From Deltaproteobacteria bacterium (GTDB lineage Bacteria > Desulfobacterota > Syntrophobacteria > Syntrophobacterales > Syntrophobacteraceae), in assembly GCA_021813685.1 (NCBI GenBank), contig JAKAJS010000060.1:1-33796 (forward strand): DNA of 33,796 nt, in the 5' to 3' direction. The translations under genes and the position numbers were made by a program. Shown here piece by piece: positions 1 through 33,796 of the stretch; within the stretch, counting starts at the first letter, position 1, and the number at the start of each line of letters is the position of its first letter. A model generated the notes under the pieces. The model was not told where the DNA came from and made no database searches. It saw only the letters and a program-made list of their open reading frames with translations.

Positions 1-224
1 TGCGAAAATCATCAAGAGTAACCCTAAAAGGTTCGTTTTTTTACCAAATTGAGGCGAATTTTCCTTCAGACGTAGATTTTGCCTCAGGCTTGAACCTGAA
101 AACCCGGGGTTTCCGGATGGACACTAAATAGACCGATGATGTAAAATCGCAGGCGAAGACAAGCGGGAAAGTTGCTTTTGCCTTTGCCGTTTCGAGTAGT
201 CACCAGCTTGCGACAGTTATTGAG
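1..224. other. left-edge stretch, no identified gene
   Basis: A plus-strand frame is open from base 3 to a TAG at 129-131 (about 42 residues). It could be the C-terminal end of a gene that begins outside the window, but I recognise no family in it. A small inverted repeat (TCAGG 84-88, CCTGA 95-99) lies inside this frame and does not look like a terminator. The rest, up to the Vsr start codon, has no supported gene, and I see no convincing promoter for the downstream restriction operon. Confidence 0.3.
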
Positions 225-788
225 ATGACAGATATTTTTTCTCCGGCCCAACGGTCCATTGCCATGTCGAAGGTCGGCAGCAGGGACACGAAGCCTGAAT
301 GGATACTGCGTTCAGGCTTGCACAGACTTGGATTCAGGTATAGGCTCGGAAACAGGCATCTTGCGGGAAAACCGGACCTTCTATTTCCCAAATACCGTGC
401 CGTTGTATTTGTGCACGGATGCTACTGGCATCGCCATCCGGGATGCAAAGACGCCACCACTCCCAAGAGCAACACGGATTTCTGGATTCGTAAATTCGCG
501 GAGAACATCGAGCGGGACCGGCGGACAGAGGAAAAACTGGCTGCCGAAGGTTGGCGCGTGATGGTTGTATGGGAGTGTGAGTTGCTCAAGGAAACCCTTC
601 AGGCCGTCAGGCGGGTTTCCAGGTGGCTGACCCAGGAAACCACCGCCGCCCTGGAGTCGTCGGGAGATGAATCCGTGATTGACAGAGCTCAGTTGCTCAC
701 AGTGGCGGAAAGGCGGGTCAGATATCGCATCTGCTCAAATAATAAACCACACACGAATCTGCCAAAGGGCGAGAAAGGCGACGAATAA
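225..788 (+). CDS. vsr: very short patch repair (Vsr) DNA mismatch endonuclease
   Basis: Nicks DNA 5' of the T in T:G mismatches left by deamination of 5-methylcytosine, so that the mutation made likely by the neighbouring methyltransferase is repaired. The 187-residue protein keeps the Vsr core in register with the E. coli enzyme: E25, catalytic D51 (GKPD motif), H64, C66, H69, H71 and C74, then the VVWECEL motif with C118 as a zinc ligand. It has about 40 extra C-terminal residues of low conservation. The ATG at 225 keeps the N-terminal helix of the family; its ribosome site is weak. The stop overlaps the next start by one base (TAATG), so translation is probably coupled to the methyltransferase. 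The family call is very secure. Confidence 0.96.
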   Translation: MTDIFSPAQRSIAMSKVGSRDTKPEWILRSGLHRLGFRYRLGNRHLAGKPDLLFPKYRAVVFVHGCYWHRHPGCKDATTPKSNTDFWIRKFAENIERDRRTEEKLAAEGWRVMVVWECELLKETLQAVRRVSRWLTQETTAALESSGDESVIDRAQLLTVAERRVRYRICSNNKPHTNLPKGEKGDE

Positions 789-1987
789 TGCAAACGAAGG
801 AGCTTGCTGTAGTCGATCTGTTCTCAGGCGCCGGAGGCATGAGCTACGGGTTTCACATGCACCCGGCATTCAGAATCGTGGCCGCAGCAGACGCCGAAAG
901 AGGCAAGCCGAGCACTGGCGCCGGCAAGCTCCAGTGCAACAGGACTTATGCCAAGAATATAGGCATCAATCCCGTCCCACTCGATCTGGCAACGATTGCG
1001 CCAAATCAGCTCCGGTCAGCACTCGCGCTCCCGGATGGGATGCCAATCTCGGTTCTGCTGACCTGCCCGCCGTGCACCGGATTTAGCCGGGCGGTTCCGG
1101 AAAACCACCTTAGAGACGACCACAGAAACAGTCTGGTACGCCGATCGGCAGAATTTGCCGTAGCGTTGTCTGTCGATGTCGTTGTGATGGAAAACGCCCG
1201 GGAGCTTATACGCGGAAACTTCAAGACTCACTACGAGTGGTTCAGGAGACACCTCGAAAGCCACGGATATAACGTATTTGGAAAAACGTACATGCTTTCG
1301 CGGTTCGGTCTGCCGCAGATTCGGGAACGGGCGATCGTAATAGCTGCAAGAAAGCACCTTACCTTGCACACGATGGAAAATCTGTGGGACGGATGGTGCC
1401 TGAAGGACGAAGCCCTCACAGTCAGAAGGGCCTTCAGTACAATCCCGCCGCAAGCCGACGGTCTCACAAATTCTCCCGATTTTTCATCGGAGTCCGTAAG
1501 GCTCAGAATTGCAGCCATTCCGAAAGACGGAGGGTCTTGGATGGACCTCCTGAAACGCCCGGACGCGGAAAGGCTGATGACGAACTCCATGAAGCGAATC
1601 GCTGCGGCCAAAAGGTTCGGATCGTATCCCGACGTGTACGGACGAATGGCTTGGGACAAACCGGCGCAAACCATCAAGCGGGAATGTTCCCATGTTGGAA
1701 ACGGGCGTTACGCCCACCCGGAGCAGGATCGCTTGTGCACCGTCAGAGAGATCGCAACGCTCCAGGGCTTCCCGGACTCCTTCGTCTTTAACGGCGCAGC
1801 CCTCTCCAACATGTATCGTCACATGGGAGACGCCGTGCCTCCGCTCATTTCCTATCAACTGGCTCATCTAGCGCACTGGATATTAACGGGAGAGCAGCCG
1901 AAAATCGAAGAGATCCTCCTTCAGGGCACCCATCTAAACCGTACCGATCTTATCAGAAAAGGTCAGCAGGAGCTTTTTCATGGTTGA
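788..1987 (+). CDS. DNA (cytosine-5-)-methyltransferase of a type II R-M system
   Basis: Transfers a methyl group from S-adenosylmethionine to C5 of cytosine in an unknown recognition sequence. The 399 residues carry the ordered C5-methylase motifs: motif I DLFSGAGG (10-17), motif IV TCPPCTGFS with catalytic C96, motif VI as ENA (135-137; usually ENV), motif VIII QIRER (177-181), and near the C-terminus a motif X-like GDAVPPLISYQLA. The variable target-recognition region lies between VIII and X and does not show me the specificity. It starts on the last base of vsr and overlaps the next gene by 8 bp, so all three genes look like one translationally coupled operon. Confidence 0.95.
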   Translation: MQTKELAVVDLFSGAGGMSYGFHMHPAFRIVAAADAERGKPSTGAGKLQCNRTYAKNIGINPVPLDLATIAPNQLRSALALPDGMPISVLLTCPPCTGFSRAVPENHLRDDHRNSLVRRSAEFAVALSVDVVVMENARELIRGNFKTHYEWFRRHLESHGYNVFGKTYMLSRFGLPQIRERAIVIAARKHLTLHTMENLWDGWCLKDEALTVRRAFSTIPPQADGLTNSPDFSSESVRLRIAAIPKDGGSWMDLLKRPDAERLMTNSMKRIAAAKRFGSYPDVYGRMAWDKPAQTIKRECSHVGNGRYAHPEQDRLCTVREIATLQGFPDSFVFNGAALSNMYRHMGDAVPPLISYQLAHLAHWILTGEQPKIEEILLQGTHLNRTDLIRKGQQELFHG

Positions 1988-2687
1988 TTTCACCATCTCT
2001 GTTACGGAGGCGGAACAAAGACGGCTACGTGAATTTATCAGCGCCCTCCGGACGGAATGCAAAGCTCAGATGCACCCGGAGTCGATGTTCAACACGGAAA
2101 GCTTCGAGAGCGAGTTTCGTTCCAAACTTCTCACTCACCACTGCTTTATGGGCTCTCCGCTTTTCCAGGAAAGCTTCGATTCCGCCTTCATAACCGCATG
2201 CGCGTATGCCGGGCACGAAGTGGAAAAGGCGCCGATTGGGCAACGCTTTTGGGATGTAAAGGTAAATGGGATAAGAATCAGTCTGAAATCGTCCAAGTCC
2301 AAGGGCCTCAGACCGGGGACCCTTCACATCAGCAAACTTACGGAAGCAGCATGGATACAGGATTGTCGCACCGCCGCGAAAAGATGCGAGGAAACCCATC
2401 GGCTCATCCGCGCCTACTGCGCAGAAGTCGACGCAATCATACGACTTCGCTATTTCCAGGTAAACAGTCTCTACGAACTGGTCGAAATCCCGGTTGACCT
2501 CTTCTCCCAAGTTCTCAAGATAGGCATGGCACATTTCGCCTCCGACGGACCTACGATAAACATCCCGATAGGCAAAAAACCATGCGACTTCACCCTGAAG
2601 CTCGACCGATCGGATGCCAAGGTCACCATCGGGAACATCAATAAGGAGCTTTGCACGGTACACGGCACTTGGCAATTACCGGAATGA
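1980..2687 (+). CDS. probable type II restriction endonuclease, unrecognised family
   Basis: The 235-residue product has no family I can name. Position is the main evidence: it overlaps the cytosine methyltransferase by 8 bp and closes a vsr-methylase-X operon, where the cognate restriction enzyme normally sits. In the sequence, WDVKVNG followed by ISLKSSK gives D92 and K103 in a beta-hairpin-like context, with acidic residues upstream (E44, E80). This resembles the PD-(D/E)xK nuclease core with SLK at the lysine strand. The C-terminal half looks mixed alpha/beta and has no membrane segment. It could instead be an accessory protein of the methylase. The nuclease call is an inference of moderate strength. 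Confidence 0.6.
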   Translation: MVDFTISVTEAEQRRLREFISALRTECKAQMHPESMFNTESFESEFRSKLLTHHCFMGSPLFQESFDSAFITACAYAGHEVEKAPIGQRFWDVKVNGIRISLKSSKSKGLRPGTLHISKLTEAAWIQDCRTAAKRCEETHRLIRAYCAEVDAIIRLRYFQVNSLYELVEIPVDLFSQVLKIGMAHFASDGPTINIPIGKKPCDFTLKLDRSDAKVTIGNINKELCTVHGTWQLPE

Positions 2688-2739
2688 ACCGACTGATCGA
2701 AATATAACCAGAGGGCGCCCGCCGCCGAAGCGCCCAAAA

Positions 2740-2788
2740 AGCCGCGTAGCAGCGTGGGGATGCAAGGGGCGATAGCCCCCGCTCCTTT
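2740..2788 (+). repeat. dispersed GC-rich hairpin element, copy 1 (terminator-like)
   Basis: A GCCGCGTAGC stretch is followed by GGGGATGCAAGGGGCG and a stem GGGGC/GCCCC around 2766-2779, ending in GCTCCTTTT. It lies about 80 bases after the restriction operon and is oriented so that the T-rich tail follows the stem on the plus strand, so it may end that transcript. Related copies occur at about 9880, 17709 and 33341. Confidence 0.5.
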
Positions 2789-3192
2789 TCCCTATCCGGT
2801 TCTCACTCACCTACACTCCCCCGCCACCACGCTCGGGATACTGTTCGAACGAAAAGCTCGGGACAATTCTTTTTATATTTGCCACTACCTCATGATTCCA
2901 CCTATAATGCCCGCCAATATTTTTTTACGCTTTATAAAATTTCATACTGCGGAAATGGGTAAAGAAGCTTCCTTTACCGTGTGGAATATTGTTCCATAAC
3001 CGTTATATTTTTTTCTGACGATTCACAGACATTTCTGCAGCCAGGCATTTCTCCAGCCATACGCTGCATTCTCTTGTACTTAAACAATATTGTACCTTTT
3101 TACCAGGGCGGTCAGTGAACGCCGAAAAACAGGAAGGGGTTTTAGCGGTGAAAAACCGCGCTTTTGTGCAGAATGATGCCCGGCCTGATAGA

Positions 3193-3209
3193 TTGGCTTA
3201 GATCGTGCA
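3193..3209 (+). promoter_or_regulatory. candidate sigma-54 promoter for livKHMGF
   Basis: TTGGCTTAGATCGTGCA has GG and GC separated by exactly ten bases, as sigma-54 requires, and keeps TTGGC at -24. The -12 box is GTGC rather than TTGC. It lies about 95 bases upstream of the livK start. No copy of the ATGC-N6-GCAT palindrome found elsewhere in the window is present here. Confidence 0.35.
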
Positions 3210-3303
3210 TCAGTTTGCGCCGGGAGCGAATCCGCCACGAGCAAACCATCGGGGTTGTGCTGAGATGTGATTTTTTGTGTTTTCTTCAAGTAAGGAGGAA
3301 CGG

Positions 3304-4545
3304 ATGAGAAGAGTCGGAACATTTCTTTTAGCACTGAGCGCCTTTGTTTTATTTACGATTCCGGCGATGGCGGCGGAAAGAGACTACTACAAGGTCGGTG
3401 TCGTGACGTCTCTGTCCGGGGATCTTGCAACCGGGGGCAACGTCACCAAAAGAGGCTATGACCTGTGGGCGAAAACGGTAAACGAACAGGGAGGAATAGA
3501 GGTTAACGGAAAGAAGTATAAGGTGAAGCTCTACTACGGCGACGATGGGTCCCAGCCGGCCCAGGGCGCCATGGCGGCCGAACGGTTGGCCACCCAGGAA
3601 GGCGTTGATTTTGTCCTGGGGCCCTATGCTTCCGGTGTCACCCTCGCCGCGGCGCCCGTTCTGGAAAAGTACAGCGTCCCCATGATCACGGGTTCTGCGG
3701 AATCCCCCATGATCTGGCTGCAGAAGTTCAAGTACACTTTCGGCACGGTGCCGGCGGTGACCTTCACGGCCGCTGCGGCGATCAAATCGATAGCTGCTCT
3801 CAAGCCGCAGCCAAAGACGGCAATCATTATCGGCTCCAACGACGCATTTTCCAAGGCGACCGCCGAAGCGTTTCAGACGGCAGCAAAATCTGCCGGCATC
3901 AAGGTCCTGAAGTTTAACATCGTCCCCTCCGGGCAGGATCTTACCCCCTTCCTGTCGGCCGCCAAAAACCTGCAGCCCGACCTCATCGCCTTCGGTGGCC
4001 ATGATGAGGAATTGATCAATCTGGTCAAGGCGCTGGTTCAGATCGATTATACTCCCAAGGCGCTCCTCATGCATTACGGAGTGACGGAACCCGCCTTTAT
4101 AGAGGGGCTGGGGAAAAATGCCAATGATGTGTTTGGCGCCTCCGTATGGACCGGCGATTTGCCGATCAAGGGCGCGTATCTGTGGCCGACTGCCAAGGCT
4201 TATGCCGATGCGGCTCAAAAAGAGTTCAAGACGCCGGCCGACTATACACAGGCCGGTTGCAGTGCTGCCGGGATCGCCTTTCAGGTGGCTTTGCAGAAAG
4301 CCGCACTCGCGCCCCCTCTTGACCAGGCAAAACGGCAAAAGCTGGTAAATGCTCTGGAAAACCTTGATATTTCCACATTTTACGGTACGATTCGCTTTGC
4401 CAAGAGCGGCGAGTTTTATCATTCCAACGTCGGCGTGAAGCCCATTACCGTTCAGATTCAAAAGGGACAGGTCGTCGTGGTCGGGCCCGCCAATTTGGCG
4501 AAAGCGCCTGCCGTATATCCCATGACTCCCTGGAACAAAAGATAA
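3304..4545 (+). CDS. livK: ABC transporter periplasmic substrate-binding protein, LivK type
   Basis: Captures a branched-chain amino acid or related small substrate in the periplasm and delivers it to the LivHMGF membrane complex. The start is ATG 3304, not the in-frame GTG at 3277, because a strong AAGGAGGAA site (3292-3300) sits just ahead of it; this gives 413 residues. Residues 1-23 form a clear signal peptide (positive RR, hydrophobic core, AMAA cleavage). The mature part begins YYKVGVVTSLSGDLATGG, the opening strand and ligand loop of the Peripla_BP_6 fold, and the length is normal. It is the first gene of the liv operon. Ligand cannot be assigned: Liv-type receptors also bind amides, urea, aromatic acids and other acids. 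Confidence 0.9.
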   Translation: MRRVGTFLLALSAFVLFTIPAMAAERDYYKVGVVTSLSGDLATGGNVTKRGYDLWAKTVNEQGGIEVNGKKYKVKLYYGDDGSQPAQGAMAAERLATQEGVDFVLGPYASGVTLAAAPVLEKYSVPMITGSAESPMIWLQKFKYTFGTVPAVTFTAAAAIKSIAALKPQPKTAIIIGSNDAFSKATAEAFQTAAKSAGIKVLKFNIVPSGQDLTPFLSAAKNLQPDLIAFGGHDEELINLVKALVQIDYTPKALLMHYGVTEPAFIEGLGKNANDVFGASVWTGDLPIKGAYLWPTAKAYADAAQKEFKTPADYTQAGCSAAGIAFQVALQKAALAPPLDQAKRQKLVNALENLDISTFYGTIRFAKSGEFYHSNVGVKPITVQIQKGQVVVVGPANLAKAPAVYPMTPWNKR

Positions 4546-4559
4546 TCAACCCTAACTCT

Positions 4560-4584
4560 GGCAGGGCGGCTCCGCCGTCCTGCC
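4560..4584 (+). terminator. intergenic hairpin between livK and livH (attenuator or mRNA-processing stem)
   Basis: GGCAGGGCGG (4560-4569) pairs with CCGTCCTGCC (4575-4584), nine of ten positions, with a five-base loop. There is no T-tract, so it is unlikely to be a full terminator. Hairpins at this place commonly stabilise the binding-protein mRNA and lower expression of the permease genes, matching the excess of binding protein these systems need. Confidence 0.5.
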
Positions 4585-4602
4585 TCTGCCCAGGTGCTAC
4601 CT

Positions 4603-5487
4603 ATGAATTTACTGCCTCAAGCCTTGATCGACGGGATTCTGATCGGGGGTATCTACATTACTTTTTCCATTGGCTTTTCCCTTGCCTTCGGGGTCATGCA
4701 CATCATCGATTTCGCCGTTGGAGAGTGGGTGATGCTTGGCGCCTTTCTCGGATTTTACCTCAACGGATGGCTTGGCATCGACACGATCCTGTTTCTCCCC
4801 GTTGTCTTTATCGTGTTCGGATGCATCGGCTACCTGCTCCAGCCCATCATCTACAGGGTCTTGAGCGGCACGAGGGGAAACCCCCGCCTCATGGGTCTTG
4901 TATTCACCTTCGGCATCGCCCTCATGATCCAGGGTTTGGGTCTGACATTTTTCGGGTTTTACAGCCATACCATAAAGACTTTTCTTACCGCGGGCTGTCT
5001 CCAGTTTTCAATCGCCGGCAGCTACATCACCATCCCCATAGTGCGCCTGGCCGCATTGATTTATGCCCTCGCAATAACCTTCGGCCTGAGCTATCTTCTG
5101 AAAAAGACCGACTTCGGCATAGCCGTTCGCGCCGTGGCCCAACACCGGGATGCTGCGGCTCTCATGGGGATAAACATCAAGAAGACAAGCTCGTATATCT
5201 ATGCGATATACGTTGGCATAAGCGCCATGACCGGGATTCTTCTGGGTTCGGTTTTTTCCATTACCGCCCAGATGGGAGGAAACTACACCATTCTCGCGTT
5301 TTTTGTGGTTGTTCTCGCCGGCATGGGATATCTGCCGGGGGTCCCGTGGGCCGCATTTCTGCTGGGAATCGTGCAGTCGTTGTTCCTCATCTATTTCAAC
5401 CCGGATTGGACACTGCTTGCAGTTTTCACCATCCTCTTCTTAATATTGATAATTTCGCCTAAAGGCCTCTTTGGAAGGGGGATATGA
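4603..5487 (+). CDS. livH: branched-chain amino acid ABC transporter permease LivH
   Basis: First of the two inner-membrane permease subunits of a Liv-type importer. The ATG at 4603 is preferred over the GTG at 4594, because AGGTG just upstream serves as its ribosome site; this gives 294 residues. The protein is almost wholly hydrophobic, with about eight predicted membrane segments. It opens with LPQALIDGILIGGIYITFSIGFSLAFGVM and contains a cytoplasmic loop near residue 180 (AVRAVAQHRDAAALMGI), which corresponds to the family's EAA-like contact with the ATPases. The stop overlaps the livM start by four bases (ATGA), indicating coupled translation. Confidence 0.93.
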   Translation: MNLLPQALIDGILIGGIYITFSIGFSLAFGVMHIIDFAVGEWVMLGAFLGFYLNGWLGIDTILFLPVVFIVFGCIGYLLQPIIYRVLSGTRGNPRLMGLVFTFGIALMIQGLGLTFFGFYSHTIKTFLTAGCLQFSIAGSYITIPIVRLAALIYALAITFGLSYLLKKTDFGIAVRAVAQHRDAAALMGINIKKTSSYIYAIYVGISAMTGILLGSVFSITAQMGGNYTILAFFVVVLAGMGYLPGVPWAAFLLGIVQSLFLIYFNPDWTLLAVFTILFLILIISPKGLFGRGI

Positions 5488-6473
5488 ACATGTTACGCAA
5501 CCGCTTCCTTCTCATATATATAGGGATCGTAGCCCTGCTCTCGCTTATCCCTCTTTTTATTCACAATACGTTTTTTCTCCGAATCGCAACCGAAGCCTTC
5601 ATGTGGGTCGGGATGGCGATCACCTGGGATGTCCTGGCAGGCTATACGGGATATCTCAACTTCGGTCATGGCGTTTCTTTTGGCGTGGGAGCTTATGTCA
5701 CCGCTATTTTCATGGCCAAGCTCCATTGGGCCTTTTTTCCCTCAATTCTGGTGGGCGGGCTCGGCGCAGGATTGCTGGCCCTTCTGGTCGGCTTTCCCAC
5801 ACTGCGCCTCTATGGCGCCTATTTCGCCATAGCCACCTGGGCGATGGGCAGAGCCGTGCAGCAGCTGGCGCTCGTTTTGAATATCACCGGGGGCCCCGAC
5901 GGGATGCGGCTTCCGCCTTTCCTGAATCCTCCCTTTTTTTTCTACACGATGCTCTTTACTGTCGCAGCCATTTTCTTGATACTGTGGTATCTGCTGGAAA
6001 AATCCCCATTCGGGTTGAAGCTGCAGGCGATCCGCGAAGATGAATCAGGCGCCATGGCGATCGGGATCAACCCTGCCCTCATCAAGGTCAAAGCCTTCGT
6101 GCTCTCGGCAATACCCGCCGGCATCATCGGCGGCATTTACGCCTATTGGCTCACCTACATCAATCCTTCCTCCACTCTGGGAGATCTGATGACCGACCAG
6201 GCTGTGGTCATGGCCGTCTTCGGCGGACTGGGCACCCTGATCGGGCCTACCATCGGGGCGGTGCTCATCTATGCCTTCAAAACCTACTTCTGGGCCGGCC
6301 TCTCTCAGTACCAGGTACTCTATCTGGTTATCCTCGGCGGCACGATCGCGGCAAGCGTTGTGTTCCTTCCCGACGGGTTGTGGGGCGCAATTGTTTCCCG
6401 ACATGGCGGGCGCAAGACCCTCAAAAAGGGACTGGCTTTGGAAAAAAAAGCTCAAACTGAAATGGACACGTGA
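5484..6473 (+). CDS. livM: branched-chain amino acid ABC transporter permease LivM
   Basis: Second permease subunit, 329 residues, pairing with LivH to form the membrane channel. It carries the LivM hallmarks: an N-terminal hydrophobic region, GYTGYLNFGHGVSFGVGAY near residue 55, and the cytoplasmic loop FGLKLQAIREDESGAMAIGINPALIKVKAF near residue 175, which docks on the ATPase subunits. It starts in a four-base ATGA overlap with livH, with a good GGAAGGGGG site inside the end of livH. The charged, lysine-rich C-terminal tail is cytoplasmic. The next gene begins on its stop codon. Confidence 0.93.
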   Translation: MNMLRNRFLLIYIGIVALLSLIPLFIHNTFFLRIATEAFMWVGMAITWDVLAGYTGYLNFGHGVSFGVGAYVTAIFMAKLHWAFFPSILVGGLGAGLLALLVGFPTLRLYGAYFAIATWAMGRAVQQLALVLNITGGPDGMRLPPFLNPPFFFYTMLFTVAAIFLILWYLLEKSPFGLKLQAIREDESGAMAIGINPALIKVKAFVLSAIPAGIIGGIYAYWLTYINPSSTLGDLMTDQAVVMAVFGGLGTLIGPTIGAVLIYAFKTYFWAGLSQYQVLYLVILGGTIAASVVFLPDGLWGAIVSRHGGRKTLKKGLALEKKAQTEMDT

Positions 6474-7201
6474 CAATGGGTGAAAAGTTACTGAGCATAG
6501 AATCTGTTACCAAGACGTTCGGGGGCCTCAAGGCCATCAATGATGTATCCTTTTCGGTGGGGTCGGGGGATATTGTCGGCCTGATCGGCCCCAACGGGGC
6601 GGGAAAAACGACGCTTTTCAACACCATCAGCGGCTATTATCGGCCCAGCACCGGAAGAATCCTCTTTGGAAACCGGGACATCTCGCGAGACCCCGTCTAT
6701 CAACTTGCCGCAACCGGCATAGGCAGAACATTCCAGATTGTAAAGCCATTTGCCGGGCTTACCGTCCTGGAAAATGTCGCCGTCGCCTCCTTTTTAAAAT
6801 ATCCGAAAAAGAAAGATGCGCTCGAAAATGCCGAAAAGGTCCTCGCCTTTACGGGATTGCTGAATCGGAAGGATACGCCTGCACAAGGCCTTACCCTTGC
6901 GGGCAAAAAACGGCTGGAAATATCCAAGGCACTGGCCCTGGAACCCAAATTGCTCCTTCTCGATGAAGTCGTAGCCGGACTCAATCCTTCGGAAGCGGAT
7001 CAAACAATAGACCTGATCCTCAAAATACGGGATAAAGGCGTCACCATACTGATTGTAGAACACATTATGCGCGTTATAATGAATATCAGCGACAATGTCG
7101 TCGTTATCAACTATGGGACAAAGATTGCCGAAGGTCCACCCAAAGAGGTTGTAAACGATCCAACCGTCATCAAAGCCTATTTAGGAGAACAATCTCAATG
7201 A
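6470..7201 (+). CDS. livG: branched-chain amino acid ABC transporter ATP-binding protein LivG
   Basis: ATPase subunit of the Liv importer. Walker A is GPNGAGKTT (residues 40-48), Walker B is LLLLDEVV followed by AGLNPSEAD, and the H-loop lies in IVEHIMRV. The signature helix reads LTLAGKKRLEISKAL, a loose version of LSGGQ; loose signatures are usual in LivG. The GTG at 6470 overlaps the livM stop by four bases, like the other junctions in this operon. An ATG at 6476 is an equally reasonable start, since neither has a strong ribosome site. Its partner ATPase LivF follows with another four-base overlap. Confidence 0.93.
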   Translation: MTMGEKLLSIESVTKTFGGLKAINDVSFSVGSGDIVGLIGPNGAGKTTLFNTISGYYRPSTGRILFGNRDISRDPVYQLAATGIGRTFQIVKPFAGLTVLENVAVASFLKYPKKKDALENAEKVLAFTGLLNRKDTPAQGLTLAGKKRLEISKALALEPKLLLLDEVVAGLNPSEADQTIDLILKIRDKGVTILIVEHIMRVIMNISDNVVVINYGTKIAEGPPKEVVNDPTVIKAYLGEQSQ

Positions 7202-7908
7202 GTTTATTGCAGATTAGCAATCTCGATGCGTTCTATGGGGAAAGCCAGGCATTGTGGGATATTTGTCTCAACGTTGAAAAAGGGCAGCTGGTCACCCTTG
7301 TGGGCGCCAACGGAACGGGCAAAACGACCCTGTTGAAGTCCATAAACGGCTTACTGCCTCCGCGGTCCGGGAAGATATCCTTTTCGGGCGAAGAGATTCA
7401 GACATTGCCGGTCCATGAAATATCCGACCGGGGAATCACCCTGGTCCCCGAAGGGCGTCAGTTGTTTCCCAAGATGAATGTTCAAGACAACTTGATTGCC
7501 GGATCCTATTTGAAGAGGGCAAAAAAGAAACGGGCAGCCAATCTGTCGAAAGTCTACGAACTCTTCCCGCGCCTGCTGGACAGAAAAAATCAGATAGCCG
7601 ACACCCTGTCCGGGGGGGAACAGCAGATGCTCGCAATCGGCAGAGCTCTCATGCAGGACCCTCAGTTGATCATGTTCGACGAGCCGAGCCTGGGCCTTGC
7701 GCCCATACTCGTGCAGGAGATATTTTCGATCATCGACGGCCTTCACAACGCCGGGGCAACCATCCTGCTCGTGGAACAAAATGTCAACCTGGCGATTAAG
7801 GTAGCCGATTTTTGTTATGTGCTCGAAAATGGCCGAATCGTCATGCAAGGCACGGGTCAGGAGCTTGAAAACGACGAAAAGATCCGTGAGGCGTATATGG
7901 GGTTGTAG
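7198..7908 (+). CDS. livF: branched-chain amino acid ABC transporter ATP-binding protein LivF
   Basis: Second ATPase of the transporter, 236 residues. Walker A is GANGTGKTT (about 36-44), the signature is an intact LSGGEQQMLAIGRAL, and Walker B is LIMFDEPSLGLAP. The LivF-specific VPEGRQLFPKMNVQDNL follows the Q-loop region. The ATG overlaps the livG stop (ATGA). It is the last gene of the operon: a long perfect hairpin follows 50 bases after the stop, and the next gene is on the opposite strand. Confidence 0.94.
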   Translation: MSLLQISNLDAFYGESQALWDICLNVEKGQLVTLVGANGTGKTTLLKSINGLLPPRSGKISFSGEEIQTLPVHEISDRGITLVPEGRQLFPKMNVQDNLIAGSYLKRAKKKRAANLSKVYELFPRLLDRKNQIADTLSGGEQQMLAIGRALMQDPQLIMFDEPSLGLAPILVQEIFSIIDGLHNAGATILLVEQNVNLAIKVADFCYVLENGRIVMQGTGQELENDEKIREAYMGL

Positions 7909-7957
7909 GAAACAACCGATCAGACCCAACGATTCGAACAGGTAATTGAATGAAAGC

Positions 7958-7990
7958 ACCGCCGGTTTGCATCGCATGCAAACCGGCGGT
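7958..7990. terminator. bidirectional hairpin between convergent livF and the APC permease gene
   Basis: ACCGCCGGTTTGCAT (7958-7972) and ATGCAAACCGGCGGT (7976-7990) form a perfect 15-bp stem with a three-base loop. It lies between convergent genes, so it can serve both strands. A clear T-tract is missing on either side. Confidence 0.65.
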
Positions 7991-8020
7991 ACTGCATTTA
8001 CGGCAACTTTCAAATAACGC

Positions 8021-8036
8021 GAGAGCCCCGGCTCTC
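8021..8036 (-). terminator. small hairpin at the 3' end of the APC permease gene
   Basis: GAGAGCC and GGCTCTC form a seven-base stem a few bases past the minus-strand stop at 8044. The loop is only two bases as drawn, so the top pair probably opens, and there is no T-run. It may assist the larger hairpin at 7958-7990. Confidence 0.35.
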
Positions 8037-8043
8037 TAAACCG

Positions 8044-9459
8044 CTATTGATCGGCAATGACCGTGCCCACATTGCTCGCGAAGTCCTTGTTCGTGGAACT
8101 GGCAAAAATCGCGTATGCCACAGCCAGAACCAGATAGGTCAAAACGATGTAGGGAAAGTAGTTGAAGGGCTTGGGCTGTCCGGGTTCGATCATACCCCAC
8201 AGCGGATAGAGCAGGGTCAGGGTGCTGATGATCGGCATCACCATGTGGCGGAAAGGACTGAACTGACCGGGAAGATTCTTTTTGTAATAGACCGGCAAGG
8301 CAAAGTTCAGGGCCACATAAATGAGGATAACCGGAATGGAGCCGAGCGTGCCCAGAAACCCGTACAGGTCAAGAGGCTTTGCTGAGATGCCCCAGGAGAG
8401 GGTGATCGCCATGGCCACCAGGGAATAAAAGAAAATGGCGGCGTACGGGGTTTGGTTCTTGCTCACTTTGCTCAAAAAGCCGGGCAAAATGCCTTCCCGG
8501 GAGGCGCTGAAGAGCATGCGGGTCTGGGCGTTGGTGGCGCCGATGAGACAGGCAAGAATACTCGTAAAACCGGCCAGATAGACGATATAGATAAAATGGC
8601 CGAGCGCCAGTTTGCCGGCGTCCAGAAAAGGGATGTCGGACTTGGCGATCACTGCCGCATTGTTGTGCAATCCGACGATGCTGGCGTAGCCAAAGAGCAG
8701 GTAGAGAACTGCGGCTACCAGAACGGTCGTGTAGACGGCGCGGGGAACATTTCGCCGCGGGTCTTCGGTTTCTTCCGCCAGTGCGGCCGAGTTACCCACC
8801 CCGATGAACATGAAAATAGCGATAGGAAACCCGAGGCTTATGCCCTGAAAACCATTCTTTAAATTCGCCGGGTTGAAGGGAGCCAGGGTAATATAACCGG
8901 GATTGCGGATAAAGATCGCGATTGTAGCCAGAAACAGCATGGCCAGTTCAAACAGAAAAACCCCGATGACCCAGTGCGTGGAGAGTTTGATGCCGCGAAT
9001 GGTGAGAAACATGACAAAAGCCACAAAGGCGATGGCAATCAGTTGCCAGGGGATGGTAATGCCCAAAAAGATTTTCAAAATGTTTCCGGTCCAGTACCCC
9101 ATCATGGTCATAACCGCGCCAATGGCCACAATATAGCCGAAGGCAACCGCAAGCGCCGTAATGCCGCTAACGGTAGGGCCAAAACTGCTGCCTATGAAGG
9201 TGATGTAGGACCCGGCGCTGGGAATGGCTCTGGTAAATTCGGTGATGCTGTTCGCGTGAAAAATAATGGCAATGGCTGCTACGATCATCGTCAGCGGTGC
9301 AGCGATGCCCGCCCCGTCGACCATCAACGCAAGAGAAAAAAAGATGCACATGGCCGGAGCGATATTGGCCAGGGAGGAAGCAATGATCTCCGGCAAGGAG
9401 AGAGCGTTCTGGCACAATCGTGGTACCGTGCTGGTTTTCGCGGTAGAAGATTTCCCCAT
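8044..9459 (-). CDS. APC-superfamily amino acid permease
   Basis: Inner-membrane amino acid transporter of 471 residues with about twelve predicted helices. APC hallmarks are visible: an N-terminal helix with SLPEIIASSLANIAPA, the TM2-TM3 stretch EFTRAIPSAGSYITFIGSSFGP, and the conserved loop AEETEDPRRNVPRAV in the middle. The start is well fixed by GAAGGGGG about ten bases before the ATG. It lies downstream of the omega-aminotransferase on the same strand but 450 bases away, so it probably has its own promoter. The neighbour suggests an omega-amino acid such as GABA as substrate; the sequence alone only supports amino acid or amine transport. Confidence 0.88.
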   Translation of the reverse strand: MGKSSTAKTSTVPRLCQNALSLPEIIASSLANIAPAMCIFFSLALMVDGAGIAAPLTMIVAAIAIIFHANSITEFTRAIPSAGSYITFIGSSFGPTVSGITALAVAFGYIVAIGAVMTMMGYWTGNILKIFLGITIPWQLIAIAFVAFVMFLTIRGIKLSTHWVIGVFLFELAMLFLATIAIFIRNPGYITLAPFNPANLKNGFQGISLGFPIAIFMFIGVGNSAALAEETEDPRRNVPRAVYTTVLVAAVLYLLFGYASIVGLHNNAAVIAKSDIPFLDAGKLALGHFIYIVYLAGFTSILACLIGATNAQTRMLFSASREGILPGFLSKVSKNQTPYAAIFFYSLVAMAITLSWGISAKPLDLYGFLGTLGSIPVILIYVALNFALPVYYKKNLPGQFSPFRHMVMPIISTLTLLYPLWGMIEPGQPKPFNYFPYIVLTYLVLAVAYAIFASSTNKDFASNVGTVIADQ

Positions 9460-9540
9460 CTATATACCCCCTTCTAAAATGACTGAAAATAATAAAAATG
9501 CATCTAAGGACGAGAACAGCTATGGCCTACCTCTACTCCA

Positions 9541-9748
9541 GTGATTATTGTCCGCAGGTGTCTCCTTTCCTGAGGTGATCACAGCGTAAGGATCTCCTTC
9601 GCGATCCACCCCACCTCGGGTCGAAACCGCCCGGTACTCTCGATTCTGTCTTTCGCAGCTGTGAAGGCTGGAAACCAGGCTATCCCGCGCGCGGTTTGCG
9701 CCGAAAGTTTCGGCTCCCCGGCAAACTGCACGCGGTAGTTCTTTTTTT
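9541..9748 (+). ncRNA. candidate structured non-coding RNA ending in an intrinsic terminator
   Basis: The region has unusually dense self-complementarity. On the plus strand, CACAGC (9580-9585) pairs with GCTGTG (9658-9663), enclosing GGATC/GATCC (9590-9594/9603-9607) and CGGG/CCCG (9617-9620/9630-9633). Then comes CTGG-AAA-CCAG (9668-9678). A long composite stem follows: CTA and CCGCG (9680-9689) with CGCGG and TAG (9731-9738), GTTTGC/GCAAAC (9694-9699/9721-9726), and GCCGAAA/TTTCGGC (9700-9714). The run TTCTTTTTTT comes directly after. The A-rich loops and T-run favour the plus strand; the minus strand would make it a leader of the APC permease. I recognise no Rfam family, and no clear plus-strand promoter was found. 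Confidence 0.4.
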
Positions 9749-9864
9749 GCTTCTAATCGATGCAGCCAAAAATCAATTAAAACCAAGTGTACATTTCGGT
9801 TTACGGCGCCAGCCGAAAAAATTGAATCATTTGACCGGCGCCACCGATTCAGCAGAGGAGCTTT

Positions 9865-9910
9865 TGACCGAAAGCAGCAGGGGCTATCGCCCCCACGCCG
9901 CTATGCGGCT
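9865..9910 (-). repeat. dispersed GC-rich hairpin element, copy 2 (3' end of the aminotransferase gene)
   Basis: Read on the minus strand, this copy has GCCGCATAGCGGCGTG followed by GGGGCGATAGCCCC (9880-9893). It matches copy 1 at 2740 closely but lacks about ten bases in the middle. It begins at the stop codon of the aminotransferase gene and probably ends its transcript. Confidence 0.5.
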
Positions 9911-11211
9911 CAGCGCAGTGCTTTCAGCCCCTCTTCCAGAATATTCAACCCCTTGTCGAGTTGTTCGTCCGTTATGACCAGGGGCATCAGCATGCGGATG
10001 ACGTTTCCAAAATTCCCGCAGGAAAGCAGAACGAGCCCCTTGTCGTAACACAGGGATACAAGCTTTTTGGCCTCAGTCGATGCGGGTTCCTTGGTCTTTC
10101 TGTCGCGCACCAGCTCCATGGCGAGCATGGGGCCCTTTCCTCTTACGTCCCCGACGATCTCATACGTTTTTTGGAACTCGTCGAGCCGCGCCCGCAGCTT
10201 TTTACCGAGAGCTTCCGCCTGTTTGAGGAGGCCGTCCTGGAAAAGGACATCGAGAACCGCCAGGGCAGCGCTGCATGCCAGGGCATTGCCGCCGTAGGTG
10301 CCCCCGAGCCCGCCCGCGTGCGGTTTATTCATCATTTCGGCGCGCCCCGTGACGGCACTGATGGGCAGCCCGGCCCCCAGGCTCTTCGCCATGGTGATGA
10401 TGTCGGGTTCCACTCCCCAGTGCTCGATGGCGTACATCTTTCCGGTCCGTCCGGCGCCCGACTGTATTTCGTCGATTATGAGGGCTATCCCGTATTTATC
10501 GCAGATCTTCCGAAGTTTCGGAAAATACTCCGGGGGAGGAGTAACGAATCCGCCCTCGCCCTGAATGGGTTCGGCTATGATTGCGGCGGTCGATTCGGCA
10601 GCCACGTTGGAGACGAAAAAGCTCTCCAGGTGATCCGCACAGCCTACGCCACACTGGGGATAGGTCTCCCCGAACGGGCAGCGGTAGCAGTAGGCGTAGG
10701 GCGCCCGATAAACCTCCGGGGCAAACGGCCCGAAACCGAACTTGTAGGGCTTGACCTTGCTTGTCATGGTCATGGTCAAAAGCGTACGCCCGTGAAAGGC
10801 GTTTTCAAACACGATGATCGCCGGTCTGCCGGTCGCATAGCGCCCCACTTTCACTGCGTTTTCCACAGCTTCAGCGCCCGAGTTGGCAAACATGGTCATT
10901 TTCGGGAAATCTCCCGGCGCCAGCTCATTCAGGCGAGCCGCAAGCTCTACATAGGGCTCGTACATCACCACGTGAAAACAGGTGTGCACGTAGCGCTCGG
11001 CCTGCGCCTTGATGGCCGCAACCACCTTCGGGTGACTGTGCCCTACGTTCATCACGCCGATCCCGCCGGCAAAATCGATCAGCTCCCGGCCATCCACCCC
11101 TATCAGCAGCGCCCCTCGCGCTTCCTTTACGAAAGCGGGCGTAAGATTGACCGGCCCCTGCGGGACATGCTTTTTTCGAAATTCCATCAACTCTTCAAGG
11201 CTATGCGACAT
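9910..11211 (-). CDS. gabT: class III omega-aminotransferase (4-aminobutyrate aminotransferase family)
   Basis: PLP enzyme that moves the terminal amino group of an omega-amino acid to a keto acid, giving a semialdehyde. The 433 residues hold family landmarks: ANSGAEAVENAVK for phosphate binding, AFHGRTLLTMTMTSK, AEPIQGEGGFVTPP, IIDEIQSGAGRTGKM with the cofactor aspartate, and MAKSLGAGLPISAV with the Schiff-base lysine. The start is ATG 11211 behind GAGGAAA rather than the TTG one codon earlier. A Cys cluster (CYRCPFGETYPQCGVGC, around residue 175) is common in GABA and 5-aminovalerate transaminases of this branch. It is divergent from the CoA-transferase operon and shares its control region, which supports one pathway. 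Exact substrate unproven. Confidence 0.85.
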   Translation of the reverse strand: MSHSLEELMEFRKKHVPQGPVNLTPAFVKEARGALLIGVDGRELIDFAGGIGVMNVGHSHPKVVAAIKAQAERYVHTCFHVVMYEPYVELAARLNELAPGDFPKMTMFANSGAEAVENAVKVGRYATGRPAIIVFENAFHGRTLLTMTMTSKVKPYKFGFGPFAPEVYRAPYAYCYRCPFGETYPQCGVGCADHLESFFVSNVAAESTAAIIAEPIQGEGGFVTPPPEYFPKLRKICDKYGIALIIDEIQSGAGRTGKMYAIEHWGVEPDIITMAKSLGAGLPISAVTGRAEMMNKPHAGGLGGTYGGNALACSAALAVLDVLFQDGLLKQAEALGKKLRARLDEFQKTYEIVGDVRGKGPMLAMELVRDRKTKEPASTEAKKLVSLCYDKGLVLLSCGNFGNVIRMLMPLVITDEQLDKGLNILEEGLKALR

Positions 11212-11378
11212 CAAACTATTTCCTCTTCGATTCGAGTTAGGTTATTGATGCGGATAAGAGGCAATCGCACCCGCTCGATTCAAGATCCGTACCACGCTGT
11301 TCTACGCGAATTCCCGGCTTCCAAATGCCGCCAACCGGGCGATCAAAAGGCCTTTCTCGGATTTTCGCCGGTTCCCCT

Positions 11379-11413
11379 ATGCACAACCGCATAATCGCTA
11401 TGCTCAACGGCAT
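11379..11413. promoter_or_regulatory. two tandem ATGC-N6-GCAT palindromes (putative activator sites)
   Basis: ATGCACAACCGCAT (11379-11392) and ATGCTCAACGGCAT (11400-11413) have the same half-sites and start 21 bp apart, two helical turns, so they lie on the same DNA face. They sit in the divergent region between the aminotransferase and CoA-transferase genes, about 230-260 bp upstream of the predicted sigma-54 start point of the latter. Both are followed by AAT. Confidence 0.6.
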
Positions 11414-11515
11414 AATGGACGCTCACCCCCCGAACTCTCGCCCTCACGCCCCCCATTGACCTTATCCCGCCCTCTTCCCGAATACCCGAAGGAACAGGTT
11501 TGGCAACTCCTGCGT

Positions 11516-11529
11516 ATGCACTATTGCAT
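11516..11529. promoter_or_regulatory. third ATGC-N6-GCAT palindrome upstream of the CoA-transferase operon
   Basis: ATGCACTATTGCAT, flanked as TATGCA...TGCATAAT, lies about 120 bp upstream of the predicted sigma-54 start point, a typical distance for an enhancer-like activator site. Its half-sites match the copies at 11379, 11400, 21884 and 23751. Confidence 0.6.
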
Positions 11530-11614
11530 AATCCGGTGCGCCGGACCGTGCTTTGCGCGCCCGGTTAGCGCCGTTTCCGGCGCCGTTTTGCGGCCTCATC
11601 CCCCACGATATCGA

Positions 11615-11649
11615 TGGTGTATATTTTGCAACCCTAAAGCGGGTTGCAA
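11615..11649 (+). promoter_or_regulatory. sigma-54 promoter of the CoA-transferase/aldehyde oxidoreductase operon, with overlapping palindrome
   Basis: TGGTGTATATTTTGCA (11615-11630) has GG and GC separated by ten bases and a perfect TTGCA -12 box; transcription would begin near 11641. The -12 box is also part of a nine-base perfect palindrome, TTGCAACCC (11626-11634) and GGGTTGCAA (11641-11649), spanning roughly -15 to +9. This could be a repressor site blocking the polymerase or an RNA hairpin at the 5' end. Confidence 0.6.
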
Positions 11650-11695
11650 CCTGCGTCACGGAGTCATACAAACCAGCACCTTCAGGAAAATCCCA

Positions 11696-12658
11696 ATGAA
11701 TAAGAACCCCAAATTCATGAGTCTTGCCGAAGCCGTGAAATTGATACAGGACGGCGACCAGATCACTCTTGGCGGATTCACGACAAACCGCAATCCCATG
11801 GCGCTTTGCCGTGAAATCATTCGGCAAAGAAAAAAAGACATTCACCTGGCCGTACACTCGCATGGCCAGGGGATGGAGCTTTTGATCGGTGCGGGGTGTG
11901 TGCGCCGGATCGAACTGGCATACGGAGGCGTAGGGCGTTTTGCCCCGACGGCCATCCGTTTCCGGGAGGCGGTACGCAGGGGGCAGATCCAGTTCGAGGA
12001 CTACTCCAATTTCCACATGCTCCTGCGGTTCATGGCCGGAGCGATGCAGCTTCCCTTCATCGCCACCACTTCGGGTCTTGAGACGGACATAGTCAAGAAG
12101 GCCGGGTTCCCCGAGGAGGTGCGCGGCACCGGGCGGGTACCCGGCAAAAAGCTAAAGGTTGTCAAAAACCCCTGGGACGAAGGAGAGGGAGATGTGGTGC
12201 TGCTTCCGCCCTTAAATCCAGACGTAGCCATCCTTCACGTGCAGTATGCGGGGGAGGACGGAACAGTGCGCATCCAGGGGCTCACCTTTGCGGATCTGGA
12301 AGAGGCGAAGGCGGCAAAGCTCGTGATCGTAACCTGCGAGGAGGTCGTTCCAACGGAATACCTGAGGCGCGACCCGGACCTCAACAGTCTGCCCCACTTT
12401 CTGGTGGACGCTGTGGTCCACGCCCCCTACGGGGCGCACCCCACTGCCTGCCATTATTTCTATGACTACGACCCGGGACACCTGCGGATGTGTGCGGAAA
12501 TGTCCAAAAAAGACGAAGATTTTAAGCGATACCTCGAGGAATGGGTGTATCCTTTCGAGACCCACGAAGAGTATCTGGAAAAGGTGGGAATCCGGGAGAT
12601 TTTAAAGATCAGGGCCAATCCGGCAACCGGTTATGCACCCGGCCTGGACAGACGATAG
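11696..12658 (+). CDS. gctA: CoA-transferase subunit A, glutaconate CoA-transferase type
   Basis: Alpha subunit of a class I CoA-transferase that moves CoA between a donor acyl-CoA and a carboxylic acid. The reading frame is open further upstream, but ATG 11696 behind AGGAAAA is the real start; it gives 320 residues, the length typical of GctA. Landmarks are GDQITLGGFTTNRNPMALCREIIRQ at the N-terminus and the glycine-rich LIGAGCVRRIELAYGGVGRFAP. The beta subunit follows after nine bases. Substrate is inferred: a dicarboxylate such as glutarate or glutaconate fits the family and the neighbouring aminotransferase and aldehyde oxidoreductase, but related enzymes act on other acids. Confidence 0.85.
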   Translation: MNKNPKFMSLAEAVKLIQDGDQITLGGFTTNRNPMALCREIIRQRKKDIHLAVHSHGQGMELLIGAGCVRRIELAYGGVGRFAPTAIRFREAVRRGQIQFEDYSNFHMLLRFMAGAMQLPFIATTSGLETDIVKKAGFPEEVRGTGRVPGKKLKVVKNPWDEGEGDVVLLPPLNPDVAILHVQYAGEDGTVRIQGLTFADLEEAKAAKLVIVTCEEVVPTEYLRRDPDLNSLPHFLVDAVVHAPYGAHPTACHYFYDYDPGHLRMCAEMSKKDEDFKRYLEEWVYPFETHEEYLEKVGIREILKIRANPATGYAPGLDRR

Positions 12659-12667
12659 GAAGCAGCC

Positions 12668-13453
12668 ATGGAAAGCTACACATCTCGAGAAATCATGTCC
12701 ATAATCGCCGGGCGCCTGGTAAATGACGGAGATATCCTGTTCGCGGGAACCGGCGTGTCGCTTCTTGCCGCAAGCGCGGCCAAACGCATCTACGCACCGC
12801 AATCGGTGGTTTTTTTCGAAACGGGGGGCATCGACCCCTCGCTCGACGAGCTTCCCATGGCGGTCGCAGACTCCCGCGTCATGACGGGCAGCTCGATCAA
12901 TGCGGGTCTGGGGGAATCTCTGTCCCTCCTGGCTCATCCGAAACTGCGTACAATCGGTTTCATCGGGGCCGCCCAAATCGACCGGTTCGGCAATGTCAAC
13001 TCGACGTGCCTCGGGGATTATCATAAGCCAAGCGTCCGATTCCCGGGCGCGGGAGGAGCCTGCGACGCGCTCAGCTTTGCCTTTGGGATGATTATTTTCA
13101 TGTCGCATGAAAAGCGCCGGTTTGTCGAAAAACTCGACTACCTGACCAGCCCGGGATGGCTCACCGGAGGGGATTCGCGCCGCAGGGCCGGGTACAAACG
13201 AGGCGGCCCCATGGCAGTCGTCACCAATATGGGCATAATGAAATTTGACGAAGTCACCAGGGAGATGTACCTTGCCGAATATTATCCCGGGGTGACTCCT
13301 GAGACCATTGCCGAAAATACGGGCTTTGCGCTCGATCTCAGCCGCGCTCTCCCCTCGGCGCCGCCCACCGGGGAGGAACTTCGGATACTGCGGGAGGAAA
13401 TCGATCCGCAGCGGCTGATACTGGAAAACTCCTCCAAACAGGCCGATGGCTGA
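12668..13453 (+). CDS. gctB: CoA-transferase subunit B, glutaconate CoA-transferase type
   Basis: Beta subunit, 261 residues, carrying the catalytic glutamate. FFETGGID places E51 where Glu54 of glutaconate CoA-transferase forms the covalent glutamyl-CoA intermediate. This argues for a true transferase rather than an IpdAB-type hydrolase, which lacks this residue. A glycine-rich stretch (SPGWLTGGDSRRRAGYKRGGP) and VVTNMGIMKFD are typical of the C-terminal half. It has an AGGAAGC ribosome site in the nine-base gap after subunit A and overlaps the next gene by eight bases, so the subunits and the cysteine desulfurase are probably made together. Confidence 0.87.
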   Translation: MESYTSREIMSIIAGRLVNDGDILFAGTGVSLLAASAAKRIYAPQSVVFFETGGIDPSLDELPMAVADSRVMTGSSINAGLGESLSLLAHPKLRTIGFIGAAQIDRFGNVNSTCLGDYHKPSVRFPGAGGACDALSFAFGMIIFMSHEKRRFVEKLDYLTSPGWLTGGDSRRRAGYKRGGPMAVVTNMGIMKFDEVTREMYLAEYYPGVTPETIAENTGFALDLSRALPSAPPTGEELRILREEIDPQRLILENSSKQADG

Positions 13454-14615
13454 ATCGATGGAAAGACGGTTCATTTATCTCGATAACGCTGCGACCACGT
13501 TTCCCAAGCCGCCTTCGGTACTGGAGAAAGCGGTTGCTACCTACCTTGCAATGGGGGTGTCGCCGGGGCGCGGCGGCTATGATATGGCGGTGGAAGCCGA
13601 GGAACTGGTCACACAAATCCGCGGCAAGCTGGCCCGTTTCTTTGGCGCTCCCGATCCCGACCGTGTGATATTCGCCGCAAATGCCACAGATGGTCTGAAC
13701 CTTGTGATCCAGGGCTGCGTCAGCCCCGGCGACCACATCGTTTCCACCCGCCTGGAGCACAACTCCGTGCTTCGGCCGCTGCACCATCTAAAGCAACGCG
13801 GCATTATCGACTACGACCTGGTACCCTTCGACGGCCGGGGCTTTGTGCACCCGGTCGCTGTTGCCGAAAAAATTCGCACCAATACCCGGGCGGTTGTGGT
13901 GAGCCATGTGTCCAACGTGCTCGGAACCATTCAGCCGATCGAAGAGATCGGCCGCGTGTGCGGGGAGCGCGGCGTCCCGCTGATCGTCGATGCGGCCCAA
14001 AGCGCCGGGGTGATCCCGGTCAAGATGACTCCCTGGCAGGTCTCGGCGGTCGCCTTCACCGGCCACAAGTCTCTCATGGGGCCATCCGGTATCGGGGGAC
14101 TGGTCTTAAACCGCGACTTCGAGGTGAGAACCACCCGGTATGGCGGAACAGGGATTGACTCGGAAAGTCCGTTTCACACCCAAACCTATCCACACCGATT
14201 GGAGGCGGGCACGCTCAATCTGCTCGGCATTATCGGTTTATCCGAAGGAGTCGATTTTGTCCTCGCCGAGGGGCAGGATGCTATCCGGGCGCGGGAAATC
14301 GAGCTCGTGACACGCCTTCGGGACGGACTCTCCCGGCTGGACGGGGTGAAACTTTACTGCGCCGAGGATCTTACCGGACACGCCGGACTCCTCACGGTGG
14401 TCGTGGAAGGGATGAACTCCCAGGACGTCGGCACAATTCTTGATGCAGATTTCGGAATCGCCGTTCGTGCCGGTTTTCACTGCGCACCGCTGGTCCATGC
14501 CGATTTGGGTTTCGGCAAAGTCGGCGGTGTTCGCTTCAGCCCGGGACCGTTCACGACGCGGGACGATATAGATGCGGCGATCGATGCCATGAGTACGATA
14601 GCCGGTTCGCACTGA
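13446..14615 (+). CDS. class V aminotransferase-fold cysteine desulfurase (SufS/NifS-like)
   Basis: PLP enzyme expected to strip sulfur from cysteine and hold it as a persulfide. In 389 residues: LDNAATTFPKP at the N-terminus, H105 stacking on PLP, D182 in VDAAQS, K208 in TGHKSLMGP as the Schiff-base lysine, and C346 in RAGFHCAPL as the persulfide cysteine. It resembles the desulfurase group (TIGR01977, from memory) often found beside molybdenum hydroxylases. It overlaps gctB by eight bases and precedes the molybdenum aldehyde oxidoreductase. Its likely job is supplying the terminal sulfur of the molybdenum cofactor rather than general Fe-S assembly; no IscU or SufBC is nearby. That role is inferred. 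Confidence 0.85.
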   Translation: MAESMERRFIYLDNAATTFPKPPSVLEKAVATYLAMGVSPGRGGYDMAVEAEELVTQIRGKLARFFGAPDPDRVIFAANATDGLNLVIQGCVSPGDHIVSTRLEHNSVLRPLHHLKQRGIIDYDLVPFDGRGFVHPVAVAEKIRTNTRAVVVSHVSNVLGTIQPIEEIGRVCGERGVPLIVDAAQSAGVIPVKMTPWQVSAVAFTGHKSLMGPSGIGGLVLNRDFEVRTTRYGGTGIDSESPFHTQTYPHRLEAGTLNLLGIIGLSEGVDFVLAEGQDAIRAREIELVTRLRDGLSRLDGVKLYCAEDLTGHAGLLTVVVEGMNSQDVGTILDADFGIAVRAGFHCAPLVHADLGFGKVGGVRFSPGPFTTRDDIDAAIDAMSTIAGSH

Positions 14616-14669
14616 CTCGATGAGGCAAATTCGCCCCGCTCTGCGGAGAAACGGAGGGGGACAGGAGAG

Positions 14670-17345
14670 ATGATGAAGAGTATCAAGTTGCAGGTAAACG
14701 GCGTTCTAAAGCACTTCGTTGTGGACGAAGACCGCGTGCTTCTGGATTTGCTGCGGGAAGATCTGGGGCTTACGGGCGCCAAGCAGTCGTGTGACCGCAA
14801 AGGCCAGTGCGGCGCATGTATGGTGATAGTAAACGGCAAGGCGGTGCTCTCCTGCCTGACCAGGGTCGCCTCCCTGGACGGAGCCCGGGTCATTTCCATC
14901 GAAGGGCTGGGCACGCCCGAAAATCCCCATCTCATTCAGGAAGCCTTCGTATTGGCCGGGGCCGTCCAGTGCGGATTCTGCACCCCCGGCATGATCCTGT
15001 CGGCCAAGGCGCTTCTCGACAAAAACCCTGATCCCGGCGACGAGGAGATAAAACACGCGCTTCGCCGCAACCTGTGCCGGTGCACCGGGTATAAGAAGAT
15101 TATCGAGGCGGTCAGGCTCGCCGGCCGGTTTTTGCGCGGGGAGACCACCCCGGAGGCGGTACGCCGGGATTTGGGCACAAAAATCATAGGGGTTTCCCAC
15201 CCGAGGCCCACAGCCCTTGCCAAGGCATGCGGCGTGGCCCACTTCGGTGCGGATATCAAGATCGAGGGGGCGCTGGAACTGGCCGTGCTGCGCAGCACCC
15301 TGCCCCATGCGCGCATCGACTCCATTGACACAGCGAAAGCCGAGGCGATGCCCGGCGTCGTCGGCGTTCTCAAGGCTTCGGACATTAAAGGCACCAACAC
15401 CCTCAAATACCTCCGGGCCGATCGCCCGGTGCTCTGTGGCGACAAGGTTCGCTGCATAGGAGATCCGATCGTCGCGGTTGCCGCGAAAACCCGCGCGCAG
15501 GCCGAGGCCGCCGTAAAGGAGATACAGGTAACCCTTACTCCCCTGCCGGTTATCGACACCCCCGAGGCGGCACTCGCCGAAGGTGCGGTGAGCATTCACG
15601 ACGAGTTCCCCAACCTGTGCCTGGAACAGCCGCAGATAAAAGGCGATGCGAAGGCCGCCCTTCGTGAATCGGCCGCGGTCATCGAAGCCAGGTTCACGAC
15701 CCAGACCAACCACCAGGCGCCCCTCGAACCCGAAGTAACGGTCGCCTACTGGGAAGAGGGTGAACCGGGCGAAGAGGATGCCAAGCTCGTGATCATCGGC
15801 CGAAGCATTAACATCCACTATCACCTGGGCATGCTTCAGGAGGCTCTGGGCTGGGAGAATATGAGCTACCGGGAGGCATTCTCCGGCGGCCAGTTCGGTA
15901 TAAAACTCGATGTCATGTCAGAAGGCATTGCCGGGGCTGCGGCGATTCATTTCAAGAGCGCGATCCGCTATATCCCGAGTCTTGCCGAAAGCATGGCGAT
16001 GACCTCCAAACGGCACCCCTTCACCATGGACGTAAAACTCGCAGCCGATGCCCGGGGGAAACTCACGGCCTACTGCAATCACTACATAGTGGACAAGGGA
16101 GCGTATTATTCCATAGGTCACGGGGTGATAAACCGCTCGCTCCTCATGCTTTCGGGCTCCTACAATATTCCCAATATCGATGCCATGGCAAGGCTCGCCT
16201 ACACCAATAACCCCTTTGGGAGCGCCGCCCGCGGCGCCGGCCCCCCGCAGGTGAACTTCGCCCTCGAATGCGCCATGGAGATGCTTGCCGATAAACTCGG
16301 GATGGATTCGCTCGAATTCCGGCTGCTCAATTGCCTGCAGCCCGGCGAGTCCAAATCCACCGGCCGCACGGTGACCGAATGGCCTCTGCCGGGGCTTCTC
16401 GAAGCGGTCCGCCCCCATTACAGGCGCGCGCTCGAGGAGGCCAAAAGCTTTCAAACCGGAGAGGTCCGGCGCGGAGTCGGCCTGGCGACGGGCTCCTTTG
16501 GCATCGGCGGCCCCGGTGATGTCGGTGTTGCTTCCGTCGAACTCGATGCAGACGGAGGGGTAACCGTCTATGCCGCAGCCGCAGACCCGGGCGAGGGAAA
16601 CGATTCCATGCTCGCACAGCTCACCGCCGCCTTCATGGGCCTGCCGCTCGATAAGGTGCGCCTCAATACGCGCGATACGGATTTTACGGCGGCGAGCGGT
16701 CCGGCCGCGGGAAGCCGCATCACCTACATGATCGGAGGAGCCCTCCTCGATGCCCTGGGGCAACTCAGGAGCGCCATGGAGGAAACGGGAGCGAAAAACT
16801 CCGAGGACCTTGTCAAAGCCGGCAAGCCAGCACGCTATCTGGGCAGAAAGAAAAACGAAGAGGTAGGCCCCCTCGATCCCAAAACCGGCCAGGGGCCCTC
16901 CTTCGAATCGCAGGTCCATGCCGTACAAATGGTGGAGCTGGAAGTAAACCTCACGAGCGGAGAGGTGAAGGTCTTAAAAGTTACCGCCGCGGTCGATGCC
17001 GGAACGGTCATCAACCCGCAGAACCTTACCGCTCAACTGGAAGGCGGTTTGGACATGGGAGTGGGCTACGCTCTCCGAGAAGAGTACATCGCCGGAAAAA
17101 CCAAAGACTGGGTCACGTTCAAATTCCCCTCGATTCGCCATAGCTTCGATATGGAGATCATCATCCGGGAGACTCCCCGTCCCAAAGGCCCCATGGGTGC
17201 TACCGGAGTCGGGGAAATGTGCCTGGTGCCAACAGCGCCCGCAGTGATAAACGCCATCAAGAATGCCACCGGCTTCTGGGTGTGCGACCTGCCGGCAACA
17301 CCCGATAAGATCAAGGCGCTCGCCTCGACGGCGCAGGGAGTGTAA
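14670..17345 (+). CDS. molybdenum aldehyde oxidoreductase, xanthine oxidase family, two-domain MOP type
   Basis: Oxidises an aldehyde to a carboxylic acid with water as oxygen source, passing electrons through two [2Fe-2S] clusters. Residues 1-150 are the iron-sulfur part: C41, C47, C50, C62 for the plant-type cluster, and C101, C104, C136, C138 (CGFC...CRC) for the second, nearly the spacing of D. gigas MOP. The rest is the molybdopterin domain, with ARGAGPPQ near residue 525 and GVGE giving E849, the catalytic glutamate. There is no FAD domain, so electrons leave to a separate carrier. 891 residues; ATG 14673, one codon in, fits the AGGAG spacing slightly better. A semialdehyde from the nearby aminotransferase is a plausible substrate; the sequence does not prove it. 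Confidence 0.88.
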   Translation: MMKSIKLQVNGVLKHFVVDEDRVLLDLLREDLGLTGAKQSCDRKGQCGACMVIVNGKAVLSCLTRVASLDGARVISIEGLGTPENPHLIQEAFVLAGAVQCGFCTPGMILSAKALLDKNPDPGDEEIKHALRRNLCRCTGYKKIIEAVRLAGRFLRGETTPEAVRRDLGTKIIGVSHPRPTALAKACGVAHFGADIKIEGALELAVLRSTLPHARIDSIDTAKAEAMPGVVGVLKASDIKGTNTLKYLRADRPVLCGDKVRCIGDPIVAVAAKTRAQAEAAVKEIQVTLTPLPVIDTPEAALAEGAVSIHDEFPNLCLEQPQIKGDAKAALRESAAVIEARFTTQTNHQAPLEPEVTVAYWEEGEPGEEDAKLVIIGRSINIHYHLGMLQEALGWENMSYREAFSGGQFGIKLDVMSEGIAGAAAIHFKSAIRYIPSLAESMAMTSKRHPFTMDVKLAADARGKLTAYCNHYIVDKGAYYSIGHGVINRSLLMLSGSYNIPNIDAMARLAYTNNPFGSAARGAGPPQVNFALECAMEMLADKLGMDSLEFRLLNCLQPGESKSTGRTVTEWPLPGLLEAVRPHYRRALEEAKSFQTGEVRRGVGLATGSFGIGGPGDVGVASVELDADGGVTVYAAAADPGEGNDSMLAQLTAAFMGLPLDKVRLNTRDTDFTAASGPAAGSRITYMIGGALLDALGQLRSAMEETGAKNSEDLVKAGKPARYLGRKKNEEVGPLDPKTGQGPSFESQVHAVQMVELEVNLTSGEVKVLKVTAAVDAGTVINPQNLTAQLEGGLDMGVGYALREEYIAGKTKDWVTFKFPSIRHSFDMEIIIRETPRPKGPMGATGVGEMCLVPTAPAVINAIKNATGFWVCDLPATPDKIKALASTAQGV

Positions 17346-17701
17346 TGGCAAACGGTTCCGAATCGGACGAAACTGTCCCCCAACAACAGGTGCGGCTCCT
17401 CGCCGGTCGTGAGATTCTCTTTGATGCAGAAGGCTTCTTGAGCGATTTTAACGACTGGTCCGAGGAGCTCTTCGAGATTCTCGCACAGGAAAGCGGACTT
17501 GCCTGCCTGACAGACAAACACTGGCGGGTGGTCCGTTTCCTGCGCGAGTTTTACGCGCAAAACGGCCGTAGCCCCTTGAACCACCAGTTGAGGAAAGGCA
17601 CCGAGCTAAGCGCTCTCGAACTGCAGCACCTCTTTCCCGAAGGGATAAAGCTCGGGGCCCGCAGACTCGCCGGGCTGCCCAATCCCAAGACCTGCAGTTA
17701 A
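17345..17701 (+). CDS. DsrC/TusE-family sulfur carrier with only the penultimate cysteine
   Basis: Small persulfide carrier, 118 residues, of the DsrC/TusE/DsvC family: the helical core LTDKHWRVVRFLREFYAQNG, then LFPEG and the C-terminal arm AGLPNPKTCS. C117, next to last, is the conserved sulfur-accepting cysteine. The second arm cysteine of true DsrC, eleven residues earlier, is replaced by arginine (R106). This makes it TusE-like and unable to form the DsrC trisulfide with sulfite reductase. It starts on the last base of the aldehyde oxidoreductase stop and ends the operon. It may carry sulfur from the upstream desulfurase to the molybdenum cofactor; that role is inferred. tusBCD genes are absent from the window. 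Confidence 0.85.
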   Translation: MANGSESDETVPQQQVRLLAGREILFDAEGFLSDFNDWSEELFEILAQESGLACLTDKHWRVVRFLREFYAQNGRSPLNHQLRKGTELSALELQHLFPEGIKLGARRLAGLPNPKTCS

Positions 17702-17708
17702 AAGCAAA

Positions 17709-17776
17709 AGAGCGGGGGCTTTCGCCCCCTGCACCCCCGGGATGGCCCCGCCCTGCCCGCGGCGGCTCGCCGCCAG
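17709..17776 (-). repeat. dispersed GC-rich hairpin element, copy 3
   Basis: GCGGGGGCTTTCGCCCCCTG (17711-17730) is a strong stem-loop. Read on the minus strand, it gives GGGGTGCAGGGGGCGAAAGC followed by CCCCGCTCTTTT, closely matching copy 1 at 2740 and copy 4 at 33341. A second small palindrome, GGCGGCTCGCCGCC, follows (17761-17774). It lies eight bases after the operon stop and may end transcription on the plus strand despite lacking a T-tract there. Confidence 0.5.
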
Positions 17777-17805
17777 TTGACCTCCACCACCCTATGGGCT
17801 ACAAT
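17777..17805 (+). promoter_or_regulatory. sigma-70 promoter of the toxin-antitoxin pair
   Basis: TTGACC (17777-17782) and TACAAT (17800-17805) are separated by exactly 17 bases, a near-consensus pair. Transcription would start about 15-18 bases before the antitoxin start codon, just ahead of its AGGAGG site. Such systems are usually self-repressed at this promoter. Confidence 0.75.
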
Positions 17806-17828
17806 ATGGCACATAGGAGGTATTGGAT

Positions 17829-18092
17829 ATGGCTGAAAATTCTGTTGTCCGAGCACGGATTGACAGTGCTGTAAAAATTGAAGCCGAGGCGGTCCTTGCC
17901 TCCATCGGGCTTACTGTCTCAGATGCATTCCGTCTGATGATGATACGGATCGCCAAAGAGAAGAAGTTGCCGTTTGAACCACACGTGCCGAACGAGGAAA
18001 CAATTGAGGCGATGAAGGCCGCTCGACGTGGCGAACTAATTGAGGTCGGATCGATCGACAACCTGTTCGCGGAGCTAAATGAGGACGATTAG
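17829..18092 (+). CDS. relB: RelB/DinJ-family antitoxin
   Basis: DNA-binding antitoxin of 87 residues. The N-terminal ribbon-helix-helix (VVRARIDSAVKIEAEAVLASIGLTVSDAFRLMMIRIA) matches the RelB/DinJ family. The acidic C-terminal tail would wrap the toxin. The start is ATG 17829 behind a consensus AGGAGG (17815-17820), not the upstream TTG. It overlaps the toxin gene by 14 bases, so the two are co-expressed and the complex probably represses the promoter just upstream. Confidence 0.9.
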   Translation: MAENSVVRARIDSAVKIEAEAVLASIGLTVSDAFRLMMIRIAKEKKLPFEPHVPNEETIEAMKAARRGELIEVGSIDNLFAELNEDD

Positions 18093-18360
18093 TCGAACTA
18101 AGCGATTCAAACGCGACTACAAGCGGGAAAAATCAGGGCGACACAGCAAGACACTCGACACGGACCTGAGGAAGGTTCTTGAATTGCTTGTGGCCGATGA
18201 GCCGTTGCCATATCACAATTTTGATCATCCTCTTGTCGGTGAATGGTCCGATCATCGAGATTGTCACATCAAACCCGACCTGGTTCTTATCTACCGGAAA
18301 TCTGACGACGATCAGCTTGAACTTGTACGCCTGGGGTCACATAACGAACTCGATCTCTAG
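18079..18360 (+). CDS. yafQ: YafQ-family mRNA interferase toxin
   Basis: Ribosome-dependent endoribonuclease of the RelE/YafQ superfamily, 93 residues. The active-site pattern of E. coli YafQ is kept almost in register: H50 (FDHPL), H63 and D67 (RDCHIKPDLVLIY) and H88 (LGSHNEL). The terminal aromatic residue of YafQ is leucine here. All catalytic residues are present, so the toxin should be active and held in check by the overlapping antitoxin. A repeat-rich stretch follows, and the next gene is convergent. Confidence 0.92.
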   Translation: MRTISRTKRFKRDYKREKSGRHSKTLDTDLRKVLELLVADEPLPYHNFDHPLVGEWSDHRDCHIKPDLVLIYRKSDDDQLELVRLGSHNELDL

Positions 18361-18447
18361 CCCCCCGCCCGCCCGCGAAGCAGGCGGCAATCCGTCAGCG
18401 GCGACACGCCGCCGGGCAACTCGGCCGCAGCGACACGCCGCCGCCTA
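18361..18447. repeat. GC-rich direct repeat and hairpins between convergent genes
   Basis: GC[G/A]GCGACACGCCGCCG occurs twice, at 18398-18413 and 18427-18442, 29 bases apart. The first copy folds as GCGGCG-ACA-CGCCGC. The stretch fills the gap between the toxin gene and the convergent PPDK-like gene and may stop transcription from both sides. Confidence 0.5.
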
Positions 18448-21411
18448 CTAGGCGCCGTAAATCAGTACGCCGTGCGATCTGCGTCCGTCAACTTTTATGG
18501 TCAGCGGTTTTTCAAGAGATACCCAGGCTGCGTATTCCGACTCGTATTTTCTCGGTAGCGAGCAGAGCCATTCCCAGTCGATCCTGTTGTCCTCGCCCGG
18601 ACCCACGGTAAAATAATTGATTCCCAGGGAAATGATGTTGTGGAAGAAATGGGAACCTTGCGAGGGTTCCGCGTTGAGCTTTTCGTGGGCGGTTTCGACG
18701 ATCGCGCCCGTCCCGCAGATGTCCGCCCAGCCGACCGGAATGCCCAGCCAGCTATCCGAGGAGCCCCAGCGCCCCGGCCCTATCAGCACGTATTGCCTTT
18801 TTTCCTTGAGCAGGAGCGCGTTGATTCGGCCGATTTGCCCGGCAACTTCGCGAGTCTTCGCCGGGTCGAAGGATTGGGGCTTAACAAATACGATATCCCG
18901 TATCTCGGTGCTGATCCTGTTGCCAAGAGCTTTGGTGGAAACGCAAAAAGCGCTCGCCAGGTCCTCCTCGCTCAGTTCCACATCCACGGTTTCTTCCCGC
19001 GCGCTCATCGGCCGAAGCTGCAGGACCGCAAATTGGGGTTTGGTCTTGCGGGCGCGGGAAAGATCGACGCAAAATTCCAGTTCCACCGGACATCCCATTC
19101 CCGCTTGCCCGAGCGCTAAAATCTTTCGTAAAATATCGGCCAGGGGAAACAGGTCATATTTGAGCAGCTGCGCAAAGGTGATCACCGGATAACCGGTCTT
19201 GGAAGCGGTATCGCGCAACCGATGCTCCTCGGGGATATAGGTGCTGCTCGCAAGCTTTACCGGCTCTTCCTGCGCGGCATCCATCACTTCCCGTTTGACC
19301 AGGGTGACCAGGTCGCTTGCCCCCAGGTGGCACGCCGCCTGGTCGAGGTTCAGGGCATAGAAATAACGCTGCGAGTTCTTCAGAATATCCTCGACCGACG
19401 AACGCTCCGGGAGCAGTTCCGGGTGCGCGGGCGAAAAACGAAGCCCCTTTCCCCCCTCCATGACGGTTTTGCCGAGCCCCAGGGCAATTGTCGCTATGCC
19501 GTCTTCGGGTTTCATCCTCGCGAAGGGATAGAAATTGTGCGATTGGGCTACTCCGGACAAAAACGGGTAAAAATAGCTCCCGTGCTTTTGCCCAACGAGT
19601 TTTTGCACGACTACGGCCATCTTCTCTTCTTCGGTCCGGTGGCCGATGCGCCGTGAAAAGGCCTTGGGTCCCTGGAAATAGGTCGAGGCATAAACCATCT
19701 TGATTGCCTCGACGAGTTGCGCGAGCCGGCAGTTGAGGTCCGAATGGTCGTTGGGCAAAATATAGGTGTTGTAGAGACCGGCGTATGCCCGGAATTGAGC
19801 GTCTTCGAGCAGACTCGACGAACGTACCGCCAGGGGATAGTGGATGTGGCTCAGAAACTCCGCCAGCTGCTGCGTAACGGCTTCGGGAAATTCAGACGCC
19901 ATGAAACGGTCTGCGATCGTCTCGTCCGGCAGGTCCTCTTCGGTCAATCGCTTGAGATCGTTTTTTTCGACAAACGTCTCGAACACCTCGGTCGTAATGA
20001 CCAGTGTCTGGGGAATGACGATTTCCACCGGACCCGAGCGGGCTTCGAAAGAAGAATGCTGGCGCAGAAGAGAGGAGACGAAAAACAGCCCCCTCGCCTT
20101 CCCTCCCAGTGACCCTGTGCCGATCTTCAGGATTTCAGCATCCTCATCGAAACCCTTGGGATCGAAATCTACGACCACCCCTTTCTGACGCTGCATGCGC
20201 CGTTCGTGAATGACGGAAATCAGAAACTGACGGTGGCTCGCAATATCGCTAAAATCATTATCTCGTACCGGTCGTACCCGGGAGGCCAGTTCTATTTCCG
20301 AACGCGCAAACAACCATCTCGAAAAATCATTGCAGTTGCAGTGATAGGCGAAGGTATCGTCCGGAATGGTATGGAGCTGCTTTTCCAGCATTCTGAGGTT
20401 GCTTGCACGCGCAATTTCTGCGCCCTGCGGGGTGCGAAAGACAAAGTCTCCAAACCCCAGACGGTTGAGGAAAAAGGAGCGCACCTCGGAAAGAAGAGTC
20501 GGAGAGTTCTTGTCGATGAAGACGGCCGGAATCTCTGCGGCCTTCGCTGCATTTCCCGGCTCGCTGCTCATCAGCAGCAGCGGAATATCAAACCGCTCGC
20601 GCCGTATCCCCGTGAGAAGATCCACCCCCGCATTGTCGTCGACTTCCCCCCCGCGGGGAAACCGTACGTCCGAAAACACACCCAAAACGTATGGTTCATA
20701 TTTCCGGAAAAGTTGGGTCGCCCCCTCGAAGCTTTCCGTCACAAGAATCTTGGGACGCGCCCGCATGGCCACGAGGCGATGCTCGTTATTGAGCCCTTCC
20801 TCCATCACCGCCTGGGTCTGAATCACCAATTCCCGGTAGAAAAGGGGCAGCAGGATGGATAGATATTCCGGAGAATCCTCTACACAAATGATGACGCGAA
20901 TGCTTGCCGATTTCGTGTCGTGAGCTACGTTGCTCCAATCCTCCGCGTTCTTTATCATCGCCAGGAGCAGGTCGGAATTGCCCCGCCACACAAACACCCG
21001 ATTGAAAAGCGAAGAGGGCAGCCTGCGATGCATGCCGTACTCGAGAATCGGATCCAGATGGTGACACAGCAACATGATGGGTAGCGACGGCGCCTTCGAC
21101 CGGATCTTCTCCGCTGTCGCCACGATACTCCTGTCCACCACGCGAGCCATGATGATCGCCATGTCGAGCCCTCTGGTCTCCAGAGCGACCAGGGCGGCAT
21201 CGGCGGAAGAAACCCAGTGCAGCCTGGGAGGCGCACTGAGATTCAACCCCCTGTATTCACTGATAATAGCCTCCGAGAGGCGGCAGTCGTCCTCCATCAC
21301 CGAGGCGTCATAAGGCGTCGAGATCAGCAGGACCTCGCGAATCTTGTTGCGCATAAGCTCGTGAAAGAGCTTAAACCGCGGGTCGAATTGGTCTTCAAGC
21401 TGCATTGTCAT
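18448..21411 (-). CDS. REC-like/PPDK_N protein: pyruvate phosphate dikinase-type ATP-binding domain with receiver-like N-terminus
   Basis: 987 residues with an unusual architecture. Residues about 25-165 look like a degenerate receiver domain (IREVLLISTPYDASVMEDD). A second receiver-like domain at about 171-320 (IRVIICVEDSPEYLSILLP, then VLGVFSDVRFPRGGE, IPLLLMSSEPG) keeps several acidic positions. From about 440 comes a PPDK/PEP synthase N-terminal ATP-grasp domain (GTGSLGGKARGLFFVSSLL, PLAVRSSSLLEDAQ, AYAGLYNTY). The swivelling phosphohistidine domain and the PEP-binding barrel of real PEP synthases are missing, so it cannot by itself make PEP. It might phosphorylate a partner in response to a signal. 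The start has only a weak GAGAG site. Function unknown. Confidence 0.75.
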   Translation of the reverse strand: MTMQLEDQFDPRFKLFHELMRNKIREVLLISTPYDASVMEDDCRLSEAIISEYRGLNLSAPPRLHWVSSADAALVALETRGLDMAIIMARVVDRSIVATAEKIRSKAPSLPIMLLCHHLDPILEYGMHRRLPSSLFNRVFVWRGNSDLLLAMIKNAEDWSNVAHDTKSASIRVIICVEDSPEYLSILLPLFYRELVIQTQAVMEEGLNNEHRLVAMRARPKILVTESFEGATQLFRKYEPYVLGVFSDVRFPRGGEVDDNAGVDLLTGIRRERFDIPLLLMSSEPGNAAKAAEIPAVFIDKNSPTLLSEVRSFFLNRLGFGDFVFRTPQGAEIARASNLRMLEKQLHTIPDDTFAYHCNCNDFSRWLFARSEIELASRVRPVRDNDFSDIASHRQFLISVIHERRMQRQKGVVVDFDPKGFDEDAEILKIGTGSLGGKARGLFFVSSLLRQHSSFEARSGPVEIVIPQTLVITTEVFETFVEKNDLKRLTEEDLPDETIADRFMASEFPEAVTQQLAEFLSHIHYPLAVRSSSLLEDAQFRAYAGLYNTYILPNDHSDLNCRLAQLVEAIKMVYASTYFQGPKAFSRRIGHRTEEEKMAVVVQKLVGQKHGSYFYPFLSGVAQSHNFYPFARMKPEDGIATIALGLGKTVMEGGKGLRFSPAHPELLPERSSVEDILKNSQRYFYALNLDQAACHLGASDLVTLVKREVMDAAQEEPVKLASSTYIPEEHRLRDTASKTGYPVITFAQLLKYDLFPLADILRKILALGQAGMGCPVELEFCVDLSRARKTKPQFAVLQLRPMSAREETVDVELSEEDLASAFCVSTKALGNRISTEIRDIVFVKPQSFDPAKTREVAGQIGRINALLLKEKRQYVLIGPGRWGSSDSWLGIPVGWADICGTGAIVETAHEKLNAEPSQGSHFFHNIISLGINYFTVGPGEDNRIDWEWLCSLPRKYESEYAAWVSLEKPLTIKVDGRRSHGVLIYGA

Positions 21412-21470
21412 GGAATCGTGTTTTCTCTCTACGTATTTTTTTGCCGCCCTCGAACCGCGGAGGAGAAGTA

Positions 21471-21677
21471 TTATCCGTTTACACTACCTGTATCGGGCTT
21501 ACAATCCCCATTTTTCTTCCCCCCGGTATGAGATTGTAACCATTTTTCAGCATTCTGTCTCAGTTCTGCCGCCCAACGCCTCAAATACCCCGCCTCTTTG
21601 CTGAACCCCCTCAATTCCATGCAGGAAGCCTGCGAATCGACCGGTCCCAACGACTTGCTCTCCTCTGGGATTTCCAT
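21471..21677 (-). CDS. possible small protein, unidentified
   Basis: A 68-residue frame starting at ATG 21677, with AGGAG ten bases upstream; the frame stays open further to a TTG at 21755. The sequence is charged, with a helix-like middle (GFSKEAGYLRRWAAELRQNAEKW). It resembles nothing I recognise. It lies between two gene starts that point away from each other. A TGGCATGAATCTTGG stretch on the minus strand (21752-21766) resembles a sigma-54 promoter but has GG instead of GC at -12. It may be real or chance. Confidence 0.3.
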   Translation of the reverse strand: MEIPEESKSLGPVDSQASCMELRGFSKEAGYLRRWAAELRQNAEKWLQSHTGGKKNGDCKPDTGSVNG

Positions 21678-21771
21678 ACAATACGTTCTCCTGTCTGGTG
21701 TGCGCCCGAAAGCCCGGATAAGATACCGACTCTTACGGTTGGGAACCGTTACCAAGATTCATGCCACGTCC

Positions 21772-21847
21772 AATCGGTGAATGGGTGAATCGGACAGACC
21801 TTCTTTGCCTTTCCCATTCACCGATTCCCCCACTCCCCGATTCACCC
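21772..21847. repeat. nested inverted repeats upstream of the sigma-54 activator
   Basis: AATCGGTGAATGGG (21772-21785) faces CCCATTCACCGATT (21813-21826), a perfect 14-base match. Overlapping it, GGGTGAATCGG (21783-21793) faces CCGATTCACCC (21837-21847). The units derive from one repeated phrase, GGTGAATNGG. They could be a regulator site, an mRNA structure, or the remains of a short tandem repeat that inverted. Confidence 0.6.
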
Positions 21848-21883
21848 GCTCACCTGTTTTTCACTTGGCTTTCCGCCCGGAAT

Positions 21884-21917
21884 ATGCAATGTTGCATACT
21901 CATATGTCTCCTCGCAT
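21884..21917. promoter_or_regulatory. ATGC-N6-GCAT palindrome plus degenerate second copy ahead of the sigma-54 activator
   Basis: ATGCAATGTTGCAT (21884-21897) is a full match to the palindromes upstream of the CoA-transferase operon. Twenty bases on, ATGTCTCCTCGCAT (21904-21917) differs at one half-site position. The pair ends about 36 bases before the activator's start codon, where binding could block its own promoter, so self-control is likely. Confidence 0.55.
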
Positions 21918-21953
21918 ACTCGTGGTGTTTTGGAAAACGAAGGGATGCCAATC

Positions 21954-23732
21954 ATGCCAACGAAGGTCGCCCACAGTTCCTCGGTGCCCTTTTGCTCGGG
22001 CGCCGACCCCTCGGAGTGGGAAGCCATCAGCAAGGCATTGCTCAATGCCACGGGAGATGGGGTGGTGGCGATCGATCCGGAGGGCACGATCCTTTTTGCC
22101 AACCGGGTTGCCCGTGAGAGCCTGGGGCTCCTGCCGGGCGTCCCGTTAAAGGAAGTGCAACCCGAACTGTGGCCTGAAGCGGCACAGACGCTTCTCGACT
22201 CCGCATCCCGGTTGGGGATTACGGTCTGCTGCGACAATGCGTGCTATCTGGCCAAAATCTGTCCCATAATCTGGAAATCCAAGCTGATGGGGGCGCTTTG
22301 CGTTTTCGAAAACTGCACGATTCTGGAAGAATCGCTCCGGGAGATGCAAGCCTTTCAACGGCTGAACCGACAGCTTGACGCCATCATCAATTGTTCCTCC
22401 GACGGACTGTGGGTCTCCGATGGAAACGGGGTGGTGATCCGGATCAACTCGGCCTCCGAGCGGCTCAACCGCATTCGGGCCGACCAGGCCGTGGGCCGTC
22501 GTATGGAGGATATCGTCTCCGAGGGCATCATTGATCGCTCCGCCACCCTGGAGGTGCTAAAGACAAAATCGGTAGTGAACATACTCCAGCGCAACAGTGC
22601 CGGACGAAAGCTCTTCGTCACCGGAAACCCTTTTTTTGACGAAAAGGGACGCCTGGAGCTGGTAGTTACGACCGAAAGAGATATTACCGAACTCGACCGG
22701 TTGTATCAGGAACTCGACGAGCAGGAGGCGATCAGCGATCAGTTCCGCCGTCAGATGCTGGAGATGCAGATGACGGAACTGGAAGCCAGGACGGTTATCG
22801 CCCGCAGCCCCAGCATGATCAAGGCATTGCGTCAGGCGCTCAAGGTGAGCACGGTGGATTCCAACGTGCTGATCCTTGGGGAATCGGGTGTAGGCAAGGG
22901 CCTTATCGCCGATTTGATTCACAAATATTCCAGCCGGGCAGAGCTCCCCATGATCAAGATCAATTGCGGGGCCATCCCGGAATCCCTGGTGGAATCCGAG
23001 CTTTTCGGCTATGAAAGGGGGGCGTTTACCGGTGCCCATAAAGGGGGAAAACCTGGCCAGTTCGAACTCGCAGACCGGGGAATCGTGTTTCTCGATGAGA
23101 TTGCCGAATTGCCCTTTTCCGCCCAGGTAAAGCTTTTGCGATTTCTCGAAGACGGGCTGATAACCCGTATCGGGGGGACCGCCAGCCGTCGGACCAATGT
23201 GCGCATTCTTGCCGCCACCAACCGGGATCTGGAAGCCATGGTCCAGGAAAACCGGTTTCGAAGCGATCTCTACTACCGGCTAAACGTCATCCCCATTCAC
23301 ATCCCTCCCCTGCGGGAGCGCCAGGAAGACATCCTGCCGCTCCTCCAGCATTGCCTCGAGCGATTCAAAATCCGCTCGGGGGTCGAAAAGCTCTTCTCAC
23401 GGGCAGTTCTGGACGCTCTGCTCGCCTATTCCTACCCGGGCAACGTTCGTGAGTTGATAAACCTCTGTGAAAGGCTGGTCGTGATGTCGGACGGCAATCG
23501 CATCGATCTCGACGATCTTCCGCCCGCAATCTGTCCCCGAGAGCACAAGAAACTTCCACCGCCCGGCACACACTTTCAGGGCAAAACGCTCGCCGAACTG
23601 ATGGACTCTTACGAGAAAACCATTTTAGAACAGGCCATCACGGAGTTTGGCAACCAGCATCGCGTAGCGGCCGCTCTGGGGGTAAATCAATCCACGATTG
23701 CCAGAAAGCTCAATAAATACGGTCTGCGCTAA
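21954..23732 (+). CDS. sigma-54-dependent transcriptional activator, PAS-PAS-AAA+-Fis
   Basis: Enhancer-binding activator that opens sigma-54 promoters using ATP. Starting from ATG 21954 (GAAGGG upstream; ATG 21945 and TTG 21930 are alternatives) it has 592 residues. There is a PAS-like domain at about 22-127, a second PAS at about 137-247, a short coiled segment, then AAA+ with Walker A GESGVGKG (309-316), the sigma-54 contact loop GAFTGA (356-361) and Walker B GIVFLDEIAELP (from 376). It ends with a Fis-type helix-turn-helix, HRVAAALGVNQSTIARKLNK. No receiver domain, so it senses directly rather than through a kinase. The first PAS has six cysteines within 30 residues. Its likely sites are the ATGC-N6-GCAT palindromes here and at 11379-11529. 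Confidence 0.92.
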   Translation: MPTKVAHSSSVPFCSGADPSEWEAISKALLNATGDGVVAIDPEGTILFANRVARESLGLLPGVPLKEVQPELWPEAAQTLLDSASRLGITVCCDNACYLAKICPIIWKSKLMGALCVFENCTILEESLREMQAFQRLNRQLDAIINCSSDGLWVSDGNGVVIRINSASERLNRIRADQAVGRRMEDIVSEGIIDRSATLEVLKTKSVVNILQRNSAGRKLFVTGNPFFDEKGRLELVVTTERDITELDRLYQELDEQEAISDQFRRQMLEMQMTELEARTVIARSPSMIKALRQALKVSTVDSNVLILGESGVGKGLIADLIHKYSSRAELPMIKINCGAIPESLVESELFGYERGAFTGAHKGGKPGQFELADRGIVFLDEIAELPFSAQVKLLRFLEDGLITRIGGTASRRTNVRILAATNRDLEAMVQENRFRSDLYYRLNVIPIHIPPLRERQEDILPLLQHCLERFKIRSGVEKLFSRAVLDALLAYSYPGNVRELINLCERLVVMSDGNRIDLDDLPPAICPREHKKLPPPGTHFQGKTLAELMDSYEKTILEQAITEFGNQHRVAAALGVNQSTIARKLNKYGLR

Positions 23733-23750
23733 TAAGCACCTTTTCCCCTC

Positions 23751-23764
23751 ATGCACCGTTGCAT
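23751..23764. promoter_or_regulatory. ATGC-N6-GCAT palindrome after the activator gene
   Basis: ATGCACCGTTGCAT has the same half-sites as the other copies. It lies 19 bases after the activator stop and 10 bases before the end of the convergent histidine kinase gene, not in front of any gene. It may be a decoy site or chance. Confidence 0.4.
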
Positions 23765-23773
23765 CCGGAAGCC

Positions 23774-26700
23774 TCAGGCGAACTTGTGCAGCGGAATCTC
23801 CACGCGAAAAGTTATCCCCTTGTCCCGGTTATCGACAATCTCTATGCGCCCGCGGTGGGCATCGATGATTTTTTTTACGATGGGAAGACCAAGACCCGTG
23901 CCGTCTTTTTTACTTGTATAGAACGGGGAGAAGATTTCCTCCCGTTTGCCTTCGGGAATGCCGCAGCCGCAGTCAACCACACTCAAAACGAGTCTCTCCC
24001 CGTCGACATGGGCGCCGATGCTCACCTCCTGCCCTTCCCGGGAGGCCTGTACGGCGTTTGTCACGATGTTTATGAGTGCCTGCTTCATTCTCCCGCAGTC
24101 AACCCATGCCGAAAGCCCGCTTTCCGAATCGATGCGATTTCGAAGCACTACCCCTTTGTCCCGGGCGATGGGATCGACGATTCTGAGACACTCGGCGACA
24201 AGCCCGACCATATCGACCCGTGAGAACTCCAGCTCCAGGGGGCGCGAAAAATCGAGCATGTCTTTCACCATGCTCTCCATTCGCGCGGTTTCCTTTACGA
24301 CGATTTCCAAAAGCTCGTGCACGGGGGTGTCTTCCCCGATGCGCTTCTGTGCAAGGCGCGAGAAGCCTCCGATGGCAATGAGGGGGGTTTTCATGTCGTG
24401 AGCGACCGCGGCCATCGCCTTGCCCATGGCGGCCAGGCTCTCCGAGTCCCGCAGCCGCTTCTCGGCTTTGTCGCGCTGCAGGATCTTCCACATTCCATCC
24501 ATGAGAAGCGTAATTTCCCGGGCATCCGAAAGCTCATAGTCCGCGGCCTTGTTTCCGACTCCGGCAATTGCCACAACCCGGCCTTTCTCACATACCGGGA
24601 CGACGAGAATACGCTCCACAAAAACTCGACTCTCCAGGAAATCGCCCAAAACGACATCCCGGAAATTGTTTGCGACCACCACCCTTTTTTCCCGAACGGC
24701 CTCGCCGAAGATCTCGGTTCTTCCAATCGGTATTTTCAGGTAGGGTTGCCTTCCCGCAAGGCTTTTTGGCCATACGTGCAAGGTCAAAAGCTTTTGGGCT
24801 TCATCAAGGAGACCTATCCACCCATTTTGGCTTCCCGTAAGCCTCACCAGTTGCTCCAGGGCGAACTCCGCGATGCGATCGGCCGAAGATTCGCTCATCT
24901 GGCTAAGCCGCCATAACGCCTCGAGGCGAGCTTCATCGAGCCGCAGCTGCGCCTCGATCTGCTTTCGCTCCAGCACCTCATTTCGCAGGGCATCCACCGC
25001 CCTCTTGCGGTCGGAGATGTCGATTCCGACCGAGAGCACTTCCACCAAAGCACCACTCTCATCGACAATCGGCTTGTTGGTCCAGGCCATCCACACACGG
25101 CTGCCGTCCCGGCGGATATTCTCATTGACATTATACGCATACTGCTCGGTCCGGTTCAGGACATTTTCGGCAAGCTTCGTCAAATCGGTCCCGTCGGACT
25201 CTTTCTCCGGCAAAAGAATTCCCACATGCTTTCCCAGAACCTCCTCCTCGCTGTAGCCGAAAAAGGACTGGGCATATTCGTTAAAGAAAGTGATCGAGCC
25301 GTCTTTGTTCATGCGGATAATGGCGCTGTTGGCGTTCTGGACGAGTTCGCGATACCGTTTCTCGCTTTCCAGAAAGGCCTGCCAGGCGCGCTTTCGCTCG
25401 GAAATATCCACGGCAAGCTTTAACACGACCGGAGCACCGTCACTGTCGGTAAACGGGTGCGAATAGATCGAATAGCACCTTCCGACCGGATCGGTCCATT
25501 CCCATTGCTCCGGAGTCTGCGTGTTCACGGTGCGCGCCGTGTCACAGTTTACGCAGGGTTCGCTCCTGTCCGGCAACAGTTCGTAGCAGTGCTTTCCCTC
25601 GGGTTCTCCGAAGGTTTCCCGAAACGCGCGGTTGGCAAACCGGATGGTACAGTCCCGGTCCTGGATATAGACAGAGGCGGGTATCGCCTCCAAAACCGAG
25701 ATAAGCCTTTGCTGCGCGCGGACCAGAGCCTTTTCGCGCGCACCGATCTTTTCGGCCATAACATTAAAGGCGGACGCCAGCCCTTTGAGTTCGGCAGGAC
25801 CTGTCTCTATAATCGGCTCTTTTCCACCCCCACCCCCAAGAGCCAGAGTATGTTCGAGAAGCCTGCGAATCGGGCCAGATATCCTTTCGGAGAAAACGAA
25901 CGCCAAGATGAAGACCGCAGTCATTACGAGCAAAAACAAGACCGCTCCATGGAACAGTTGGGCCACTATCGGGGCCATCACTGCTTGTCTCGAGCGACCG
26001 ACGCTTGCGGCCCAGCCGATGGAGGAGATGGGGACAATTGCCTCTATTCTCGCCTCCCCCGTATCGCCGCTGCGGAAAACGCCGCTTACTTCCCTCCCCG
26101 CTAAAGCCTTCTGTATAGCCGCCCGATCTTGAAGAAGCTTTTCCTCCGGTTTCCACTCACTTTCTGGTTCCCGGAAGACAGCGTTTCCCTGGTTGTCGAT
26201 TATCGTGATCGTTTCATCGGGCGGCAGATGAATGGAGAGGATATCCCCCAGCTTTTCAGGGTCGATGGCCGCTGCCACGATGCCCAGAAGACTTCCCTTT
26301 TCCCCGCGAATCGCCCGGCTCACCGCAAAGGTCGGCTTTCCGGTGGCCCGCGAAGGAATGAGGTTGCCCACCACCCATTTTTCCCCCGCAAGGAGTTTCT
26401 GCACATAATCGCGGTCGTGCAGATCCAGGCCGACCGCGGAGTCGAGGCTGGAGGCAACCACCCGGCCCCGGGCGTCCAACCATAGAAAGCTGTGGACGGC
26501 GGAAAACTCCTTCTTGTTCAAGGCGAGTATCCGATTCATCTCCGCTGCCGAAGGAGGGTGTTGCAGGGTGAAATTGGCCCCTATGGCAAGCTCATGGTGC
26601 ACGATGTCTGCAATGAAATTGTGGAAAGTGGCCCCGACCGCCCTGGCCAACTCCAGGTTCGCAGTCGACTGGCTGGCAACGCGCTCTTTGAATCGGTTGT

Positions 26701-26839
26701 AAATGTATATGGTCTGCACGAGCAGCACCGGAATGAGTATGGATAAGAGGAGAAGAAAGTGCTTTCCCCGAATGGAGGCGAAAAATGGGTGGCGGGTTGT
26801 GGAAACTTCCCGCGGAAGATCTCCGAAAGCGTCTTTCAT
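23774..26839 (-). CDS. membrane-bound PAS/GAF sensor histidine kinase
   Basis: About 1021 residues from ATG 26839; an upstream in-frame ATG at 26905 would add 22. Order of parts: N-terminal membrane helix (HFLLLLSILIPVLLVQTIYIY), a periplasmic sensing region of about 250 residues that looks like a Cache domain, a second membrane helix (VLFLLVMTAVFILAFVF), HAMP, two PAS domains (the first with CVNCD), a GAF-like domain, the HisKA H-box AHDMKTPLIAI and a HATPase domain with N-box NIVTNAVQAS, GCGIPEGKREEIFSPFYTSK and GTGLGLPIVKK. All kinase motifs are intact. No response regulator gene is adjacent, and the neighbouring sigma-54 activator lacks a receiver, so its partner is elsewhere. Confidence 0.92.
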   Translation of the reverse strand: MKDAFGDLPREVSTTRHPFFASIRGKHFLLLLSILIPVLLVQTIYIYNRFKERVASQSTANLELARAVGATFHNFIADIVHHELAIGANFTLQHPPSAAEMNRILALNKKEFSAVHSFLWLDARGRVVASSLDSAVGLDLHDRDYVQKLLAGEKWVVGNLIPSRATGKPTFAVSRAIRGEKGSLLGIVAAAIDPEKLGDILSIHLPPDETITIIDNQGNAVFREPESEWKPEEKLLQDRAAIQKALAGREVSGVFRSGDTGEARIEAIVPISSIGWAASVGRSRQAVMAPIVAQLFHGAVLFLLVMTAVFILAFVFSERISGPIRRLLEHTLALGGGGGKEPIIETGPAELKGLASAFNVMAEKIGAREKALVRAQQRLISVLEAIPASVYIQDRDCTIRFANRAFRETFGEPEGKHCYELLPDRSEPCVNCDTARTVNTQTPEQWEWTDPVGRCYSIYSHPFTDSDGAPVVLKLAVDISERKRAWQAFLESEKRYRELVQNANSAIIRMNKDGSITFFNEYAQSFFGYSEEEVLGKHVGILLPEKESDGTDLTKLAENVLNRTEQYAYNVNENIRRDGSRVWMAWTNKPIVDESGALVEVLSVGIDISDRKRAVDALRNEVLERKQIEAQLRLDEARLEALWRLSQMSESSADRIAEFALEQLVRLTGSQNGWIGLLDEAQKLLTLHVWPKSLAGRQPYLKIPIGRTEIFGEAVREKRVVVANNFRDVVLGDFLESRVFVERILVVPVCEKGRVVAIAGVGNKAADYELSDAREITLLMDGMWKILQRDKAEKRLRDSESLAAMGKAMAAVAHDMKTPLIAIGGFSRLAQKRIGEDTPVHELLEIVVKETARMESMVKDMLDFSRPLELEFSRVDMVGLVAECLRIVDPIARDKGVVLRNRIDSESGLSAWVDCGRMKQALINIVTNAVQASREGQEVSIGAHVDGERLVLSVVDCGCGIPEGKREEIFSPFYTSKKDGTGLGLPIVKKIIDAHRGRIEIVDNRDKGITFRVEIPLHKFA

Positions 26840-27009
26840 GGCAGCTCTACACCTCTGTTGGCTCTCCTCGAAAGGCAGTGTGAGGAAGAGACTTCCACAC
26901 AACATAAGTGGCCTGCATCGGCATGGAACCCGTTACCGGGGAATTGCGTTATCCTACCGGGTTTTTTATTCAAATACAACCATTGCGCCCGGAAACCCAA
27001 GAATACTTT

Positions 27010-27038
27010 TTGACATCTGCTCGCTATTGAGCTTAGAT
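27010..27038 (+). promoter_or_regulatory. candidate sigma-70 promoter for the GAPDH gene
   Basis: A consensus TTGACA (27010-27015) is followed after 17 bases by TTAGAT (27033-27038), a weak -10 box; TAGATA one base later is an alternative. Transcription would start about 90 bases before the GAPDH start codon. Confidence 0.45.
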
Positions 27039-27135
27039 AGAATTGAAAGATCCATTGCCCGCCTCATGCGGCCGGCTTTCGCAATGATCTTGCCGGGAAG
27101 ATTTGTGTTTACGTTTTGCTGACGGAGGCAAGAAG

Positions 27136-28491
27136 ATGAGTGAAGAAACAACCGTTTCACGGGCACTCGGGATAAACGGCCTGGGGAGAATCGCAAAACT
27201 CTCCATCTGGAGCCATGTGGAGCGAAAATATTTTTCGGAAATCGTCGTCAATATCGGCAGGGAGGTAGGCACAAGGCTTGCCGATATAGCCCATTTCCTG
27301 GAGAGGGATTCCAGTTACGGGGCTCTGCACACCTATCTCTACGGCTCCCGGGCCGGCAGGGTGATCGAAAATATCGATGAAAAATCCGGCAGCATGATGA
27401 TCAACGGGGTAAAGACGACCTTCTTGCGAAAGGCCAGAAACCCCGCCAACATCGAGTGGCGAAAATACGGAGTCGAACTCGTCGTGGACGCGACGGGCAA
27501 GTTTTTGGACCCCACGGTATCCCCGGATGACCCCAAGGGGTCTTTACGGGGCCATTTTGCCGCCGGGGCAAAAAAGGTTGTCGTCTCCGCTCCCTTCAAG
27601 ATTAAAGACAAGACGCTTCCCATGCCCCCGGACGCCGTCACTACGGTCATGGGCATAAACGATACCGAGTACGACCCCAAAAAGCATCTGGTCGTCTCCA
27701 ACGCCTCCTGCACGACCACCTGCCTGGCATACATGGTCAAGCCGATTCTCGACTATTTCGGGGCCGAACGCGTTCTTTCGGCGGCCATGACAACCGTTCA
27801 TGCGGCAACCGGTTCCCAGTCCGTCCTCGACCACTCGCCGAGCGCGGGCGCTACCGACCTGCGAAAATCCCGCTCGGTCTTCAACAATATCATCCTGACA
27901 AGCACCGGGGCCGCCAAGGCGCTGGGCCTGGTGATCCCGGAGATGAAGGGAATCGGCTTTATCGCCGAGTCGGTACGCGTGCCCCTCACCACCGGATCTC
28001 TCATCATTCTGGCCCTGATGATTCAGGACAAGAGTCTGAGCGACCCCATAAACCGCGAACTGATCAACGACATTTACAAACGAGCCGTTTCCCATTACCC
28101 GGAGGGCTATCTCGTCTTTTCCGGCGAACAGAACGTCTCCTCCGATATAATCGGGCTACCCAGGGCCGCAACAGTCATCGAAGGCCACGAAAACCACACG
28201 CGAACCTCCGCGGTGCGCATCGACCTCGATCATGTGGCGAGTGCGGTAAAGCGGTTGGAAGCCATCGGGGAAGACAGACCGGCCTCCTTGGATCTTGGCA
28301 GCGTCTCCCCTGAGGCTTCTCGGGGGGCGGGGCGGCAAAAATTCATCGAAGTCCCCGTGACACAGGCTGTCATCTACGGCTGGTATGACAATGAACTGGG
28401 AAGCTATACGAACATGCTCCGGGACCGTACCGTGAGCATGGCAAAACTCATGGAGCGAAACGCTCACACTCCGATGACGGTAAGGAGCTGA
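27136..28491 (+). CDS. gap: glyceraldehyde-3-phosphate dehydrogenase, long form
   Basis: Glycolytic or gluconeogenic enzyme interconverting glyceraldehyde-3-phosphate and 1,3-bisphosphoglycerate. The start is ATG 27136, seven bases after GGAGG, giving 451 residues, over 100 more than the common 330-340. Cofactor loop GINGLGRI (12-19), catalytic C192 in SNASCTTTC and H222 in TTVHAATGSQ are intact, and WYDNELGSYTNML closes the fold. Extra length lies in the N-terminal half (about 20-110) and in an insert near residues 375-405. The end of the second strand lacks the usual NAD-selecting Asp (VVNIGRE), so cofactor preference is open. No other glycolytic gene is nearby. It may be a second GAPDH with a specialised role. 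Confidence 0.87.
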   Translation: MSEETTVSRALGINGLGRIAKLSIWSHVERKYFSEIVVNIGREVGTRLADIAHFLERDSSYGALHTYLYGSRAGRVIENIDEKSGSMMINGVKTTFLRKARNPANIEWRKYGVELVVDATGKFLDPTVSPDDPKGSLRGHFAAGAKKVVVSAPFKIKDKTLPMPPDAVTTVMGINDTEYDPKKHLVVSNASCTTTCLAYMVKPILDYFGAERVLSAAMTTVHAATGSQSVLDHSPSAGATDLRKSRSVFNNIILTSTGAAKALGLVIPEMKGIGFIAESVRVPLTTGSLIILALMIQDKSLSDPINRELINDIYKRAVSHYPEGYLVFSGEQNVSSDIIGLPRAATVIEGHENHTRTSAVRIDLDHVASAVKRLEAIGEDRPASLDLGSVSPEASRGAGRQKFIEVPVTQAVIYGWYDNELGSYTNMLRDRTVSMAKLMERNAHTPMTVRS

Positions 28492-28524
28492 CGGAGCCCC
28501 TACCGCCATTTTCCAGGCATCACC

Positions 28525-28546
28525 CGCCGCCCGCCTCAGGGCGGCG
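28525..28546. terminator. GC hairpin between the GAPDH and CBS-domain genes
   Basis: CGCCGCCC (28525-28532) pairs with GGGCGGCG (28539-28546) over eight bases with a six-base loop. There is no T-tract, so it may slow or partly end transcription after GAPDH, or stabilise the mRNA end. Confidence 0.45.
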
Positions 28547-28583
28547 TCAGCAAACCGGCAGCTTCATCCGGGGGGAGGTCCTT

Positions 28584-29198
28584 ATGATAGTGCGTCACTG
28601 GATGTCGACCGACCTGGTTACGATAGGGAAAGATGCTTCCATCCAGGAAGCCATGGCTGTCATGAAGCGCGAATCGATCCGGCATCTGCCCGTAGTGGAT
28701 CAGAAGAAAAGACTGCTGGGCTGGATTACCGATGCCGATCTTCGCGGAGTTCTCATCGCCTCGATGCTCGAAGAGCTTACGCTCGAAGACGTAATGGTCC
28801 GAAATCCTTTGACCACACAGCCGGAAACGCCTCTTGAGGAGGCCGCACTCCTTTTGCTCGACAGGCGCATCGGCGGCATGCCCGTAGTGGAAAAAGGCAT
28901 GCTGGCGGGCATAATCACCGTCGCGGATATCCTTTCGGCCTTTATCACCTTCCTGGGGCTCTTCACCCAATCCACGCGGATCGACATCAAGGTGTCGGGT
29001 TCACCCAACCCCCTCCCCGAGATAACGAAGATCGCCAGAAGCCATGGGGCCGAGATCATAAGCCTTTGCCAGGTGCCGGCAACAGGGGAAGAAACCGAGT
29101 TTTGCTATTCTCTGCGCCTGAAGAAAACCAATGCAAAGCCGATTATTGCCGACCTCGAAAAAATCGGCATCCAAGTTTTGCCGAGCTTCGATCTGTAG
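28584..29198 (+). CDS. CBS-domain pair protein with ACT-like C-terminus (AcuB-like)
   Basis: 204 residues: CBS domain 1 at about 1-58 (MSTDLVTIGKDASIQEAM, RHLPVVDQKKRLLGWITDADL), CBS domain 2 at about 67-128 (VMVRNPLTTQPETPLEEAA, GGMPVVEKGMLAGIITVADIL), and an ACT-like C-terminal third (IDIKVSGSPNPLPEITKIARSHGAEI). CBS pairs bind adenosine nucleotides and ACT domains bind small ligands, often amino acids, so this is probably a cytoplasmic energy or metabolite sensor. The arrangement matches proteins called AcuB, whose precise role is uncertain. A strong GGGGGAGG precedes the ATG. It could share a transcript with GAPDH, from which it is separated by a 92-base gap with a hairpin. Confidence 0.82.
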   Translation: MIVRHWMSTDLVTIGKDASIQEAMAVMKRESIRHLPVVDQKKRLLGWITDADLRGVLIASMLEELTLEDVMVRNPLTTQPETPLEEAALLLLDRRIGGMPVVEKGMLAGIITVADILSAFITFLGLFTQSTRIDIKVSGSPNPLPEITKIARSHGAEIISLCQVPATGEETEFCYSLRLKKTNAKPIIADLEKIGIQVLPSFDL

Positions 29199-29270
29199 GG
29201 ACCGGGAACAAATCTTCGCCTTCTGCAAGCCGGCACCCGAAAATTCCTCCGCCTCCCGCATGGACCGGGT

Positions 29271-29276
29271 TATAAT
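29271..29276 (+). promoter_or_regulatory. -10 box ahead of mnmA
   Basis: A perfect TATAAT lies 16 bases before the GTG start; no good -35 box is found 17 bases upstream. If used, the leader would be only about ten bases, which would favour one of the TTG codons slightly further in as the real start. Confidence 0.4.
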
Positions 29277-29291
29277 TGCACAAGGTTTTTC

Positions 29292-30434
29292 GTGAAAGGC
29301 GTAGAGGTATTGGTTTTGCCCAAGGAAAGAATCGTTGCCGCCATGAGCGGCGGAGTGGACTCGACGGTAGCCGCAGCCCTGCTCCTGGAGCAGGGCTTTG
29401 AAGTCATGGGGGTGACCCTGCAGTTGCAGAGTTGCGGCGAAACACCGCTTGAGAGTTCCTGCTGCGGCGATGACGCGATCACACAGGCAAAGGCCGCAGC
29501 AGCCCACCTCGGCATCCCCCACTACGTGCTGAACTGCCGGGAGAGCTTCGAGAGCAAAGTCCTGCTGCCCAGTTGGCACGAGTACCGGCAGGGGCGAACC
29601 CCCAACCCCTGCGTCATGTGCAACGAGCAGATCAAGTTCGGCGCGCTTTTCGAGTACGCGAAAACCCTCGGCGCAGAAAGAATTGCCACCGGCCATTATG
29701 TGCGCACCGGCCTGCGAAAAGACGGCCGGGTCTTCCTCCTGCGCGGCGAAGACCCACGCAAGGACCAATCCTATTTTCTTTTCGCCCTGTCCCCCGAAAG
29801 ACTTTCCAAGGCGATGTTTCCGCTGGGCGCCTTCTCCAAGCCAACGGTTCGAGACATGGCACGCCGAATGGGGCTAAAGAATGCCGACCGGACCGAAAGC
29901 CAGGATGCCTGCTTTTCCTCCAAGGAGACCACCTATGCGGAAGCTCTGCGGCAGCGGTTTAAGGAACCTGCGACGCCCGGCCCCATTTTAGACGAAACAG
30001 GCCGCCTGCTGGGCAGACACGACGGAATTCACCGCTTTACCATCGGCCAGAGGCGCGGGATCGGAGTGGCCCTGGGGGCCGCTGCCTGGGTCAAATCGAT
30101 CGATCCCGAACGATCGGCCGTTATCCTTACCGGCAGCAAAGAAAGCCTGGCTGTGCGCGGTTTGATTGCAACGGCAGTCCGCTGGCACGCTCTCACCCCG
30201 AAGTTCCGCCGGCTTCGCTGCTCGGTGCAGGTGCGCTACAACCAGGCCCCGGTTCCTGCGATCGTCGAACCCGAAAGCGCGCACGCCGTGCGTGTTCGCT
30301 TCGAGCGCCCCGTCACCGCCGTCTGCCCGGGGCAGGCTGCCGTTTTTTACGCCGGCAACCGTTTACTCGGAGGGGGATGGATCGACCGTCCGCTCGGAGA
30401 GCCCCTCACTGTTACCGAGGAAAACGATGCGTAA
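29292..30434 (+). CDS. mnmA: tRNA-specific 2-thiouridylase MnmA
   Basis: Adds the 2-thio group to the wobble uridine of Glu, Gln and Lys tRNAs, using ATP to adenylate the base and a persulfide relay for sulfur. 380 residues: the PP-loop SGGVDST (19-25) for ATP, the first conserved cysteine region TPNPCVMCNEQIKFG, GHYVR, DQSYFLFAL, and the second active cysteine in ESQDACF, followed by the C-terminal beta domain with GIHRFTIGQRRGIGV. The GTG at 29292 has a poor ribosome site; TTG at 29316, after GAGG, is an alternative that would trim eight residues. MnmA normally receives sulfur from a TusE-type carrier in E. coli; the TusE-like gene at 17345 could serve here too, though it is 12 kb away. Confidence 0.95.
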   Translation: MKGVEVLVLPKERIVAAMSGGVDSTVAAALLLEQGFEVMGVTLQLQSCGETPLESSCCGDDAITQAKAAAAHLGIPHYVLNCRESFESKVLLPSWHEYRQGRTPNPCVMCNEQIKFGALFEYAKTLGAERIATGHYVRTGLRKDGRVFLLRGEDPRKDQSYFLFALSPERLSKAMFPLGAFSKPTVRDMARRMGLKNADRTESQDACFSSKETTYAEALRQRFKEPATPGPILDETGRLLGRHDGIHRFTIGQRRGIGVALGAAAWVKSIDPERSAVILTGSKESLAVRGLIATAVRWHALTPKFRRLRCSVQVRYNQAPVPAIVEPESAHAVRVRFERPVTAVCPGQAAVFYAGNRLLGGGWIDRPLGEPLTVTEENDA

Positions 30435-30477
30435 CCCCACTGCGCTCCCCGGCAGATGCTGCGCAAATTCAATGAGC

Positions 30478-30903
30478 TTACATTCTTATCAGGAATATAC
30501 CTATCACGCACACAATCATTCCTACAAATTGCCGCAATGATATGGTTTCTTTGTATAGTAGCAGTCCCAAAACCAGCAGTACGCATGCAAGAGCTATATT
30601 GGCAACCAACGAAGCTATGCTTATTTGCCATCCGGCACGGTATATGCTTATATATCCAAATTCAAGAGATACAACCGATATTCCCAAAACAACTGACGCC
30701 CAGTTTATGTTAGTTATTTCTGCAATTAGATTTTTGTTATTTGATGTAACAAAGAACATCATAATAGAAAGACCGGCCGCAATCACGTACGTTATAGATA
30801 ACGACGCGAATGCATTAATTCCTTCTGGGGTTGACTTTGCACAAATATTATAAAAAGTATTTGCACAAACGACAAGCAAGATTGGCCAAACCAAGTACCA
30901 CAT
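30478..30903 (-). CDS. EamA/DMT-type small transporter, likely acquired
   Basis: 141-residue membrane protein with about five predicted helices, the size of a single EamA half of the drug/metabolite transporter superfamily. ISIASLVANIALACVLLVLGLLLYKETISLRQFVGMIVCVIGIFLI is the typical C-terminal part of such a unit, with the conserved glutamate after the penultimate helix. It probably works as a dimer. Its DNA and control region are clearly richer in A and T than all neighbouring genes and its codons differ, suggesting transfer from a low-GC donor. A strong GGGGGAGG precedes the ATG, and an intrinsic terminator lies just ahead of that. Substrate unknown; small cations, drugs or metabolites are possible. 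Confidence 0.8.
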   Translation of the reverse strand: MWYLVWPILLVVCANTFYNICAKSTPEGINAFASLSITYVIAAGLSIMMFFVTSNNKNLIAEITNINWASVVLGISVVSLEFGYISIYRAGWQISIASLVANIALACVLLVLGLLLYKETISLRQFVGMIVCVIGIFLIRM

Positions 30904-30915
30904 ATTTCCTCCCCC

Positions 30916-30953
30916 AAAAAAAACCGCAAATAAGAAAGAACCTTATTTGCGGT
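30916..30953 (-). terminator. intrinsic terminator in the leader of the EamA gene (attenuator)
   Basis: On the minus strand, ACCGCAAATAAG (30953-30942) pairs perfectly with CTTATTTGCGGT (30934-30923) around a seven-base loop, then eight T's follow (30923-30916). The ribosome site and start codon of the EamA gene come straight after. With the promoter at 30992-31020 as the only upstream source, this terminator must control read-through into the gene. Confidence 0.8.
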
Positions 30954-30963
30954 AGGTGTTCAC
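30943..30963 (-). CDS. possible leader peptide MNTYRK overlapping the attenuator
   Basis: A six-codon frame starting GTG and ending TAA lies between the promoter and the EamA gene. Its last codons fall in the first arm of the terminator stem, so a ribosome stalled here would stop the terminator forming. There is no clear ribosome site (ATCGGG at best). Suggestive only. Confidence 0.2.
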   Translation of the reverse strand: MNTYRK

Positions 30964-30991
30964 CCGATATTACTATTTGATTTAGCTATAT

Positions 30992-31020
30992 TTTATACCA
31001 CTATTTTATTTAGATGTCAA
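30992..31020 (-). promoter_or_regulatory. sigma-70 promoter of the EamA gene
   Basis: On the minus strand, a perfect TTGACA (31020-31015) is followed after exactly 17 bases by TATAAA (30997-30992). Transcription would start near 30985, giving a leader of about 80 bases that contains the attenuator. Confidence 0.8.
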
Positions 31021-31093
31021 TTCAACGAATCACTTGACGCGCGGAACTGTACTGAAACAAAAAAGTTGTAATATTCACGGGATACCCAATTTC

Positions 31094-31112
31094 GGCCGGG
31101 TCATCCCCGGCC
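31094..31112. repeat. GC hairpin in the intergenic region
   Basis: GGCCGGG (31094-31100) pairs with CCCGGCC (31106-31112). It has no T-tract and lies between the two divergent promoters of the EamA and ACT-protein genes, near the border where base composition returns from AT-rich to normal. Confidence 0.45.
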
Positions 31113-31177
31113 GGACGCCCTCAGTGCCCACACATCCGGACCCTTATGCACGGCTGCCGGGGGTGCGAAGAAAGAAG

Positions 31178-31206
31178 CTGTCATGGAGCTGCAATCCTGA
31201 TATAAT
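31178..31206 (+). promoter_or_regulatory. sigma-70 promoter of the ACT/UPF0210 operon
   Basis: CTGTCA (31178-31183) and a perfect TATAAT (31201-31206) are spaced by 17 bases. Transcription would start near 31213, about 57 bases before the ACT-protein start. Confidence 0.65.
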
Positions 31207-31269
31207 GACGCGTTGTGAGTAAGTCTGTCCGTAACATGATCGGTAACATTCCGGGGCGGTGGGAGCTCT

Positions 31270-31821
31270 ATGAGCAAAGTAATCGTATTTGTAGTCGGCC
31301 AGGACAGGCCGGGCATCATTGCGGCGGTATCGCGGGTGCTTTTCCTGTGCGGCTGCAATATGGAAGATGTCAGCCAGAGCATCCTCCAGACCGAATTCGC
31401 CGGCGTATTCATCGCCTCCGTTCCACAAGCGCTCGAAATCCCGGAGCTAAACAGCCGGCTTCTCGAAGAACTTGCGCCCATGGGGCTTTCGGTCCTGCTT
31501 CGAAAGATGGAACCGTCCCGGATTTGGGAAGCTCCGCTCAGCGAGCCTTTTGTCATCACGACCATGGGACCCGACCGCGCGGGGCTTGTCGCGGGCATAA
31601 CCGAACTGCTTGCCGGATTCGGCATAAATATATCGAATTTACGGGCTGTTTTCCGGGGCGGAGAAAATCCTCTGGAAAACACGATGATCTACGAAGTGGA
31701 TATCCCGATCGCGGTAGACCAGAGTTCCTTCCGGGAAGCGCTCTATAAGCGGGGTGCCGAACTGGGTCTGGACGTGAGTCTGCAGCACCGGGAGATTTTC
31801 GAAGCCATTCACAGGGTCTGA
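31270..31821 (+). CDS. double ACT-domain protein (GcvR-like)
   Basis: 183 residues made of two ACT domains: residues 1-80 (VIVFVVGQDRPGIIAAVSRVLFLCGCNMEDV) and about 92-175 (PFVITTMGPDRAGLVAGITELLAGFGINISNL). Both keep the D-R-x-G loop that binds amino acid ligands. The layout matches GcvR, the regulator of glycine cleavage genes, but there is no DNA-binding domain and no glycine cleavage gene nearby. The UPF0210 gene follows after 37 bases. Small ACT proteins (UPF0237) are commonly paired with UPF0210, and this looks like a two-domain version of that partner. It probably senses an amino acid and adjusts the activity of the next gene's product. GGGAG serves as ribosome site. Confidence 0.8.
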   Translation: MSKVIVFVVGQDRPGIIAAVSRVLFLCGCNMEDVSQSILQTEFAGVFIASVPQALEIPELNSRLLEELAPMGLSVLLRKMEPSRIWEAPLSEPFVITTMGPDRAGLVAGITELLAGFGINISNLRAVFRGGENPLENTMIYEVDIPIAVDQSSFREALYKRGAELGLDVSLQHREIFEAIHRV

Positions 31822-31858
31822 AAACAAGTATTCCCTGCCAACGAAAGAAGTCCATTGC

Positions 31859-33232
31859 ATGCTGACTCATAAGGAAGTTCTATCCACTCTCGAGATGCTC
31901 AAAAACGAACATCTCGATGTCCGCACCGTCACGCTCGGGATCAGCCTTTTGGATTGCGCAAGCGATGATCCGGCACGATTCATCGAAAGAGCCACCGCCA
32001 AGATCGGCTCGGTTGCCCGCAATCTGGTGAAGGTTTGCGACGAGGTGGGTGTTCGCTACGGCATCCCGATTGTGAATAAGCGCATCGCGGTAAGCCCGAT
32101 TGCCGTGGCGGCCTGCTCCTGCGGGCCAGACCGCATGGTGGAAGTCGCAAGGGCGCTCGACCGGGTGGCAGACGAGGTGGGAATAGACTTTATCGGAGGC
32201 TTTGGCGCCCTTGTGGAAAAAGGCTTCACCAGGGGCGATCTTGCCCTCATCGAGGCTATTCCGGAGGCTCTGGCGTCGACCGAACGCGTCTGCTCTTCCA
32301 TAAACGTAGCCTCCACCCGTGCAGGCATCAACATGGACGCCGTCTATCTCATGGGAAAAACGATCCTGAGAGCCGCCGAGCTCACCAGGGACAGGGACGG
32401 CATAGGATGTGCCAAGCTGGTAGTCTTTGCCAACATTCCCCAGGACATTCCCTTCATGGCGGGAGCCTTCCTCGGGGTGGGGGAGCCGGATACGGTGATT
32501 AACGTCGGGGTAAGCGGTCCGGGGGTTGTCAAAAAAGCTCTCGAACGCGCGCTTGCGGCTAATCCCGGCCTCGACCTCGGCCAGATTTCGGAAATCATAA
32601 AGCACACCGCCTTCAAGGTGACAAAGGTGGGAGAGCTGATCGGCAGGCGTGTAGCCGACGCTCTTGGCGTTGCTTTCGGCGTGGCGGACCTTTCGCTTGC
32701 GCCCACCCCCAACGTCGGGGACTCCGTAGGGGAGATCTTTCAGACCCTCGGGCTCGGCAGTATCGGAGTTCCGGGCTCAACAGCGGCTCTGGCCCTTTTA
32801 AACGATGCGGTAAAGAAGGGGGGAGCCTTCGCAAGCTCCTACGTGGGAGGTCTCAGCGGCGCCTTCATCCCGGTGAGCGAAGATCTCAATATCGCCGACT
32901 CGGCCCGCCGCGGCTTTCTTTCCCTCGAAAAGCTCGAGGCCTTGACCAGCGTCTGCTCGGTCGGGCTGGACATGGTTGCCCTTGCCGGGGATACTTCGGC
33001 CGAAACCCTTGCCGCCATAATCGCCGACGAAATGGCCATAGGGGTGATAAACAAGAAGACCACCGCCGCCAGACTCATTCCGGTCCCGGGGAAAAAGGCC
33101 GGAGAAAAGGCCTGGTTCGGCGGTTTGCTGGGCGAGGCCACGATCATCCCCGTGCGCGGGACCGGCAGCTCCGCCGGCTTCATCTCTCTTGGCGGTAGAG
33201 TCCCGGCCCCCATCCATAGTCTCAATAATTAG
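31859..33232 (+). CDS. UPF0210/DUF711 (PFL-like) family protein
   Basis: 457-residue cytoplasmic protein of the UPF0210 family. Recognisable parts are DVRTVTLGISLLDCASDD near the N-terminus, FIGGFGALVEKGFTRGD, the segment FANIPQDIPFMAGAFLGVGEPD, and a glycine-rich C-terminus ending in GGRVPAPIHSLNN. The family has a fold related to pyruvate formate-lyase and ribonucleotide reductase barrels, but I know of no established reaction. Pairing with an ACT-domain gene, as here, is its most constant feature. The length is normal and nothing is missing. The ribosome site before ATG 31859 is weak (AAAGAAG), suggesting coupling to the upstream gene. The stop codon runs straight into a heptamer repeat array. 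Confidence 0.87.
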   Translation: MLTHKEVLSTLEMLKNEHLDVRTVTLGISLLDCASDDPARFIERATAKIGSVARNLVKVCDEVGVRYGIPIVNKRIAVSPIAVAACSCGPDRMVEVARALDRVADEVGIDFIGGFGALVEKGFTRGDLALIEAIPEALASTERVCSSINVASTRAGINMDAVYLMGKTILRAAELTRDRDGIGCAKLVVFANIPQDIPFMAGAFLGVGEPDTVINVGVSGPGVVKKALERALAANPGLDLGQISEIIKHTAFKVTKVGELIGRRVADALGVAFGVADLSLAPTPNVGDSVGEIFQTLGLGSIGVPGSTAALALLNDAVKKGGAFASSYVGGLSGAFIPVSEDLNIADSARRGFLSLEKLEALTSVCSVGLDMVALAGDTSAETLAAIIADEMAIGVINKKTTAARLIPVPGKKAGEKAWFGGLLGEATIIPVRGTGSSAGFISLGGRVPAPIHSLNN

Positions 33233-33326
33233 GGAGCGGGGAGCAGGGAGCGGGGAGCAGGAAGCAGGAAGCGGGGAGCGGGAAGCGGGGAGCGGAAGCG
33301 GGGAGCGGGAAGCGGGAAGCGGGAAG
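33232..33326 (+). repeat. heptamer tandem array, GG[G/A]AGC[G/A], 13 units plus a part unit
   Basis: Starting on the G of the UPF0210 stop codon TAG, seven-base units GGGAGCG, GGGAGCA, GGAAGCA and GGAAGCG follow one another to 33326; one unit (33295-33300) is a base short. Purine-rich on one strand throughout. Such arrays change length by slippage. There is no spacer variety, so it is not a CRISPR array. Confidence 0.9.
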
Positions 33327-33340
33327 AACTCCCTCCGCCG

Positions 33341-33416
33341 CTACGCGGCTCTGCCGCCCGAATCGCCGAGCCGATTCCCGGGGGGTGCGGGGGAAGCCTT
33401 CCCCCGCTCTTTGCCG
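33341..33416 (+). repeat. dispersed GC-rich hairpin element, copy 4 (terminator-like)
   Basis: GCCGCTACGCGGC near the left end is followed by GGGGGGTGCGGGGGAAGCCT and then TCCCCCGCTCTTTG. The main stem is CGGGGGAAG against CTTCCCCCG around 33388-33406. Same layout as copy 1 at 2740 and copy 3 at 17709 (the latter inverted). It follows the UPF0210 gene and its heptamer array and probably ends that transcript. Confidence 0.55.
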
Positions 33417-33530
33417 TACCTTCTTTCAACGGTGCAGTTCCTTACCATATCCCATAGGCAAGGTACATCCATACACGAGGGTCCGATCAGGTGGGAGGCT
33501 GCCTCCGCGACGTTTTTAAGCCGCTCCATC

Positions 33531-33796
33531 TCAGCCGATCAGGATCAGCCCGCAAAGAGTCCCGATCGCAGCATCCTCGCTTTTGGACCATCCGGCTGCC
33601 TGCATGAGTTTTGAGACGTTGATGCCAAAGCCCGACATCGATGGCCTGGCCAGATGGGGATTGCGGCATTTGCCTCCCTCATGCAGAACGCGGCATCGAG
33701 GGTGATCGGCGCAGAAAAGCTTTTTGCAGCAATTGCCTGCAAAGGCTTTGGAGCAATTTTGGCCTATTCTTTGTGCCTCGCGTTCCAGAGTTGCCG
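33531..33796 (-). CDS. DUF2284-type predicted metal-binding protein, C-terminal part (runs off the window)
   Basis: A minus-strand frame enters from the right edge with no start inside the window and ends at a TGA at 33533-33531; 87 residues are visible. They contain a cysteine-rich segment, CSKAFAGNCCKKLFCADHPRC, then KCRNPHLARPSMSGFGINV, SKLMQAAGW and a hydrophobic end, GLILIG. The CxxC-like cysteines and CR-P--ARPSM-GIDV-like pattern are what I know from the C-terminal end of DUF2284 proteins, small proteins thought to bind metal. It faces the UPF0210 gene. Function unknown; the identification rests on the C-terminal motif only. Confidence 0.65.
   Translation of the reverse strand, partial: ATLEREAQRIGQNCSKAFAGNCCKKLFCADHPRCRVLHEGGKCRNPHLARPSMSGFGINVSKLMQAAGWSKSEDAAIGTLCGLILIG

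Follow-up and report, generated by a model that had tools for sequence, protein, structure and literature searches.

The window, meaning the whole stretch of 33,796 nucleotides analysed here, carries on its forward (+) strand a presumed operon that opens with two CoA-transferase subunits and so starts earlier than the operon of the preliminary description. Subunit A (11696..12658; PF01144, 107.5 bits; start codon picked by eye within a longer ORF, 11456-12658) is the first gene and is followed by subunit B (12668..13453; PF01144, 100.7 bits). The next three genes (hereafter, the trio), all on the same strand, encode a type II-like (SufS/CsdA-like) cysteine desulfurase of the TIGR01977/EF2568 subfamily (13446..14615), a one-chain MOP-type molybdenum hydroxylase (14670..17345) and a DsrC-fold single-cysteine protein of 118 amino acids (17345..17701). 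The start of the desulfurase gene overlaps CoA-transferase subunit B by 8 bases, and in the ORF list the DsrC-like frame shares one base with the MOP stop codon. The open reading frames thus bear out the preliminary description of three overlapping or closely spaced genes, and both cysteines to which it assigned roles, the persulfide C346 of the desulfurase and the penultimate C117 of the DsrC-like protein, were verified. A homologous CoA-transferase pair (47% identity) was also found in another trio locus, G003:C279.

Family placement and conserved residues

The desulfurase scored above the TIGR01977 cut-off (413.6 versus 377 bits) and matched the sufS model better than IscS (253 versus 130 bits). 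Its active cysteine, Cys346, lies in the motif RAGFHCA, with no long insertion at this site in the alignment to the solved desulfurase 5b7s. Cys346 and Lys208, which by family we take to be the PLP lysine, are invariant across the 53 aligned rows (53/53, near-copies included). The enzyme falls below the cut-off of the SclA selenocysteine lyase model NF040779 (302 versus 525 bits). Type II desulfurases are described in PMC11408855 as requiring a dedicated transpersulfurase.

The MOP combines two [2Fe-2S] domains with molybdenum-cofactor domains in a single chain (matches to Fer2, Fer2_2, Ald_Xan_dh_C and MoCoBD_1/2), and the domain search found no FAD domain in it. With its [2Fe-2S] and MoCo domains and the catalytic glutamate, it belongs to the xanthine oxidase family. 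Its score against the aldehyde oxidoreductase model NF045668 was 759 bits, below the cut-off of 1100, and judged from its sequence it is a relative that lies outside the equivalog. The best solved homologue is 1sij (E 1e-174). In the alignment to the Desulfovibrio gigas aldehyde oxidoreductase (AOR), Glu849 corresponds to Glu869 and Arg521 to Arg533, and Phe532 and Tyr535 are replaced by Ala520 and Ala523. Within the MOP clade, E849 and A520 are conserved in 58/58 rows and A523 in 57/58.

The DsrC-like protein, with the tail GARRLAGLPNPKTC, scored well above the cut-offs of PF04358 (94.6 versus 24.9 bits) and TIGR03342 (80.3 versus 53.5 bits) and below that of the TusE equivalog NF008562 (59.9 versus 191 bits). 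Its AlphaFold2 model has a mean pLDDT of 84, and the best Foldseek matches of this model are DsrC chains (top TM 0.80 on query). In a tree of DsrC sequences, the subfamily is monophyletic, forming one side of a branch with an SH-aLRT support of 100; this clade comprises 47 loci, the window and 46 others taken from named records. The tail reads NPKxC, compared with KPxGC in the comparison DsrC set; a tight tail pattern was found in 40/47 clade rows and in 0/34 others, and all seven misses keep the cysteine. One apparent MOP-less clade member from Pelotomaculum (L098, 44% identical) proved from its tail, GACKLAGLPKPAGC, and its tree position to be a canonical DsrC and was counted in the comparison set, outside the clade.

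Cys117 is invariant in the DsrC-like alignment (62/62 rows, near-copies included); it is truly penultimate in most rows, and in a few more than one residue follows it. The window protein also has a cysteine at position 54, shared by just 2/62 aligned rows, the window included. At the position of the second DsrC cysteine, 11 residues upstream, the clade has Arg in 46/47 cases and Trp in one, which sets it apart from canonical DsrC; in the window this is R106, in line with the arginine previously reported there. DsrC binds sulfur on the penultimate cysteine only, and this cysteine alone is the usual TusE state, according to the account in PMC3397948. The single penultimate cysteine that the preliminary description singled out is therefore present, but as a distinguishing mark it falls away, being the ordinary condition of TusE. 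The unusual trait of the subfamily is the Arg where Ala, Ser or Thr is expected, rather than the lone cysteine.

Linkage across genomes

Within the window's genus, the trio occurs in 6/11 genomes, the window's included, in seven gene copies, one of which ends at a contig end before the desulfurase. Across the DsrC-like clade, a clade MOP adjoins 46/47 loci, the desulfurase 43/47 and both 42/47, so that the pairing of DsrC genes lacking the second cysteine with MOP genes, which the preliminary description had put forward for survey, holds in most loci. These neighbour counts come from tblastn, because in GC-rich loci shadow ORFs hid some of the neighbouring genes from ORF calling. The DsrC match lies 3-130 bases after the MOP match in 42/46 loci, and the gene order is altered in two trio loci. 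No MOP was found beside the comparison DsrC genes (0/34 loci, some on short contigs).

The same picture emerges from the enzyme side. A search of 395 + 301 genomes recovered 22 clade MOP genes in 19 genomes, and both partners are adjacent for 18 of them, or for 15/17 once the known trio genomes G000, G114 and G121 are set aside. Among the non-clade MOPs of the phylum, which are 37-44% identical, neither a DsrC nor a desulfurase was found within 1.5 kb in any of 15 loci, 14 of which show the downstream side. The clade is represented in Desulfobacterota, Bacillota, Chloroflexota and one actinomycete bin, and its cultured hosts include Desulfotruncus arcticus DSM 17038, Desulforhopalus vacuolatus DSM 9700 and Desulfogranum japonicum DSM 18378. 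A trio peculiar to one genome, which the preliminary description had named as speaking against its idea, can therefore be ruled out, since the trio recurs in many genomes from several phyla. Apparently, the desulfurase, the DsrC-like protein and the molybdenum enzyme form a mobile unit. Mirror-tree correlations among the three reach r 0.66-0.71, with 0/2000 permutations as high (45 loci), a result that indicates co-inheritance only and is no evidence of interaction. Beyond the trio, flanking genes differ from locus to locus (ABC transporter, CoA transferase, aldehyde dehydrogenase, ETF), and the trio therefore tracks the enzyme and not one pathway.

Exceptions to the linkage are few. Of the four clade MOPs without both partners, three are surplus to a complete trio in the same genome (G114 and G414). 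In the fourth (G087, locus L195), genes for a SufS-family desulfurase and for a NifU_N/SufU-like protein come after the MOP, the NifU_N match being weak; in this single case, another desulfurase and acceptor pair apparently replaces the usual one. These MOP-side exceptions fit with maturation acting in trans. On the DsrC side, one NaphS2 locus pairs DsrC with MOP and has no adjacent desulfurase, and another pairs DsrC with a desulfurase and has no clade MOP. L083 has no adjacent desulfurase and a MOP fragment only; L091, from the same assembly, has all three genes, with the MOP cut by the contig start.

The preliminary description had also raised the absence of xdhC from these loci. This was not borne out: XdhC is over the cut-off in 37/41 trio genomes searched and in 6/6 trio genomes of the window's genus, and its gene adjoins the trio in some loci. 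A relay that replaces a missing XdhC is thereby ruled out, and any relay would therefore add to XdhC. Cofactor-maturation genes (a DVU_1551-type NTP transferase and/or XdhC) adjoin 8/46 clade loci.

A candidate sulfur-delivery pair

Gene identity, conserved residues, monophyly and a conserved linkage that crosses phyla make up the computed basis of our interpretation. On this basis, we consider it moderately probable that the desulfurase works with the DsrC-like protein as a dedicated pair that supplies sulfur to mature this clade of MOPs; the individual transfers, the last acceptor in the chain and sulfur as the element delivered are what we infer. The type II desulfurase would transfer sulfur from cysteine to C346. 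The DsrC-like protein would then dock and take the persulfide onto C117, in a transpersulfurase role like that of SufE/SufU for SufS, and would pass the sulfur on, most likely to the molybdenum cofactor, where it may become the equatorial ligand, either on the XdhC-held cofactor or in the apo-enzyme.

Several observations run counter to this reading. In Rhodobacter capsulatus, as set out in PMC2997495, NifS4 acts on XdhC directly to sulfurate the bound cofactor, and most trio genomes encode XdhC, which leaves the need for a carrier unexplained. Among solved relatives, the closest found is the D. gigas AOR, which according to PMC3877041 needs no sulfido ligand for activity, an exception to the general requirement that the preliminary description had assumed for xanthine oxidase-family enzymes. 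The molybdenum centre is therefore a plausible target of sulfur delivery and not an established one. The DsrC-side exceptions in NaphS2 and L083 also count against the pair, and the SufS/SufU-like pair of G087 could serve Fe-S assembly.

We would give even chances to a broader proposal, namely that a DsrC-fold subfamily was recruited as dedicated transpersulfurase and sulfur (or selenium) carrier in molybdenum-cofactor maturation, working with XdhC or directly on the apo-enzyme, in Desulfobacterota, Bacillota and Chloroflexota. Type II desulfurase/transpersulfurase pairs would thereby gain a fourth kind, and the DsrC-like protein would be, to our knowledge, the first of DsrC/TusE type to serve a molybdenum enzyme. 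No literature on the desulfurase/DsrC-like/MOP trio was found among the open-licence PMC papers listed, judged by titles and the starts of abstracts. If the proposal is true, the transpersulfurases would gain a new fold, the role of DsrC/TusE would reach beyond dissimilatory sulfur metabolism and tRNA thiolation, and there would be a carrier-mediated sulfur route, unlike the direct action of the desulfurase on XdhC in R. capsulatus (as presented in PMC2997495). The trio could also flag MOP enzymes with a chalcogen ligand as opposed to those without, like D. gigas AOR, and the cultured hosts make the sulfur-delivery idea testable.

Alternative explanations

The element delivered could be selenium: the TIGR01977 enzyme would be a selenocysteine lyase, and the DsrC-like protein, in place of the SirA-like protein of Enterococcus faecalis, would carry selenium for a selenium-dependent molybdenum hydroxylase (SDMH). 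This is unlikely, in our view, despite several points in its favour: TIGR01977/EF2568 is termed a probable selenocysteine lyase, and EF2568 clusters with selD, SirA-like, MobA, XdhC and aldehyde-oxidoreductase-like genes, in the descriptions given in PMC2276186 and PMC2432076, and in the window's genus YqeB occurs in 5/6 trio genomes and 0/5 others. However, this SDMH marker (TIGR03309) is over the cut-off in only 14/42 trio genomes, the window's genome included, and the G000 copy whose surroundings were examined adjoins a different MOP. SelD is over the cut-off in 40/41 trio genomes, but this is close to the background of 344/395 genomes of the phylum and 240/301 of Chloroflexota, and we dropped it as a strong selenium link. 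Moreover, a search of the trio loci with a single SelD query turned up no selD, nothing in the window's assembly (97% complete, 6% contaminated) matched SelD at 1e-60, and the desulfurase does not reach the SclA cut-off.

Constant adjacency, with the DsrC match so close behind the MOP match in 42/46 loci (3-130 bases), would also suit a structural or redox role for the DsrC-like protein, for instance as an electron acceptor or substrate holder, instead of one as sulfur donor. Such a role is quite improbable given that three MOP paralogues (G114, G414) lack a DsrC gene of their own in the vicinity, that G087 apparently swaps in another sulfur-donor pair, that the second DsrC cysteine is absent and that the desulfurase would be left without a function. 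We regard as similarly improbable that the pair sulfurates something else, be it a pathway substrate or product or, like TusE, tRNA via MnmA, and shares no more than a pathway with the enzyme. The CoA transferase in the same operon and an MnmA-like gene (29292-30434) about 12 kb away in the window point in this direction, yet flanking pathway genes change between loci while the trio stays, the maturation genes beside some loci are molybdenum-cofactor genes, and the window MnmA has no homologue in any other locus searched, which led us to reject the TusE-to-MnmA role. Lastly, the pair might help to assemble or repair the two [2Fe-2S] clusters of the enzyme, which would agree with the SufS/SufU-like replacement in G087 and with Fe-S assembly as the best-known function of type II desulfurases, as portrayed in PMC11408855. 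We consider this role highly improbable: a Pfam scan of ten neighbour representatives found no Fe-S scaffold among them, and MOPs that lack the pair share the homology across the Fe-S domains too (most matches start from residue ~2).

Comparison with known systems

The proposed delivery pair and its enzyme share traits with several characterized systems. The clade MOP has the same overall architecture as the Desulfovibrio MOP aldehyde oxidoreductase (1sij), with alanines at the positions of Phe532 and Tyr535 of the D. gigas enzyme. Members of the DVU_1551-1556 accessory set (NF045664-NF045667 and NF045669), which presumably takes its name from the neighbourhood of the D. vulgaris MOP, adjoin some trio loci. 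In the R. capsulatus NifS4-XdhC system, a desulfurase likewise provides the terminal sulfur of a xanthine-oxidase-family enzyme; there, it acts directly on the XdhC-bound cofactor, with no carrier described in the relevant part of PMC2997495.

The E. faecalis EF2563-EF2571 SDMH cluster, as portrayed in PMC2276186 and PMC2432076, shares with the trio a TIGR01977 desulfurase, a one-chain Fe-S/Mo enzyme and a small sulfurtransferase-like protein, with XdhC and MobA nearby. By contrast, the carrier is DsrC-like in the trio and SirA-like in E. faecalis, YqeB accompanies just 14/42 trio genomes, and selD was not found in the trio loci with one query. Escherichia coli TusE belongs to the same DsrC family, has the penultimate cysteine only and works in a relay downstream of a desulfurase (on the account of PMC3397948); the window protein differs in its Arg in place of Ala, Ser or Thr, its NPKxC tail and the directly adjacent desulfurase. 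The SufS-SufE/SufU type likewise joins a type II-like desulfurase to a small adjacent partner with one conserved cysteine. SufE-like partners have a strictly conserved Arg besides this cysteine, as stated in PMC11408855, and the window protein too has an Arg and a Cys; unlike SufE and SufU, it has a DsrC fold and is tied to a molybdenum hydroxylase.

Products of the operon

Open reading frame and domain searches resolve the operon as five + strand genes arrayed head to tail. The genes at 11696-12658 and 12668-13453 encode CoA-transferase subunits; a TIGR01977 desulfurase (13446-14615) comes next, then a MOP-type molybdenum hydroxylase (14670-17345), and last a DsrC-like protein (17345-17701). 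Specifically, the desulfurase exceeds the TIGR01977 cut-off (413.6 versus 377 bits), scores 253 bits with the sufS model versus 130 with IscS, and has no long insertion at the active cysteine when aligned to the solved desulfurase 5b7s; the persulfide position C346 proposed in the preliminary description is present, within RAGFHCA. The hydroxylase is a single chain with the two [2Fe-2S] domains and the two Mo-cofactor domains, and its top solved-structure match is the D. gigas aldehyde oxidoreductase (AOR; 1sij, E 1e-174). With D. gigas residue numbers counted along that alignment, E849 and R521 are the kept counterparts of Glu869 and Arg533, and among related MOP enzymes (the clade defined below) the positions of Phe532 and Tyr535 hold Ala in 58 of 58 and 57 of 58 rows, the remaining row having Pro. 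Because Phe532 and Tyr535 are replaced by Ala, the substrate pocket of these enzymes probably differs from that of the D. gigas enzyme. The DsrC-like protein scores above the TIGR03342 and PF04358 cut-offs and far under the TusE equivalog cut-off, and DsrC chains are the best structural matches of its predicted model (mean pLDDT 84; built from a 7-sequence alignment, the tail being less certain).

The window also carries a type II restriction-modification cluster (225-2687, +) that encodes a Vsr endonuclease, a C5-cytosine DNA methylase and a SmaI-like restriction endonuclease. Immediately after the operon comes a toxin-antitoxin pair (17823-18360, +), its antitoxin of RelB/DinJ type and its toxin of RelE/YafQ type, and an MnmA-like tRNA 2-thiouridylase gene (29292-30434, +) lies some 12 kb away from the gene for the DsrC-like protein. 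MnmA is the acceptor of E. coli TusE; no homologue of the window MnmA was found at the other loci searched.

A DsrC subfamily linked to one clade of MOP enzymes

The genome collection was scanned with an alignment of seven copies from the window's genus; 290 relatives were confirmed, of which the best 80 were retained. Together with the window, 46 of these 80 fall on one side of a branch with an SH-aLRT of 100; forks within this clade, which includes two rows on long end branches, are weakly resolved because the tree was built by a quick method from 120 columns. The Arg noted in the window at the second DsrC cysteine position recurs in 46 of the 47 clade loci (Trp in the other), and the 34 remaining relatives among the best 80 have Ala (31), Cys (2) or Ser (1). 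The penultimate cysteine, also noted earlier, is kept in all 62 rows aligned. According to PMC3397948, sulfur is bound solely by this cysteine, and DsrC members of organisms without DsrAB almost always have Ala, Ser or Thr at the second position. The 46 clade loci from the best 80 of 290 occupy, going by record names, 42 assemblies (four with two loci each); the loci are mostly deltaproteobacterial, with nine loci in Bacillota, seven in Chloroflexota, one in an actinomycete bin and one in a 'Proteobacteria' bin; since most hosts are metagenome bins, isolated odd placements may be binning errors.

Other DsrC forms occur as well. A 314-residue reading frame in the window's own genome, G000, holds a tandem pair of DsrC domains (L041 9742-10428; G000:C251:24241-24927), and similar double-DsrC frames, roughly 220-370 residues long, appear elsewhere in the genus and family and once further out (G063). 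Their matches extend only to about query residue 112, and the penultimate cysteine typical of the family may therefore be missing. Another G000 protein (L042 8890-9183; G000:C253) has the opposite arrangement to the window protein: it keeps the upstream cysteine (ACKIAGIPKLNT) and seemingly lacks the penultimate cysteine.

Confinement of the trio to the window's genome, which the preliminary description set as a refuting outcome, is not what is seen: both partners adjoin the DsrC-like gene at 42 of the 47 clade loci. A MOP gene of at least 50% identity lies close by on the same strand at 46 (L083 being counted on a 71-residue C-terminal piece alone, and several other MOPs being cut by contig starts), and a desulfurase adjoins 43. 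Of the complete loci, 40 run MOP-DsrC-desulfurase, and the other two, the window and L053, begin with the desulfurase. The five incomplete loci comprise L084, without a clade MOP, L063 and L083, without a desulfurase (the L083 assembly also contains L091, with all three genes), and L069 and L089, where the contig ends behind DsrC. Near the 34 comparison loci, some on short contigs, there were no MOP matches and two desulfurase matches (L110 at 32%; L121 at 49%, on the opposite strand). Clade genes occur in 6 of 11 genomes of the window's genus, each with the MOP. In delta proteobacterium NaphS2 the trio is divided, L063 pairing the MOP with a DsrC-like protein that has Trp at the Arg106 position and L084 pairing a DsrC-like protein with the desulfurase.

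Linkage counted from the enzyme

The window MOP was searched against 395 genomes of its phylum and 301 of Chloroflexota, the phylum of G114; scoring covered the two or three top candidates of each genome, and additional copies may therefore have gone uncounted. A gap separates clade MOPs (at least 57% identity) from all others (at most 44%). Among these best candidates, at least 22 clade MOP genes occur in 19 genomes, 18 of the 22 adjoining both DsrC and desulfurase. With G000, G114 and G121 excluded, where the trio was already known, 17 genes in 16 genomes remain, and 15 of these genes adjoin both. The four of the 22 that do not are two extra copies in G114, one in G414 (both genomes also have a complete trio) and the single scored copy of G087. 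Neither partner was found within 1.5 kb of a non-clade MOP at 15 loci (13 fetched from 40 matches in the phylum search, two from a separate search; the downstream side of L183 is off contig). In a FastTree phylogeny labelled by locus, where L072 denotes the DsrC-less copy identical to L193, the clade has a support of 100 and the DsrC-less members are nested inside it. One of the three clade copies scored in G114 (L072/L197) has DsrC and desulfurase, and the desulfurase there is followed by a 105-residue protein without a Pfam match that has a homologue in L080.

A requirement for a desulfurase and an acceptor predicts a substitution such as the one apparent in G087, a single case. Directly behind its DsrC-less clade MOP (L195 13417-15177; G087:C172), after about 115 bases, lies a SufS-family desulfurase (TIGR01979, 305 bits, below the cut-off of 475), then a SufU-like protein with a NifU_N domain (PF01592, 27.5 bits versus a cut-off of 22) that matches the NifU, SufU and IscU models weakly, below cut-off. 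The sole DsrC-family match to the window protein in G087 is 36% identical. SufU is described as a transpersulfurase for SufS in PMC11408855, and this pair appears to replace the sulfur-donor pair.

Accessory genes and the element that would be delivered

XdhC, whose absence from such loci the preliminary description proposed to check, exceeds the PF13478 cut-off in 37 of the 41 trio genomes covered (all of 42 but that of L054) and is present in the six trio genomes of the window's genus. XdhC and/or a MobA-like NTP transferase lies near the trio at 8 of 46 loci (L053, L059, L060, L061, L072, L076, L085 and L088). Scanned representatives of these maturation genes match NF045664 (XdhC family aldehyde oxidoreductase maturation factor), NF045665-NF045667 and NF045669 of NCBIfam. 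The proposed sulfur relay would therefore be an addition to XdhC. The rest of the neighbourhood differs between loci and includes CoA transferase, ETF, aldehyde dehydrogenase, sigma-54 activators and branched-chain-type ABC transporters.

We rank sulfur first as the element that the pair would deliver. The main rival is that the desulfurase and DsrC-like protein deliver selenium, for a selenium-dependent molybdenum hydroxylase; in PMC2276186 and PMC2432076, on such enzymes, TIGR01977 is named a probable selenocysteine lyase, and their clusters place it beside selD, a SirA-like protein, MobA, XdhC and a MOP-like gene. SelD is above cut-off in 40 of 41 trio genomes, but its background is high (344 of 395 genomes of the window's phylum and 240 of 301 of G114's). 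YqeB, above cut-off in 14 of 42 trio genomes, follows the trio inside the genus (5 of 6 trio genomes versus 0 of 5 others), a point in favour of selenium, yet the one G000 copy whose surroundings were viewed sits beside a different MOP. G000 has three YqeB copies above cut-off and no SelD match at E 1e-60, reflecting either an assembly gap or YqeB without SelD.

Proposed relay and known systems

The persulfide of type II desulfurases sits in a short, buried loop, and these enzymes require a dedicated transpersulfurase; SufE-type partners keep one essential Arg (PMC11408855). The DsrC-like protein, with its C-terminal arm ending in a cysteine, would be a fourth kind of transpersulfurase for such a desulfurase; by analogy, R106 or R107 might, as a guess, be the counterpart of the SufE-type Arg. 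Sulfur would next pass to the cofactor held on XdhC or to the apo-enzyme. This end point is the weak link, because D. gigas AOR works without a sulfido ligand, as stated in PMC3877041. On one testable view, MOPs that lack the pair would be oxo enzymes and clade MOPs sulfido (or selenido) enzymes.

No description of the trio was found among the papers listed from the open-licence PMC literature. Every component belongs to a known family and dedicated sulfuration systems are already known; a DsrC-like carrier appears new for this job. R. capsulatus NifS4, in the account drawn from PMC2997495, gives sulfur directly to the cofactor on XdhC, whereas here a carrier would stand between the two.
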